Positions 1 to 64,000 of a stretch of DNA of 64,000 nucleotides are shown piece after piece (the stretch's first letter is position 1; the number at the start of each line of letters is the position of its first letter). The notes beneath the pieces are model-generated. The model worked only from the letters and a program-made list of their open reading frames with translations. It was not told the DNA's origin and ran no database searches. This DNA is from a bacterium (GTDB lineage Bacteria > Chloroflexota > Dormibacteria > Aeolococcales > Bog-877): assembly GCA_021791415.1 (NCBI GenBank), contig JAJYWQ010000058.1, positions 1 to 64,000 of the forward strand. Reading direction: 5' to 3'. A program made the translations under genes and the position numbers.

Positions 1-11
1 CGTCGGCTCCA
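1..11 (+). tRNA. 3' terminus of a tRNA (probably tRNA-Thr) truncated by the window edge, with encoded CCA; probable attL side
   Basis: cgtcggctcca at 1-11 matches the acceptor 3' strand of the partial tRNA at 2587-2595 (cgtcggctc). Confidence 0.6.
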
Positions 12-71
12 TATTTGATCGCAAAGTTGGGTCGCCAGCAGTCGCCAGAGACCGTGAAAGGTCGTTCCGTG

Positions 72-90
72 AGTGGTCAACTAAGTGGTC
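72..90 (+). repeat. 19-bp direct repeat copy 1 (agtggtcaactaagtggtc)
   Basis: Identical to 2490-2508; contains two copies of aGTGGTC. Confidence 0.85.
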
Positions 91-1602
91 CAACCCCACT
101 TCGGGCTCTGGGCCAAGCAGCCTCCCGAGCCGGTCGGCGGCGTCCCGCTCGAGCGCGTCAGCCACGCCGCCGTAATGACGGCTGGTGAGAGCGACGCTGG
201 AGTGACCGAGTTTGCGGCTGACCACAGAGATATCCGCTCCCGATGCCAGCATGAGCGCCCCGTGGGCGTCCCTCAGGGCGTGCCAGGGAAACTTCGGCAG
301 GGCCGCTTTCTGGAGCGCGTCCGGGAAGAGGTGGGTGAGGCTGGTACCACTCCGAGGCGCTCCCTTCGTCGTGGTGAACTCGAGGCCGGGGATCGGCTGG
401 TGCCAGCGCGCCCCAGCCGCAAGCTGGGCTTCGAGCTGGGTCTGGCGCTCAGCGCCCCTACACCCACTTCCGGGAGGGCGACAACGCGCCTGCTGCTGGC
501 GGACTTGGGCTCAACCAAGTGGTAGGCTCCAGCGATCCGCTGAAGTTCCATCCGCACTGAGAGGCTTCAACGCTCGAAGTCGATATCCTCCCAACGGAGC
601 CCGAGTTGCTCGCCTTGGCGTAGACCCGTGGTGATCGCCACGGCCACTAGCCGTTGCAGGCCGGGATTGGGACAGGCATCCAAGACCGACCGCAGCTGCT
701 CTGGTGACAGCACCACTGGCTGCGGCGGTGCGAGGTGGGGAGGATCGGCCAGCTTCGCGACGTTGCGGGCCACCTGGCCCCACTGCTCAGCGTCGGCCAA
801 CGCCGCCCGCAAGACTGCCCTGCTATGCGCCGCCGTCCTCGGGCTCAACCCGTCCTGCTGTACCTGAGCCATCATGCGGGACACGTCCGCCGGGCTCAGC
901 TTGGCGAGCCGGATGGCTCCGAGTTGGGGGATCAGTTGGCGCTCGGCGAGCTGGCGGAAGCGTGTGAAGCTGGATGGCCGAAGCCGGGGCTCGACCACCT
1001 GGAGCCACTCGGCGAGGAAGTTGCCGACCGTAATGCGCTCATCGACCACCGGCTGGCCCTCGTCGAGCTGTCTTCGGAGTTGGCGCAGTTTGAGCACCAC
1101 ATCCTGTCGGGTGCAGCCATAGACCGATCTGGCCCGGTGCTTTCCCCTCTCCCACCCGAGCTCAATGCGGCCCTCCCAACGGCCGTCGGCTCGGAGCCGA
1201 ATGGTCCCCTCGCCCTGACCTCCGCGGCGGGTCATTGCAAGTGGACCGTGGCCTGCCAAATGGTACGCGGGCGCGCGAGAGAGAGGGGTGGTTAGCGGGA
1301 TTTGGCGGCCGGGGCCCTGCTTCCCGCTTCCTCGCCGAGTGGCTCCCGGCTATGGATCCGGGTGCCGACCACCCTTCCGCTGATCGTGTCAGGTAGTGCC
1401 TGTGCTCCTGCCGAAGTCGTCGGTGCGTGATAGGGGCGTCGGGTGCCGGGCTCGACAGTGATGGGGGCGGGCACCCAAATACCTGCCTGGACCCCCGCGA
1501 GAATCCGGTCTAGCTCTTGGTGCCGTCGTGGTGGTGGAAATCCCGTTGGAGAATGAAGCCTATCCTGATGAGCAGACCATACTGGCGGTGTATACTCGGC
1601 GT

Positions 1603-1866
1603 ATGGATAGCGGTCCGGTCGCGTGGGACGCGGCCAACCGCAAGCACCTGGGCCGGGCTCACCCGGAACGAAACATAACCCTGGACGAGATTGAAGAGGC
1701 CATGACCGATCCGGATCGAGTCGATGAACCAGACCCGCAGCGGGAACCCGTCCGGGTATTGCGGGGCCGTACACGCGCTGGGCGCTTGCTCTATGTGGCC
1801 TATGTCCCGCTCTCATCGGGCCGGTACCCAGTTCATGCGCACGCCATTGGGAGGCGGGGACGATGA
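1603..1866 (+). CDS. BrnT-like (DUF497) toxin family protein
   Basis: VAWDAANRKHLGRAHPERNITLDEIEEAMTDPDRV...RGRTRAGRLLYVAYVPL resembles BrnT; followed by an overlapping RHH gene. Confidence 0.6.
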   Translation: MDSGPVAWDAANRKHLGRAHPERNITLDEIEEAMTDPDRVDEPDPQREPVRVLRGRTRAGRLLYVAYVPLSSGRYPVHAHAIGRRGR

Positions 1867-2135
1867 CCAACGACCGAGCGATTGGGCAACGGTTCGGTCC
1901 AGAGGCACATCAGTATGACCCCTACGAGGGAATGACTGGTGATGAGTTCGTGGCTGAGGTGGAAGCGGCTTTCACTGCGGCGCGGAAGCATCAACGGGCC
2001 ATCTCGTTGAAGCTGCCGGAGGAGCTACTTGAGCGGACCAAGGCCGAGGCGTCGCGGCACGGGCTCCCGTATCAGACGTTCATCAAGGTGGTGCTGGAGA
2101 AGAGCTTGGACCGGCTGGGCCGGGGCCGAGTTTGA
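1863..2135 (+). CDS. CopG/ribbon-helix-helix antitoxin-like protein
   Basis: AISLKLPEELLERTKAEASRHGLPYQTFIKVVLEKSL C-terminal RHH; 4-bp overlap with the upstream toxin-like gene. Confidence 0.65.
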   Translation: MTNDRAIGQRFGPEAHQYDPYEGMTGDEFVAEVEAAFTAARKHQRAISLKLPEELLERTKAEASRHGLPYQTFIKVVLEKSLDRLGRGRV

Positions 2136-2416
2136 CCGTGAAAGCACCACGGATGAGCGCCTACTTGGCAGCTGAGCCCTTGCACGGGCACCCGGTGGTG
2201 CTGGAGCGCTCGCGAACCGGACTCGGGGCCTACGCGCCGGACCATCCGGGATGCGTTGCCATGGGGCCGACGGTGGCCGTGACCTTGGAGCGCATGGCTG
2301 GAGACATAGCCGCCCACTTGGCCGGGATGTGTGAGGATGGCGAGCCCATCCCGGAGCCCTCGGCCAGTGTCGCCATCGTAAGGCCAGCGGCTTCCCGAGG
2401 CGAGTCGTCCGTCTAG
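2132..2416 (+). CDS. HicB-like antitoxin-fold protein
   Basis: VVLERSRTGLGAYAPDHPGCVAMGPTVAVTLERMAGDIAAHLAGMCEDGEPIPEPS is HicB-like; overlaps the preceding ORF by 4 bp. Confidence 0.6.
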   Translation: MTVKAPRMSAYLAAEPLHGHPVVLERSRTGLGAYAPDHPGCVAMGPTVAVTLERMAGDIAAHLAGMCEDGEPIPEPSASVAIVRPAASRGESSV

Positions 2417-2489
2417 CGTCGGCCGATGTGGCGCTGAGGCCGCCAAGCCCAGTGAGACGGGGGCGATGTACTGGCGATAGGCGGCCGCT

Positions 2490-2508
2490 AGTGGTCAACT
2501 AAGTGGTC
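2490..2508 (+). repeat. 19-bp direct repeat copy 2 (agtggtcaactaagtggtc)
   Basis: Identical to 72-90. Confidence 0.85.
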
Positions 2509-2545
2509 ATGGCACTTCGGAGCAACATGGCACTGATCGCAGAGA

Positions 2546-2595
2546 CGGCGGTTTCGTAAACCGCTGGCCGGGAGTTCGAATCTCCCCGTCGGCTC
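2546..2595 (+). tRNA. Truncated tRNA-Thr(CGT) 3' segment; probable attR
   Basis: Anticodon arm gcggtTTCGTAAaccgc, T-arm GGGAGTTCGAATCTCCC and 3' acceptor CGTCGGC present, but no 5' acceptor or D-arm upstream. Confidence 0.75.
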
Positions 2596-2713
2596 TCTAG
2601 TCTGATCTCAGTGGGTACCGCTGGATCACTGGCCCGGCGCGTTCGCGTCCTACCGCAGTTCTCAGCCCTCAAGTGCCGAACGCTCTCGGTTAGACCGCCT
2701 GATGGCCAGCGGC

Positions 2714-3919
2714 TCAGAGCGAGTCGAGGAATCGGCGAACCGCGAGGTTCCACGCCTCGGGATCCTCGAAATAAGGGGAGTGGCCGCACCCGCTTAGTTC
2801 CACGATCCGGCTATTGGGTAGCAGGCCGGCGAGCGCCCGGACTGCAGGCGGGGCGATGAGGGTGTCGCCGTCGCCAACCAGGCAAAGCACCGGCATGGTC
2901 AGGCGGGCCGCCTCTGACTCGTCGTGGCTGACCTGTATCAACCGCGGGAACATGACGGCCGGATCTGCGCCGCCCATGCCCCCCAGAGACTGGTAAAGGT
3001 GCGCACGTTCGGGATGGCGTTCGCTGAAGGCCTTCCCAAGCGCCCGGTGCGCGCCGAGCACCTCCGGGGCCTCGAAGCGGGCGGCGGGCCCGCGGTCCCA
3101 CGCGACCTCTATCGCGGGTGAGGTGATGCCCCCTAGGGTGTCCGCGAGCACGAGGCTGCGCGCCAGCCCCGGACGGGCGAGCGCAACCCCTACAGTCGTC
3201 CAACCGCCCATGGACTGGCCGACTAGGTCCGCTCTGTCCACTCCAAGATGGTCTAGGACCGCCAGCAGGTCACCGACGGCGACCTCCGGACCCGAGAGCC
3301 CGGCGAGGTCGCTGGAGCGGCCATAACCACGGTGGTCCCACGTGATCACCTTGCGGTCCGCAGCGAAAGGTGCCACCTGCTGGTACCACACGGCGTGATT
3401 CCCGCCGGCGCCGTGGCTCAAAACCATTGGCACCCCTCCCTCACCCACGACCTCGAAGTAGATCTGCTCCCCTCCACTTTCCACGAACCCCGTGCGGCGG
3501 GGGAGCGCTTTCGAGGCGCCAGTTGCGTCCGCCCGGGCGGCCCGGCTCCGGACCGCGACGCAGTCCATCTCCACCCTTGCGCCCAGCACCAGTTCCACCC
3601 CGCCGACGGCGATCCGAGCCGGCGGGGTCTCGCGGAAGAATGCGCTGTACGCCTCGTTCATCGCCGCGAACTCGGCCATGTCGGCCATGTACACGTTCAC
3701 CTTCACCACGTCGTCCCAGGTGGCTCCAGCGGCACGGAGGATCTGATTGATATTGACGAGCGTCTGGGTGGTCTCGGCCCTGATGCCGCCGGGGACGAGC
3801 GACGGGCCATCGGCGCCGATCGTCCCGGACACGTGTATCACGTCGCCCGCCACGCCGGCATGCGAGAACTGCGGCAGCCGTCCCAGGCCCTCAACTACGA
3901 GGCGCTCAACCCTGCTCAT
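2714..3919 (-). CDS. RidA/YjgF-family domain fused to alpha/beta hydrolase
   Basis: N-term VIHVSGTIGADG...TLVNINQILRAAGATWDDVVKVNVYMADM (RidA). C-term LSHGAGGNHAVW, GQSMGGW nucleophile elbow and GCGHSPYFEDPEAW catalytic His region. Confidence 0.85.
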   Translation of the reverse strand: MSRVERLVVEGLGRLPQFSHAGVAGDVIHVSGTIGADGPSLVPGGIRAETTQTLVNINQILRAAGATWDDVVKVNVYMADMAEFAAMNEAYSAFFRETPPARIAVGGVELVLGARVEMDCVAVRSRAARADATGASKALPRRTGFVESGGEQIYFEVVGEGGVPMVLSHGAGGNHAVWYQQVAPFAADRKVITWDHRGYGRSSDLAGLSGPEVAVGDLLAVLDHLGVDRADLVGQSMGGWTTVGVALARPGLARSLVLADTLGGITSPAIEVAWDRGPAARFEAPEVLGAHRALGKAFSERHPERAHLYQSLGGMGGADPAVMFPRLIQVSHDESEAARLTMPVLCLVGDGDTLIAPPAVRALAGLLPNSRIVELSGCGHSPYFEDPEAWNLAVRRFLDSL

Positions 3920-4617
3920 CGGGCCATCCTTGCACCGCGGGACCGTTCACGCTCGTGTCGCGCGTCGCGGTGCCGGTGACTATCGACCGCGAGTCGAATG
4001 GCCGCGATCCAACTGCTGGTGGGAGTTCCAGGTCGTGACTCCCGGTGACGGCAAGTACCGCCATCGACGGGAGCGCGGACCCGAGTTCCACGAGCCGCAG
4101 TGTACCGGGCCAGGACGCAGTTTGCGGCACCACGGACGGGCGGCAAACTGAGTGCATCCATCCCGGATCCCTCGTCACCCGCGCCGCGAACTCGGCGCTC
4201 CACAATCTCGCCGCAGTGCGCGGCCAGTGATGGCCGACCTTCCCGTCTACAAGGCCCAGTGGCCGGAGTCACCTCTACCGCGCGGCACGGCTATCGGAGT
4301 CGGTTAGGGCGGTGCGCCGGGGCCCGGAACCGGCGATCCGAAGTGCGTCACCAGGAGGGTCCGCAACCTCGCTGTGGACCGGACCGTGGCACGCGCCTGT
4401 GTGTGGAGGACGCTCTGGGGCGACCGGTAGCAGGGCGCAGCGCCCACCGGCCGCCAGATCGCCGCGAGTCCGACATCCCGCGGGACGGGTTCGCGGCAGC
4501 GGGCCTCGGTGCGGCCGGAGCGAGGCGGTCATCCCGCGAGTCACCACTATTCCACGTCCGACCGGCTCGGCCGAGGTGCAGTCCCCAGTCCGCCCCGGAG
4601 GCAGGGGGAGATGCGAC

Positions 4618-5829
4618 TCAGATGTCCTGGAGCCCGGAGATCAACCGGTCCACGTCAGCGTGGTCGTTGTAGTGGACCAGCCCGGCACGTACCGCACCCT
4701 GGGGCTGAAGTCCCAGCGCCCGCGTTATCTCATAGGCATAGTTGTCCCCACTCCACACATTGACACCCCGTGCCGCTAGAAGGGACGCGACGCCGTCGGG
4801 AGTGTGCCCTGCCACGGTGAAATAGGCCGTTGGGGCGCGCCGGACGGCTCGACCGAAGACGGTGATCCCAGGCATCTCCAACAGGGCCCCGAGCAGGACT
4901 TTGAAGAGGCGTTCCTCACTCGCCTCGACCGCGGCCATGGCCCGAAGGATCCGCTGCCGGCGCGACCCGGGGGCCGTACCTGCCAGGCCGGCCAGATGCT
5001 CGACCGCGGCCGTCACCCCGGCGTAGTCGGCGAATGGTGGCGTCCCCAGCTGGAAGCGGTCCGGAACACTGTCGCTGGCGGGGAGCAACTTATCGGGCCT
5101 AAAGCGATCGAGAAGGTCAGGCGGAGCCACCAGGGCGGCCACATGCGGCCCGCACCACTTGTACGCCGAGGTGACATAGAAGTCAGCTCCCAGGCTTTGG
5201 ACGTCCACCGGGGAGTGAGGGGTGGCGTGGACCCCGTCCACGTAGGTCAAGGCCCCTTCGCGGTGGGCAATGGCGCTGATACCGGAGACGTCAGGTCGGG
5301 TGCCGAGGACGTTGCTGGCGGCGGTGACCGCCACCAGTCTGGTCCTAGGGCCGACCAGTCTTTCGTACTGCTCCAGCGGGAGCTCCCCGGAGTCGAGGTC
5401 CACCTCCGCCACCCGCACCGTGGCACCGGCCCGGGACGCAGCCTGCACCCAAGGGCGGAAGTTGCCGTCGTGCTCCAACCGCGATATGACGATCTCGTCG
5501 CCGGGCGACCACTCGCGGGCCAGCAGGTCGGAGAACTTGTAGGTGAGCGACGTCATGCTGGGGCCCATCACGACGCCTTGGGGATCCCCACCGACCAGGT
5601 CGGCGACCGCTTGCCGGCACTCGGCGACCAGGTAGTTAGCGTGCTGGCTGGCTGGGAAGAAGCCGTCGGTGTTGCTGAGACCATGCCGATAGGCGCCCGC
5701 GATCGCCGAGATCACCGCTGCCGGCGTCTGGGTGCCCGCGGCTGCGTCCAGGTAGGCACGGCCATCCGCCAGCGCGGGGAACTCCGTCCGGATGGCGCGA
5801 GTGTCAAGTTCGGTGGTGTCGTTGATCAT
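4618..5829 (-). CDS. Class V aminotransferase / cysteine desulfurase-like protein
   Basis: YLDAAAGTQTP, EIVISRLEHDGNFRPW, YVDGVHATPHSPVDVQSLGADFYVTSAYKWCGPHVAAL (PLP-Lys context); start MINDTTELD preceded by ggggagg. Confidence 0.8.
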   Translation of the reverse strand: MINDTTELDTRAIRTEFPALADGRAYLDAAAGTQTPAAVISAIAGAYRHGLSNTDGFFPASQHANYLVAECRQAVADLVGGDPQGVVMGPSMTSLTYKFSDLLAREWSPGDEIVISRLEHDGNFRPWVQAASRAGATVRVAEVDLDSGELPLEQYERLVGPRTRLVAVTAASNVLGTRPDVSGISAIAHREGALTYVDGVHATPHSPVDVQSLGADFYVTSAYKWCGPHVAALVAPPDLLDRFRPDKLLPASDSVPDRFQLGTPPFADYAGVTAAVEHLAGLAGTAPGSRRQRILRAMAAVEASEERLFKVLLGALLEMPGITVFGRAVRRAPTAYFTVAGHTPDGVASLLAARGVNVWSGDNYAYEITRALGLQPQGAVRAGLVHYNDHADVDRLISGLQDI

Positions 5830-6016
5830 GTGCCTCCCCGGCATCCGTATGGCCTCCCACTTCGATTCTAGGAGGGCGGCATCGCGCCCACGCGGCGAAA
5901 GTGGCCCGGGCCAGGAGCGGTGCCGGAAGGGGCGCCGTGGGTAGACCGGGGAGTACACAACACCCGAGACCTAGAATCCGTGTTGGAGGTGGACCTCTGG
6001 CTGGTGTGCGCCGGCC

Positions 6017-6706
6017 GTGCCTGATCGCCCGCGGAGTTGGGAGTCTCACGTGGAACCGGAGCTCGACGAGGACCTGGACGGTGTACCCACGGCCGGAGGC
6101 GTGCGCGCGCTGAGCCCGGCGAGGTGGGCGGAGCTCCAAGCTCACTCCGCCGCCATACTCTCGGGGTTGGGGCTCGACTTGGACACCCCTTCGACCCGGG
6201 ACACGCCCCGACGGTTCCTGCGCGCCCTGTATGACGCCACCTCGGGGTACGATGGAGATCCCAAGCTGCTGACGGTGTTCCCCACCGAGTGCCGCGGAGG
6301 GGCGGACTGCCGCATCAGTCAGATCATCGAGGGGCCAGTCCCCTTCTTTGCCGTCTGCGAGCACCATGCGCTGCCCTTCCATGGGACGGCCCACGTGGCC
6401 TACATCGCCCACGAGCACATAGTCGGCCTGTCCAAGCTGACCCGGTTGGTGCAGGTCTACAGCCGCCGGTTCACCGTTCAGGAGCGAATCGGTCAGGAGA
6501 TCGCCGACTGGATGGTGGAGCATCTCCAGCCCCACGGAGTCGCGGTCCACCTCGAGGCGGCCCACCTCTGCACCCAGATGCGGGGAGTCCGGGATGACCG
6601 CACCCGCACGGCGACGACCTTCTGGCGCGGGGCCTACGAGTCGGACCCGGAACTGCGGAATGACTTCATGGGCACGGTGTGGCAGCACCATCAGACCCAC
6701 CCCTGA
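6017..6706 (+). CDS. folE: GTP cyclohydrolase I (start uncertain)
   Basis: TRDTPRRFLRAL, FFAVCEHHALPFHGTAHVAYI, IVGLSKLTRLVQVYSRRFTVQERI, AHLCTQMRGVR. Confidence 0.92.
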   Translation: MPDRPRSWESHVEPELDEDLDGVPTAGGVRALSPARWAELQAHSAAILSGLGLDLDTPSTRDTPRRFLRALYDATSGYDGDPKLLTVFPTECRGGADCRISQIIEGPVPFFAVCEHHALPFHGTAHVAYIAHEHIVGLSKLTRLVQVYSRRFTVQERIGQEIADWMVEHLQPHGVAVHLEAAHLCTQMRGVRDDRTRTATTFWRGAYESDPELRNDFMGTVWQHHQTHP

Positions 6707-7362
6707 CGGTGGTGGGCGGCGCCACCGGGGCGCTTGGCCGCGCCGTGGTGCTGGAGCTCTCCAGGCGGGGACACCGTGTGGTGGCCATCGGGCGCACCGC
6801 GGCTGACGTCCCTGGTGCGATTCGGACGCTGGCGGCCGACCTGACGGCGCGGGACGGGGCCGAGGCGGTTTTCGGGGAGGTCGGGGCCATGGGAGAGGTG
6901 GACTCCCTGGTGAACGTGGCCGGCGGATTCGCTCCGGGCTCGGTGGTCGAGGGAGCCGACACCGCGCTCCACCAGATGCTGGCCGTGAACCTTGAGACGG
7001 CCTGGTGGAGCTGTCGGGCGGCGGCCCCGCTCCTCACCAGGCATGGGGGTGGGGCCATCGTCAACGTGGCTTCCAGGTCGGCGGTGGGGCCAGCGGGGGG
7101 CGCCGCCGCCTATGCCGTCTCCAAGGCGGCCGTCCTGCGCCTGACCGAGGTGCTGGCCGCCGAGCTGGCGCCGTCCCGAGTCCGGGTGAACGCGGTCCTT
7201 CCCGGCGTGATCGCCACTGCCGCCAACCGAGAGACAATGCCCGCCAAGCGGATGGCAGCCGCCGTGCCACCCGGGGCCCTAGCGGCTGTGATCGCCTTCC
7301 TGATCTCGGACGCCGCCTGGCCGATCAGCGGGGCGCTCATCCCGACCTACGGCTGGAGCTGA
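6679..7362 (+). CDS. Short-chain dehydrogenase/reductase
   Basis: VVGGATGALGRAVV cofactor motif, VNVAGGF, YAVSKAAVLRLTEVLAAELAPSRVRVNAVLPG; overlaps folE 3' end. Confidence 0.85.
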   Translation: MAAPSDPPLTVVGGATGALGRAVVLELSRRGHRVVAIGRTAADVPGAIRTLAADLTARDGAEAVFGEVGAMGEVDSLVNVAGGFAPGSVVEGADTALHQMLAVNLETAWWSCRAAAPLLTRHGGGAIVNVASRSAVGPAGGAAAYAVSKAAVLRLTEVLAAELAPSRVRVNAVLPGVIATAANRETMPAKRMAAAVPPGALAAVIAFLISDAAWPISGALIPTYGWS

Positions 7363-7366
7363 TGGA

Positions 7367-8215
7367 ATGGGGCCGCTTGAGGTCCTGAAGGAGGCCGACG
7401 GCCAGGGGCCGGCGGAGATGCCGACCGCCCTGAGGGAGCTGTACGGCGGCCAGCTTGTCCTGCGGCCTCCGGTCGTGTTCGCCAACTTTGTCTCGTCCCT
7501 GGACGGGGTGGTGCACATTCCGGGGACCGGCAAGGTGGGGCGCGTTCTCAGTGGCGACAGTCAGGGAGACAGGTTCGTGATGGGCTTGCTCCGCGCCTGC
7601 GCCGACGCGGTCCTGATCGGGGCCGGGACCCTTCGCGCCAGTCCCGCCTCCAACTGGACGCCCGCGCAAGCGTTCCCCGAGCAGGCTGTGGCCTTCCAGG
7701 AGCTGCGGCTCCGAAGGGGGCTGGCCCCCAGCCCCCGGGTAGTGGTGGCATCCGCCAGCGGGGAGCTGGACCCGGCCCACCCCGGCCTCCGGGGTGCCCT
7801 GGTCGTCACCGGGGCTTCGGGCGCTGACCACCTGCCAGGGGAGTTGGACGCCGAGGTGCTGATAGTCCCGGAGGGCCCCTCGGGGCTGGATCTCCGCTCC
7901 ATGCTGGGGCAGGTGGTGCACCGGGGCTTGCCGACCATCCTCAGTGAGGCGGGCCCCCGCCTCACCGAGAGGTTGGTGGCGCAGGGGCTGCTGGATGAGC
8001 TCTTTCTGACCCTCTCACCGCTGCTGGCCGGTTGGCCAGCTGGCGGCGGGCGCAGGGGGCTGGTGGGCCAGACGGAGCTGCTCCCCCACCGGAGCGTGGG
8101 CGGCGAGCTGGTGTCGGCTCGGCGCCAGGGATCCCACCTCTTCCTCCGTTACCGCCTGACGGGGGCGGGGCCTGGGCTGTCGGGCGGGCTCAGCGGGGAA
8201 CTGCCTTCGGCCTGA
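7367..8215 (+). CDS. RibD C-terminal / dihydrofolate-reductase-like reductase
   Basis: VFANFVSSLDGVVHIPG, DAVLIGAGTLRASPA, GLPTILSEAGPRLTERLVAQGLLDELFLTLSPLLAG. Confidence 0.8.
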   Translation: MGPLEVLKEADGQGPAEMPTALRELYGGQLVLRPPVVFANFVSSLDGVVHIPGTGKVGRVLSGDSQGDRFVMGLLRACADAVLIGAGTLRASPASNWTPAQAFPEQAVAFQELRLRRGLAPSPRVVVASASGELDPAHPGLRGALVVTGASGADHLPGELDAEVLIVPEGPSGLDLRSMLGQVVHRGLPTILSEAGPRLTERLVAQGLLDELFLTLSPLLAGWPAGGGRRGLVGQTELLPHRSVGGELVSARRQGSHLFLRYRLTGAGPGLSGGLSGELPSA

Positions 8216-9521
8216 CTCCGGCGAGCCCGGGTGTGGGCACCGGGCTGGCCCCGGGCGACGGGCGTCGCAGCCGCACTGCCTGGGCGGCCAGGGCCAGAAC
8301 CGTGAGGAGGAGCAGCAGGTTGCGCGCCTCGAGCACCAGCAAGCCGGGGCGCGCCAGTCCAAGGATCGAGGTCCAGAGGTAGGGGAACTCCATCTGGGTG
8401 AGCAGGCTGAGCAGGACGCAGCTCCAGAGAAGCATCGAGCGCTCCCTGCCGCCCAGCTCATAGGCAGCGAGGCAGGCGCAGGGAGTGAAGGCCGCCAGGT
8501 ACTGAGGGGACAGCACCGGCGTGGCCACCAGGGCCGCTCCCATGGAGGTGGCGAACAGGAGCCCAGGCGGCGCCCCAGGTCGGAGCCCGGCCCAGAAGAC
8601 TGCGAGCAGGAGCGCCAGCCCCAGGGCGGCGAACACGGCGACACCGACCGCCAGGTGGAGTCGGCTCCCACTCACCTCCATGGAGCCGAGTGTCCCTCTG
8701 TATACAGTCACCTGATGCAGGTGGGCGAGGGCAAGCCCCACGCCAGCCGGCAGGCTCTCGATTTCCACACCGCGTTCGAGGTTGTGAAGCTGGGAGGTGG
8801 CCAGGCCACCGTGCGACCAGAGCTGGAATCCCGCCACAACCGCCGCCACCGGGAGGAGGGCCAACAGGGCCGGGCGCCAGGTTGACGCGAACAGGGACCG
8901 CAGTCCGAGCCGGCTCCGGACCCCGGCGGCGCAGCCGGTGGAGACGAGCGGGACCAGCGCCACCAGGGCGTACTCCTTGATCAGGCCGGCGGCAAACACC
9001 AGCAGGAAGGCCGGGACGTACCGGGAGCGGGAGGTCGCGATGGCCGACGCCACAAGTAGCAACCCGATGGCGGGGTCAACACGGAAGACAACCAGCGGCC
9101 CAAGGGCGCCCAGGACGGCGACCAGCGACCAGCCGAGGCCAGGGCGGTGGGCGTGCCGTGCAACTAGGGCAACTCCGGCGAGGACCACCACCAGCATCTC
9201 CACGGCAAAGGCGAGAACGAAGTGCTCTGTCCCGGCCAGCCACGGCAGGGGGAGGAAGAGGAGGACTCCCGGCGGGTAGATGAAAGGCAGAGCTCCGTGG
9301 AAAGTGGCGGAGTAGGGGACGGTTCCGGAGAAGAGCAGGCGGGCGACTGTGGCCAGGTCCCCGAGCCCGCCGGCGGCCAGGCCCGTCCGGGCCGTGTGGG
9401 GGACGCCGCCGATTCCGAACGCGAGGGCGGGGGCGGCTCCCAAGACCAGCAGTCCCAGGGCGATGGCGGGCGGTATGGTCCACAACCCAGAGCCGGCCGG
9501 CTGCCCCGAGTCTCGGACCAT
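8190..9521 (-). CDS. Multi-pass membrane protein, GT87/DUF2029-like glycosyltransferase
   Basis: Repeated hydrophobic segments with PFIYPPGVLLFLPL and PVLSPQYLAAFTPCACLAAYELG; start chosen at MVRDSGQ. Confidence 0.55.
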   Translation of the reverse strand: MVRDSGQPAGSGLWTIPPAIALGLLVLGAAPALAFGIGGVPHTARTGLAAGGLGDLATVARLLFSGTVPYSATFHGALPFIYPPGVLLFLPLPWLAGTEHFVLAFAVEMLVVVLAGVALVARHAHRPGLGWSLVAVLGALGPLVVFRVDPAIGLLLVASAIATSRSRYVPAFLLVFAAGLIKEYALVALVPLVSTGCAAGVRSRLGLRSLFASTWRPALLALLPVAAVVAGFQLWSHGGLATSQLHNLERGVEIESLPAGVGLALAHLHQVTVYRGTLGSMEVSGSRLHLAVGVAVFAALGLALLLAVFWAGLRPGAPPGLLFATSMGAALVATPVLSPQYLAAFTPCACLAAYELGGRERSMLLWSCVLLSLLTQMEFPYLWTSILGLARPGLLVLEARNLLLLLTVLALAAQAVRLRRPSPGASPVPTPGLAGVRPKAVPR

Positions 9522-9579
9522 CGCCGGGAGTTTACCCGGGGAGCGGGTCCGAAACCGGGGCACCTGCTATGGTCGGAGC

Positions 9580-10215
9580 GTGGCTCCAGAGCGCCTCATC
9601 GCCTTCGCCGCGGTGGCGGTGCTGCTGATCGCGGTTCCCGGACCCAGCGTGCTCTTCATCATCAGCCGGGCGGTGAGCTTCGGCCGCCGTGTGGCGCTGC
9701 TCACGGTGTTGGGCAACAGCGCTGGAGAGGCGGTGCAGGTTGCTCTGGTGGCGCTCGGAGTCGGTGAGTTGCTCGAGCGCTCCGCGCTGGCCCTCTCGGC
9801 CATGCGTCTCGTGGGCGCGGCCTATCTGCTGTACCTAGGTTATCGCACCTTCACCTCTCGCTCGGAGATCCTCCCGGCGAAGTCGGCCGGTCCTCCCCCG
9901 GCGACCAAGTGGCGAGCCATTCTCGATGGGTCGCTCGTGGGGATCACCAACCCCAAGACGGCCGTCTTCTTCGTCACAGTCCTGCCCGCCTTCGTCACCC
10001 CCGGTAGAGCCGCGCTACCACTTCAGATCCTGGCGCTGGGATCCATCTGGGTGGCTATCGCCCTGATTTCCGACTCGCTCTGGGGTATGGCCGCGGCCCG
10101 TGCCGGGATGTGGCTGCGCTCCGCGCCTCGCCGTCGCATCCTGGTGCAGAGGTCCAGCGGGATAGTCACCGCCGGCCTCGGGGTTGGCCTGGTGGTGAGT
10201 GGCTTGCGGAGCTAG
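9580..10215 (+). CDS. LysE/RhtB-family translocator
   Basis: AVPGPSVLFIISRAVSFGRR...GAAYLLYLGYRTF...GITNPKTAVFFVTVLPAFV. Confidence 0.88.
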   Translation: MAPERLIAFAAVAVLLIAVPGPSVLFIISRAVSFGRRVALLTVLGNSAGEAVQVALVALGVGELLERSALALSAMRLVGAAYLLYLGYRTFTSRSEILPAKSAGPPPATKWRAILDGSLVGITNPKTAVFFVTVLPAFVTPGRAALPLQILALGSIWVAIALISDSLWGMAAARAGMWLRSAPRRRILVQRSSGIVTAGLGVGLVVSGLRS

Positions 10216-10217
10216 CC

Positions 10218-12245
10218 ATGGGCGGGGACGAGACGTCGGGTGCCCCTGCCTGGGGGACAGGGCCGGTCCCTGAGGGGACACTCCTCTGGGAGCCTCCCGC
10301 CGCCCTGCGTCGGGAGGCACGCCTGAGCCACTACCAGCGATGGCTGGAGGAGACTGGGCTGGTGGACGCCCGCTCGTACTCCGAGTTGTGGAACTGGTCG
10401 GTGGAGGACCCGGGGAGGTTCTGGGAGAGCGTCTGGACCTACTTTGGCGTGGACGCCCACGCCCCTTACGAGGTGGCTCTCGCCGACCGCGCCATGCCCG
10501 CGGCTCGGTGGTTCCCCGGGGCGAGGCTGAATTACGCGGAGCACGCCCTGAGGGCGCTCGAGCCGGGTCGAGCCCATGTGATCGCGGTGAACGAAGCAGG
10601 GAGCCGCCGAGACTTGTCGGGCGCCGAACTGACCTCCCAGGTGGGGGCGCTGGCCCAGCACCTGCGCCAGGCGGGAGTCGGCCCGGGTGACCGGGTGGCG
10701 GCGTACCTCCCCAATGTTCCCGAGGCCCTGGTGGGTCTCCTGGCATCCGCCAGCATCGGGGCCATCTGGTCGAGCTGCTCTCCGGACTTCGGCGAGCGCG
10801 CGGTCCTCGATCGTTTCCAGCAGATCGGGCCCAAGGTCCTGATCGCCTGCCGCAGCTACCACTTCGCGGGCAGGGAGTTCGATCGCACCCCCACTGTCCT
10901 GGCCCTGGTGGCGGGGCTGCCCAGCCTCGCCGAGGTTGTGTGGGTGGGGATTCCGCCAAGCCGCCAGTCCTCCACTTCGGCGAAACATCTCTCCTGGGAG
11001 ATGGCCACCTCTCTGGACTCCTCCCCTGAGTTCACGCCGGTTCCCTTCGACCACCCGCTCTGGGTCCTTTACTCCTCGGGGACCACCGGCCTGCCCAAGC
11101 CCATCGTCCATGGGCACGGGGGCATCCTGCTCGAGCACCTGAAGGCCCTGGCGCTGCACTCGGACCTTAGGTCCGGCGACCGCTTCTTCTGGTTCACCAC
11201 CACGGGCTGGATGATGTGGAACTACCTCGTCTCCGGACTCCTGCTTGGGGCCACCGTGGTCCTCTACGACGGGAGCCCGAGCCATCCCGGGGCGTCGCGG
11301 CTCTGGGAACTGGTCAGCGAGCTTGGTGTCACCCACTTCGGGACCTCCGCAGGGCATATCGCGGCGGGCATGAAGGCGGGCCTCCAGCCGGGGGAGGCTC
11401 TCGACCTGTCCACCCTGCGGCTGCTGGGATCAACGGGCTCCCCGCTTTCTCCAGAAGCCTTCGACTGGGTGTACCGCCAGGTGAAACAGGACGTCTGGCT
11501 CACCTCCATCAGCGGGGGCACTGACGTGTGCACGGCATTCTTGTTGGGCTGTCCCTGGCTCCCGGTGCGGGCTGGCGTCATCCAGTGTCGAGGACTGGGA
11601 GCCGCGGTCTCGGCCTTTGACCAGGACGGGCGGCCGCTCACGGGCGAGGTCGGGGAACTGGTCATCACGGAGCCACTGCCGTCCATGCCGGTCGCTCTGT
11701 GGGGTGATCGGGATGGCAGCCGCTATCGGGAGAGCTACTTCTCCGTGTATCCCGGCGTCTGGCGCCACGGGGACTGGGTCAAGGTCCGCCAGGACGGCGG
11801 CATCGTGATGTACGGGCGCTCGGACTCCACCATCAACCGACACGGGATCCGGATGGGTACGGCCGAGATCTACCGGGCGGTGGAGGAGCTGCCGGAGGTC
11901 GTGGACAGCCTGGTGGTGGACGTCCCCGTCCCGGGCGGGGACACCTTCATGCCGCTGTTCCTGGTGCTGGGGCCGGGAGTTGAACTGGAGGAGGACTTGG
12001 TGGCCATGGTGAAGGCCAAGGTGCGCGACCAGGTCTCGCCCAGGCATGTTCCCGACCTGGTGCTGCGGGTACCGGAGATCCCCAAGACTCTGAGCGGAAA
12101 GAAGCTCGAGGTGCCGGTGAAGCGGATCCTCAGCGGTGAGGACCCCGATCGAGCCCTGAGCCGGGAATCGTTGCAGAACCCGGCCGCCCTGGAGCCGTTC
12201 CTGGAACTCGCTCACCGGGCCCGGGAGTGGCTGCCGGGCGCCTGA
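10218..12245 (+). CDS. Acetoacetyl-CoA synthetase
   Basis: PGARLNYAEHALR, WVLYSSGTTGLPKPIVHGHGG, FFWFTTTGWMMWNYL, TSISGGTDVCTAF, IPKTLSGKKLEVPVKRIL. Confidence 0.9.
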   Translation: MGGDETSGAPAWGTGPVPEGTLLWEPPAALRREARLSHYQRWLEETGLVDARSYSELWNWSVEDPGRFWESVWTYFGVDAHAPYEVALADRAMPAARWFPGARLNYAEHALRALEPGRAHVIAVNEAGSRRDLSGAELTSQVGALAQHLRQAGVGPGDRVAAYLPNVPEALVGLLASASIGAIWSSCSPDFGERAVLDRFQQIGPKVLIACRSYHFAGREFDRTPTVLALVAGLPSLAEVVWVGIPPSRQSSTSAKHLSWEMATSLDSSPEFTPVPFDHPLWVLYSSGTTGLPKPIVHGHGGILLEHLKALALHSDLRSGDRFFWFTTTGWMMWNYLVSGLLLGATVVLYDGSPSHPGASRLWELVSELGVTHFGTSAGHIAAGMKAGLQPGEALDLSTLRLLGSTGSPLSPEAFDWVYRQVKQDVWLTSISGGTDVCTAFLLGCPWLPVRAGVIQCRGLGAAVSAFDQDGRPLTGEVGELVITEPLPSMPVALWGDRDGSRYRESYFSVYPGVWRHGDWVKVRQDGGIVMYGRSDSTINRHGIRMGTAEIYRAVEELPEVVDSLVVDVPVPGGDTFMPLFLVLGPGVELEEDLVAMVKAKVRDQVSPRHVPDLVLRVPEIPKTLSGKKLEVPVKRILSGEDPDRALSRESLQNPAALEPFLELAHRAREWLPGA

Positions 12246-12353
12246 GTCCTGTCGGGGGCCGGGATCCTTACCACCTTCCCATATCATCGGGGGAGATGCG
12301 CCCCAACCATCCGATCTCGCCCCTTTATGAGGTAGCCGCGGTTCGGCGGCCCC

Positions 12354-13277
12354 ATGGCCGGAGGTAGGCGGCGGAGCGCCGCCCTGGCCGCCCTGGCGGT
12401 CGGGGGAGGCGGGGTGGCAGCCCGGTCCGCCCGCCTGCTCTGGCGGCGGCGCGAGGTGAATTGGTCAGCCCCGGAGCGTTTCACGCAGGATGCCTATCTC
12501 AGCTGCCAGACCATGGGCTCCGGTCCCAGCCCGGTGCTGCTGCTCCACCCCTTGGGTGACACGTCCAGCTACTTCGGTTCCGCCTTTGACGAGCTGGCCG
12601 CCCCGGGTCCGTTGCTGGTGCCCGATCTGCTGGGCTTCGGTGGGTCTCCGCCATCGGAGGCCGGGTATGGCCCGGACGATCACGCCGATGCGCTGGCGCG
12701 GATGCTGGACCTCTTGGAGGTGAGGGAGCCGGCGCTGGTGGTGGGCCACGGCCTCGGCGGCGTCATCGGCCTCCGCCTGGCCGTCAGGCATCCCGGGCGG
12801 GTTCGGGCGCTGGTGGCGATCTCGCCCCAGATCTACTCCGACCCTGCCTCGGCGCACCAGCACCTGCGCCGGGCCGGTCTGCGGGTGCCCCCCCTGCGAG
12901 GATGGCTTCCGGCTCGAACCGGAAGGCGGGCCGCGCGGCGGGCGCTCGCGCCTGCCATCTCCGCCGACGTGCCCTCCCGGGTGGCGAGGGACAGGCACGA
13001 CTCCAAGGGCAGTGCGGCGTACCGTGGCACCCTGGTCTCCTGCCTGATCGAGGCCCGCGCCGCCGACTGGTTCCCCGACGTGACCTGTCCGGTCGATCTG
13101 GTGCTGCCGGCTGGCGATCGCAGCCTCGAGGTAGGGCTTCTCGAGAAGGTCTCCTCCGAAAACCCGTCGGTCCGGCTGACGCAGCTCATGTTCGGCGACT
13201 ACCGGCTTCCGCTCACACATCCGGATGGCTGCCTCGCCGCCGTGGACCGGTTTCGGGAGGAGCTGGCGGCGACATAG
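12354..13277 (+). CDS. Alpha/beta-fold hydrolase
   Basis: VLLLHPLGDTSSYFGSAFDELA, VPDLLGFGGSPP, LVVGHGLGGVIGLRLAVRHP. Confidence 0.75.
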   Translation: MAGGRRRSAALAALAVGGGGVAARSARLLWRRREVNWSAPERFTQDAYLSCQTMGSGPSPVLLLHPLGDTSSYFGSAFDELAAPGPLLVPDLLGFGGSPPSEAGYGPDDHADALARMLDLLEVREPALVVGHGLGGVIGLRLAVRHPGRVRALVAISPQIYSDPASAHQHLRRAGLRVPPLRGWLPARTGRRAARRALAPAISADVPSRVARDRHDSKGSAAYRGTLVSCLIEARAADWFPDVTCPVDLVLPAGDRSLEVGLLEKVSSENPSVRLTQLMFGDYRLPLTHPDGCLAAVDRFREELAAT

Positions 13278-13294
13278 CCGCCGGGGCCGAAGCG

Positions 13295-13315
13295 TCGGCT
13301 GGGTGATCCAGCCGA
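13295..13315 (+). terminator. Hairpin downstream of hydrolase gene (possible terminator)
   Basis: TCGGCTGG-gtgat-CCAGCCGA perfect 8-bp stem, but no U-tract. Confidence 0.4.
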
Positions 13316-13347
13316 GGCGGTGCTCGGGCGCTAATCTGAGCGGGAAT

Positions 13348-13419
13348 TGGGGCGTCGCCAAGTGGTAAGGCAGGGGACTTTGGATCCCCCATTCGAAGGT
13401 TCGAATCCTTCCGCCCCAG
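13348..13419 (+). tRNA. tRNA-Gln(TTG)
   Basis: TGGGGCG...CGCCCCA acceptor stem, anticodon loop acTTTGga (TTG), T-arm GAAGGTTCGAATCCTTC; TAATCT -10-like box at 13332-13337. Confidence 0.93.
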
Positions 13420-13755
13420 CGCCCCAATCTCAGTCCTGCCTCTGGCGGCGGTGTCAACCCGGTCGGCGGCTGGATCTCAACCTGCTCCCGACCTTGGTGC
13501 ACATGGCCAGGATGGCGAACCGAGCCCCCTTGCGAGCGGGGGTGGGGACCAGATGCTGGTCGTGGTCGCCCGCCAGAAGCTGAGAAGGAGGAGGAGGAGG
13601 GAAGTTCCCAAGGTGAAGCTGAGGGCCGACTGGCCCCTGAGGCGCGGCAGGCACCGAGGCGGACGACGTGCACGCGGGCCTGGGGCCGGGGCCAGGCGCA
13701 AGCACAAGGCGCCATCACTGGGATTGAACGGGGCGCGGTGACTGTGGTCGGGTCG

Positions 13756-14061
13756 TCAGCGGCGAGAAAAGCCCTGGACCACCTCCATCACCTCATCCAG
13801 GTACTGGTCGCCCTCCCCCCGCCTGATCCCGTCAGACACACAGTGGGCGAGGTGCTCGCGCAGAAGTAGGAAGCCGATCTGCTCCAGGGCTGCGGTGGCC
13901 GAGCGGATCTGGATGAGCACCTCCGGGCAGTAGCGCTCCTCCTCGACCATGCGGGCGATCCCGGCCACCTGGCCCTCCACCTTGCGAAAGCGCTGGAGAA
14001 GCTGGGGTTTCGTAGCCTGGTAGGAGCCGCGGCGGCCGGTGCCGGCTGGTGCAGAGCTCAT
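13756..14061 (-). CDS. CsoR/DUF156-family metal-sensing repressor
   Basis: FRKVEGQVAGIARMVEEERYCPEVLIQIRSATAALEQIGFLLLREHLAHCV, including Cys...His-x-x-Cys ligand positions. Confidence 0.88.
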   Translation of the reverse strand: MSSAPAGTGRRGSYQATKPQLLQRFRKVEGQVAGIARMVEEERYCPEVLIQIRSATAALEQIGFLLLREHLAHCVSDGIRRGEGDQYLDEVMEVVQGFSRR

Positions 14062-15758
14062 GCCCCGCCCGCGCCGCCTGAACCCGCGAGGCCCGCCGCC
14101 GCCGCCAACCGGCGTTGGAACTCGGCGCTGCATGCCTCAGAGCAGAAGTAGTGGGTCAAGCCCGCGAGTTGGAAGCTGGACGCCGCCGCGGCGGCGTCGA
14201 TCTCCATCCCGCAGACCGGGTCGGTCACCCGCCTCGAAGCCAGGCGGGGATCCAGGAAGCGGCCGGGGTCGGCGGCGAATCGGTCCCGGCAGGACAGCGC
14301 GCAGAAGTAGTAAGTGGCGCCATCGTGGGTGAGGGTGGCCGTGGCGTGCTGCCGGTCCACCTCCATCCCGCAGACGGGGTCGACGGCGGAGCGGGCACCT
14401 ACACCTCGCGGGGCAGCGTCGGGCATTGGGGTTCCTCCCTGTTCAGGTGAGCCGGTCTCGGAGGCCATCCGGTCGCGGCAACGATCGGAGCAGAAGTAGA
14501 TGGTCGACCCCGCGAGCACCAGGGTCGCCGGGGCGTTGGCGATCTCCACCTGCATGCCGCAGATGGGGTCTATGGCGTAGCCGGCGCTGCCGCCGGCCAC
14601 GCGGCGGCGCCGGTACTCCCAGAAGATGGCGGCCAGGGCGACCAGGGCCAGGAGGTCCAGGACACTCGTGTAGTTCATGGCGAAGGCGTTGGTTACCAGC
14701 TGCGTGGGCCGCCCCGGAGGAGCGATCCCAACCGCCTGGAAGAGGTACTGGACCATAAGGCCGGCGGCCGACATCACCACCCAGAAAGCCAGCAGCATCC
14801 GCAGGGCGAGCCTCCAACCGTAGAAGCGGCGGTAGATGAGGAGCAGCGGCATGCTGATCAGGTCGGCGAATACGAAGCTGACCACCCCTCCGAAGCTGAT
14901 CCCTCCCTTCCACAGCGCGGCGGCCAGGGGCACGTTGCCAACTGAGCAAACGAAGCTGATGATGGCAATGAAGGGTCCGATGACCGCGTTCTCCAGCGAG
15001 GACCAGAAGCCGTGGCCGGTGAGGAACAGTGCCTGCCAGGCCGAACTCGGCACCAGCGCTGCCAGAAAGCCCGCCACGAGGAAACCGATTGCCAGCTCGC
15101 GGCGAAGCATTGTCAGATCGGCAGCGGCGTAGGCGGCGGCATCGCTCCACCCCTCCCGGGTGCGCATCCTCGCCCGCCAGCCGGCTTCCCGCGGGTCCGG
15201 TGCAGGGTGCGGAGCTGCGCAGCTGGCCACCTCTTCGTCGCCGGCCGCCCCGGCGTTCAGCCGTCTCCGAGCCCGCTCCACCAACTGACGCGGGAAGAGA
15301 ACCCGGGCCACCAGCGCCAGGAGGGCAATCATGAGCAGCCCCCCGACGAACTCGCTGGCCGTGAACTGCCAGCCGATGAGCACGGCGAGCACCACCCCGA
15401 GTTCGATCACCAGGTTGGTGGAGGCGAACATGAACACCATGGCGGCGACGAAGTCGGCCCCCTTGGCGAAGAGCGACTTGGCCATCGCCGATGCTGCATA
15501 GGAGCAAGAGGAGGAGGCGGCCCCGAACCCTGCCGCCCGGGTCAACGAGAGCAGCCCCGGGCGGCCCAAGGCGGAACTCATCTCCCGGCGGGATACGAAT
15601 GCCTGAACGCCGCCCGAGAGCATGAACCCCAGGGTGAGGGCCCAGAGGGTCTCCCAGACCATGGCCAGGGCCTCACGCAGCCCCGCCCCGACCGAGCCCA
15701 GAACGTGTAGCGCGAGCATCGCTGCGACCTCCTCAGGCATGATACCCCCGGGGGGCAT
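14058..15758 (-). CDS. DUF318 (YraQ/ArsP-like) permease with three C-terminal YHS domains
   Basis: Multi-pass N-terminus GFGAASSSCSYAASAMAKSLFAKGADFVAAMVFMFASTNLVIELG, then DPICGMQV...YFCSDRCRDR, DPVCGMEV...YFCALSCRDRF, DPVCGMEI...YFCSEACSAEF. Confidence 0.85.
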   Translation of the reverse strand: MPPGGIMPEEVAAMLALHVLGSVGAGLREALAMVWETLWALTLGFMLSGGVQAFVSRREMSSALGRPGLLSLTRAAGFGAASSSCSYAASAMAKSLFAKGADFVAAMVFMFASTNLVIELGVVLAVLIGWQFTASEFVGGLLMIALLALVARVLFPRQLVERARRRLNAGAAGDEEVASCAAPHPAPDPREAGWRARMRTREGWSDAAAYAAADLTMLRRELAIGFLVAGFLAALVPSSAWQALFLTGHGFWSSLENAVIGPFIAIISFVCSVGNVPLAAALWKGGISFGGVVSFVFADLISMPLLLIYRRFYGWRLALRMLLAFWVVMSAAGLMVQYLFQAVGIAPPGRPTQLVTNAFAMNYTSVLDLLALVALAAIFWEYRRRRVAGGSAGYAIDPICGMQVEIANAPATLVLAGSTIYFCSDRCRDRMASETGSPEQGGTPMPDAAPRGVGARSAVDPVCGMEVDRQHATATLTHDGATYYFCALSCRDRFAADPGRFLDPRLASRRVTDPVCGMEIDAAAAASSFQLAGLTHYFCSEACSAEFQRRLAAAAGLAGSGGAGGA

Positions 15759-15770
15759 AGGCCTCTGGTC

Positions 15771-16682
15771 TCAGAAGGGGGGAGGGGGCACCAGGAGGAC
15801 TCCCAGGACCAGCTGGCCGCGCCGGCGGGCCAGCTGCTGGATGGTGCGGAGGACGCTGGCCGCGGCGGGTGAGATGGACTCGGCCCAGAGCTGGAACCCC
15901 TGGTTCAGGACCTCGAGCTCGCGGATTTGGGGGACGGTCGCGCGGAGTGCCTGCTGCACCTCCTCAGGAAGGGGGTCGGACTCCAGGCTCTTCACCCAGT
16001 CGGCGGCCACCTGGCGAGGGGTCGAGCGGGCTTTCGGCTCGGAGAGCGCCAAGATCGCAGAGGCCAGCTCCCGCACCCTGCCGAAGAGAACCTCGTTACC
16101 CCGGGCGCGGGCCAGCCGCTCCAAGACCTCCGTTACGGGAGCGGGTAGGAGCATGCGGCCCAGGATCGGGGAGACCGGCAGTGCCCAGCCCCCGCCCAGG
16201 ATGTCCGCCCACTCTCCCGCGGCCTCCTCGGAGAGAGGGCGGCGGAGTCGGCCGAAGATCCCCAGGCTCTCTCGAGGGGTGGAGTGAGCCGCGGCCAGGT
16301 AGGCGGCCACCGCCTCCGCGCTCGCCTCCTCGGACTCGAGGGCACGGTCCACCGCCTGGAGCAGGCCGTCCAAACGGGACCGCTCCTGCTCCAGGGTGCG
16401 GCGGTGCCGCTCCAGAGCCGGCCGAAGAGATTCCTCCGCGCCCAGGCGCGGAAGGCTTGCCGAGATCTCGGCAAGGCTCATACCCAGGCTGCGCAGCAGA
16501 TCGATCTGGAGGAGCAGGAGCAGCTCGCCAGCGCCGAAGTAGCGGTAGCCGCTGGGAGTTCGTGCCGGGTTCACCAGCCCCAGTCGTTGATAGTGCCGGA
16601 TGCGTCCGGGCGTGACCCCGGTCAGCTTGGCCGCCTCTCCGATCTTGAGGCGGGGGGACGCGTCCGCATCAAATGAGCTCAC
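15771..16682 (-). CDS. MerR-family transcriptional regulator
   Basis: KIGEAAKLTGVTPGRIRHYQRLGLVNPARTPSGYRYFGAGELLLLLQI. Confidence 0.88.
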   Translation of the reverse strand: MSSFDADASPRLKIGEAAKLTGVTPGRIRHYQRLGLVNPARTPSGYRYFGAGELLLLLQIDLLRSLGMSLAEISASLPRLGAEESLRPALERHRRTLEQERSRLDGLLQAVDRALESEEASAEAVAAYLAAAHSTPRESLGIFGRLRRPLSEEAAGEWADILGGGWALPVSPILGRMLLPAPVTEVLERLARARGNEVLFGRVRELASAILALSEPKARSTPRQVAADWVKSLESDPLPEEVQQALRATVPQIRELEVLNQGFQLWAESISPAAASVLRTIQQLARRRGQLVLGVLLVPPPPF

Positions 16683-16685
16683 GGC

Positions 16686-16723
16686 TTGACTCTACGACGG
16701 TTTCAAGGTTTAGAGTCCTAAAC
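16686..16723 (+). promoter_or_regulatory. Divergent merR/hpnH promoter-operator: TTGACT-N19-TAGAGT (+) with GACTCTA/TAGAGTC inverted repeat and GTTTAG-AGTC-CTAAAC palindrome
   Basis: -35-like 16686-16691, -10-like 16711-16716, inverted repeat arms 16688-16694 and 16711-16717, palindrome 16708-16723. Confidence 0.6.
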
Positions 16724-16768
16724 GATCAAGCCAGGCAGGGCCGTCACCCGAGCGGCCGGAGGAAGCAG

Positions 16769-17773
16769 ATGTCGATCCCGGTGCGACAGAAGATCAAGGT
16801 TGGCACCTACCTCATGTCCCAACGCCTGCGCGGGGTGAAGAAGTTCCCCCTGGTGCTGCAACTGGAGCCCCTCTATCAGTGCAACCTGGAGTGTGTCGGT
16901 TGCGGCAAGATCCAGCACCCCGATGACATCCTGCGCCGCCGTTTGAGCGTGCAGCAGTGCGTCGACGCCGTCGAGGAGTGCGGGGCCCCGGTGGTCTCGA
17001 TCGCTGGGGGTGAGCCCCTGGTGCACAAGGAGATCGACCAGATCACCCAAGCCCTGCTGGAGCGCAAGAAGTACGTCTACCTCTGCACCAACGCCATCCT
17101 CATGGAGCGCAAGCTGGACCTCTTCAAGCCCCACCCGTACTTCGCCTGGTCGGTGCATCTGGACGGGCTGCGGGACCGCCATGACGAGTCGGTGAGCCGC
17201 AAGGGGGTCTTCGACAAGGCTGTTGCTGCCATCCGGGAGGCCAAGCGGCGGGGATTCCGGGTCACCACCAACACCACCTTCTTCACCCACGACAGCGCCA
17301 AGTCGGTTCGTGAGGTGCTGGACTTCCTCAATGACGACCTGCAGGTGGACAACATGCAGATCTCCCCGGCCTACGCCTACGAGAAGGCACCAGACCAGGA
17401 GCACTTCATGGGTGTGGACCGCACACGGGCGATCTTCCGTGAGGCCTTCTCCGAGGGTCGGCGCGGGAAGTGGCGGCTCAACCACTCGCCCCTGTTCCTG
17501 GACTTTTTGGAGGGCAAGGTCGACTTCGAGTGCACCCCCTGGGGCATCCCCTGTTACTCGGTCTTCGGCTGGCAGCGGCCCTGCTACCTGCTGGCGGATG
17601 GGTACGCCAGCACCTACAAGGAGCTCCTCGAGACCACCGACTGGGACCAGTACGGCCGCGGGCGCAACCCCAAGTGCGAGAACTGCATGGCCCACGCCGG
17701 GTACGAGCCCACCGCGGTGCTTAGGACTTTGGGTTCCCTCAAGGAGTCGGCGCGGGCGGCGGTGGCCCACTGA
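16769..17773 (+). CDS. hpnH: HpnH-like hopanoid-biosynthesis radical SAM protein (adenosyl hopene transferase)
   Basis: MSIPVRQKIKVGTYLMSQRLRGVKKFPLVLQLEPLYQCNLECVGCGKIQHP...CTPWGIPCYSVFGWQRPCYLLADGY...NCMAHAGYEPTAV. Confidence 0.92.
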   Translation: MSIPVRQKIKVGTYLMSQRLRGVKKFPLVLQLEPLYQCNLECVGCGKIQHPDDILRRRLSVQQCVDAVEECGAPVVSIAGGEPLVHKEIDQITQALLERKKYVYLCTNAILMERKLDLFKPHPYFAWSVHLDGLRDRHDESVSRKGVFDKAVAAIREAKRRGFRVTTNTTFFTHDSAKSVREVLDFLNDDLQVDNMQISPAYAYEKAPDQEHFMGVDRTRAIFREAFSEGRRGKWRLNHSPLFLDFLEGKVDFECTPWGIPCYSVFGWQRPCYLLADGYASTYKELLETTDWDQYGRGRNPKCENCMAHAGYEPTAVLRTLGSLKESARAAVAH

Positions 17774-17801
17774 CAATTGGAGCGTTCCGGGACGGCGTAC
17801 G

Positions 17802-18824
17802 ATGGCCGGGCCAGTGCAGGTCCTAGATCGGCTATCCCGACCGCTGCGCGACCTCAGGGTCTCGGTCACCGACCGCTGTAACTTCCGCTGCCAGTACTGC
17901 ATGCCCCGGGAGGTGTTCGGGCCGGGGTTCCGTTTCCTGCCTCGCTCGGAGGTCCTGACCTTCGAGGAGGTGGAGCGGGTGGTGCGTGTCCTGGTTCCGT
18001 TGGGAGTCTCGAAGGTGCGCCTGACCGGAGGCGAGCCCCTGCTGCGGCGCGACCTGCCCCTGCTGGTGCGCCAGCTTGCCGAGGTGCCGGGGGTCCTGGA
18101 CCTCGCGCTAACCACCAACGGGCTCCTACTCGGTCGGATGGCGGACCAGCTGGCCTCGGCCGGGCTGAGACGGGTCACGGTGAGCTTGGACTCTTTGGAC
18201 CCTGAGGTCTTCGCCGAGATGAGCGGGGTGGGCGCGCGGCTGGAGGTGGTGGTCGCGGGCATCGAGGCCGCGGTCGCGGCCGGGCTCGGGCCCATCAAGC
18301 TCAACTGCGTAGTCCGCCGGGGCCTCAACGACCGCGGCCTGCTGGAGCTCGCCGCTTTCGCCCGGGACCGGGGCCACGTCTTGAGGTTCATCGAGTACAT
18401 GGATGTCGGCGAGAGCCATGGCTGGAGGCTCGACGAGGTGGTGCCCAGCTCCGAGGTGCTGGAGCGGATCGGGCAGCGGTGGGAGCTGGAGCCGGAGGGG
18501 CCCACATACCCGGGTGAGGTGGCCACCCGCTACCGCTACCGCGACGGTGCCGGCGAGGTGGGGGTCATCTCCTCGGTGAGCCAGCCGTTCTGCGGAGCCT
18601 GCACCCGCCTCCGCCTCAGCGCCGACGGCCACCTCCACACCTGCCTGTTCTCCCGGGGCGGGACCGACCTCCGCCCCACGCTGCGTGGTGGCGCCGGGGA
18701 CGACCAGCTGAGCGAACTGGTGCGCGGGATCTGGCATGGGCGGTCCGACCGGTACTCCGAGGAGCGAGCCGGGGGGGTGATGGCCGGGCCCCCCAAGGTG
18801 GAGATGTCCTACCTCGGCGGCTGA
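17802..18824 (+). CDS. moaA: GTP 3',8-cyclase
   Basis: RDLRVSVTDRCNFRCQYCMP, KVRLTGGEPLLRRDLPLLV, FCGACTRLRLSADGHLHTCLFS. Confidence 0.93.
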   Translation: MAGPVQVLDRLSRPLRDLRVSVTDRCNFRCQYCMPREVFGPGFRFLPRSEVLTFEEVERVVRVLVPLGVSKVRLTGGEPLLRRDLPLLVRQLAEVPGVLDLALTTNGLLLGRMADQLASAGLRRVTVSLDSLDPEVFAEMSGVGARLEVVVAGIEAAVAAGLGPIKLNCVVRRGLNDRGLLELAAFARDRGHVLRFIEYMDVGESHGWRLDEVVPSSEVLERIGQRWELEPEGPTYPGEVATRYRYRDGAGEVGVISSVSQPFCGACTRLRLSADGHLHTCLFSRGGTDLRPTLRGGAGDDQLSELVRGIWHGRSDRYSEERAGGVMAGPPKVEMSYLGG

Positions 18825-19522
18825 GTGCGGGCCGGCACCTCCTGCCAGATGTACCCCACGCCGGGCAGCGTCGTGAGCCAGCGCGGGTGGGCCGGGTCGT
18901 CCTCCAGCTTGGCCCGCAGCCGCTGGACGATCGTTCGGACATAGGTGTGCTCCGCGGTGAAGGCGGGGCCCCAGACCGCGGCCAGGATCTCCCGATGGGT
19001 GCGCACGCGGCCCCGGTGGCGCCAGAGCTCGTGGAGCACGCCAAGTTCCATCGGGGTAAGCCGGACCGGGACGCCCCGGCGGAGGACCTGGCCCGCCGAC
19101 ACGTCGAGGCGGAGGTCTCCTGAGACCAGTACCCCCTCAGAGGGTGGGGGAGATGCCCTTCGGAGGCGGGCTTCCACGCGCGCCAGTAGTTCCTGGAGGC
19201 TGAATGGCTTGGCCAGGTAGTCATCGGCCCCCGCGCGCAGCGCCGCCACCTTGTCGGTGTCCTGCCCCCTGGCGCTCACCACCAGGATCAAGGGGTTGGA
19301 CTCCCACTCGCGGACGGTACGAAGGAGGTCCATGCCGTCAATGTCAGGGAGCCCAAGGTCCAGGATGACAAGGTCTACTGGTTCGCTCCCGAGCCGCTTC
19401 AGCGCGGAGCGTCCATCTCCCACCAACTGGACCCGGTGGCCGGAGTCCGAGAGGGCATCGCGAAGGAACCGGCCCATGCCGGAGTCGTCCTCGACCACCA
19501 GGATCGAGCCCCTGTTCTTCAA
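18809..19522 (-). CDS. kdpE: OmpR-family response regulator, KdpE-type
   Basis: ILVVEDDSGMGRFLRDAL, LVILDLGLPDIDGMDLL, GADDYLAKPFSLQELLARVEARLRR, C-terminal winged helix; adjacent to KdpD-like kinase; TTG start inferred. Confidence 0.88.
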   Translation of the reverse strand: MKNRGSILVVEDDSGMGRFLRDALSDSGHRVQLVGDGRSALKRLGSEPVDLVILDLGLPDIDGMDLLRTVREWESNPLILVVSARGQDTDKVAALRAGADDYLAKPFSLQELLARVEARLRRASPPPSEGVLVSGDLRLDVSAGQVLRRGVPVRLTPMELGVLHELWRHRGRVRTHREILAAVWGPAFTAEHTYVRTIVQRLRAKLEDDPAHPRWLTTLPGVGYIWQEVPARTQPPR

Positions 19523-20757
19523 ACCGCGGCCGCCTTCTCGCTCAAAGAGGCCGGTCGCTGAGTCGCCTCCAGGGGAAGGAGGAAGTGGAACGCAGTACCC
19601 GCGCCTTCCCCTCTGGACTCCACCCAGACCGCTCCTCCCATGGCCTCCGCCAGCCCCCGGCAGACGGCCAGCCCCACGCCCAGCCCGCCACCCCCGCGCC
19701 CACGGGAATAGCGCTCGAAGAGATGCTCCTGCAGGTCGGCGGGGATGCCTCTGCCGCGGTCCTGTACCCGACACTCGGCGGCCGTCTGCCGCGCCGGTGA
19801 TGGTGAGACCACCTCGATGGCGACCTCCCGCGTGCCGGCATGCCGAGACACATTGGAGAGGGCGTTGTCCAGAAGCTGCTGGACCCGGTCCCAATCCGCC
19901 AGCACCAGGACCGGTGTCTCGGCCAAGCGCAGGCTGGCGGTCAGCTGCCCGCGCCAGCGCCGGGCGGCCTCCCGGACGGCGTCGCAGAGGTCGACCACCT
20001 CGATCTCCACGTCCAACTGGCCGGTCTCGATCCGTGCCAGCTCCAGAAGGTCGCGGATGAGGCGGTCCAGCCGACGCGCTTCGGCAACGATGTCCCGGGC
20101 GTGGCCCGGGTGGTGGAGCTGATGGAGTCCCGGGTCCTCCAGGAGTGCGGTGCCGTGGCCGAGGAGCGCGGCCAGGGGAGTGCGCAGCTCGTGGCTCACG
20201 CTGGCCAGCAGCTCCCGCCGGAAGCCCTCGGCCCGGCGCGTGGCCTCCAGGGCAGCCTCGGTACGGGCCAGGTCAGTGCGGGCCGAGAAGCTGGCCTCCA
20301 GCTCGGCGCCCGCCCGCAGAAGCCCGGCGTTGGCCGCCTCCAACCGGTCCCGGGCGGTGCGCAGCTCCTCCAGGCTGCGGCGGCGCGAGGTGGCCAGCAA
20401 TCCCACCCCGAGGGACACCAGCAGGAAGGCCGCCCAGGCGGCCAGCGCGGGGGCCGAATAGATCGTGAGCCTCCCCACTGGCGGGAGGAAGAAGTAATCC
20501 ATCAGCAGGGCCGAGGTGAGAGAGCCCACCAGGGCGGTGACCCCCCCGAAGAGGAGCGACCCCAGCACCACCACGGCGAGGTAGAGGAACCCCGAGGTCT
20601 GGATCTCGGACGGGGCGCGCAGCGCCACCAGCGCCGCGGTCAGACCGGCGAGGGCGGCCACGGTGATCGTGGTGCCGAGCAGCGAGCGCCATGGCTCCGG
20701 TGGCGAGAGCGGTCCCCCCACAGACTTGCTGCGCACTTCAGATGGCATAGTTCCCAT
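19519..20757 (-). CDS. kdpD: KdpD-type histidine kinase C-terminal half (DUF4118 membrane domain + HisKA/HATPase) lacking the N-terminal KdpD/Usp domains
   Basis: FLYLAVVVLGSLLFGGVTALVGSLTSALLMDYFFLPPVGRLTIY, LASVSHELRTPLAALLGH, DNALSNVSRHA, GLGVGLAVCRGLAEAMGG. Confidence 0.88.
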   Translation of the reverse strand: MGTMPSEVRSKSVGGPLSPPEPWRSLLGTTITVAALAGLTAALVALRAPSEIQTSGFLYLAVVVLGSLLFGGVTALVGSLTSALLMDYFFLPPVGRLTIYSAPALAAWAAFLLVSLGVGLLATSRRRSLEELRTARDRLEAANAGLLRAGAELEASFSARTDLARTEAALEATRRAEGFRRELLASVSHELRTPLAALLGHGTALLEDPGLHQLHHPGHARDIVAEARRLDRLIRDLLELARIETGQLDVEIEVVDLCDAVREAARRWRGQLTASLRLAETPVLVLADWDRVQQLLDNALSNVSRHAGTREVAIEVVSPSPARQTAAECRVQDRGRGIPADLQEHLFERYSRGRGGGGLGVGLAVCRGLAEAMGGAVWVESRGEGAGTAFHFLLPLEATQRPASLSEKAAAV

Positions 20758-20761
20758 CGCA

Positions 20762-23038
20762 GTGGTTGACGGCCAGACGGATCGTAGCAACCGGGAGTCG
20801 AGCGCCCGGCGAGACCTCGAGGGGCCGCGGCGCGGCCGGCTCAAGGTCTTCATCGGAGCTGCCCCGGGCGTGGGGAAGACCTTCGCCATGCTGCAGGAGG
20901 CTCATGTCCTCGCTTCCAAGGGGAGGGACGTGGTGGTGGCCTGGGTCCAACCGCACGGGCGGCCGCTCACCGAGGAGGCGGCATCGGGGCTGGAGCGGGT
21001 GCCGCCGGTTCGCATCACCTACCGAGGGTTGGAGGTCGAGGAGATGGACCTGGAGGCCACGCTGCGCCGCCGCCCGGCTGTGGCCCTGGTGGACGAGCTG
21101 GCCCACACCAACGTCCCCGGAGTGAAGCACGAGCGCAGATGGCAAGACGTCGAGGAGCTCCGCCAGGCGGGGATCGAGGTGTGGACCACTGTGAACATCC
21201 AGCACGTGGAGAGCCTGCGGGACGTGGTCGAGCGGGTCACGGGAGTCGCCGTTCGAGAGACGGTGCCGGACCCGGTGCTCGACTCCGCTGAGGAGCTGAC
21301 GCTGGCGGACATGACCCCAGAGGCACTGCGCAAGCGCATGCGCCATGGCAACATCTACCCGACCGACCGGATCGAGCTGGCGCTGAACAGCTTCTTCCGG
21401 GAGAGCAACCTGGCGGCTCTCCGGGAGCTGGCGATCTGGTATGTGGTCCAGCACGAATCCCGCAGCGGGCGCGAGCCCTCGCTACCCGGGGTGGGGGACA
21501 GGGTTCTCATCGTCACCTCCTGCAGCAGTCATGCCCCCGGCCTGATCAGGCGCGGCACGCGGATGGGCCAGCGTCTCCGGGCGCCGGTCACCGTGCTGGC
21601 CCTGAGCCAGAGGACTCCGTCAGCGGGGCAGCTGGCCAAGGTCCGGGGACTGGCCCTGGACCTGGGAGTGGAGTTTCGGCTGGAGGTGGCGGCGCACCCG
21701 GTCGAGACAGCCCTCCGAGTGGCCCGCGAGGTGGGGGCAACCCACCTCATGGTGGCGGCAGAACCTACCGAGCTGAAGGAGGGATTGGGCGCCGGGGTGG
21801 TGCGGGGACTGCTCGCCGATCTCGGAGACCGCCACCTGCACGTCATTGGACGACGCCTGGGGAAGGTCCACCAATGGGATGGCAGCGACCGGCCGGATCC
21901 AGCTGCGCTGCTCGCCGGCCTGGATGCCGAAGTGGTCAGGGGGAGCCTTCGTCTGTACCTCGGGTACGCCCCGGGGGTGGGCAAGACCACCCGGCTGCTG
22001 GAGGAGGCGCTCCGCCGCCAGCGGAGAGGAGCGGATGTGGTGGTGGCTGCTCCCAGCGGCGTCCCCAGCCCCACTACGGAGTTCCTCCTCAGCCAACTCA
22101 AGGTGGTGCCGTCGCCGGCCACCGGGGGGATCGACGTGGACGGCATCCTGCGGCGCAACCCCGGCGTCGTCTGCGTCGACGACCTCGGCCTGCGCGACCT
22201 GCAGACCGGCAGGCCGCGGTACCAACAGGTCTGGCGCCTTCAGGATGCCGGGGTCAACGTGGTGGCCACCGTCGGGGTGATCGACCTGCCGGGATTCGAT
22301 TCGGCTCGGGAGCAGCTGGGGCGGTTCCGCAGCCAGGAGCATGGTGACCACGAGGCCGTCCCCCAGGAGGCGCTCGACAGGGCTGACGAGATCGAGCTGG
22401 TTGACCTGCCACCTCCCGAGCTCCGGGATCGCATCCGCTCCGGCTGGGTGACAGCTGCGGCTGACGTGGGGGCGGCACTCCAGGTGTTCTCGGAGCCCCT
22501 CTTGGAAGAGCTCCGGGCGTCCGCACTTCGGATCGTGGCCACCCACACCGAGCGCCGGCGGGCGCGCTACGCGGGGCCCGCAGGCGCCCATGGCCTTTGG
22601 CCGGTTCAGGAGCGCATCATGATCGCCCTTCGCCCCGACCGCATAGACCGGGCCGAGGCGTTGCTGGAGGCGGGGTTGCTGGCGGCCCGGCGAGAGGACG
22701 CCGCGCTCGTCGTGATCGCGGCCGTGTCGCCTCGACCTGATCTGACCGAGTCGCGCCGGCTGGAGCGGCTGGCCCGCCTGAGCCAGCGCCACGGGGTCAG
22801 GCTTGAGCCGCTCCAACTTGCGGGTGGTGTTGCTGAGACGCTGGTGGAGTGGGCGGAGCAGCACCAGGTGACGGCGATCTTCATGCCCGCCCCGCGGCGG
22901 CGGCGCCGCCTTCCCTGGGACAAGCCGGTGGCGCTCTCGGTCATAGAGCGCTGCCGGGAGCTGGACGTCCACATCCTGGGAGAGAAAGCGCTCCCCGGGA
23001 CCGCGGGCCTCAGCGGAGTCGGGCCAGCGCCGAGTTGA
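20762..23038 (+). CDS. Stand-alone KdpD-type osmosensitive sensor with two tandem KdpD_N + Usp-like units
   Basis: Two P-loops GRLKVFIGAAPGVGKT and GSLRLYLGYAPGVGKT; first unit [46 protein letters not shown], second VVCVDDLGLRDLQTGRPRYQQVWRLQDAGVNVVATVGVIDL. Confidence 0.85.
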   Translation: MVDGQTDRSNRESSARRDLEGPRRGRLKVFIGAAPGVGKTFAMLQEAHVLASKGRDVVVAWVQPHGRPLTEEAASGLERVPPVRITYRGLEVEEMDLEATLRRRPAVALVDELAHTNVPGVKHERRWQDVEELRQAGIEVWTTVNIQHVESLRDVVERVTGVAVRETVPDPVLDSAEELTLADMTPEALRKRMRHGNIYPTDRIELALNSFFRESNLAALRELAIWYVVQHESRSGREPSLPGVGDRVLIVTSCSSHAPGLIRRGTRMGQRLRAPVTVLALSQRTPSAGQLAKVRGLALDLGVEFRLEVAAHPVETALRVAREVGATHLMVAAEPTELKEGLGAGVVRGLLADLGDRHLHVIGRRLGKVHQWDGSDRPDPAALLAGLDAEVVRGSLRLYLGYAPGVGKTTRLLEEALRRQRRGADVVVAAPSGVPSPTTEFLLSQLKVVPSPATGGIDVDGILRRNPGVVCVDDLGLRDLQTGRPRYQQVWRLQDAGVNVVATVGVIDLPGFDSAREQLGRFRSQEHGDHEAVPQEALDRADEIELVDLPPPELRDRIRSGWVTAAADVGAALQVFSEPLLEELRASALRIVATHTERRRARYAGPAGAHGLWPVQERIMIALRPDRIDRAEALLEAGLLAARREDAALVVIAAVSPRPDLTESRRLERLARLSQRHGVRLEPLQLAGGVAETLVEWAEQHQVTAIFMPAPRRRRRLPWDKPVALSVIERCRELDVHILGEKALPGTAGLSGVGPAPS

Positions 23039-23588
23039 GCTGAAGCACGTCGACGTAGGACGGACCCAGGAAGCCCAGCTCTGGCCCCACCGTCAGGGTC
23101 CGGATGAGCCGACGCAGCTGTAACTCTGGAATCCCGGTGCTCTTCGAGACCATCGGCACCTGGGCAAAGGCGTCCTGCGGGGTGATGTCCGGGTCGATCC
23201 CGCTTCCCGAGCTGGTGACCAGGTCGGCCGTCGGTTGAGCTCCGATCCGGCGGAGCTGAGCTGCCTCGGCTCGGACGGCCGCCACCAGCTGCCGGGACCT
23301 GGGACCGAGGTTGCTTCCCCCGGATGCCCCGGACACCCCGTCAAGGCGGAGCGGGTTGTCCGGGTCGGAGCGGCCGTGGAACCACTGTGGTCCGCTCCAC
23401 GGCTGACCCACCAGGGTGGAGCCGTTCTTGGTCAGAGAGCCGTCGGCCTGGTGGGGGAAGAGCAGCTGCGACACACCGGTGCCGGCCAGGGGATAGGCCA
23501 GCCCGAAGAGAAGGAGGGCGCCCACCGCCAGGACGACCGCGGGGCGCAACTGGGTGATCACGGGTCGGGTCCTCCGGTCAGTAGGCAT
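23010..23588 (-). CDS. kdpC: K+-transporting ATPase subunit C
   Basis: [24 protein letters not shown]...[17 protein letters not shown]...[21 protein letters not shown]. Confidence 0.93.
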
Positions 23589-25638
23589 GGAGAGCTGTCA
23601 GCAGCAGGTCGATCAGCTTGATCCCCAGAAAGGGGGTGACGATGCCACCGAGCCCGTAGATGAGAAGGTTGCGTCGCAGGATGGCGGCCGCGCTGGAGGG
23701 GCGCCAGCGCACCCCCCTAAGGGCGAGCGGGATCAGGGCGACGATCACCAGTGCGTTGAAGATCACCGCCGACAGCACCGCGCTCTGCGGGCTGTGCAGC
23801 CGCATGATGTTGAGAGCCTGCAACTGGGGGTAGGACGAGGCGAAGAGGGCCGGGACGATGGCAAAGTACTTGGCCACGTCATTGGCGATGGAGAAGGTGG
23901 TCAGGGCGCCGCGGGTGATCAGCAGCTGCTTTCCCACCTCGACGACATCGATGAGCTTGGTGGGGCTGGAGTCCAAGTCAACCATGTTGCCGGCTTCCTT
24001 GGCGGCCTGGGTGCCCGTGTTCATGGCCAGGCCGACGTCCGCCTGGGCGAGGGCGGGGGCGTCGTTGGTGCCGTCCCCGGTCATCGCCACCAGCTTGCCC
24101 CCCTCCTGCTCCTCCCGGATCAGCCGCATCTTGGTCTCGGGGGTGGCCTCGGCCAGGAAGTCGTCCACCCCGGCCTCCCGGGCGATGGTGGCGGCGGTGA
24201 GGGGGTTGTCACCGGTGATCATCACGGTGCGGATGCCGGCCTGACGCAGCTCCTCAAACCGGGCCCGGATGCCCGGCTTGACCACATCCTTCAGCTCGAC
24301 CACCCCGAGCACCTTCGGCCCGTCAGCGACCACCAGGGGGGTGGCCCCCTCGCCGGCCAAGCGCTGAACCGTCGGCTCCAGGCCCGCAGGGATGACGCCC
24401 CCCTGCTCCGACACCCAGGCGCGCACCGCGTCGGCGGCCCCCTTGCGCACCTGGCGCCCGGGCAGGTCCAGGCCCGACATCCTGGTGGTGGCCGAGAAGG
24501 GCACGAACCGAGCCTCGGAGGGGGCTGAAGTGGGGGCCAGGTCGTGTCGCTCCCGGGCCAGGGCCACGATCGAGCGCCCCTCGGGGGTCTCGTCTGCCAG
24601 GGAGCTGAGGAGGGCCGCTGCGGCCAGCTCGCGCTCAGCGCACCCTGCCACCGGGTAGAAGCCCGCCGCCATTCGGTTGCCCAGGGTGATGGTGCCCGTC
24701 TTGTCCAGGAGCAGAGTCTGGACGTCCCCTGCCGCCTCGACCGCCCGCCCGCTCATGGCCAGGACGTTGCGCTGCACCAGACGGTCCATTCCGGCGATGC
24801 CGATCGCGGAAAGGAGGGCCCCGATGGTGGTGGGGATGAGACACACCAGGAGGGAGATCAGGACCACCACCGAGACCGGTGAGTGGGCGTAGCTGGCGAA
24901 GGGATAGAGGCTGACCACCACCGGTATGAAGATGACCGTGAGGGCGGCGAGAAGGATGGAGAGGGCGATCTCGTTGGGCGTGCGCTGGCGGTTGGCTCCC
25001 TCCACCAGGGCGATCATCCGGTCGAGGAATGTGTTGCCAGCCGTGGCGCTGATCCGGATCACGACGCGGTCCGACAGCACCCGGGTTCCGCCGGTGACCG
25101 CCGAACGGTCACCACCCGACTCCCGGATCACCGGAGCGGACTCCCCGGTGATGGCCGATTCGTCGACCGAGGCTATCCCCTCGACCACCTCCCCGTCCGA
25201 GGGAATGAGGTCGCCGGCCTCACACACCACCAGGTCTCCCGAGGAGAGCTGGGCGGACGGGACCAGCTCCTCTGCGCCGTCGGCCCGGAGGCGGCGGGCC
25301 TCGGTTTCAGACCGTGTGCGCCTCAGGGTGTCGGCCTGGGCCTTGCCCCGCCCCTCCGCCATCGCCTCGGCGAAGTTGGCGAAGAGGACGGTCAGGAAGA
25401 GCCAGCAGGTGATGCTCCAGGTGAAGACCGAGGGGTGGAGTATGGCCTCCGCCAGGGTCCCCGCGGTGCCCACCAGGACCACGAACATCACCGGGTTCCG
25501 GATCTGCACCCGAGGGTCGAGCTTTACGATAGACCCTCGCAGCGCCGCCTTGAGGATCGCCACATCGAAGAGGCCGCGCCTCTGGGCCACCCCGCGGCTG
25601 CCCGCGTGACCGCTGCCCCCGAGGGGTGCTGGGAGCAT
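23578..25638 (-). CDS. kdpB: K+-transporting ATPase subunit B
   Basis: [81 protein letters not shown]. Confidence 0.97.
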
Positions 25639-27329
25639 CAGAAGAACCTCCCATGGCTCAGCTGCTCCAGCAGCGGCCCCAGGGAGAGGGCGGGGAAGAA
25701 GGTGAGGCCGCCCACGATGAGGATCACCCCCAGCAGAAGCACCACGAAGGTGGCGTTGTCAGTCCGGAAGGTGCCGCGCGACACCGGGACCGTCTGCTTG
25801 CTGGCGAGAGCTCCGGCCAGGGCCAGCACCGGGAACATCACGCCAAAGCGGCCCACCAACATGTCGATGCCGCCAGCCAGGTTGTAGAAGGCGGTGTTGC
25901 CGTTGAGGCCGGCGAAGGCTGACCCGTTGTTGTTGGCCTGGGAGGTGAGTGCGTAGAGGATCTCGGTGAAGCCATGGGGGCCGGAGTTGAAGGCACCCGC
26001 TCGCCCGGCAGGCAGGGCGGTGGCGATCCCCGTGATGACCAGAACCGCCACGGGCATGACCAGCACTCCTAGGCTGGCCAGCTTCACCTCTCGAGACTGG
26101 ATCTTCTTCCCCAGGTACTCGGGGGTCCGGCCAACCATCAGCCCGCCGATGAACACCGCCACGATGGCGAAGAGCAGCAGGGTGTAAAGGCCGCTGCCGT
26201 CGCCGCCAGGCGTTATCTCCCCCAGCATCATTCCGGTGAGCAGACCAAAGCCGCCCATGGGCGTGTAGGAGTCCGGGGTGGAGTCCACCGACCCGGTGGA
26301 GGTCTGGGTGGAGGCCACGTCGTACAGGGTGGAGTCCAGGACCCCGAAGCGCACCTCCTTGCCCTCCATGTTGCCCTGGGGCTGGGCAACCACCCCGGCC
26401 GCCGCCACCGCCGGATTCGGCTGCGACTCTGAGTAGCCGGTGAACCCCGTCCAGACGGCGAAGATGAGGCCCATGGCCGCCAGCAGAGCCAACCCTTGAC
26501 GGCGGGATCCCACCATCTTGCCGAACGTGTAGGTGAGGGCCACCGGGATGATCAGCAGCAGAACCACCGACAGGAGGTTGGTGAGCTGGGTGGGGTTCTC
26601 CAAGGGGTCGGCGCCGTTGGCGTTGAAGAAACCCCCGCCGTTGGTCCCCAGCTGCTTGATGGACTCCATGAAGCCCACCGGCCCGCGGGGAATCAGCTGG
26701 GTGGCGCCGTTGAGCACGTCGTGGATGAGCACCGGCCCGGCGAGCGTCTGGACGGATCCCTGGGCGACATAAACCGCCCCGGCGACGAAGGCGATGGGCA
26801 GGAGCACGTAGAGGCACCCTCGGACGGTGTCCACCCAGAAGTTGCCGATGGTGCTGGCGCCGGTCCGGCTCAGCCCGCGCACCAGAGAGATCGCCACCGC
26901 GATCCCCACCGCCGCTGAGATGAACTGCTGGACGGTGAGCGCGGCCATCTGGCTTAGGTAGGACATGGTGGTCTCGCCGGCGTAGTTCTGCCAGTTCGTG
27001 TTGGTGAGAAAGGAAACCGCGGTGTTCCAACCGAGGAGTGGGGGTACCGCTGGCAGGTGCTGAGGGTTGAGCGGCAGCTGGCCCTGGAGACGAAGGAGGC
27101 CATAGGTGAGCAGGAGGGAGACGCCGGAGAACACGACCAGGGAGACGGCGTACTCCCGCCAGCGCTGCTCGTGCCCGGGATCCACCCCGAGGAGACGGTA
27201 GACGACCCGCTCCACCCAGGACAGCCAGTGCACGCGGCCTGAGTACACGGCCTCCAGATAGCTGCCCAGGTACCGCCAGGAGAGTGCCAGGAGGGCCGCC
27301 AGCAGCAGCACTGTGAGGGCGAAATGCAT
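25638..27329 (-). CDS. kdpA: K+-transporting ATPase subunit A
   Basis: [65 protein letters not shown]. Confidence 0.97.
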
Positions 27330-27330
27330 C

Positions 27331-27420
27331 TCAGAAGCGCTCCGGGCGCAAAAGGGCGTACACCAGGTACCCGAAGAGGGCGACGGCCAGCCCCAGGAAG
27401 ACGATCTGCTCCGGGGTCAC
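27331..27420 (-). CDS. kdpF: KdpF, 29 aa (VTPEQIVFLGLAVALFGYLVYALLRPERF), not in supplied ORF list
   Basis: Manual reverse translation; single TM helix immediately upstream of kdpA. Confidence 0.85.
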   Translation of the reverse strand: MTPEQIVFLGLAVALFGYLVYALLRPERF

Positions 27421-27500
27421 AGCCGGTCCAGGCCGGCGATCGCGGCCAGGCACAGTAGGACGAAGAGCAGGGACCCCAGGATGAGCAGGAGGTCAGCCAT
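27417..27500 (-). CDS. Putative 27-aa membrane micropeptide (MADLLLILGSLLFVLLCLAAIAGLDRL) upstream of kdpF
   Basis: ATG start; GTGA overlap of its stop with the kdpF GTG start; almost entirely hydrophobic. Confidence 0.6.
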   Translation of the reverse strand: MADLLLILGSLLFVLLCLAAIAGLDRL

Positions 27501-27627
27501 GCCGGGAGCATCACGGCTCGGCCGTCAAGAAGGTGTCAAAAGCTGCGCTCGGGGCATGGACGGGATGCGAACCAGCCGCGCCACGGGATCGGGCTAACAT
27601 CTGGCGTGGCGTCCGGAAGGCGAACTG

Positions 27628-28341
27628 TTGGGGGTATGGGCGGTGGAGGAGCGGGAGGCCGTGGTGGCGTGGTTTCCCGAGGCGACCACTTGCGCCGCCG
27701 GCAACGAGGTCTCCTTCGCCACCGGCACGTCCGAGGAGCACGAGGCGCTGGGCCTGACAGCGGCGGGCCACTGGCTCGTGCGCCGGTGGAGGGACCGTGG
27801 GGCTGGGGAAGCGGTCCGCCCCCTGGCTCCCGAGGAGGCCCGGGAGTGGTTGCTCCGGTGCGAACACTTCGAGGCGGTGGAGGAGCACTTCCCGGCCGCC
27901 GCCGGGGAGGGGCACCTCCTGCGCCTCGCCCGCCTCTATGAACCGCGCACCCCGGAGGACGGGCACCGGGTGCTGGTGGACCGGCTCTGGCCGAGGGGCA
28001 TCTCCCGAGCAGATGAGCGCATCGACTCCTGGCTGCCGGGGGTGGCCCCGAGCGCGGCGCTTCGCTCCTGGTATGGCCACCGGCCGGATGCGTTCCCCGA
28101 GTTTTCCCGTCGGTACCGGCACGAGCTCAGCTCAGCTGAGTGGGGCGGGCCGCTGGCCGAGATAGCCGAACTGCGCCTCGCCGGCACTGTGACCCTGGTC
28201 ACGGCCACCCGTGACCTGGAGCACTCTGGAGCCCGGGTGTTGTACTCGTGGTTGGGGGGCGAGAATCGCTACCCTGGTGCGCGCCGCGCGTCCGCCCCGC
28301 CCTCCAGGAGGCACCCAGGTGAGCTTCTTCAAGAACCTTGA
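27628..28341 (+). CDS. Protein with C-terminal DUF488-like domain and an unassigned N-terminal domain
   Basis: DUF488-like LARLYEPRTPEDGHRVLVDRLWPRGISRADERIDSWLPGVAPSAALRSWYGH...VTLVTATRDLEHSGARVL. Confidence 0.7.
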   Translation: MGVWAVEEREAVVAWFPEATTCAAGNEVSFATGTSEEHEALGLTAAGHWLVRRWRDRGAGEAVRPLAPEEAREWLLRCEHFEAVEEHFPAAAGEGHLLRLARLYEPRTPEDGHRVLVDRLWPRGISRADERIDSWLPGVAPSAALRSWYGHRPDAFPEFSRRYRHELSSAEWGGPLAEIAELRLAGTVTLVTATRDLEHSGARVLYSWLGGENRYPGARRASAPPSRRHPGELLQEP

Positions 28342-28618
28342 GTCGATGGCCCAGGGGATGGGCAGCACCCAGCCCGAGGCCGAGCTACCGCCGCACAGCT
28401 GTGCCGGTTGCCAGACCCAGATGGAGTACCGGGGGCCCCACACCATCCGAACCGGGGGCCTGCAGCGCGGCTTCGGCGTGGGCGCCGACCTGCTTCTGGG
28501 AAGTGGCCTCGACAATCTCCTGAATCAGGCCACCGAGCGCAATGTCCTGGTGCACGTCATGGTCTGCCCCAACTGCGGGGAAGTGGCCCTGATCAACGAT
28601 CCGCAGCGGGGATTCTGA
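28319..28618 (+). CDS. Zinc-ribbon-like small protein
   Basis: Two CxxC motifs: HSCAGCQTQM and MVCPNCGEVAL; GTG start overlaps the upstream gene. Confidence 0.55.
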   Translation: MSFFKNLESMAQGMGSTQPEAELPPHSCAGCQTQMEYRGPHTIRTGGLQRGFGVGADLLLGSGLDNLLNQATERNVLVHVMVCPNCGEVALINDPQRGF

Positions 28619-28627
28619 GGCCGGCGC

Positions 28628-29086
28628 TCAGCGCCAGCCGTCCACCGAGATGCGACCGGGCCCGGTGAGCGCGAGGGCCAGTGCCGCGACTCCCAGCAGG
28701 AGGGGGAACTCATATCCGCCCTGGCCGTAGAGACCCTGCTTCCAGTGCGCCCTCCGGACGGCGACAGCCATGTTGCCGGCGGCGACGAGGCCCGCCACCG
28801 GGGTTCCGGCGCCCGCCATGAGGCCCAGACCACCGCCCAGCTCCGCCAGGCCGCTGGCCCGGGCCGCCATCTCCGGCATCGGGACCCCCATGTTGGCTAG
28901 GCTCTTCCCAAAGTTCACCGGGCCGCTCCTCTCCCAGGCGGCCTGGTAGTTGGGGCCCAGAAGGCGAGTGAGCCAGGCGGGAGCGGTCCGCCCCTCTCCG
29001 CCCATCAGCTTGGGTAGGCCGTGGGCGGCCAGTATCGAGCCGGCGCCGAGGCGCAGGGCCAGGAGCCCGAGGTCCGATCGCTTCAC
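28628..29086 (-). CDS. DoxX-family membrane protein
   Basis: LALRLGAGSILAAHGLPKLMGG...LAELGGGLGLMAGAGTPVAGLVAAGNMAVA; GGAGGAGG upstream of GTG start. Confidence 0.8.
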   Translation of the reverse strand: MKRSDLGLLALRLGAGSILAAHGLPKLMGGEGRTAPAWLTRLLGPNYQAAWERSGPVNFGKSLANMGVPMPEMAARASGLAELGGGLGLMAGAGTPVAGLVAAGNMAVAVRRAHWKQGLYGQGGYEFPLLLGVAALALALTGPGRISVDGWR

Positions 29087-29131
29087 AGCTGTCCTCCTCC
29101 AACCGATGGTTGCTAGTACAACTATAGCTGG

Positions 29132-30739
29132 TCAGGGTCCGGGCGCGACCGGCGGAAGAGGCAGGGCCAGCGGGGCGGAGCGGGGTGGGTTGCGCTTCAG
29201 GACCAAAACCGGGCTCTCCAGGAGGGGGTGGAAGTTGCGTTCCACGTAGCTCTCTAGCTGCCGGTTCCAGGGGATGCGGTCGCCGCTCAGCGGGGTCAGG
29301 AGCAGGTAGGTGGCGCGGGAGAAGTAGCCAAGCCAGGCGGGGGCGGCGGCCTGGGCCTGGGGGTTGGAGGGCACCTGGCTTCCGGAGATGGATATGGTCG
29401 TCCCCAGAGCGTCCACCACGACCGGGCACCCGGCCCGCCGAGAAAGGAACCTGTCGGCGTTGAGGGTGTACTCCGACTCGTCTGTTACGACGCACGCTCC
29501 GCTGGGAATGGTGCTGGCGAGGAGAGCCGAGGGGTCCTGGGCGCGCTGCAGAAGCGCCGGGATGGCCGCGGCATGGAGGAGGCCGGCGACGAATACCAGC
29601 GCCACCAGGGTGGCGATGAGCTGGGGCCTGGCCGACTCCAGCCGGGCGACCGCCAAGCCCAGCAGCAGAGCCAGGAAGGGAGCCAGGAAGGCAGCGTAGT
29701 GGTAGAAGAACTCGGCGGGCCAGCAGAGGGCGACACCCACCAGGAGGACGCTGAGGAGCGCGAAGGCCTCCAGCTGGGAGGGCAGCCGACGATGTCCTTC
29801 CCCAGGGAGGGCGGCGAAGGCGGCGGCGAACACCGCCAGCAGGATGCCCGCCGCGCCGGCCGCCAGCACCTCGTAGCGGTGCCCTGGGGGCACACCCAGG
29901 CCGGGCCACACCGTGGTCATGAACTCGAGGCGCACGAGGATGGGCTGGCCGGCCTGGCCGGTCCGGCCCAGCTGATCCAGGAAGACCTGGTGGATGAACG
30001 GGGCGGGCGATAGGAGCAGGAAGGGTAGGCAGGGAAGAAGGAAGCCGATCCCGGCAGCCACCACAAGGACGATGGTCTGGGCCACCCTCCCCCTGACCAG
30101 CATGACGATGGCCAAGGCCGCCAGGGGTATGACCGCCCACGTCTTCATGGTCCCCCCTACGCCGAAGGCCAGCCCCGCCCAGACGGTGAGGTCGGTGCGC
30201 GCGGTGAGGCGGTCCCCGGAGAAGAGCGCCAGCAGGCCCAGAAGGCAGAACAGGTTGAGGAAGGGCTCCAGAAGCAGTGCGCTGGAGGCCAGGATGGCAT
30301 CGGGGAAGAGCGCCAGCACCAGGCAGGCGGTGGCCACCGTCAGGGGAGATCGGTGGCGCAGCAGCCGCCCCAGCAGGAGCACGTTGGCGAAGGAGACCAG
30401 CGGCACAAGGCCCCGGGCGACCTCCAGGGCCGCGTGGGTTCCGAAGGGGAAGGAGAGAAGCGCCACCGGGGTCAGCGCCAGGGGCACCCCGGGAGGCTGG
30501 ATGAGAACGAAGTCCCGGTAGGGGACCAGCCCATGCACCAGCTGCACCGCGGTCCCGAAGTAGACGGCGTCGTCGTACTCCCAGGACCCGGTGAGGTGGC
30601 CCGTGGCCACCAGGGTTGCCCAGCGCAGGGCGAGGCCCAGGATGGCTGCCCCCCAGGCCAGGTTGCGCTGCGGGTGGCGGCCCAGCCAGGTCGCCTCCCA
30701 ACGCTGGGCGAGAGCGGCAGCCCGAGGGGCGGTGGCCAT
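29132..30739 (-). CDS. GT39-like membrane glycosyltransferase
   Basis: GSWEYDDAVYFGTAVQLVHGLVPYRDFVLIQPPGVPLAL followed by multiple TM segments. Confidence 0.65.
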   Translation of the reverse strand: MATAPRAAALAQRWEATWLGRHPQRNLAWGAAILGLALRWATLVATGHLTGSWEYDDAVYFGTAVQLVHGLVPYRDFVLIQPPGVPLALTPVALLSFPFGTHAALEVARGLVPLVSFANVLLLGRLLRHRSPLTVATACLVLALFPDAILASSALLLEPFLNLFCLLGLLALFSGDRLTARTDLTVWAGLAFGVGGTMKTWAVIPLAALAIVMLVRGRVAQTIVLVVAAGIGFLLPCLPFLLLSPAPFIHQVFLDQLGRTGQAGQPILVRLEFMTTVWPGLGVPPGHRYEVLAAGAAGILLAVFAAAFAALPGEGHRRLPSQLEAFALLSVLLVGVALCWPAEFFYHYAAFLAPFLALLLGLAVARLESARPQLIATLVALVFVAGLLHAAAIPALLQRAQDPSALLASTIPSGACVVTDESEYTLNADRFLSRRAGCPVVVDALGTTISISGSQVPSNPQAQAAAPAWLGYFSRATYLLLTPLSGDRIPWNRQLESYVERNFHPLLESPVLVLKRNPPRSAPLALPLPPVAPGP

Positions 30740-30844
30740 CAGCCGCCCAGGATATCGACCGGGCCGGTGGGGCCCGCCCCCGGACCCGTGGCGCCTGGGC
30801 CCCCCCGCTTGTGCGAGCGGGTCGTGGCGGCTACAACTGGCCAG

Positions 30845-31864
30845 ATGAGCGTGGCCCACGGCAGCTGGTCCCAGCACCCGCTCCGGCGCTTCGTTCGCCC
30901 CGCCCTGCTGCTGGCCGCGGTGCTGGTGGGCGGCACTCTCGGGTACATGCTGATCGAGGGATGGGACCTCGTCGACAGCGCCTTCATGACCGTGATCACG
31001 GTTTCGACCGTGGGCTACCAGGAGGTCCATCCCCTCTCCCCGGCGGGCCGGCTGTTCAGCATCTGCCTGATCGTGGTCGGGGTGGGGACTATGCTCTACT
31101 CGCTCGGGCTCTTCGCTGAACTGGTGAGTGGCGGCCAGCTGAGCCTGTGGAGGGTGGCACGCCAGTTGGAGCGGGACGTCTCGGCACTTCGAGGCCACTT
31201 CATTCTCTGCGGCTATGGGCGCATCGGCACCCAGGTGGTGGCGGAGCTGGAGAGGGCCGGAGTGCCCTACCTGGCCATCGACAACAATCCCGAGGCGGTG
31301 GGCCGCCTGTCGCGCGAGGGCCGGCTCTTCCTGGAGGGTGACGCCGCCTCGGAGGAGGTCTTGCGGCGGGCCGGTGTGGAGCGCGCCCGCGGGCTGGTCT
31401 GTGCCGTGGACGCCGACGAGCGGGCGGTGTACATCACCCTGGCCGCCCGCTCGCTCAATCCCGAGCTGTTCATCATCTCCCGAGCGGGCCAGCCGGAGTC
31501 CCTGCGCCGGCTCCAGCTGGCGGGTGCGGACCGGGTTCTCTCGCCGTATCAGATGGCCGGGCACCGGATGGCCGAGATGGCCCTTCGACCGGGGGTGGTG
31601 GAGGTGATCGACACCCTGCGATCCGGCTCCGCTGCGCTCGGCGTGGAGGAGATCGTAGTTCCCGAGGACTGGGGTAAAGCGGGAGCCACGGTGAGGGAGG
31701 CGGGCCTCGCTGATCGGGGCACCGCCCGGATCCTGGCCCTCCGCCGTCCGAGCGGCGAGCTCTTCGTGGGGCCCGGTGACGACCAGGTGGTTCTCGGGGG
31801 TGATCTGCTGGTGGTGCTGGGCTCGGCCGTCGAGGTGGACAGGACTGCGCTGGCGCTGAGCTGA
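30845..31864 (+). CDS. Two-TM potassium channel with C-terminal TrkA-N/TrkA-C (RCK) domains
   Basis: FMTVITVSTVGYQEVHPLSPAGRLFS pore; GHFILCGYGRIGTQVVAELERAGVPYLAIDNNPE Rossmann. Confidence 0.85.
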   Translation: MSVAHGSWSQHPLRRFVRPALLLAAVLVGGTLGYMLIEGWDLVDSAFMTVITVSTVGYQEVHPLSPAGRLFSICLIVVGVGTMLYSLGLFAELVSGGQLSLWRVARQLERDVSALRGHFILCGYGRIGTQVVAELERAGVPYLAIDNNPEAVGRLSREGRLFLEGDAASEEVLRRAGVERARGLVCAVDADERAVYITLAARSLNPELFIISRAGQPESLRRLQLAGADRVLSPYQMAGHRMAEMALRPGVVEVIDTLRSGSAALGVEEIVVPEDWGKAGATVREAGLADRGTARILALRRPSGELFVGPGDDQVVLGGDLLVVLGSAVEVDRTALALS

Positions 31865-31908
31865 TCCCCCGCCCCGGCCCGTCCGGCCGTCCCGGTTATG
31901 GTGGAGTG

Positions 31909-33753
31909 GTGGAGAGGCGCTCTGACCTGCGCAACGTGGCCCTGGTGGCCCATGTAGACCATGGGAAAACCACCCTGGTGGACGCCATGCTGCGCCAGAC
32001 CGGGGCCTTCCGGGCTAACCTGGTGGTGGCCGACCGGGTGATGGACTCCGGGGACCTGGAGCGGGAGAAGGGCATCACCATCCTGGCCAAGCACACAGTG
32101 GTGCGCTACCGGGGCACCCGGATCACCATAGTGGACACCCCCGGGCACGCCGACTTCGGCGGTGAGGTGGAGCGGGCCCTGGCCATGGTGGACGGGGTGC
32201 TGCTCCTGGTGGACGCCTCGGAGGGGCCCCTTCCCCAGACCCGCTTCGTGCTGCGCAAGGCCCTGGAGGCCAGGCTGGCGGTTCTGGTGGTGGTGAACAA
32301 GGTGGATCGACCGGACTCCAGGGTGGCTGAGGTGGTGCGGGAGGTCGAGGACCTCTTCCTGGACCTGGACGCCGATGAGGGGCAGCTGGACTTCCCCATC
32401 CTCTACGCCAGCGCCAAGGAGGGCTGGGCGTCTTCCACTCCGGCCACCACCGGCACCTCTCTCGAGCCCTTATTCGAGGCCATCCTGAGCCGGGTGCCGG
32501 CGCCTGAGCACGAGCCCGGGGGGGCGCTTCAGGCGCTGGTGACCAACCTCGACGCATCCCCCTACCTGGGCCGGCTGGCGGTGTGCCGCGTCCACCGGGG
32601 CGAGATCGTCCGGGGGGCGACTGTCGCGCTGTGCCGTGCCGGCGGGGAGGTGGAGCCAGGCCGCGTCGTGGAGCTCTACGGGACCGAGGGGCTGGAGCGG
32701 GTCGCGGTGGAGTCGGCGGGGCCTGGGGAGATCGTTCTCGTCGCCGGCTTCCCTGACGTCTCCATCGGCGACACCCTCGCCGACGCCCAGTCTCCCGAGG
32801 CGCTGGAGCCGATCTTGGTGGACGAGCCGAGCCTGGCCATGACGGTGGGGATCAACACCTCACCCCTGGCCGGGCGAGAGGGCACCAAGCTCACCGCCCG
32901 CCTTCTGAAGAGCCGCCTGGACGCCGAGCTGGTGGGGAACGTGTCGCTGCGCATTGCACCCACAGAGCGGCCCGACACCTGGGAGGTCCAGGGGCGGGGG
33001 GAGCTGCAGCTCGCGGTGCTGGTGGAGACCATGCGGCGTGAGGGGTTCGAGCTCACCGTGGGCAAGCCCCAGGTGGTGACCCGGGTGGTGGAGGGGGTGG
33101 TCCACGAGCCCATGGAGCGCCTCACCGTGGACGCCCCCGAGGAGTATCTCGGGGTCATCACCCAGCTCCTGGCCCTGCGCCAGGGACGTCTGCAAGAGAT
33201 CGTCAATCACGGGACCGGGTGGGTGCGGCTCGAGTACCGCGCTCCGGCCCGCGGGCTGGTGGGCTTCCGCACCGAGTTCTTGGTGGAGACCAGAGGGACC
33301 GGGGTGCTCCACAGTGTCTTCGACGGGCTCGAACCGTGGCATGGGGAGCTCAAGACGCGGCGCAACGGCTCGTTGGTGGCGGACCGCCGGGGCTTCTCCA
33401 CGACGGAGGCGCTGATGTCACTGCAGGAGCGAGGAACCCTGCACATCGGTCCGGGGGTGGAGGTCTATGAGGGGATGGTGGTGGGGGAGAACGCTCGACC
33501 AGAAGACATGGACGTCAACCCCACCAGGGAGCGGAAGCTGACCAACATGCGTTCCTCCACCGCCGAGGAGCTGGAGCGCCTGAGCCCGGCCCTCAACCTC
33601 TCTTTGGAGCAGGCGCTGGAGTTCATCGCCGAAGACGAATGCGCCGAAGTGACCCCCCGGTCCGTGAGATTGCGCAAGGTGGTCCTGGAGCAGAGCATGA
33701 GGGCTCGCGAGCGCCGCCGAGCCCGCCCTACGATCAGGGCCGGGGCGGTCTAG
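31909..33753 (+). CDS. typA: Ribosome-associated GTPase TypA/BipA
   Basis: [67 protein letters not shown]. Confidence 0.96.
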
Positions 33754-34637
33754 CGGGGCTGGGGAGGTCCCGGGGGAACTCCGCGATCCAGGGCCTGCTC
33801 CAGCTGCCGGGTACGGTGGTAGGCGGCCCAGACGGCATCTGCCAGCACGGTTCGGAAGCGCCCCCTCTCCAGGGCTGCGAGCGCCTCGGCGGAGGTGCCG
33901 CCAGGAGAGGTCACCATGTCCCGCAGCTCACTGGGGTGGCGCTGACTCTGGGCGGCGAACTCTGCCGAACCCTCCACCGTGCTAAGGACCAACCTCCTGG
34001 CCAGGTGGCGGGGGAATCCCAGATGGACTGCGGCGTCCACCAGCGACTCGATGAACAGCAGGGTGTAGGTGGGCCCGGTTCCGGAGACGGCGGTGGCCAT
34101 CGCCACCTGTTCCTCGTCCTCCACTTCCAGCTCCTCGCCGAGGGCGCTGAGCAACTGGCGGGTGCGCAGCCGTCCCACCTCGTCCACGTCGGGGGTGGGA
34201 TACCACACTGTCATGCCTTTGCCGATCTGCGCCGGGGTGTTGGGCATGGCCCGTACCACGGCTGGGTGCCCCAGCCCCTCGCCCAGCGTCCGGGTGGAGG
34301 CGCCGGCGACGATGCTCAGGACAAGGGTGCCGGGCGTGATCGCACCGTTGAGTTCGGGCATGACTCGGCGGAGCACCTGAGGCTTGACCGAGATCACCAA
34401 CAGGTCAGCGGCGGCCGCGGCCTGGCGGTTGTCCGAGCTTACCCTAACGCCGAGGCGGTGCTCCAGGTCTTCCCGACGGGCTCGGCGCGGGTGGGTGCAG
34501 GTGACCTCCTCGGGGCGCACCAGCCCCCTCGCCATAAGGCCTCCCACTATGGCCTCGGCCATGGCCCCAGCCCCCACCACCACGAGCCGGGCTCCGGACA
34601 GGTGACTTTGGGGCGCGAGGTCCGCGGAGGGGGACAA
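33750..34637 (-). CDS. proC: Pyrroline-5-carboxylate reductase
   Basis: LVVVGAGAMAEAIVGGLMARGLV, VISVKPQVL, VRAMPNTPAQIGKGMTVW, VSGTGPTYTLLFIESLVDAAVHLGFPRHLA. Confidence 0.92.
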   Translation of the reverse strand: MSPSADLAPQSHLSGARLVVVGAGAMAEAIVGGLMARGLVRPEEVTCTHPRRARREDLEHRLGVRVSSDNRQAAAAADLLVISVKPQVLRRVMPELNGAITPGTLVLSIVAGASTRTLGEGLGHPAVVRAMPNTPAQIGKGMTVWYPTPDVDEVGRLRTRQLLSALGEELEVEDEEQVAMATAVSGTGPTYTLLFIESLVDAAVHLGFPRHLARRLVLSTVEGSAEFAAQSQRHPSELRDMVTSPGGTSAEALAALERGRFRTVLADAVWAAYHRTRQLEQALDRGVPPGPPQPR

Positions 34638-34762
34638 GCTGTTACATCCTCTGAGGCTGGGCGGCTGTGCTCAGCATATCCGCGGCGGTACGATCTCGGC
34701 CACCGAATCAATTTGGGAGCAAGGTGGATGGCGGACTTGCACTACCGCGGGAGGCCTTTGGT

Positions 34763-35734
34763 TTGAAGGCAGCGTTGTACCGGACCACCGGCGATGCGGC
34801 TGAGGTCATCCGGCTGGAGGACGTTGAGCGGCCCGAGCCGGGAGCGGGGGAGGTGCGGGTGCGCCTCCACGTCTCCGGGGTGAATCCCACCGATTGGAAG
34901 GCGCGCACCGGGGCCACACCCCGCCCAATCCAGGGGTTTCAGATCCCTCACCACGATGGCGCCGGCGAGATTGATGCCGTGGGTGAGGGGGTTCCGGAGG
35001 AGCGTCTGGGGGAGCGGGTCTGGGTCTGGCTGGCGGCGGCGGGCCGGCCCTGGGGTACCGCGGCGCAGTGGACCGTCGTCCCGGCCGCCCAAGCCACCCC
35101 GCTCCCCGCCGGGGCGTCGTATGAGCTGGGGGCCTGCCTCGGCGTGCCCGCCCTCACCGCTCATCGGTGCCTCTTCGCCGACGGTCCGCTGTCGGGCAGG
35201 GATGTGTTGGTCACCGGGGGCGCCGGGGCGGTGGGGCACTTCGCCATCGAACTCGCGCGCTGGGGTGGCGCCCGAGTGGCCGCCACGGTCAGCGGGGAGG
35301 CCAAGGCCGAGCTGGCACGGCGGGCGGGGGCGGACCTGGTGGTGAACTACCGGGAGCCCGGGGCGCAGGCCGAACTGCGGCGATTCTCCTCCCGGTTCGC
35401 CAGGATCGTGGAGGTCAACCTGGCGGCCAACCTCCAGATGGACCTGGGCCTCGCCGGCCCCGACACGGTGGTGGTGGCGTACGCGGCGGACCTCGAAGAC
35501 CCGGTCCTGCCGGTCCGCGCCTGCATGAGTGTCAACCTCGTGATGCGCTTCGTGCTGCTGTACGGGGTTGCCAGACCGGCCTTGGAGGAGGCGGCGGCCG
35601 TCGTCCACAGGGCGCTGGCCGACAATGCCGTGACCGAGTTGCCCATAGTCCGCTTCCCCCTGGACCGCTGTGCCGAGGCCCAGGAGGCGGTCCGGTCGGG
35701 GGTGACCGGCAAAGTGGTTCTGGAGATCCCATGA
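34763..35734 (+). CDS. NADPH:quinone reductase / zinc-type alcohol dehydrogenase superfamily
   Basis: VRVRLHVSGVNPTDWKAR, HHDGAGEIDAVGEGV, VLVTGGAGAVGHFAIELARWGGARVAAT. Confidence 0.85.
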   Translation: MKAALYRTTGDAAEVIRLEDVERPEPGAGEVRVRLHVSGVNPTDWKARTGATPRPIQGFQIPHHDGAGEIDAVGEGVPEERLGERVWVWLAAAGRPWGTAAQWTVVPAAQATPLPAGASYELGACLGVPALTAHRCLFADGPLSGRDVLVTGGAGAVGHFAIELARWGGARVAATVSGEAKAELARRAGADLVVNYREPGAQAELRRFSSRFARIVEVNLAANLQMDLGLAGPDTVVVAYAADLEDPVLPVRACMSVNLVMRFVLLYGVARPALEEAAAVVHRALADNAVTELPIVRFPLDRCAEAQEAVRSGVTGKVVLEIP

Positions 35735-35761
35735 GGGGGGCTGGGTACGGCTCCTCAGGCC

Positions 35762-36622
35762 ATGAGCCTTCGACCGCCGAGGCGGAACGGCGTGGCTAGC
35801 GTGGAGGCTCAGGCCACCGCCGCTCGGCGCGCCATCCGAAACCGCGCCGTCCTGGGCGTGGAGCCCAGCTGGGGCTGGAACTTCAACGACCTCAGCCACG
35901 AATGGAGGCGGCTGTTCGCCGAGCTGTTCGGCACCTTCCTCCTGGTCCTGGTCGCTGCCGGGGCGCCCACCGTGGCGGCGCGCTACCCCGGAGTCCTCTC
36001 CCAGGCGGCCATCGTCACCGCCCCGGGACTCATGGTCATGGGCATCATTCTGTTCATGGGGCTGGTGTCCGGAGCCCACCTCAACCCGGTGGTGAGCCTG
36101 GCCTTCGCCCTCCGCCGGGAGTTCCCTTGGCGGCGGATCCCGGCCTACATGGCGGCCCAGGTGGTGGGGTCGGTCCTGGCCTGCCTGGTTCTCTGGGCCC
36201 TTGTCGGCAGGTACGCCCACCTCGGCGCGACCCTCCCCGGCTCCGGTGTGGGGGACCTGCAGGCGATGGCCATGGAGGCCTTCCTCACTATGGGTCTGGT
36301 GAGCACCATCCTGGGGACGGCCTCCGGTGCGCAGAATGTCGGCACCCTCTCGGCCATCGCCGTGGGCGGCTACATCGCCCTCGCGGGGCTCTGGTCGAGC
36401 CCGATAAGCGGTGCCTCCATGAACCCGGTGCGATCCTTCGGGCCCGCCCTGGTGAGCGGCGACTTCGCCCACTTCTGGGTCTACCTGGTCGGCCCAGCGG
36501 CCGGGGCGCTCCTGGCAGTTGGGGCCGCCCAAATCCTTCGCGGCCCGGGCGGGGACGTCACCGCCATGAGAGCGGCCCAGGGAGCTCTCGATCCCGTGGG
36601 GCCGCCGGAGAAGTCCGGGTGA
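35762..36622 (+). CDS. MIP/aquaporin-family channel
   Basis: FAELFGTFLLVLVAAGAP, GAHLNPVVSLAFALRREFPWRRIPAYMAAQVVGS, ISGASMNPVRSFGPALVSGDFAHFWVYLVGPAAGA. Confidence 0.88.
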   Translation: MSLRPPRRNGVASVEAQATAARRAIRNRAVLGVEPSWGWNFNDLSHEWRRLFAELFGTFLLVLVAAGAPTVAARYPGVLSQAAIVTAPGLMVMGIILFMGLVSGAHLNPVVSLAFALRREFPWRRIPAYMAAQVVGSVLACLVLWALVGRYAHLGATLPGSGVGDLQAMAMEAFLTMGLVSTILGTASGAQNVGTLSAIAVGGYIALAGLWSSPISGASMNPVRSFGPALVSGDFAHFWVYLVGPAAGALLAVGAAQILRGPGGDVTAMRAAQGALDPVGPPEKSG

Positions 36623-36665
36623 GAGCTACCGGCCCGGCGAGGGGAGCCGCAGGGAGGTGCGAGCG

Positions 36666-37127
36666 GTGAGCAAGTCCAAGGAGAACTGGAAGGCGGAGCC
36701 CGACGAACACGACTATCCCGCCGCCGGCAATTACCTGTCTCTGCTCCTTCCCCCGGAGACGGTGACTGAGGCCGTGCGCCTGCTGCGCTCGGCGGAGCTG
36801 GTGCGGTACAAGGCCAAGGACCTTCTCCGCGCCAGCCGGCTGCCGCTACTTTCCGCCAAGGACCCGGACGTCTCCCGCGACCTTCGCGAGGTTCATGCCG
36901 GTCGCAAGCTCTCCCCCGTCCTCGTCCTGAGAGGCGACCTGGGCCGCGAGGTCCCCCTCACGGTGGCTGACGGCTACCACAGGATCTGTGCCAGCTACCA
37001 TCTGAACGAGGATGCGGAGATACCGTGCCGCCTGGCCGGGCTTCCCCTCCCGCCGGAGATGCGCGAGGGAATGCGGCCCCGGGCGGGCCGCGGCGGGCCG
37101 GGCCCTTCGAAGCGTTCCCCGGAATAG
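36666..37127 (+). CDS. Conserved hypothetical, ParB-like segment
   Basis: LSPVLVLRGDLGREVPLTVADGYHRICASYHL; gggaggtg upstream of GTG. Confidence 0.5.
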   Translation: MSKSKENWKAEPDEHDYPAAGNYLSLLLPPETVTEAVRLLRSAELVRYKAKDLLRASRLPLLSAKDPDVSRDLREVHAGRKLSPVLVLRGDLGREVPLTVADGYHRICASYHLNEDAEIPCRLAGLPLPPEMREGMRPRAGRGGPGPSKRSPE

Positions 37128-37573
37128 GGGCCGGCACTTTCCAGCCGCGGAGGTGGGGAACTCGCCGTGGGATTCTTTCCGGGACGGCGGCCCGTGCCGA
37201 GCGCGCAGGTGCGGCCCGGGTCGGTTGCGGATGGCGATACCGGTCGGTGTCGGACCGCTGAGCGAGGACAGTGGGCGCCGGTCCGCACCCAGACGGCCGG
37301 CGCGGGGCGGACCGTCGCCTGCGCGACCTCGGTCTGGCTGAGGGCCGGCGGGATGTTGGGCTGGCCTTTGGCGAGGTCCTTCGGATGGGGGAGGGCGGGA
37401 GTCGCCAGGGCTCGCTCTCGGGTGGGCCGCACGCCGGCGTGGCCCGGCTCCATTGGACGGCTTGCACCTCCGGGGCGGCTGCGCTATTCACCTAGGGAGA
37501 GCGGGCGGAGTGGCGAAGAACTGGAGGGCTGGAGGTGCTGAGCGACAACAGGCTCCCCCCCGGGGACGCGGCG

Positions 37574-38770
37574 ATGCCGAACCCGCTGGAGGAGCTCTCA
37601 CTGGAGCAGCTCAGGCAGCGGACGAGCATGAAATGGCGACGGTACGCTCCCGATGTCCTGCCGCTCTGGGTGGCCGAGATGGACGTCCGACTGGCGCCGG
37701 CGGTGGCGGCGGCGCTGCATCGGGCCGTGGAGATCGGGGACACCGGCTATCCGGCGGGCAGCGAGTACCCGGAGGCGCTGCAAGCCTTCGCCGGGAGGCG
37801 CTGGAACTGGGATGGGGTCCCCGTCGAGCGGACGGCAAGCGTTCCCGACGTGATGATGGGGATCGTCCAGGTCATTCGCCTGGTCACTGACCCCGGTGAC
37901 CCCGTGGTGATCAACCCTCCCGTCTATCCCCCCTTCTACGCCTTTCTGAGCCACGACTCGCGCCGGGTCATGGAGGCCCCTCTCGGCTCCGACCTGCGCC
38001 TCGACCTGGGCGCGTTGGAATCGGCCTTCCGGAGGGCCAGGGCGGGGGCCAAGAAGGTCGCCTACTTGATCAGCAACCCGCACAACCCGACCGGGGTGGT
38101 CCACACGAGAGAGGAGCTGGCAGCGGTCGCGGCCCTCGCTCGCAGGTACGGAGTCCGGGTCGTCTCCGATGAGATCCATGCTCCCCTGGTCCTGGCCGGG
38201 GCCCGGTTCACACCCTATCTCAGCGTGGAGGGGGGGGAGGACGCCTTCGCCCTCACCTCTGCTTCGAAGGGATGGAACCTGGCCGGGCTTAAGGCCGCCC
38301 TCGCCTTCGCCGGTCCGGAGGCCGCGGGAGACCTGGCCCGCTTGCCCGAGGAGGTGAGCCATGGCCCAAGCCACCTGGGCGTCATCGCCCACACCGCGGC
38401 GCTCCGCGAGGGAGAGCAGTGGTTGGACGCACTGCTCGCTGGCCTGGATGCCAACCGCGCCCTGCTGGTGGAACTGGTGGCGGAGTACCTGCCGGAGGTC
38501 CGCCTGCACTCTCCAGAGGGGACCTACCTCGCCTGGCTGGACTGCCGGGCGCTCGGCTTGGAGGGCCAGCGCGCCTTGGGCCAGTCGTTCGTCGTCTCCG
38601 ATCTCGCCGGTCCAGCCAAGATGTTCCTGGAGAGGGCACGGGTCGCTCTCAGCTCGGGTCACGTCTTCGGCAGCGGCGGTGAGGGATGGGCTCGGCTCAA
38701 CTTCGCCACCTCCCGGGCGATTCTCACTGAGGCGGTGACGCGCATGGGTGAGGCTGTGCGGTCGGCGTGA
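37574..38770 (+). CDS. PatB/MalY-type PLP aminotransferase (cystathionine beta-lyase-like)
   Basis: [78 protein letters not shown]; alternative upstream start at 37535. Confidence 0.87.
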
Positions 38771-38795
38771 TGCGTGAGGTTTGCCCTCGGCGCGG

Positions 38796-40097
38796 TCAGG
38801 GGCCAGTCTCTGTGCCCGGCCGGCCCGGGGTTGGCTCGGGAACTTCCATTACCACAGCCGAGCCCGGATGCCCCAGCGGCACGGACTTGAACCGTCTGTA
38901 GAGCGCGAGATCGTAGGCGGCCTTCACCGCGCCGGCGACCAGCAGGTTCAGACCGGGCAGCACTCCCATGACCAGGGAGCCACCGAAGACGGGCCCGACC
39001 GCAGCACCCACAGTGCGCGCGGCCCCTGTGGCGCTGGCGGTCGCGGTCCGCTCGGCAGGCGTGACCATGGCCATGGTGTACGCCTGGCGGGTCGGGACAT
39101 CCATCTGCGAAATCGACTGCCGGGACACCAAGAGCGCCGCCGCCAGCGGCCACCACGGCATCAGGGGCACGAGGGCCAAGAGGACGTCGGAGGGGAGATG
39201 GGTGAACACCATCGTGCGCAGCAGGCCGAAGCGCTCAGCCAGCGTCGCCGCCACCAGCTGTGACCCGGCCGCGGCCAGGTTGGCGAGGAAGAGCAGCGGG
39301 CCGAGCACGTCCAGTTGCAGCCCGAAGCGCACGTGGAAGTAGTAGGCGACGAGGGACTGCGCCCCGACTCCGCCCGCCATGGCGTCGAGCGAGTACAGGG
39401 CCGCCAGCTCCCTGACTCGACGTCGAGAGGGCCCAAGCGGTGATCGGATGCGCATCTTCGCCGGACCGGCGGCATCCGACTCGACCGCGGTGCCGAGAAA
39501 CGCGTAAAGGCCGCAGGCGGCAAGAGAGGTGGCCGCGTACAAAGTTATGAGCGGCAGGTACGGCCCGGTCCCGCGGCCTTGGCTGGCCGCGGCCACTGCC
39601 CCTGCCAGCAGGGAACCTACGGCCAGGCTGAGCGATCCGGCGAGCCCGTACCAGGCGAATCGCCTCGCGCCGGGGCCCAAGAGGTCGGCGATGGCAGCCT
39701 GCTCCAGGGCCTGCGGTGGGCCCACGTCCTGGCCCGATGCGGAGACCCCACCGATGAAGGCGGCCAACGCCAGGAGCGCGACACCGCTCTGGGTCAGGAT
39801 CAGCACGGCTCCGATGGCCGGGGCAAGGGCGGCGATCTTGAGCGCCGTCCGGCGGCCGAGGACCCCGGCAGCCCGGCCGAAGGCCAGGGTGGCCACCGCT
39901 CCTCCCGCCATTCCGCAGGTGAGCACCGAGCCGACCTCAAGGGCGCTCAGGCCGACCCGGGCGAGGTAGAGGGGGAGGGTGACGACCATAACGCCCACTC
40001 CCAGCATGCGAAGGGACCGGCTGCCGAGAATGAGCCGCGCGTCCCTTCCCACGCCGGGAGCTGCCCCAGACGGAGCGCCTGCCCCTGGGCGCCTCAC
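38796..40097 (-). CDS. MFS transporter
   Basis: 12-TM-like hydrophobic pattern; LYLARVGLSALEVGSVLTCGMAGGAVATLAFGRAAGVLGRRTALK. Confidence 0.75.
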   Translation of the reverse strand: MRRPGAGAPSGAAPGVGRDARLILGSRSLRMLGVGVMVVTLPLYLARVGLSALEVGSVLTCGMAGGAVATLAFGRAAGVLGRRTALKIAALAPAIGAVLILTQSGVALLALAAFIGGVSASGQDVGPPQALEQAAIADLLGPGARRFAWYGLAGSLSLAVGSLLAGAVAAASQGRGTGPYLPLITLYAATSLAACGLYAFLGTAVESDAAGPAKMRIRSPLGPSRRRVRELAALYSLDAMAGGVGAQSLVAYYFHVRFGLQLDVLGPLLFLANLAAAGSQLVAATLAERFGLLRTMVFTHLPSDVLLALVPLMPWWPLAAALLVSRQSISQMDVPTRQAYTMAMVTPAERTATASATGAARTVGAAVGPVFGGSLVMGVLPGLNLLVAGAVKAAYDLALYRRFKSVPLGHPGSAVVMEVPEPTPGRPGTETGP

Positions 40098-40676
40098 ACT
40101 TCCGGTCCTCGAAGCTTCCTGGCCGGGGAGGCGACGAGCCCGGACGTTGGCGCCCCTGGGGTTGCACGCGAGCAGCCACGATGTGGAAGTGGCCGGTCCT
40201 GTCCGGCCAGCAATCCATCACTGCCAGTCGGCCAGATGAGGTTCCCCGTGCTTAGGAGCGAAAGCGTGTGCCGCAAGGAGGTCATGATCGGCCATTGCCG
40301 CAGTCGGCATGGCAGGAGGAACCAGGGGACCGAGGTCGACTGGGGCGCTAGCGTGCGGTAGCGCCCTGCACGACTGCGATGACGTCACCGCGGAATCTCA
40401 AGGGTCGTAGGGGCGGTTTCGTGCGAACGAGGGCGGGCTGAACTAGTGCCGTGAACCGCGGCGATCCGACGGTTGGGCTTTGGCGCCATGCACCGCAGCG
40501 GCGTCAAGCTCACCTGCAAAGGGACCGGCGCGAATCGCCCTGGGAAAGCTGGAGTCTCCATTCACCGAGCGGATGGAGGACTGAGAGGGACGAGCCGGTA
40601 CCCGCAGGACCCGCGGGGGTTGCCGGCGCGGTCGTCGCTGGTGGAGCCACTTGCTTGCTCGGCGGTTCGGTTTGGG

Positions 40677-40721
40677 TTGACAGGTGGCTCCCCGCTGGCC
40701 CATACTCAACCGTAGGGTTGA
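40677..40721 (+). promoter_or_regulatory. arsR promoter (TTGACA-N18-CATACT) with adjoining TCAACC-GTAG-GGTTGA palindrome
   Basis: -35 40677-40682, -10 40701-40706, palindrome 40706-40721 overlapping the expected transcription start. Confidence 0.65.
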
Positions 40722-40743
40722 TGAACCACGCGGATGAATAAAC

Positions 40744-41091
40744 ATGGCCAACGATCCACTGAGTCTTACCTTCGCCGCTCTGGCTGATCCGACCCGGCGG
40801 GCCGTTCTGGTGCGCTTGGCGGAGGGCGAGGCGACGGTTAACGAGCTGGCGGCGCCGTTCGACATCAGTCTGCAAGCGGTCTCGAAGCACCTCAAGGTGC
40901 TACAGGCGGCCGGTTTGATCTCACGGGGACGCGAGGCGCAGTACCGCCCTTGCCACCTTGAGCCGGCGCCTTTGGAAGCGGCCACGGACTGGATCGCGAG
41001 GAACCGACAGATCTGGACGGAGCGATTCGACCAACTCGATCGGCACCTGGAGCTAATGGGCAGGGAACAGGCAAAGGAGAAGGGAGCATGA
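40744..41091 (+). CDS. ArsR-family transcriptional regulator
   Basis: FAALADPTRRAVLVRLAEGEATVNELAAPFDISLQAVSKHLKVLQAAGLISRGREAQYR. Confidence 0.92.
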   Translation: MANDPLSLTFAALADPTRRAVLVRLAEGEATVNELAAPFDISLQAVSKHLKVLQAAGLISRGREAQYRPCHLEPAPLEAATDWIARNRQIWTERFDQLDRHLELMGREQAKEKGA

Positions 41092-41537
41092 GCGACCCAC
41101 AGACCGAACTGGGTGAACTGACCATCAGGAGGACCTTCGCGGCTCGGCCTGAAGTCGTCTTCGAGTGCATGACAACGCCCGCACATCTCACCCACTTCTG
41201 GGGGCCGCTCGGGATGAGCACCCCACTCGACCGGATCACGGTCGAGCCCCGGCCCGGTGGACGTTTCGAGACAGTGATGGTCAACGACGAGACCGGTGAC
41301 GAGTATCCCGTGAACGGTGTGTTCATGGAATTCGACCCTCCCCGCACGTTCTCGTTCACCGAAGCTGGTGTGGACGGCGGCATGATGACCAAGATCGTCT
41401 TCAACGACCTCGGCGACGGGCGTACCGAGACGGTCACCCATCAGACCAATGTGCCTCCGATGTTGATGAGCCCCGAGGCCCAAGCCGGGCTGGAAACGAG
41501 CTTCGTCAAGTTCGATGCCTACCTTGCTTCCCTGTAG
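41088..41537 (+). CDS. SRPBCC/AHSA1-domain protein
   Basis: LTIRRTFAARPEVVFECMTTPAHLTHFWGPLG...VEPRPGGRFETVM; ATGA overlap with arsR-like gene. Confidence 0.88.
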   Translation: MSDPQTELGELTIRRTFAARPEVVFECMTTPAHLTHFWGPLGMSTPLDRITVEPRPGGRFETVMVNDETGDEYPVNGVFMEFDPPRTFSFTEAGVDGGMMTKIVFNDLGDGRTETVTHQTNVPPMLMSPEAQAGLETSFVKFDAYLASL

Positions 41538-41639
41538 CCACAGCCGTACTGCGCACAACAGAACGCGGCGCCTTGGGCTGCGCCCAGCGGGGAACGCTGA
41601 GGGATCCTTCGGCGACCTTGAGGAACGACGGAGGATGGG

Positions 41640-41712
41640 AGCGGGAGACGAGACTCGAACTCGCGACATCCAGCTTGGAAGGCTAGCGCTCTACCAACTG
41701 AGCTACTCCCGC
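41640..41712 (-). tRNA. tRNA-Gly(TCC)
   Basis: Reverse complement GCGGGAGTAGCTCAGTTGGTAGAGCGCTAGCCTTCCAAGCTGGATGTCGCGAGTTCGAGTCTCGTCTCCCGCT. Confidence 0.93.
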
Positions 41713-41852
41713 GGCCGCGCCTTTCCCGATTCTATCGGCAGGCCCTCCCTTGGCGGGCTGTCGCTCCAGCCCACCGCCTGCCCAGGCAGTCTGTTCTGCG
41801 GTCCCCAACCGACCTGGGCGGAGGGCCACGGCGTCACCACCTCAATCGCCAC

Positions 41853-42671
41853 TCAACCCGCGCGGTCGGCCACCAGGGTGTAGAGCATGGGTACCGGCTC
41901 ACCACCGAGCCGGACTCGGTACCGCCCGTCTGCCTCGGGAGCCCCGAGGTCGCCTCGGTAATCCCGCGGCGCCGCAGTGTGCTCGCGCAACCAGCGCACC
42001 GTCAAGCCGGCGCCCACGGCTGCGGTGACCACCTCGCCCACACTGTGGGCGAACTGCACGGTGGCGGTGGACACGACTGGGGCCAGGGGATCCGTGTAGC
42101 TCCCCGGGGTGTTGAAGAAGTGGGGCCCGTCAAAGGAGTAAGGGAAGTCCAGCCGCAGGGGCGCCAAGGTGTCGATCATGCCCACAAACGGATGGATCTC
42201 GACCAGGGCCAGACTGCCGCCCGGGCGCAGCAGGTCGTGGGCCGCGCTCATCCAGGCATCGAGGTCCCCTATCCAGCACAGCACCCCGATGGTGGCGTAG
42301 GCCAGGTCGAAGCGGCTGAAGAGACGACTGGGAGGGTGGCAGGCGTCCGCCTCGACAAGGGCCAGATCGACTCCACAGCGCCGGGCCAGCCCGGCCGCCT
42401 TGGTAAGGGCGACCGGGGAAAAGTCGAGCCCTGTGACCATGGCTCCCGCCCGGGCCAGGCTGATGGAGTCGAATCCGATGTGGCATTGAAGGTGAATGAC
42501 CTGCAGGCCAGCGACCCTGCCCACAGCCAGCTGGATGGCCTCCTCCTCGACCTCGGTCAGGGAGGAGGCGCCGGCCACCAGGGACTCGGAGTCATAGATT
42601 CGGTCCTGCCCGTGGACGCGGGCTCGGTCGTCCCAGTTGCGGCGATTAAGGAGGAGGGCGTCCCGGACCAC
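41853..42671 (-). CDS. Class I SAM-dependent methyltransferase
   Basis: VIHLQCHIGFDSISLARAGAMVTGLDFSPVALTKA, VEADACHPP, LAYATIGVLCWIGDLDAWMSAAHDLLRPGGSLAL. Confidence 0.85.
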   Translation of the reverse strand: MVRDALLLNRRNWDDRARVHGQDRIYDSESLVAGASSLTEVEEEAIQLAVGRVAGLQVIHLQCHIGFDSISLARAGAMVTGLDFSPVALTKAAGLARRCGVDLALVEADACHPPSRLFSRFDLAYATIGVLCWIGDLDAWMSAAHDLLRPGGSLALVEIHPFVGMIDTLAPLRLDFPYSFDGPHFFNTPGSYTDPLAPVVSTATVQFAHSVGEVVTAAVGAGLTVRWLREHTAAPRDYRGDLGAPEADGRYRVRLGGEPVPMLYTLVADRAG

Positions 42672-42958
42672 CGGGCAAGTCTAGGGAGCCGCGGCCTCCG
42701 CTGCCCACATTGTCACCGTTCGCCTGCGGGCAGTCGATCTCATGGCTCATGTGGTGTCTCTCTAGCCGGGGGCATCCAGCGGCGGCGGGCAGCGCGCCGG
42801 GGGCGCGCCCCGGGCCTGGGCGCGATCCATCTCTGCTCGGGAGACTGGCTACCGACGCTCGCAGCAGCTGCCCTGAGGAGAACGGGGACGGACCGCGGGG
42901 GGTCAGTTGGACTGTGCCGCTTCGTCGCCTCTGTGGCGATTGCTAGACTGGCTGCAGG

Positions 42959-43318
42959 ATGCTCTTCGACTACCTCCCACTCCTCACCTTCCTGGTGATG
43001 ATCGTCCTGTTCGGGGTGGGGATCACCTTGGTCATCCCCCTCATCGGGCCGAGGCGACCCACCAAGGCCAAGGGGCTTCCCTACGAGTGCGGCATCGTGC
43101 CCGCGGAGACCGCCCGGCGGCGCTTCTCGGTCACCTTCTACCTGACAGCCATGTTGTTCATCGTCTTTGATGTGGAGGCGATCTTCCTCTACCCATGGGC
43201 GGTGCTGGTGCGGAGCACCCTGCATCTCTTCGGGCTCATTGAGATGGTGGTCTTCGTGGCCCTGATCGCGGTGGCCCTCGCCTACGTTTGGCGCAAGGGG
43301 GCGCTGGAGTGGGACTGA
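42959..43318 (+). CDS. nuoA: NADH-quinone oxidoreductase subunit A
   Basis: [13 protein letters not shown]...[28 protein letters not shown]. Confidence 0.95.
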
Positions 43319-43908
43319 GAGGGGAGAGCGAATTCATCCTTCCAGGGGGACCAACGAGGGCGGTTCTGGCCGCGGACGGGAGCGCGATTCCCGGGGCGAT
43401 CCCGCGCTCCATCCCCGGGGCCCGGGACCTCGCCGACGCCGCGGCCGAGGAGGGGGTCTTCACCACCACCGTCGGCAAGGTGATCGCCTGGGGCCGCTAC
43501 TCCTCCCTCTGGCCCGCCCTCTTCGGTCTCGCCTGCTGCGCCATCGAGATGATGGGGGCCAGCAACTCCCGCTTCGACCTCTCCAGGTTCGGCGCGGAGG
43601 TGTTCCGGGCCTCGCCCCGCCAGGCGGACCTCATGATCGTGGCCGGGAGGGTGTCCCAGAAGATGGGACCGGTCCTGCGCCATATCTACGATCAGATGCC
43701 GGAGCCCAAGTGGGTGATCTCCATGGGGGCCTGCGCCTCCTGCGGCGGCATCTTCAACAACTACGCCATCATCCAAGGCGTGGACAAGGTGGTCCCGGTG
43801 GACGTCTACATCCCGGGCTGCCCCCCGCGTCCCGAGGGGCTGCTGGACGCGGTCATGAAGCTGCAGCAGAAGATCGCCGCCACCCCAGTGACGGGCGTGC
43901 GCCAGTAG
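43309..43908 (+). CDS. nuoB: NADH-quinone oxidoreductase subunit B
   Basis: [22 protein letters not shown]...[49 protein letters not shown]. Confidence 0.96.
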
Positions 43909-44484
43909 ATGGGAGACTCTGCTCTCCTCACCGTAGTGGAAGGCCGCCGGGCGGCCGACCACCTGCGCCAGGCCTTCGGGGATTCAGTCAAGGTCACCGA
44001 GAGCTGCGCGCAGGTGGCCGCAGAGGTGCCGCTGGAGCTTCTGGGCAGCGCCGCAGAGGAACTCAGGAAGCATCCCGACTGCCTGTACGAGATGCCCGTG
44101 ACCATGACCTGCGTGGACTGGCCTGAGCGCGAGGAGCGCTTCGAGGTGGTCTACCTGCTCCGATCTTTGGTTCACAACGACCTCTGCCGCCTTCTGGTGC
44201 GGGTCGCGGAGGGCCAGGAGCTGCCCACCCTCTCGCACCTCTACCCGGGGTTGGGGTGGCACGAGCGCGAGTGCTACGACCTCTTCGGGCTCCGCTTTGC
44301 AGGGCATGCCGACCTGACCCGGATCCTCCTTCCAGATGACTGGGAGGGGCATCCCCTGCGGAAGGACTACGTCTCCTTCGGCGAGCCTGTCGCCTTCACC
44401 CACAACCTGGAGTGGGCGCTTTCCCCCCAGGACCGACCCGAGTGGATGCCCGGCGCCGTCCGGGGCTCGGTGGAGCGCCCCTGA
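43909..44484 (+). CDS. nuoC: NADH-quinone oxidoreductase subunit C
   Basis: FEVVYLLRSLVHNDLCRLLVRV...WHERECYDLFGLRFAGHADLTRILLPDDWEGHPLRKDY. Confidence 0.95.
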   Translation: MGDSALLTVVEGRRAADHLRQAFGDSVKVTESCAQVAAEVPLELLGSAAEELRKHPDCLYEMPVTMTCVDWPEREERFEVVYLLRSLVHNDLCRLLVRVAEGQELPTLSHLYPGLGWHERECYDLFGLRFAGHADLTRILLPDDWEGHPLRKDYVSFGEPVAFTHNLEWALSPQDRPEWMPGAVRGSVERP

Positions 44485-45770
44485 TGGCCACCCTGCCGCC
44501 GATCCGCGGTTCCGGCACCCCGGTGGACGAGGTTCCGGTACAGGAGGGGATCCCGCACCTGCACCCCGGCGGCCAGGGGGAGTTCCTGGACAAGATCGAT
44601 CAGGGGGAGGAGCTCCTCGAGCTGAACATGGGCCCGCAGCACCCCTCCACCCATGGAGTGCTGCGGCTGGTCCTCAGCCTGGATGGCGAGCGGGTGGTGG
44701 AGTGCCGCCCGGACATCGGGTACCTGCACACCGGCTTCGAGAAGAGCTTCGAGTCCCACACCTACCAGCAGTGCATCCCCCTCACCGACCGGATGGACTA
44801 CCTCGCTCCACCCATCAACAACTTCGGCTTCGCCCTCACGGCCGAGAAGCTGCTGGGGATCGAGGTTCCTCCGCGGGCCCAGTACATTCGGGTTATCGTC
44901 GCCGAGCTCTCCAGGATCGCCAGCCATCTGATCTGGCTCGGGACCCACGCCATGGACCTCGGGGCCACCTCCATGTTCATGTACTGCTGGAGGGAACGGG
45001 ATCGGATCCTGGACATCATGGAGTGGATCTCCGGCGTCCGCATGATGACCAGCTTCATCCGGGTGGGGGGGCTGATGGCCGACGTCCCCGCAGAGTTCGT
45101 ACCCATGGTCAAGGCGTTCATCGCCGACTTCCCCAAGAGGGTGGACGAGTACGAGGCTTTGCTCACCGCCAACCCCATCTGGAGGCAGAGGACAGTGGGG
45201 CTGGGGGTCATCGACGCCGCCTCGGCCCTCGGGTACGGATGCTCAGGGGCGACCCTGCGGGGGTCCGGCGTCCCCTACGACGTGCGCAAGGCCCACCCCT
45301 ACTCCGGGTACGAGCGGTTCCAGTTCGATGTTCCGGTCGGAGTGAACGGAGACGTCTACGACCGCTACCTGGTCCGCGTCCGCGAGATGCGAGAGGCCTG
45401 CAGGATTGTGGAACAGGCGGTCGAGGGGCTGCCCGGGGGGCCGGTGAACACTCCCGACCGCAAGGTGTCCGCCCCTCCCAGAGCGGAGATCGACAACTCC
45501 ATGGAGTCGCTGATCCATCACTTCAAGCTCTACACCGAGGGCTTCCGCCCGCCGGCCGGGTCCTGCTACTCAGCGGTGGAGAGCGCGCGGGGGGAGCTGG
45601 GTTTCTTCATGGTCAGCGACGGGGGCAACCGCCCCTACCGCTGCAAGGTGAGGGGCCCCTCGTTCAGCAACCTCTCCGCCCTCTCCCAGATGGTCCGTGG
45701 AGAGCTGGTGGCGGACGTGGTGGCGGTGGTGGGAAGCATCGACATCATCCTGGGGGACGTCGACCGCTGA
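44484..45770 (+). CDS. nuoD: NADH-quinone oxidoreductase subunit D
   Basis: LNMGPQHPSTHGVLRLVLSLDGE...DIGYLHTGFEK...RIASHLIWLGTHAMDLGA...SFSNLSALSQMVRG. Confidence 0.96.
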   Translation: MATLPPIRGSGTPVDEVPVQEGIPHLHPGGQGEFLDKIDQGEELLELNMGPQHPSTHGVLRLVLSLDGERVVECRPDIGYLHTGFEKSFESHTYQQCIPLTDRMDYLAPPINNFGFALTAEKLLGIEVPPRAQYIRVIVAELSRIASHLIWLGTHAMDLGATSMFMYCWRERDRILDIMEWISGVRMMTSFIRVGGLMADVPAEFVPMVKAFIADFPKRVDEYEALLTANPIWRQRTVGLGVIDAASALGYGCSGATLRGSGVPYDVRKAHPYSGYERFQFDVPVGVNGDVYDRYLVRVREMREACRIVEQAVEGLPGGPVNTPDRKVSAPPRAEIDNSMESLIHHFKLYTEGFRPPAGSCYSAVESARGELGFFMVSDGGNRPYRCKVRGPSFSNLSALSQMVRGELVADVVAVVGSIDIILGDVDR

Positions 45771-45776
45771 TACGCC

Positions 45777-47084
45777 TCACCCGTGTCGAAGTGCGCGGGG
45801 CAGGATGAGCACCGCCTCGAGAACGGCCAGGAGGAGGAGGGCGGAGGCGATCCGGGGCACGAACTGGGTCACCTCCGGTGGTGAGGTGAACAGCCAGGCC
45901 ACCAGCGCGGGAACCCCTACAGCGGGGACCACGGCGAACCTGCGGTCTCGGCTGCCCAGCCCGAAGTAGACAAGGAGGTTGACGACGGTCAGGCCCACGA
46001 TGCCGGCGGCAAAGAGGAGCAGCAGCGAGGAGTCACTCTCGTAGCTGTGGCCCAGCACGACGCCCAGCAGGGGGCGGGAGAAGAGGGCGTAGGCGGCGAC
46101 CACCAGCAGATCCACGGTGAGGAGCAGGGCCGCGGTCTGCAACAGAAGGCGCCGCCGGACCTGGGCGTTGGGGGCCGCGGCCACCCGGGGGTACATCACG
46201 GCGCTGAGGCTGCTGGTGCCGAAGAAGAGGATCTTCCCCATGACCGACAGTCCGGAGTAGAGGCCGGCGCCGTAGGGGGTGAGCACGTGGCGGGCGGAGA
46301 CGACGTCTATGTTGTTGAAGATGGGGGCGGTCGCCGCTCCGGCGACCACCGAGAGGTCCACCAGCCGCTGGGGCGCCTCCTCCATGGCCGGGCGGGCGCG
46401 GTGGCGGGGGTAGACAGCTGACCCCAGGGCGCCTGCTACCGAGGCCATGGGAACGGCCGCCGGTCCGAGCCCGAGGTGGAGCAGCACCACCGCCAGCACC
46501 ACCATCGTGCCCCCGTAGAGAAGGAAGTTGACCGCCAGGCGCCCGAAGGCGCGACGGCCCTGGAGGAACCCGCGCTGGGCTCCACCCATGGCGGAGATGG
46601 GCCCGGCCACCACCGTCAGAGCCAGAACCCAGGGGTCGGTGAGGTGGAGCAGGAAAGCGAGGATCAGATCCACCGGCACCATGGCGGCGCCCAGCCAGAG
46701 CCCGATTCGAAGCGCCGAACGCCGGAGCCCCGGCCACATGGCGTCAGGGTCAAGACGGCGTGCCGCGGTGCCGGCGACGTCCCGGGCGGCACCGGCGGCC
46801 ACGATGAAGGTGGTGGTGTACAGGAGGTTGAGGACGGCCACCACCGAGGTGGACTCCCCGTTGGCCGCGGTGCTGAGGTGATGGGCCCCGTACGACTGGG
46901 CCACCAGCACTCCCGCCCCCGAGCCACCTATCCCGATCAGGTACAGGAGATTGTGCAAGACCACGGGGCTGCGGAGGAGCTGGCCCCAATCACGGGCGGG
47001 GGTCACCGCGGCCTTTGCGGCGGGGGCCCGATCCGGGGGGCGTTCCACCTCACCATCCTGAACGATCGGACCCTCAGGCTGCAC
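45777..47084 (-). CDS. Flippase / polysaccharide-biosynthesis-type multi-pass membrane protein
   Basis: Hydrophobic segments throughout; VLHNLLYLIGIGGSGAGVLVAQSYGAHHLSTAANGESTSVVAVLNLLYTTTFIVAAGAARDVAGTAARR. Confidence 0.6.
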   Translation of the reverse strand: MQPEGPIVQDGEVERPPDRAPAAKAAVTPARDWGQLLRSPVVLHNLLYLIGIGGSGAGVLVAQSYGAHHLSTAANGESTSVVAVLNLLYTTTFIVAAGAARDVAGTAARRLDPDAMWPGLRRSALRIGLWLGAAMVPVDLILAFLLHLTDPWVLALTVVAGPISAMGGAQRGFLQGRRAFGRLAVNFLLYGGTMVVLAVVLLHLGLGPAAVPMASVAGALGSAVYPRHRARPAMEEAPQRLVDLSVVAGAATAPIFNNIDVVSARHVLTPYGAGLYSGLSVMGKILFFGTSSLSAVMYPRVAAAPNAQVRRRLLLQTAALLLTVDLLVVAAYALFSRPLLGVVLGHSYESDSSLLLLFAAGIVGLTVVNLLVYFGLGSRDRRFAVVPAVGVPALVAWLFTSPPEVTQFVPRIASALLLLAVLEAVLILPRALRHG

Positions 47085-47121
47085 CTCGGGACCGCCGGGT
47101 GGGTTGGTAAAGTGGGGGCGA

Positions 47122-47217
47122 ATGAGCAGCGAGCTGACGCGCTGCCTTATCCGTCGAGCGGGGAGCGAGGCCGGAACTGAGATGCTTCCGTGCGGATGGG
47201 AGGGGGGCGATGCCTGA
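47122..47217 (+). CDS. Putative 31-aa upstream ORF (MSSELTRCLIRRAGSEAGTEMLPCGWEGGDA) overlapping nuoE start
   Basis: ATG 8 nt after TAAAGT (47108-47113); stop TGA overlaps the nuoE start by 8 nt in another frame. Confidence 0.3.
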   Translation: MSSELTRCLIRRAGSEAGTEMLPCGWEGGDA

Positions 47218-47737
47218 GAGCGAGGTGGGTGCGTCGAGCCCCGCCTTGGCGCCTGCCGCGCTGGAGCGCCTCCGGGCGCTTCGATCTCGCTACCCGGTGG
47301 CCCGCTCGGCGGTGCTTCCGGCGCTCTGGGTGGTTCAGGACGAGCTAGGCTACCTGCCGCCGTGGGCCGAGGAGGTGGTGGCCGAGCAGCTCGGTCTTCT
47401 CCCGGGTGACGTGGCGGCCGTCGCCAGCTTCTACTCGATGTACTTCAACCACCAGCCCGGCAGGCACTTCGTCCAGGTCTGCCAGAACGTCTCATGCGCT
47501 CTCCGGGGAGCCGACGACCTGCTGGCCGGGCTGCGCGAGTGGCTCCAGGTCGACGAGGAGGGAGCCAGCCCTGACGGAGCGTTCACCCTTGAGGGTACCG
47601 TGGAGTGCCTAGGCGCCTGCGGCGGAGGCCCGATGATGCAGGTGGACCGCTACAGCCACGAGGACCTGAGCTTGGACTCGGCCCGCCAGATCCTGGAGCG
47701 GGTCAGGGATGGCGCGGGGGGCGGAGCCGGTGCCTGA
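47210..47737 (+). CDS. nuoE: NADH-quinone oxidoreductase subunit E
   Basis: LPALWVVQDELGYLPPWAEEVVAEQLGLLPGDVAAVASFYSMY...VCQNVSCALRGAD...VECLGACGGGPMMQVD. Confidence 0.95.
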   Translation: MPESEVGASSPALAPAALERLRALRSRYPVARSAVLPALWVVQDELGYLPPWAEEVVAEQLGLLPGDVAAVASFYSMYFNHQPGRHFVQVCQNVSCALRGADDLLAGLREWLQVDEEGASPDGAFTLEGTVECLGACGGGPMMQVDRYSHEDLSLDSARQILERVRDGAGGGAGA

Positions 47738-49013
47738 CGGACTGGTCCTCACCCGGCACCAGGGAGCGCCCGGGCTCACCACCCTGGACGGCTACCGCAA
47801 GGTGGGCGGATACCAGGGGTTGGCGCGGGCGCTGGAGATGGGCTCCGAGGCCATAGTGGCGGAGGTCAAGGCTTCCGGGCTGCGCGGCCGTGGCGGAGCG
47901 GCCTTCCCGACCGGGACCAAGTGGGGCTTCCTGCCGCAGGGCGTGTTCCCCCGCTACCTGGCCGTAAACGCCGATGAGTCGGAGCCGGGGTGCTTCAAGG
48001 ATCGCGTCCTCATCGAGGAGTATCCCCACCAGCTTCTGGAGGGGGTGCTGATCGCCGCCTTCGCCCTTCAGGCCAGCCACGCCTTCATCTACATCCGGGG
48101 GGAGTACCGCAAGCAGCGGGAGCTGCTGGAGGAGGTGGTCCGCGAGGCCTACCGGGCCAAGCTGGTGGGGAAGAGGATCCTGGGCAGTGACTTTGGCTGC
48201 GAGGTGGTGGTTCATGGAGGGGCCGGCGCCTACATCTGTGGCGAGGAGACGGCACTCCTTGACTCTCTGGAGGGGCGCCGCGGCCAGCCCCGGCTCAAGC
48301 CGCCCTTCCCGGCGGTCAAGGGGCTGTACGGCCAGCCGACTGTGGTCAACAACGTGGAGACGCTCTCCAACCTGCCCTACATAGTGACCGAGGGGGGAGC
48401 CGCCTACGCCGCCCTGGGCACCGAGGCCAGTCCCGGCACCCGCCTCTTCTGCGTGAGCGGTCACGTGGAACGACCGGGAACCTTCGAGGTGCCCATGGGG
48501 CGCACCACCTTCCGGGACCTTTTGGAGCTGGCCGGGGGGGTCTGGCGGGGCCGACGGTTCAAGGCCATGCAGCCCGGCGGGGGCTCGATGCAGGTCCTGG
48601 GGCCGCAGCACCTCGACGTCCCGCTCGATTTCAAGGCGGTGGCCGAGGCCGGCTCCTCGCTGGGAGCGGGTGCTCTGGTGGTGATGGACGAGACCACCTG
48701 CATGGTTGATGTGTCGCGCCGGTTGGTGGACTTCTACCGCCACGAATCGTGCGGCAAATGCGTGCCCTGCCGGGAGGGGACCTACTTCGAAAGCCAGCTC
48801 ATGCATCGGCTCGAGGAGGGCCGGGCCTCGGCCGGGGAGCTCGCCACCCTGGCGGACATCTGTGCCGGCATGGACGGGCGGTGCTTCTGCCCGCTGGGCG
48901 ACACGGCCACGTGGTTTGTGATGTCCGCATACCGCATGTTCAAGGACGAGTTCGACGCCCATGTGGGGGCGGGCCGCTGCCCGGTGCGTGCGCGCCTGGG
49001 GGTGGCCGCCTGA
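47709..49013 (+). CDS. nuoF: NADH-quinone oxidoreductase subunit F
   Basis: LRGRGGAAFPTGTKWGFLP, NADESEPGCFKDR, GAGAYICGEETALLDSLEGRRGQPR, ESCGKCVPCREGT. Confidence 0.96.
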   Translation: MARGAEPVPDGLVLTRHQGAPGLTTLDGYRKVGGYQGLARALEMGSEAIVAEVKASGLRGRGGAAFPTGTKWGFLPQGVFPRYLAVNADESEPGCFKDRVLIEEYPHQLLEGVLIAAFALQASHAFIYIRGEYRKQRELLEEVVREAYRAKLVGKRILGSDFGCEVVVHGGAGAYICGEETALLDSLEGRRGQPRLKPPFPAVKGLYGQPTVVNNVETLSNLPYIVTEGGAAYAALGTEASPGTRLFCVSGHVERPGTFEVPMGRTTFRDLLELAGGVWRGRRFKAMQPGGGSMQVLGPQHLDVPLDFKAVAEAGSSLGAGALVVMDETTCMVDVSRRLVDFYRHESCGKCVPCREGTYFESQLMHRLEEGRASAGELATLADICAGMDGRCFCPLGDTATWFVMSAYRMFKDEFDAHVGAGRCPVRARLGVAA

Positions 49014-50914
49014 TGGGGGAGGCCGCGGCTCGTCCCGAGCTGGTGCGGGTGACCGTTGACGACCGCGAGGTGGAGGTCGCCCCCGGCAGCCTGGTCTGGG
49101 ATGCCTGCGAGAGGGCAGGGGTCTTCGTCCCGGTCTACTGCGCCCACAAGAAGCTGGAGCCGGTCGCCGTCTGCCGGATGTGCCTGGTCGAGGTGGAGGG
49201 CATGCCCAAGCTGCAGCCGGCCTGCGCCACCCGGGTGGCGGACGGGATGAAGGTGCGGACCCTCACCGAGCAGGTGCGCAAGTTCCGCGACTCCAACCTG
49301 GAGTTCCTGCTTCTCAACCACCCCCTCGACTGTCCGGTCTGCGACCGGGGAGGGGAGTGTGACCTGCAGGACTTCACCCAGCGCTTCGGCCCCGGCCGCA
49401 CCCGGCAGAGCATCCAGCAGAAGGTGCACTTCGACAAGGCGATACCTCTCTCGGACAAGATCGTCCTCGACCAGGAGCGGTGCATCCTCTGCTGGCGCTG
49501 CGTGCGCTACTACGAGGAGATCACCGGGGAGAGGGAGATCGTCCTCCAGCAGCGGGGGGTGCACACCGTGGTGGACACCTTCGAGCGGCAGCCGCTGCGC
49601 AGCCAGTTCCAGGGCAATCTGCCGGAGATCTGCCCGGTGGGAGCGTTGACCCACGCCAAGTACCGGTTCCGGGCACGCCCCTGGGACCTCCGCCGCACGG
49701 CCAGCATCTGCTCCCACTGCAGCTACGGATGCAACCTCTTCGTGGACGCTCGCGACGACCAGATCGCCCGCTACGCCAGCAGTGACAACGAGGACGTGGA
49801 GGACAGCTGGCTCTGTGACCGGGGACGCTACAGCTTCCCCGAGTACAACACCCGCGAGCGGGTGAGGGCTCCGGAGGCGGTTGTCACCGGTGGGCGCCAG
49901 GTGGTGTCCCATCGGGAGGCGGTGGCTCGGGCGGCAGGCCAGCTTCTGAGGATCATCTCCGACCGAGGGCCACAGGCGGTGGCGGTCGTGGGGTCCGATC
50001 TCATGACCAACGAGGAGGCGTTCGTCCTGCAGTGGCTGGCGCGCGAGGTGATCGGCACCCCGCACCTGGACCATCGACTGCGGCCCACGCCTCACCTGAG
50101 TCCGGCCGACTTCGAGCTGAGCATCGCCGGCATCGAGGACTGTGACCTCATCCTGGTGCTGGGGGGTGAGCCCGAGCGGCTTGCCCCGGTCCTGACCCTT
50201 CGCCTCCACAAGGCGGCCACGAAGCGGGGCCGGCGGGTGGTGCGCCTTGAGCCGCCCTACGACTGGAGCGAGAAGGCGCAACCCCAGAGGGTCGGCGTCA
50301 TCGCCAGCGAGCTCGACCGTGGGGCGGGAGCCGCCATCCGGGATCAGCTCCGGGGTGCTGGGCACCGCGCCGAGCTCCTCACCATCATGGAGCGGGTCAA
50401 CAGCCGGGGATGCCAGGACATGGGCCTGCTGCCCGGATGGCTCCCCGGTTACATTCCAGCGCCCAGCCCGGGGATGGGCCTCCCGGAGATCCTGGCCTCC
50501 GCTGCCACCGGGCGCCTCAAGGCCCTCCTGGTAGTGAACCCGTCGGCTGAGCTCGAGGCCTCTCCGGAGTTCGAGGCCGCCCTGCGCGGCGTCGAGGCGG
50601 CCGTGGTGCTCACAGCCCACCCGGGAGCCGCCAGCCGGGGGGCCAGCGTGCTGATCCCCGGGCGGACCATCGTCGAGAAGGCCGGCACCGTGACCAACAC
50701 CGAGGGAAGGGTGCAGCGGGTGCGGGCGGCGGTCGAGCCTAGCCTCACCTTCCCTCCCGACCTGCGCACCCTGGGTGACCTGGCCGAGGCCCTGGGGGCC
50801 GACCTTGGAGTGTCCCCGATGGCCACCCCCGTCTTCGAGAAGTTGGCCGCGGCGGTCCCGGCCTATCGCGGGGCCCAGGCCGGGATGAGGGCCCGATGGG
50901 GGGATGGAGGGTGA
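49013..50914 (+). CDS. nuoG: NADH-quinone oxidoreductase subunit G
   Basis: VYCAHKKLEPVAVCRMCLVEVEG, CPVCDRGGECDLQD, RCILCWRCVRYYEEITGE, ICSHCSYGCNLFV...CDRGRYSF. Confidence 0.94.
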   Translation: MGEAAARPELVRVTVDDREVEVAPGSLVWDACERAGVFVPVYCAHKKLEPVAVCRMCLVEVEGMPKLQPACATRVADGMKVRTLTEQVRKFRDSNLEFLLLNHPLDCPVCDRGGECDLQDFTQRFGPGRTRQSIQQKVHFDKAIPLSDKIVLDQERCILCWRCVRYYEEITGEREIVLQQRGVHTVVDTFERQPLRSQFQGNLPEICPVGALTHAKYRFRARPWDLRRTASICSHCSYGCNLFVDARDDQIARYASSDNEDVEDSWLCDRGRYSFPEYNTRERVRAPEAVVTGGRQVVSHREAVARAAGQLLRIISDRGPQAVAVVGSDLMTNEEAFVLQWLAREVIGTPHLDHRLRPTPHLSPADFELSIAGIEDCDLILVLGGEPERLAPVLTLRLHKAATKRGRRVVRLEPPYDWSEKAQPQRVGVIASELDRGAGAAIRDQLRGAGHRAELLTIMERVNSRGCQDMGLLPGWLPGYIPAPSPGMGLPEILASAATGRLKALLVVNPSAELEASPEFEAALRGVEAAVVLTAHPGAASRGASVLIPGRTIVEKAGTVTNTEGRVQRVRAAVEPSLTFPPDLRTLGDLAEALGADLGVSPMATPVFEKLAAAVPAYRGAQAGMRARWGDGG

Positions 50915-51969
50915 GCACGGCGGCAACCTCGGTCCTGCTGGCGGTGGTGGTGGCGGTGGTCAAGGGGGTGCTGATCATCTTCGTCCTGATGACCGCCTTC
51001 GCCTACCTGACCCTGGCCGAACGCAAGGTCTCTGCGCGGATCCAGCTCCGCTACGGCCCCAACCGGGTCGGTCCCTTCGGCTTCCTGCAACCGGCGGCCG
51101 ACGGGGTGAAGCTCTTCACCAAGGAGAAGGTGGCGCCGGAGGGGAGGGACAACTTCCTCTACCTCCTGGCCCCGGCCCTGGCCGCCTGTGCCGCGCTGTT
51201 CGCCTTCTCGGTGATCCCCATCAACCAGACGATCTGTATCGCCGGGACTCATGGCGCCGGTCCGCTCTCCGCCTCGTGCCCCGGCGGTTACCCGCTGCAC
51301 TGGGACCTGGCCCACCTCAACATCGGCCTGCTCTTCATCCTCGCCATCACCTCGCTCGGGGTGTACTCAATCTTTCTGGGGGGCTGGGCGAGCAACTCCA
51401 AATACCCCCTCCTCGGGGCGCTGCGGAGCTCGGCGCAGCTGATCAGCTACGAGATGGCGGTCAGCTTCGCCCTCATCGGGCCTGTTCTGTTGGCCGGCTC
51501 CCTCAATCTGGAGACCATAGTCAACCAGCAGCACTCCCTCTGGTTTGTGTTCCTCCAGCCCATGGGGTTCTTGCTCTACTTCACAGGTGCCCTGGCGGAG
51601 ACCAACCGGCTGCCCTTCGACCTTCCCGAGGCCGAGGCGGAGCTGGTGGCCGGGTACCACACCGAGTACTCCGGCATGCGGTTCGGCCTTTTCTTCATGG
51701 CCGAGTACATCAACATGGTCACCGTCTGCTCCATCGCCACCGTGGTCTTCCTGGGGGGCTGGATGGCGCCGTTCTTCTTCCTGCCCAACTGGCTGGGTCC
51801 GATCTGGTTTGTGGCCAAGGTGGGCCTGCTGCTCTTCGTCATGATGTGGGTGCGCTGGACCTTCCCGCGGCTGCGCTACGACCGTCTCATGCAGTTCGGC
51901 TGGAAGGTGCTGCTGCCCCTCGGGCTGGCCAACCTGATGCTGACCAGCGTGTTCGTGGCACTGCGATGA
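50896..51969 (+). CDS. nuoH: NADH-quinone oxidoreductase subunit H
   Basis: ERKVSARIQLRYGPNRVGPFGFLQPAADGVKLFTKE, GALAETNRLPFDLPEAEAELVAGYHTEYSGMRFGLFFMAEY. Confidence 0.96.
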   Translation: MGGWRVSTAATSVLLAVVVAVVKGVLIIFVLMTAFAYLTLAERKVSARIQLRYGPNRVGPFGFLQPAADGVKLFTKEKVAPEGRDNFLYLLAPALAACAALFAFSVIPINQTICIAGTHGAGPLSASCPGGYPLHWDLAHLNIGLLFILAITSLGVYSIFLGGWASNSKYPLLGALRSSAQLISYEMAVSFALIGPVLLAGSLNLETIVNQQHSLWFVFLQPMGFLLYFTGALAETNRLPFDLPEAEAELVAGYHTEYSGMRFGLFFMAEYINMVTVCSIATVVFLGGWMAPFFFLPNWLGPIWFVAKVGLLLFVMMWVRWTFPRLRYDRLMQFGWKVLLPLGLANLMLTSVFVALR

Positions 51970-52002
51970 CGATGGGACCTCGGCGTCCGGAGGTGAGCCC
52001 CT

Positions 52003-52575
52003 ATGTTCCGTGAGCTGCTGGGCGGGTTGCGCACCACCATGCGGGAGATGGTCAGCCCCCCGATCACCATCCAGTACCCCGAGGAGCAGCGCCCCATCCC
52101 CCCGCGGCATCGCGGCCGGCACATCCTCCATCGATATGACAACGGGCTGGAAAAGTGCATCGGCTGCGAGCTCTGCGCCGGCGCCTGCCCGGTGGGCTGC
52201 ATTTACGTGCAGGCGGCCGAGAACGACCCCGAGCACCCGGTCTCTCCGGGGGAACGCTACGCGATCCGCTACGAGATCAATCTGATGCGCTGCATCTACT
52301 GCGGGTACTGTGCCGAGGCCTGTCCCACCGAGGCCATCACCCTGGGCCCCCGGCTGGACCTCGTGGACTACAAGCGGGAGCGTTTGGTGGCCACCAAGGA
52401 CGACCTCCTGGAGGCCTGGCCCGGCTTCCAGCCCCTTCCGGTGGCCGTAGCCCCTGGTCTCGGACAGGCCGCCTCCCAGCCCAGCCCGAGAGGGGCCGGG
52501 TCAAGCCACGCGGGCCCCGCGGGTTCGGCGCCCGGTCTCAGGCCCCCGATCCCTGGCGGGAGGGGGGGCACGTAG
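52003..52575 (+). CDS. nuoI: NADH-quinone oxidoreductase subunit I
   Basis: KCIGCELCAGACPVGCIYV and RCIYCGYCAEACPTEAITLG; Pro/Gly/Ala-rich C-terminal tail. Confidence 0.95.
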   Translation: MFRELLGGLRTTMREMVSPPITIQYPEEQRPIPPRHRGRHILHRYDNGLEKCIGCELCAGACPVGCIYVQAAENDPEHPVSPGERYAIRYEINLMRCIYCGYCAEACPTEAITLGPRLDLVDYKRERLVATKDDLLEAWPGFQPLPVAVAPGLGQAASQPSPRGAGSSHAGPAGSAPGLRPPIPGGRGGT

Positions 52576-53108
52576 TGAGCGTCGTCTTCGGCCTGGCGGC
52601 TGTGATCGCCTTCCTGGGAGCGCTGGGGGTGGTCCTGAGCGAGCGCACCATCTACTCGGCGATGAGCCTGGTGCTCAACATGGTGGCTCTGGCAGTGCTC
52701 TTCCTGCTCCTTGACGCCCAGTTCATCGCGGCCGTCCAGATCATCGTCTACGCCGGCGCCGTGATGGTGCTCTTCGTCTTCATCATCGCCCTGCTCTCCC
52801 CGGGGGCGGAGGAGCGGCTGCGGTCGGTGGAGTTGCGCCTCCTGCTGGGAGGAGTCGGCGCCGTGGCCTTCACCCTGCTCATCGGGCGCCTCACCCTCAA
52901 CGGGATCACGGTCGGGGCGCATGGGCGTCTTCACGGGGCCCTGGGGCCGTTCTCCCCGGTGGCGGTCAACGCCCACGGCCAGGTCCAAACCCTGGGGGAC
53001 CAGCTGTTCACCACCTACCTGCTTCCCTTCGAGGTGACGTCCCTGCTCCTGCTGGTGGCGGCTGTGGGCGCCGTGTACCTCTCCCGGCGGCGGAGGCAGC
53101 TGGTGTGA
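52575..53108 (+). CDS. nuoJ: NADH-quinone oxidoreductase subunit J
   Basis: LVLNMVALAVLFLLLDAQFIAAVQIIVYAGAVMVLFVFIIALL. Confidence 0.93.
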   Translation: MSVVFGLAAVIAFLGALGVVLSERTIYSAMSLVLNMVALAVLFLLLDAQFIAAVQIIVYAGAVMVLFVFIIALLSPGAEERLRSVELRLLLGGVGAVAFTLLIGRLTLNGITVGAHGRLHGALGPFSPVAVNAHGQVQTLGDQLFTTYLLPFEVTSLLLLVAAVGAVYLSRRRRQLV

Positions 53109-53410
53109 GCGGGCTCTTTCCGGGCTTCCTCATCCTCTCGGCCGCCATGTTCGCCATCGGGGCGGCGGGGGTCCTGGTGCGGCGCAACCCGCTGGTGGTG
53201 TTCATGTGCATCGAGCTGATGCTGAACTCGGCGAATCTGGCCCTGGTCACCTACGCCCGCTACACCCACACCATGGCCGGCCAGGTCTTCGCGCTCATCG
53301 TGATCGCGGTGGCAGCCAGTGAGGTGGTGGTCGGGCTGGCGCTGATCACCGGCGTCTATCGCAGTGGGCGGCGCCTGGACCTGGACGAGCTCAGCGAGAT
53401 GTCCGAGTGA
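53105..53410 (+). CDS. nuoK: NADH-quinone oxidoreductase subunit K
   Basis: VLVRRNPLVVFMCIELMLNSANLALVTYAR...IVIAVAASEVVVGLALI. Confidence 0.94.
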   Translation: MSGLFPGFLILSAAMFAIGAAGVLVRRNPLVVFMCIELMLNSANLALVTYARYTHTMAGQVFALIVIAVAASEVVVGLALITGVYRSGRRLDLDELSEMSE

Positions 53411-55410
53411 ACCCGCAGCTAACGCTGGTTCTCAGCGCCACCGTCCTGGGGCTGCCCACCGCATCCTTCGCCGTGAACGCCATCACCGCCGGCCGGCTGC
53501 CGCGGCGGGTGGTCACCTACCTGGGGCCGGGATCGGTGCTGGGGGCCTTCGTGGCGACCCTAGTCCTCTTGGCCACCATGCTGGCACAGAGCCCTTCCCA
53601 CCGCGGCGTGACTGTCACCTTCTGGAGCTGGCTGAACGCTTCCACAGGCGGTGGGTCAGGGGTGTCCGCCCACTCCGGTCTCAGCGCCGCCTTCAGTGTT
53701 CGCATCGATCCCCTGGCCATCCTGATGATGCTGGTGATCACCGGCATCGGCGGGCTGATCCACGTCTACAGCGTCGGCTACATGGCCGATGACGCGAGCT
53801 TCAATCGCTTCTTCGCCCTCATGAACCTCTTCATCACCAGCATGCTGGTGCTGGTGATGAGCAACAGCCTGGTGTTCCTCATCATCGGCTGGGCCATGGT
53901 GGCCTTCGCCTCGTATGCCCTCATCGCATTCTGGTACCAGCGGCCCTCAGCGGTGGCGGCGGGACGCAAGGCCTTCATCACCCAGGTGATCGGGGATGTC
54001 GGCCTGGTTCTGGCCGCCTTCCTCATCTTCCTCAACCTGAGAGGCCCATCGGGCCGACTCCTCCACACCGTGGACCTGCAGACCATCTTCGCCAACGTCG
54101 GGCCCGGTGCCCACTTCCACGGTGGGCTGGGCCCGGTCGGTGGGGGCATGGTGACCACCATCGGGATCCTGCTCTTCCTGGGTGCCGCCGCCAAGTCGGC
54201 GCAGTGGCCGCTTCACACCTGGCTGCCCGATGCCATGGAGGGCCCGACCCCGGTGTCGGCGCTCATCCACGCCGCCACCATGGTCACCGCGGGCGTCTAT
54301 CTGGTGGCCCGGTTCCACCCCGTCTTCCAGCAGGCTCCGGTGGCCGCGGGGCTGGTGGCGGTGGTGGGGATCGGCACCGCCCTCATGGCCGCCATCATCG
54401 GCTGCACCCAGTTCGACATCAAGCGGGTGATCGCCTACTCGACCATGAGCCAGATCGGACTCATGATCTTCGCCGTGGGCGTGGGGGCCTACTCGGCGGG
54501 GATGTTCCAGTTCTTCACCCACGCCTGCTTCAAGGCGCTGCTCTTCCTGGCCGCCGGCAACGTAATCCACGCTCTCCATGACGACCAGGACATCAGGGTG
54601 ATGGGGGGGCTGCGTCGGCGGATGCGCTGGACCTTCTTGGCCTTCACGACCGGGTCGCTGGCGCTGGCGGGCATCCCCATCTTCGCTGGCTTCTTCAGCA
54701 AGGAGGAACTCTTGGGACAGGGGCTGGCCCTGGGTCCGGCGGTGCCCTGGTTGTGGGTCATCGGGGTGTCGGTCAACGTGCTGACCAGCTTCTACATCTT
54801 CCGGGTGGTCTGGGTGGCTTTCACCGGAGACCCGCGCTCCACGAACGCGGAGCACGCCCACGAGGCGCCGGCGGTGATGCTCTTTCCGGTGCTGATTCTC
54901 GCCGGCCTCTCCACGGTGGTGGGGTTCCTCAACATCGACTTCGCCGGCTTCGCACCGGTCACGGTGTTCCAAGCCTTCCTGCAACCGGTGGTCGGGGTCC
55001 CAGCGGCCCAGGCCAGCCACCTGGTGGACGGCCTGGCTCTGCTCGCCGGTGTGCTGCTGAGCCTTGCGGGGCTCGGGGTGGCCTGGGCGGTGTACGGGAG
55101 GCAGGTGATGTCGCGCGAGTGGATCCCCCAGCGCCTGCCCTGGCTGTATCAGCTCTCCTTCCGCAAGTTCTACTGGGATGAGGTGTACGGCGTGGCCCTG
55201 GTGACTCCGGTGCTGGCCTTGGCCACGGGGGTGCGGCGGGTCTTGGAGCCCGGGGTGTTTGACTCGGCGGTGGGCGGGGTCCGGGACGCGGTGTCCCAGC
55301 TCAGCGCTGACCTGCGCACCTTCCAGACCGGGTTCCTCAAGGACTACGCGCTCTGGTTCTTCTTCTTCGCCGTCCTGGGGGTGGTGCTCATGGGGCTCAG
55401 GCTCACGTGA
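53407..55410 (+). CDS. nuoL: NADH-quinone oxidoreductase subunit L
   Basis: AAAKSAQWPLHTWLPDAMEGPTPVSALIHAATMVTAGVYLVAR, DIKRVIAYSTMSQIGLM. Confidence 0.96.
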   Translation: MNPQLTLVLSATVLGLPTASFAVNAITAGRLPRRVVTYLGPGSVLGAFVATLVLLATMLAQSPSHRGVTVTFWSWLNASTGGGSGVSAHSGLSAAFSVRIDPLAILMMLVITGIGGLIHVYSVGYMADDASFNRFFALMNLFITSMLVLVMSNSLVFLIIGWAMVAFASYALIAFWYQRPSAVAAGRKAFITQVIGDVGLVLAAFLIFLNLRGPSGRLLHTVDLQTIFANVGPGAHFHGGLGPVGGGMVTTIGILLFLGAAAKSAQWPLHTWLPDAMEGPTPVSALIHAATMVTAGVYLVARFHPVFQQAPVAAGLVAVVGIGTALMAAIIGCTQFDIKRVIAYSTMSQIGLMIFAVGVGAYSAGMFQFFTHACFKALLFLAAGNVIHALHDDQDIRVMGGLRRRMRWTFLAFTTGSLALAGIPIFAGFFSKEELLGQGLALGPAVPWLWVIGVSVNVLTSFYIFRVVWVAFTGDPRSTNAEHAHEAPAVMLFPVLILAGLSTVVGFLNIDFAGFAPVTVFQAFLQPVVGVPAAQASHLVDGLALLAGVLLSLAGLGVAWAVYGRQVMSREWIPQRLPWLYQLSFRKFYWDEVYGVALVTPVLALATGVRRVLEPGVFDSAVGGVRDAVSQLSADLRTFQTGFLKDYALWFFFFAVLGVVLMGLRLT

Positions 55411-57176
55411 GCTGGCCGATTCTCTCGGTGACTCTCTTCCTGCCCCTGGCGGGGGCGGTGGCCATCTTGGCCATCCCGGCCTCACGGGTCCGGACGATCC
55501 GCCTCGCCCTGATGGCGGTGACCGCTCTCACCCTGGGCCTCACCTGCGTTGTCCTGGTGGCCTACCTAGCCGTCCCGCCGGCGGCCGCCTCCAAGCTGAG
55601 CGGCACCGCCAACGGCCAATCGCTCTCGTCGATCCACTCGCCCATAACCTTCCAGTTCCAGGAGCAGGTCAACTGGTTGCAATCGGGCACGTCGCTCTCC
55701 CACCTCCACCTGGCCTTCAACGAGGGAAACTCGGCCTTCAACCAGGCGGCGCCGCCGCCCATCAACTTCTCCTATCACCTCGGGGTAGACGGGCTCTCGG
55801 TCTGGCTGATGGCCCTGGCGGCGCTCCTCTTCCTGGTCGCGGCGGTGGTCCTCTCCCAGCGGGAGACGCGGCTGCGCACCTTCGCGGTCCTGATGCTGCT
55901 TTCCGAGGTGGGGGTGCTGGGCGTGCTCACCTCGCTGGACCTCATCCTCTTCTACTTCTTCTGGGAGGCCGCCCTGATCCCCCTCTACTTCCTCATGATC
56001 GGCTGGGGGGACCCCAACCGGGGCCGGGCAGCGCTGAAGTTCATCATCTACACCGTCGCCGGCAGCCTCTTCATGCTGCTGGCCATCTTCGGTGTCTACT
56101 TCATCACCGGCGCTCAGACCGGCGTCTACACCTTCGACCTGCCCACGCTGATCGCCGCCCAGTCGTTCGTCCACACCACTCAGGCCACCACCTTCAGCCT
56201 CTTCGGGCACAGCTTTGCCTGGCTCAACCCCCAGGAGTGGCTCTTTTTGGCCTTCGCCCTGGCGTTCGCCATCAAGGTGCCGCTGGTGCCATTCCACAGC
56301 TGGCTGCCCGACGCCTACAGCTCGGGTACCACTCCCTTCCTGGTCTTCTTCGCGGGGATCGTCAGCAAGCTGGGAGCGTTCGGGCTCATCCGGTACAACC
56401 TGACTCTCTTCCCCCAGGCCAGCCATACCTTCCAGCCCCTGATGCTGGGCCTGGCCATCGCCAGCATCCTGTACGGGGCGCTGGCGGCTCTGGCTCAGAC
56501 CGACCTCAAGCGGATCGTGGGCTTCGCCTCCATCAGCCACCTGGGCTTCGTGGTGCTGGGGATATTCGCCCTCAATGTGGACGGGCTCAACGGGGCGATC
56601 ATCCAGATGGTCAACCACGGCATCGTGATCGCCGCCCTGTTCATCTGCGTGGGGGTCGTAGAGTCCAGGTTCGCCAGCCGCACCCTCTCCCAGCTGGGCG
56701 GGCTGGCACGCCCCATGCCGGTGCTGGCGGGCCTCTTCCTCGTGGTCACCCTGGCCGGCCTGGGCATGCCGTTGCTCAACAGCTTCGTCGGGGAGTTCCT
56801 CATCCTGCTTGGTGCCTTCCAGGCCAGCCCGGTCTGGGCGGTGCTGGCCAGCCTGGGCGTGATCGTGGCCTGCTGGTACATGCTCAGGATGTACCAGGGC
56901 CTGACCCAGGGTGAGCTTCGTTTGCCGGGGACAGGGGCGGTTTCCGAGCAGCTCCAGGCCGTGTCCCGCAGGCTGGGACGGTTGGACGTGGGCCCCGTCG
57001 AGGTGGTGGCGCTGGTCCCGCTGGTGGCTCTCATGCTGGTGATCGGGGTCTACCCGGCCCCGGTCATTCGCTACGGGCGGTTCAGTGCCGCCCAGTACGT
57101 GCAGGCGGCCAACCGCCAGACCGCCACCGAGCCCGCGCTGGCGAGCTCGCGCTCCGCCGCCAGGAGCCAGCCATGA
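55407..57176 (+). CDS. nuoM: NADH-quinone oxidoreductase subunit M
   Basis: YHLGVDGLSVWLM, FYFFWEAALIPLYFLMIGWG, AFAIKVPLVPFHSWLPDAYSSGTT, TDLKRIVGFASISHLGFV. Confidence 0.96.
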   Translation: MSWPILSVTLFLPLAGAVAILAIPASRVRTIRLALMAVTALTLGLTCVVLVAYLAVPPAAASKLSGTANGQSLSSIHSPITFQFQEQVNWLQSGTSLSHLHLAFNEGNSAFNQAAPPPINFSYHLGVDGLSVWLMALAALLFLVAAVVLSQRETRLRTFAVLMLLSEVGVLGVLTSLDLILFYFFWEAALIPLYFLMIGWGDPNRGRAALKFIIYTVAGSLFMLLAIFGVYFITGAQTGVYTFDLPTLIAAQSFVHTTQATTFSLFGHSFAWLNPQEWLFLAFALAFAIKVPLVPFHSWLPDAYSSGTTPFLVFFAGIVSKLGAFGLIRYNLTLFPQASHTFQPLMLGLAIASILYGALAALAQTDLKRIVGFASISHLGFVVLGIFALNVDGLNGAIIQMVNHGIVIAALFICVGVVESRFASRTLSQLGGLARPMPVLAGLFLVVTLAGLGMPLLNSFVGEFLILLGAFQASPVWAVLASLGVIVACWYMLRMYQGLTQGELRLPGTGAVSEQLQAVSRRLGRLDVGPVEVVALVPLVALMLVIGVYPAPVIRYGRFSAAQYVQAANRQTATEPALASSRSAARSQP

Positions 57177-58717
57177 TCGCCGTCGCTGCGCCGGGCTACC
57201 CACTCCACTTCGTCCCCGCTGGCGACCTCCTGGGGATCCTCCCCATCCTGATCGTCGGGGGAGGGGCGGTGGTGGTCCTGGTTTGGGACCTGATCCGTCC
57301 TCGTGGTCAGGAGGTGTGGCTGGCAGGACTGACGGGTCTCTTCCTGTTGGCAGCTCTGGGGACCGCCATCGGGCAGTGGGTCGCCAACTCCGGCCCGATC
57401 GTGGTCTTCAACGGGGCTTACGCCAATGACCGCTTCGCGCTCTTCGCCGACTTCGTGGTGCTGATCACCGCCCTGGCGGTGGTTGTTCTCAGCCCCGGTT
57501 ATCTGCGGCGCCGGGGGCTGGCGGAGGGCGAGTACTACATCCTGCTCCTGGCCTCGGTGGCCGGGATGCTGGTATTGGACGGGGCCCTCAACCTGATCGT
57601 CGTCTTCCTGGGCATCGAGCTGCTCTCCATCCCGCTCTACGTCCTTGCCGGCTTCGCCCGCGACGACCAGCGCAGCCAGGAGGGGGCTATGAAGTACCTT
57701 TTGCTGGGCGGCTTCGCCTCCGGCTTCCTCCTGTATGGCATGGCCCTCCTGTACGGGGAGACCGGTCACACCTCCCTCACCGCCATCCACGCCTTCCTCC
57801 TTCGCGACGCGACCGCAGGGCACGTCGACCCCATGGTCCTGGCGGCGGTGGGCCTGCTGGCGGTGGGCCTGGCCTTCAAGGTGTCCGCGGCACCCTTCCA
57901 CTGGTGGACTCCCGACGTCTACCAGGGCTCTCCGGCGGTGGTGACGACCTTCATGTCGGTCGCCACCAAGGTGGCGGCCTTCGCGGTCTTCCTGCGCCTC
58001 TTCTCGGCCACCCTCGCCCCCTACCGGGCCGAGTGGACGGTGCCCATCGCGGTGGTGGCGATCATCTCCATGATCTACGGCAACGTGGTGGCGGTGGCCC
58101 AGACCTCTCTCAAGCGCCTCCTGGCCTACTCTGGGATCGCCCAGGCCGGCTACATCATGATCGGGGTGGCTCTGGGCCGTCCGGACGGCACCCAGGCGTC
58201 GCTCTACTACCTGGCCGCCTACGCCTTCATGAACACCGGCGCCTTCGCCGTGGTCACCATCCTCAGTCGCCGGGGCGAGGACTGCGATCGCTACTCCGAG
58301 CTGGCCGGGCTGGGCCGGCGGGAGCCGCTGCTGGCGGGTCTCATGTCCCTGTTCATGCTGTCGCTGGCGGGATTCCCTCTCACTGTCGGTTTCTTCGGGA
58401 AGTTCTTCCTGTTCTCGGCGGCCATCCACGACGGGCAGTTGGCGCTCGCCATCTGGGGCATCCTGACCTCGGCCGTCTCCCTCTTCTACTACCTAAGGGT
58501 GATCCTCAAGATGTACGCACCGGCTGCGGACGTCGGACCGGTTGAGGAATTCGAGGTGGCTTCGGTCTCGCCCGAAGGCACAGCCGTGGCGGCGCCCACC
58601 GCAGTGGGCCCGGCGGTCTTGGTGGTGGCCCTGGCCGGGGCCGGCACCATCGTGCTGGGGATCTTCCCGGCCCTCATCTACACCCTCCTCCAAGGCATCT
58701 CGGTCGTCCACGGCTGA
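57173..58717 (+). CDS. nuoN: NADH-quinone oxidoreductase subunit N
   Basis: IELLSIPLYVLAGFARDDQRSQEGAMKYLLLGGFASGFLLYG, FKVSAAPFHWWTPDVYQGSPAVVTTFMSVATK. Confidence 0.96.
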   Translation: MIAVAAPGYPLHFVPAGDLLGILPILIVGGGAVVVLVWDLIRPRGQEVWLAGLTGLFLLAALGTAIGQWVANSGPIVVFNGAYANDRFALFADFVVLITALAVVVLSPGYLRRRGLAEGEYYILLLASVAGMLVLDGALNLIVVFLGIELLSIPLYVLAGFARDDQRSQEGAMKYLLLGGFASGFLLYGMALLYGETGHTSLTAIHAFLLRDATAGHVDPMVLAAVGLLAVGLAFKVSAAPFHWWTPDVYQGSPAVVTTFMSVATKVAAFAVFLRLFSATLAPYRAEWTVPIAVVAIISMIYGNVVAVAQTSLKRLLAYSGIAQAGYIMIGVALGRPDGTQASLYYLAAYAFMNTGAFAVVTILSRRGEDCDRYSELAGLGRREPLLAGLMSLFMLSLAGFPLTVGFFGKFFLFSAAIHDGQLALAIWGILTSAVSLFYYLRVILKMYAPAADVGPVEEFEVASVSPEGTAVAAPTAVGPAVLVVALAGAGTIVLGIFPALIYTLLQGISVVHG

Positions 58718-58728
58718 GCGGAGGGGAT

Positions 58729-59523
58729 GTGAGCGACCGGGGAGAACCGTCCACCCCGGCACCGTCTCGCCCCGTTCATCTCCGCGGGCTCGTCAGCCTG
58801 GTCATCCCCGCCCATAACGAGGAGCCCAACATGCCCCGGGTGGTGGGGGGTGCGCTCACGGCGCTGCGGGAGGTGGCCGACACCTTCGAGGTGGTGCTGG
58901 TTGACGACGGGAGCACCGACCGGACCGTCGACGAGGCCCGCCGGGCCATGGGAGCCAGCGCCGACCGGTTGCGCGTCGTGAGCCACCACCGCAAGTCAGG
59001 GTATGGGGTGACCGTCGCTGACGGCCTGCGGGCGGCCCGCGGCGACTGGGTGGCCTTCATGGACGGCGACGGCCAGTTCGACCCGGCCGACCTCGCCCGG
59101 CTGGCTGCCAGGGCCGAGGGAGCGGATCTGGTGGCGGGCTTCCGGATGCGGCGCGCCGACCCCTGGCACCGCTCGGTCGTGAGCCGGACCTTCAACGTTT
59201 TCGTGCGGGTCCTCTACGGCGTCCGCTATCGCGACGTGGATTGCGGCTTCAAGCTGATGAGGCGCGAGGTCCTGGTGGCCGCTCATCCCATCCTGGCCCG
59301 CTCGGCGCTGCTGAACACCGAGATCTACTTCAAGACCAGGCGCGCGGGGCTGCGCGTGACCCAGGTGGGGCTCACCCACCACCCGCGGGTCGCCGGGGTG
59401 AGGTCCGGAGGAAGGTTGGTGCCCATACTGAGAGCGGTCCGGGAGCTGGTCAAGCTGCGCTGGCGGTTGGCCCGGAGCTGGGCACCGCCGCCTAGGCCGC
59501 CCTCCGGAAGCTCTCCAGGGTGA
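58729..59523 (+). CDS. Family 2 glycosyltransferase (polyprenyl-phosphate mannosyltransferase-like)
   Basis: LVSLVIPAHNEEPNMPRVV, VVLVDDGSTDRTVDEAR, WVAFMDGDGQFDPADL, DVDCGFKLMRREV. Confidence 0.85.
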   Translation: MSDRGEPSTPAPSRPVHLRGLVSLVIPAHNEEPNMPRVVGGALTALREVADTFEVVLVDDGSTDRTVDEARRAMGASADRLRVVSHHRKSGYGVTVADGLRAARGDWVAFMDGDGQFDPADLARLAARAEGADLVAGFRMRRADPWHRSVVSRTFNVFVRVLYGVRYRDVDCGFKLMRREVLVAAHPILARSALLNTEIYFKTRRAGLRVTQVGLTHHPRVAGVRSGGRLVPILRAVRELVKLRWRLARSWAPPPRPPSGSSPG

Positions 59524-60433
59524 GCTTGAGCCCCTCCTCAAGAGGGATCTGCGGAGTCCAGCCCAACCGGTCCCGGGCTCGCGCCGGGTCGAGGTAGCTG
59601 GCGGGGACCTCGCCGGGCCGTGCCGGAACGAACTCGGGCGCGGCCGGAATCCCCGCCAGCGCTGCGAGCGTCCTGGCGACCGTGATGATCGAGGTGGGCC
59701 TTCCGGTGCCGATGTTGATCGGCCCCTGGGCGGTGGCGCCCAAGGCGAGCAGGTTGGCGCGGGCCACATCCCCCACGTACACGAAGTCGCGGGTCTGCTC
59801 GCCGGTCCCGGTGACCCGCGGAGGCTCGCCGCGCAGGAGGCGGCGGCAGCTGATGGCCACCATGCCTGCCTCCCCCGTCCCATCCTGGTGCGGGCCGTAG
59901 ACGTTGCCGTAGCGCAGGGCGGCGTACGAGAGCTTGAACGTCCGCTGGAACATCCCGAGGTATCCTTCACCGGCCAGCTTGGCAGCGCCATAGGGTGCCA
60001 AGGGACGGGCCGGAGCGGTCTCACTAGTGGGTAGCCGGCGGGCGCGACCGTATATGGCGCCCCCCGAGGAGGCGAACACGAACCGGGGCCGTCCGGCGTC
60101 CACCACCGCCCGCAGCAGCGCAAGGGTGGCCACGACGTTGTTGAGGGCGTCCGCGGCCGGGTCGCGCAGCGACCGGCTCACCCCGCCCTGGGCTGCCAGA
60201 TGGAGGACTGCTGTGGGCTGGAAACGGGCCAGGGAGGTGAGCGCCTCGGGGGTCGAGAGCTCCGCCTCCACCCTGTCCGCCTCCGGGGGGATCTCGACTC
60301 CGCAGGAGTGGCGGAGGTCATCGATGACCAGTACGCGAGCCCCCTCAGCGAGAAGGAGGGCCACGGTGTGGGTCCCGATGAACCCGGCACCTCCGGTGAC
60401 CACCACCCGAGGAGCCGCTTTGGAAGGGGTCAC
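59492..60433 (-). CDS. NAD-dependent sugar epimerase/dehydratase (UDP-glucose 4-epimerase-like)
   Basis: VVVTGGAGFIGTHTVALLLAEGARVLVIDDL, LHLAAQGGVSRSLRDP, APYGAAKLAGEGYLGMF, GTGEQTRDFVYVGDVA. Confidence 0.9.
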   Translation of the reverse strand: MTPSKAAPRVVVTGGAGFIGTHTVALLLAEGARVLVIDDLRHSCGVEIPPEADRVEAELSTPEALTSLARFQPTAVLHLAAQGGVSRSLRDPAADALNNVVATLALLRAVVDAGRPRFVFASSGGAIYGRARRLPTSETAPARPLAPYGAAKLAGEGYLGMFQRTFKLSYAALRYGNVYGPHQDGTGEAGMVAISCRRLLRGEPPRVTGTGEQTRDFVYVGDVARANLLALGATAQGPINIGTGRPTSIITVARTLAALAGIPAAPEFVPARPGEVPASYLDPARARDRLGWTPQIPLEEGLKLTLESFRRAA

Positions 60434-60552
60434 CGGGCCATGGTAACCGAGCCCGTCCGCCCCTCCCAAGTTCAGCCCGATCACGGATGGTGGGAGAATT
60501 TGGCGGACGGGCAGGCGCCCCCCGGTACGATGAGAGCGCAGGCGGAGGAGAC

Positions 60553-62130
60553 TTGAGCAAAATCGCGCGTCGCTTCGGCATGCTCGGAGCCGGGAGCGAG
60601 GCCACCCAGCGGCGCTGGTTGCTGGCGGCGCTGCTGCTCTTCCTGCTCCTGCGACTTCCGTCCTGGTTCGAGCCGCACTGGTACACGGACGAGGCGGGCT
60701 ACGCCAACACCGCCTACCTCGCCGCCCACGGTCGGGTCCTCTACCTCACGGTCTGGAACAACAAGCCCCCGCTCCTGTTCTGGATATATGACCTGGCCCT
60801 CAGCTGGTTCGGTCCCAGCGAACTAGGTCTGCACCTCATCTCCACCCTGGCGGGAGGGCTGACGCTGGCGGTCATCTGGCAGATGGTCCGCCGGGAGTGG
60901 GGGGGGAGGGGGATGGGCAGGACGATGGTGGTCGCCACGCTGCTGCTCGGCCTGCCACTTCTGAGCGCAGAGTTGGCCCTGCCGGAGAACTTCCTCATCT
61001 TCCCGGAGGCGGCGGGGATGCTGCTGGTGCTGCGATCCTTCTCCGAGCGGGGAAGGTGGCGGGCGGCGCTGGAACTGGCGGCGGGGGTGGCTTTCGGTCT
61101 GGCCTGCCTCATCCAACAGACGGCGGCAGGACCGCTTTTGGCGATGGTGTTCCTGCTTGCCCTCAGGCCCCGGGCCGGATCGGTCCGCGGCGCCCTCAGG
61201 GTGCTGGCCGCCGCCGCGGTGATCACCCTCGCGGGAATAGCCCCCTACCTCTTCTGGGCCGGACCCAGCCACGTCTATTACTTCCTGGTGACCTCCTTTG
61301 AGGGCTACACCTCGCGCACCCTTCCCCTCAACTTCCTCACCCTCCTTCCCCGGGCAGCCGCAGGGCTCCTGCTGGTCCTGGGGGTGGTCGCGGCACGGAA
61401 GCGGGATCCGCGCTCGGTCCTGATCTGGACCTGGTTGGGGGTGGACCTCTTGACCTACGTCCTTCCCAACCGGCCCTACCCGTTTCATCTTCTGCCCGCC
61501 GCGGTGCCCCTGGCCCTGGTGGTGGGCCGGCTGCCCCGGCCCTCGCTGGGAGCGCTTCGTCTCTCGTTCGCTCCCCTGGTGGCCGGCGCCCTTCTCAGCG
61601 CCGCCCTCTGGGGCCAGCTGATGGTCAGCTACCTGCCGATCGACGACTTCTACACGGCCGGGCGCACCGTCCTCTACTACCCCATGTTCGTGGGCCGGGC
61701 CACCGGCGTCGTGTCCAAGGCCAGCTACCAGGACTTCTACGACTACCGGGTGCGCGCCGAGGCCGAGGCCGGAAGCTGGATCCGGGCCCACGGGCTGACC
61801 GGTGCGCGGACGGTGGTCTGGTCGGCGGACAGCTGGGCCTATCTCTTGGTCCCGGTGCGCTCGGTGATGCCAGCACCGCCCATCTACAAGGACTTCGACT
61901 GGCTGGGCCAGTCGGGCCTGATCCAGCGGACCATCAAGGAGCGGCCCGAGCTGATCTTGGTCACCAACGACGCCCTCAACGGCTACGGGCCCCTGCAGCC
62001 GATCCTCAGCCGCCTGTACACCAAGGTGGAGACGTCCTCGGACGGATCCCTCTGGCTGCTCAACTCAGACCTGCAGCAGGTGGGTCTCAGCCGCGCATTG
62101 GGTCAGACGTCCCAGACGTCCGCTGGCTAA
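60553..62130 (+). CDS. ArnT/GT39-like membrane glycosyltransferase
   Basis: PHWYTDEAGYANTAYLAAHGRVLYLTVWNNKPPLLFWIYDLALSWFGPSELGLHLIS; ggcggaggag before TTG start. Confidence 0.75.
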   Translation: MSKIARRFGMLGAGSEATQRRWLLAALLLFLLLRLPSWFEPHWYTDEAGYANTAYLAAHGRVLYLTVWNNKPPLLFWIYDLALSWFGPSELGLHLISTLAGGLTLAVIWQMVRREWGGRGMGRTMVVATLLLGLPLLSAELALPENFLIFPEAAGMLLVLRSFSERGRWRAALELAAGVAFGLACLIQQTAAGPLLAMVFLLALRPRAGSVRGALRVLAAAAVITLAGIAPYLFWAGPSHVYYFLVTSFEGYTSRTLPLNFLTLLPRAAAGLLLVLGVVAARKRDPRSVLIWTWLGVDLLTYVLPNRPYPFHLLPAAVPLALVVGRLPRPSLGALRLSFAPLVAGALLSAALWGQLMVSYLPIDDFYTAGRTVLYYPMFVGRATGVVSKASYQDFYDYRVRAEAEAGSWIRAHGLTGARTVVWSADSWAYLLVPVRSVMPAPPIYKDFDWLGQSGLIQRTIKERPELILVTNDALNGYGPLQPILSRLYTKVETSSDGSLWLLNSDLQQVGLSRALGQTSQTSAG

Positions 62131-62139
62131 GATCGGGGG

Positions 62140-63453
62140 GTGCGGCGGTGGCTGGGTCCTCCGGCGGTTGGCCTCGCGATGATCGCGCTGCTGGCTGGAT
62201 GCGGGCAGCCCACCGCAGCCGGGCCAAGGCCCACCCGGTCTCCCTCTCCGCCCTCGGTCGCCCAGCTCGTGGAGGCGGCGGCAAACACCTTCATGAGCCA
62301 GATGGCGGCTGGCGACTACCTGGCCCAGTGGAGCGAGCTGGCGCCGCCGGCACGGGCGATGTGGCCGTCGGAGGCCGCCCGGTCCGCCTTTCTCGCGGCC
62401 AAGTTCCAGGGAGCAGCGGCCGTGACCGGCTACCGGTTGGGAGCGCCAGCCCCCTCGTCCACCTGGGTCGACAGGGAGGATCCGGCGGTGCAGGTGGCGG
62501 GTGCCTACACGGTCTCCGTCCAAGTGCAGTTCAGTTCAGCGGCACAGGTCCTGCCGTCCGGGGTGGGCGCTGACTATTCCAAGCTGGCTCTGATGCTCAT
62601 TCCGCAAGCCTCAGGGCCCCCGCTGGTGGTGGGGGAGGGGCCATGCTCGATCGACGCGCCGATCATCGTCCCGCCGTCGCCACCCACGGAGAGCGCGTCT
62701 GTCCCCATTCTCATGTACCACGTGGTGGCCCCCTTCCCAATCCCCGCTCAATGGAACAGCACCTATGCATACGATCTGGAGTACGGGCTCACCGTCACCC
62801 CGTCGCAGTTCGCCGCCCAGATGGCCTACCTCTCAGGAGCCGGAGCTCACGCCATCTCGCTCACCCGGCTGGCGGACTTCCTCCTGTACGGGCTGCCGCT
62901 TCCGCCCAAGCCCGTCGCCATCACCTTCGACGACGGTCGGGAGAGCCCCCTCCAGAACGCCGTCCCCGTCCTCCGCACCTACGGCTACACCGCCACCTTC
63001 TTCGTCCCCAGCGGGCTGGTCGGCAGATACGTGACCACCAGGGCGGGCACCAATCCTCAGCACTACCTGACCTGGACTCAGATCGACCAGCTGGCTCACA
63101 GCGGATTCTGGATCGAGGACCACACCCTCTTCGACAACACCGCCCTCTGGGGGCTTTCCAGCTCGGAGGTGCAGCAGCTGGCCGGACAGACCGGGGCCAC
63201 CATCGCGGCCCAGACGGGAATTCCAGTACAGTTCATCGCCTACAGCGGGCTCTGGCCCTTCGCCACCGCCGCTCAGAGCGGGCCGGCCGAGACAACGCTG
63301 TTCCAGGAGCTTGCCCAGCTCGGGTACGTCGGCGGGGCGGTCGATGCACGGGTGGACTCGGCCACCCAGGCCACCGGCGAGATCTGGCAGATGCCCCGGG
63401 TTCGGGTGAACCCCAACGAGGCAGGGTCCGCTCTCGGCCCCTGGCTGTCATAG
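62140..63453 (+). CDS. Lipoprotein with polysaccharide deacetylase (NodB-type) domain
   Basis: Lipobox LLAGCG; VPILMYHVV, PVAITFDDGRESPLQNAVPVLRTYGYTATFFVPSG. Confidence 0.87.
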   Translation: MRRWLGPPAVGLAMIALLAGCGQPTAAGPRPTRSPSPPSVAQLVEAAANTFMSQMAAGDYLAQWSELAPPARAMWPSEAARSAFLAAKFQGAAAVTGYRLGAPAPSSTWVDREDPAVQVAGAYTVSVQVQFSSAAQVLPSGVGADYSKLALMLIPQASGPPLVVGEGPCSIDAPIIVPPSPPTESASVPILMYHVVAPFPIPAQWNSTYAYDLEYGLTVTPSQFAAQMAYLSGAGAHAISLTRLADFLLYGLPLPPKPVAITFDDGRESPLQNAVPVLRTYGYTATFFVPSGLVGRYVTTRAGTNPQHYLTWTQIDQLAHSGFWIEDHTLFDNTALWGLSSSEVQQLAGQTGATIAAQTGIPVQFIAYSGLWPFATAAQSGPAETTLFQELAQLGYVGGAVDARVDSATQATGEIWQMPRVRVNPNEAGSALGPWLS

Positions 63454-63462
63454 GAGGCGAAG

Positions 63463-63960
63463 ATGGACCGAGAGGAGCTCGAGGTGGTGGTGGAGATCCC
63501 CAGGGGGAGCCGCAACAAGTACGAAATGGACCACTCGACCCATCGCATCCGCCTGGACCGGGTGCTGCACTCCTCGGTCCACTATCCCACCGACTACGGG
63601 TACATCCCCGACACGCTGGCCGAGGACGGCGATCCCCTGGACGCACTGGTGGTGGTCGAGGATGGGACGTTCCCGGGCTGCTCGGTCCCGGCTCGGCCCA
63701 TCGGGCTCCTGCACATGGCGGACGAGAACGGGAAGGACGTGAAGGTGCTCTGCGTCGCGGCCTCGGATCCCCGTTTCGATGAGATCGGCGAGTTGGGCGA
63801 CCTGGCTCCCCACTGGCTGCGGGAGATCGAGATCTTCTTCGAGACCTACAAGCGCCTCGAGGACTCCAAGGAGGTGTCCGTCGGCGGCTGGGAGGGGCGC
63901 GAGGCAGCCTGGGGGGCGATCCTCGACTGCCGGCGGCGGCTGGGGGAGTCGGCGGGCTGA
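63463..63960 (+). CDS. ppa: Inorganic pyrophosphatase
   Basis: VVEIPRGSRNKYEMDHSTHRIRLDRVLHSSVHYPTDYGYIPDTLAEDGDPLDALVV. Confidence 0.95.
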   Translation: MDREELEVVVEIPRGSRNKYEMDHSTHRIRLDRVLHSSVHYPTDYGYIPDTLAEDGDPLDALVVVEDGTFPGCSVPARPIGLLHMADENGKDVKVLCVAASDPRFDEIGELGDLAPHWLREIEIFFETYKRLEDSKEVSVGGWEGREAAWGAILDCRRRLGESAG

Positions 63961-64000
63961 AGTCGGCCCCGCTGCGACTGCCTAGAATGGACTTGGTTTC

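Follow-up and report, generated by a model that had tools for sequence, protein, structure and literature searches.

A conserved MerR-type divergent control region that probably governs hpnH, a gene of hopanoid synthesis, within a Dormibacterota family

The region between the divergent genes merR and hpnH is probably a MerR-type control region, in which a dedicated MerR activator would turn on hpnH and would repress its own gene by covering the merR -10 element. We studied it in a stretch of 64,000 nucleotides of bacterial DNA (the window) and in the relatives of its source within one uncultured Dormibacterota family. Hopanoids are bacterial sterol-like lipids, hpnH is the first gene in the building of their side chain, and a MerR-type switch of its own would let the cell adjust the side-chain step apart from the rest of the hopanoid pathway. 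Extended hopanoids are the lipids behind many geological biomarkers. If the reading is true, the step that commits hopene to these compounds has a dedicated regulator, and the protein concerned points to a sensor domain of a new type. The mechanism is already known; the target and the sensor domain are what is new. We found no MerR regulator of hopanoid synthesis or hopanoid genes in the titles and abstracts of the open-access literature and, since most subscription papers lie outside that search, this is weak evidence of novelty.

The features of the locus are collected in Table 1. An earlier note, made from the window alone, had read the intergenic region as a MerR-type divergent promoter, with a plus-strand TTGACT and TAGAGT separated by 19 nt, a second TAGAGT on the minus strand 6 nt ahead of the GTG of merR, and an inverted repeat GACTCTA/TAGAGTC. 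All of these are present in the sequence as described, and the repeat is exact. The pattern TTGACY-N19-NANNNT matched only once in the whole window, considering both strands, and this match was the merR-hpnH region. A consensus promoter scan of positions 15000-19000 that accepted only spacers of 16-18 nt found none, as expected for a spacer of 19 nt. The same note had suggested a comparison of the intergenic regions of relatives, and had named lack of conservation of the spacer and dyad as grounds for giving up its reading. We made this comparison and found the spacer and a dyad kept in all 16 merR-hpnH pairs, which excludes non-conservation and supports the reading as a divergent promoter of the MerR type.

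Table 1. Features of the merR-hpnH locus and its neighbours, in positions of the window
Feature	Position	Strand	Remarks
CsoR-like metal-responsive repressor	13756..14133	-	PF02583, 88 bits
ArsP-type permease with YHS domains	14058..15758	-	Pfam ArsP_1, 205 bits; YHS; 12 nt past merR
merR, MerR-family regulator	15771..16682	-	303 aa, GTG start; Pfam MerR_1
MerR protein domains			residues 12-80, HTH; about 86-116, helix and putative coiled coil; about 119-298, orphan C-terminal domain, helical
merR start codon GTG	16680..16682	-	predicted leaderless
hpnH -35, TTGACT	16686..16691	+	identical in 16/16
30-bp dyad of the earlier note, GACTCTA-N16-TAGAGTC	16688..16717	.	arms 16688-16694 and 16711-16717; not the conserved operator
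merR -10, TAGAGT	16689..16694	-	within the predicted operator; TAGAGT in 14/16, GAGAGT in 2/16
Predicted MerR operator, 21-bp dyad ACTCT-N11-AAGGT	16689..16709	.	centre 16699
Spacer of the hpnH promoter	16692..16710	+	19 nt
Second palindrome, GTTTAG-AGTC-CTAAAC	16708..16723	.	overlaps both the hpnH -10 and the predicted start region
hpnH -10, TAGAGT	16711..16716	+	19 nt past the -35
hpnH Shine-Dalgarno, GGAGG	16758..16762	+	from the sequence; most of the 16 have a comparable GAGG-type sequence
hpnH, adenosyl-hopene transferase	16769..17773	+	radical SAM; TIGR03470 equivalog
moaA	17802..18824	+	TIGR02666, 381 bits; 28 nt past hpnH

The intergenic alignment and the table of elements gave a distance of 19 nt between the -35 and -10 of hpnH, without an indel, in every one of the 16 genomes, which agrees with the 19 or 20 bp of MerR-regulated promoters. 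The -10 itself reads TAGAGT in 13 of them, with CAGGGT, GATCAT and GATTAT in one genome each; it is weak in genus g3, which carries CAGGGT. The A in its second and the T in its sixth position are invariant, as are those of the merR -10. The merR -35 is poor, with three of six positions matching in the window. In all 16 genomes the merR start codon lies close behind the minus-strand -10, at a distance of 6-8 nt, or of 3 nt in a single genome, and on account of this short distance we predict a leaderless merR mRNA; the codon is usually the sole in-frame start nearby. Across the 16 genomes the core block is conserved while much of the neighbouring intergenic sequence has diverged.

Within this block, ACTCT-N11-ARRGT occurs at the position of the predicted operator in 16 of 16 genomes. 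When up to two mismatches were allowed, the core operator pattern matched at this one place in all 16 genomes and nowhere else, and a longer operator pattern, in those genomes that it matched, likewise picked out this single site. A reversed control pattern had no match in these genomes, and the core was absent from the two family genomes where the merR-hpnH pair was not found. With one operator per genome, at merR-hpnH only, the regulator looks dedicated to this locus.

The arrangement CTTGACTCTACGACGGTTTCAAGGTTTAGAGT found here has the same layout as the E. coli K-12 copA promoter, CTTGACCTTCCCCTTGCTGGAAGGTTTAACCT, at which CueR acts: both can be written CTTGAC-YYT-N11-AAGGT-TTA, with a 21-bp dyad, a 19-bp spacer and a dyad that overlaps the end of the -35. 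The CadR and PbrR sites share the layout of CueR/copA. The HmrR site also has the layout seen here, and the CueR signal has been given as ACCTTCCC-(5)-TGGAAGGT with a 19-bp spacer (PMC1526738). MerR proteins bound in such spacers kink the DNA, bringing both boxes into register (PMC9909328). At the locus studied here, the -35 and -10 of hpnH, 19 bp apart, would be too far from each other for a sigma factor to make good contact with the two at once. The 21-bp dyad between them would be bound by a MerR dimer which, when a signal reached its C-terminal domain, would distort the DNA and so switch hpnH on. Because the left half-site covers the minus-strand -10 of merR, bound MerR should also repress its own leaderless gene. 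Comparable divergent promoters, with the operator between the -35 and -10 of the target and overlapping the promoter of the regulator, are those of merR/merT in Tn501 and Tn21; autorepression of merR is known there (PMC1526738) and we infer it here. That system differs from the present one in its 7-4-7 palindrome, its sensing of Hg(II) and its mercury genes. For CadR, the regulator gene is described as not regulated or only repressed (PMC1526738). Given the conserved spacer and dyad, the proposal of the earlier note that MerR activates hpnH and represses itself is likely to stand, with its operator corrected to the 21-bp dyad.

A further palindrome in the note, GTTTAGAGTCCTAAAC, is likewise present, in imperfect form, with 6-nt arms GTTTAG and CTAAAC around AGTC. 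It recurs in genera g1, g2 and g4, its exact copies being confined to the merR-hpnH locus, and a copy with one mismatch (GTTTAGCTCCCGAAAC or similar) lies elsewhere in several g1 genomes. Genus g3 (L022) has a different palindrome in its place, GGTTCAGG-GTAGT-CCTGAACC, as if symmetry had been maintained through changes on both sides, in what is a single event. The MerR activator model does not account for this second palindrome. Its position over the hpnH -10 would suit repression and, as the operator overlaps both promoters, MerR might be a plain repressor of the two genes, relieved by a ligand and acting without DNA distortion. We consider this unlikely, since a plain repressor would not need a 19-nt spacer fixed without indel in all 16 genomes, and since the dyad is placed where CueR-type activators sit.

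The N-terminal part of the MerR protein speaks for a regulator of this family. A MerR-type winged HTH was detected above cut-off (PF13411, MerR_1, 60.6 bits; PF00376, 51 bits) and was matched in all 15 aligned orthologues. Its best PDB matches were SkgA, BrlR, TipA and Mta, so that the closest solved HTH domains come from the group of MerR proteins that, with BmrR, have large sensor domains for signals other than metals. These proteins have an HTH, then a coiled coil, then a large C-terminal domain; the one studied here resembles them, with a putative coiled coil. The helix at residues 86-116, after the HTH, was predicted with modest confidence in a monomer model (pLDDT about 50-65), and the C-terminal domain modelled in isolation was predicted to be mostly helical (pLDDT 80). 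The latter domain carries an almost invariant segment, N-x-GF-x-LWAESISP-x-AA. It had no match of note in Pfam or NCBIfam, nothing convincing in the PDB by sequence and nothing there by fold at E ≤ 0.001, and neither sequence nor fold similarity to the sensor domains of TipA, Mta, SkgA, BrlR or BmrR; a TipAS domain was found in none of the 15 orthologues at E ≤ 1, nor by fold. As a tentative suggestion, which we hold with low confidence, this orphan domain might bind a hopanoid or a precursor, or read the state of the membrane, making MerR a dedicated hopanoid-responsive factor that controls side-chain extension separately from hopene synthesis.

The MerR protein of the window has no cysteine, 13 of the 15 aligned orthologues have none either, and each of the other two has a single cysteine that is not shared. 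Without a conserved cysteine in the family, this MerR lacks the means for the classic modes of metal or [2Fe-2S] sensing. We therefore rejected the sensing of a metal or redox signal by MerR, put forward in the earlier note: conserved sensor cysteines such as those of CueR, ZntR, CadR and SoxR are lacking. CueR senses metal through cysteines and acts on the gene of a metal exporter, whereas here a lipid enzyme is the target and a long helical domain serves as the sensor. A link to metals could be at most indirect, through the genes for an ArsP-type permease and a CsoR-like protein that follow merR in many relatives. These genes raise the possibility that the true targets of MerR are itself and the two downstream genes, with a role in metal handling, and that hpnH merely shares the promoter region. 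In genera g1, g2 and g4 the three genes are indeed adjacent and co-oriented. However, neither the permease gene nor the CsoR-like gene was seen beside merR in g3 and g5, where the operator and hpnH remain, and the 19-bp promoter with its dyad in the activating register points at hpnH. Together with the lack of a conserved cysteine, this leads us to regard metal-handling targets as quite improbable.

The rival to the 21-bp dyad is the 30-bp repeat that the earlier note had proposed as operator. The repeat GACTCTA-N16-TAGAGTC is exact in the window, where it is the sole match at up to two mismatches (0.07 expected by chance), and its arms pair at seven of seven positions in 13 of the 16 genomes. 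In the three deepest genomes (g3 and g5) only 4, 3 and 3 of the seven pairs are left, although merR, hpnH and the remainder of the promoter persist; on this ground of conservation the 30-bp repeat was rejected as the MerR operator. Its centre, 16702.5, is also 3.5 bp off the copA-like register, and each arm is already constrained by both promoters, serving one as its -10 and lying within or beside the -35 of the other, so that the symmetry is better explained by two overlapping face-to-face promoters. We thus hold it very unlikely that MerR binds the longer repeat. The symmetry of the 21-bp dyad is itself imperfect, with five of ten pairs in the window and four to eight across the 16 genomes. 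In the three deepest genomes the centre 16699.0 was nevertheless the top-scoring one, with six fully paired columns, a value matched by 3 of 2000 column shuffles. With all 16 sequences, centre 16699 again ranked first by fully paired columns (matched by 31 of 2000 shuffles), but its paired fraction was matched by 697 of 2000, and symmetry alone is accordingly modest.

Among 61 genomes searched, a full-length merR orthologue (49-93% identity) was present in 16 of the 18 genomes of the family; hpnH was found in the same 16, adjacent to merR and divergent from it in each. In the two family genomes that yielded no such pair, moaA was also missing (G003) or started at a contig edge (G016), and absence of the pair there is therefore not evidence of loss. 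When 301 and 400 genomes sampled from the phylum were searched with profiles, neither the full-length MerR nor its C-terminal domain was detected outside this family. That all 16 genomes belong to one family would fit a conservation due to inherited gene order only, with hpnH not regulated by MerR, a reading made most improbable by the survival of the core block amid diverged intergenic sequence and by the presence of exactly one operator site per genome.

Outside the family, shc was located upstream of hpnH and on the same strand in 14 sampled loci, 13 from a sister family and one from another family of the class. In these 14 loci the 160 nt ahead of hpnH contained no MerR-type operator, and no such regulator was found in the sister families that carry shc upstream of hpnH. 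Within the family, shc sits with a prenyl-synthase gene and hpnC-like genes in the 17 genomes that yielded a cyclase gene, and the available stretch around it, up to 1500 nt on either side, showed no hpnH. The tailoring gene hpnH thus stands apart from the hopene cyclase operon in this one family, under what appears to be its own switch; we infer that hpnH moved out of the cyclase operon in this family and was placed under the MerR switch, or the reverse. The SHC proteins of the family (L055-L068) are about 39-47% identical to those of the sister families (L112-L128), as against about 75% for HpnH; a separate origin is possible for the cyclase operon. The nearest precedent we met for the proposed regulation is EcfG, which reportedly controls hpnP in Rhodopseudomonas palustris (Kulkarni 2013, listed among the references of PMC4337730). 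There too, the regulated gene is a single hopanoid-tailoring one; EcfG differs in being a general stress factor, and hpnP in serving C-2 methylation, not side-chain extension.

The identity of HpnH is clear from its score of 532 bits against TIGR03470, for which the cut-off is 225. Downstream of hpnH, moaA is found in nearly all loci long enough to tell, L091 being an exception, and the two genes are possibly cotranscribed. Adjoining the locus, positions 18809-27329 of the window hold open reading frames that by eye resemble a KdpDE two-component pair and subunits of the Kdp potassium-ATPase, and kdpD/kdpE-like genes lie near moaA in several relatives.
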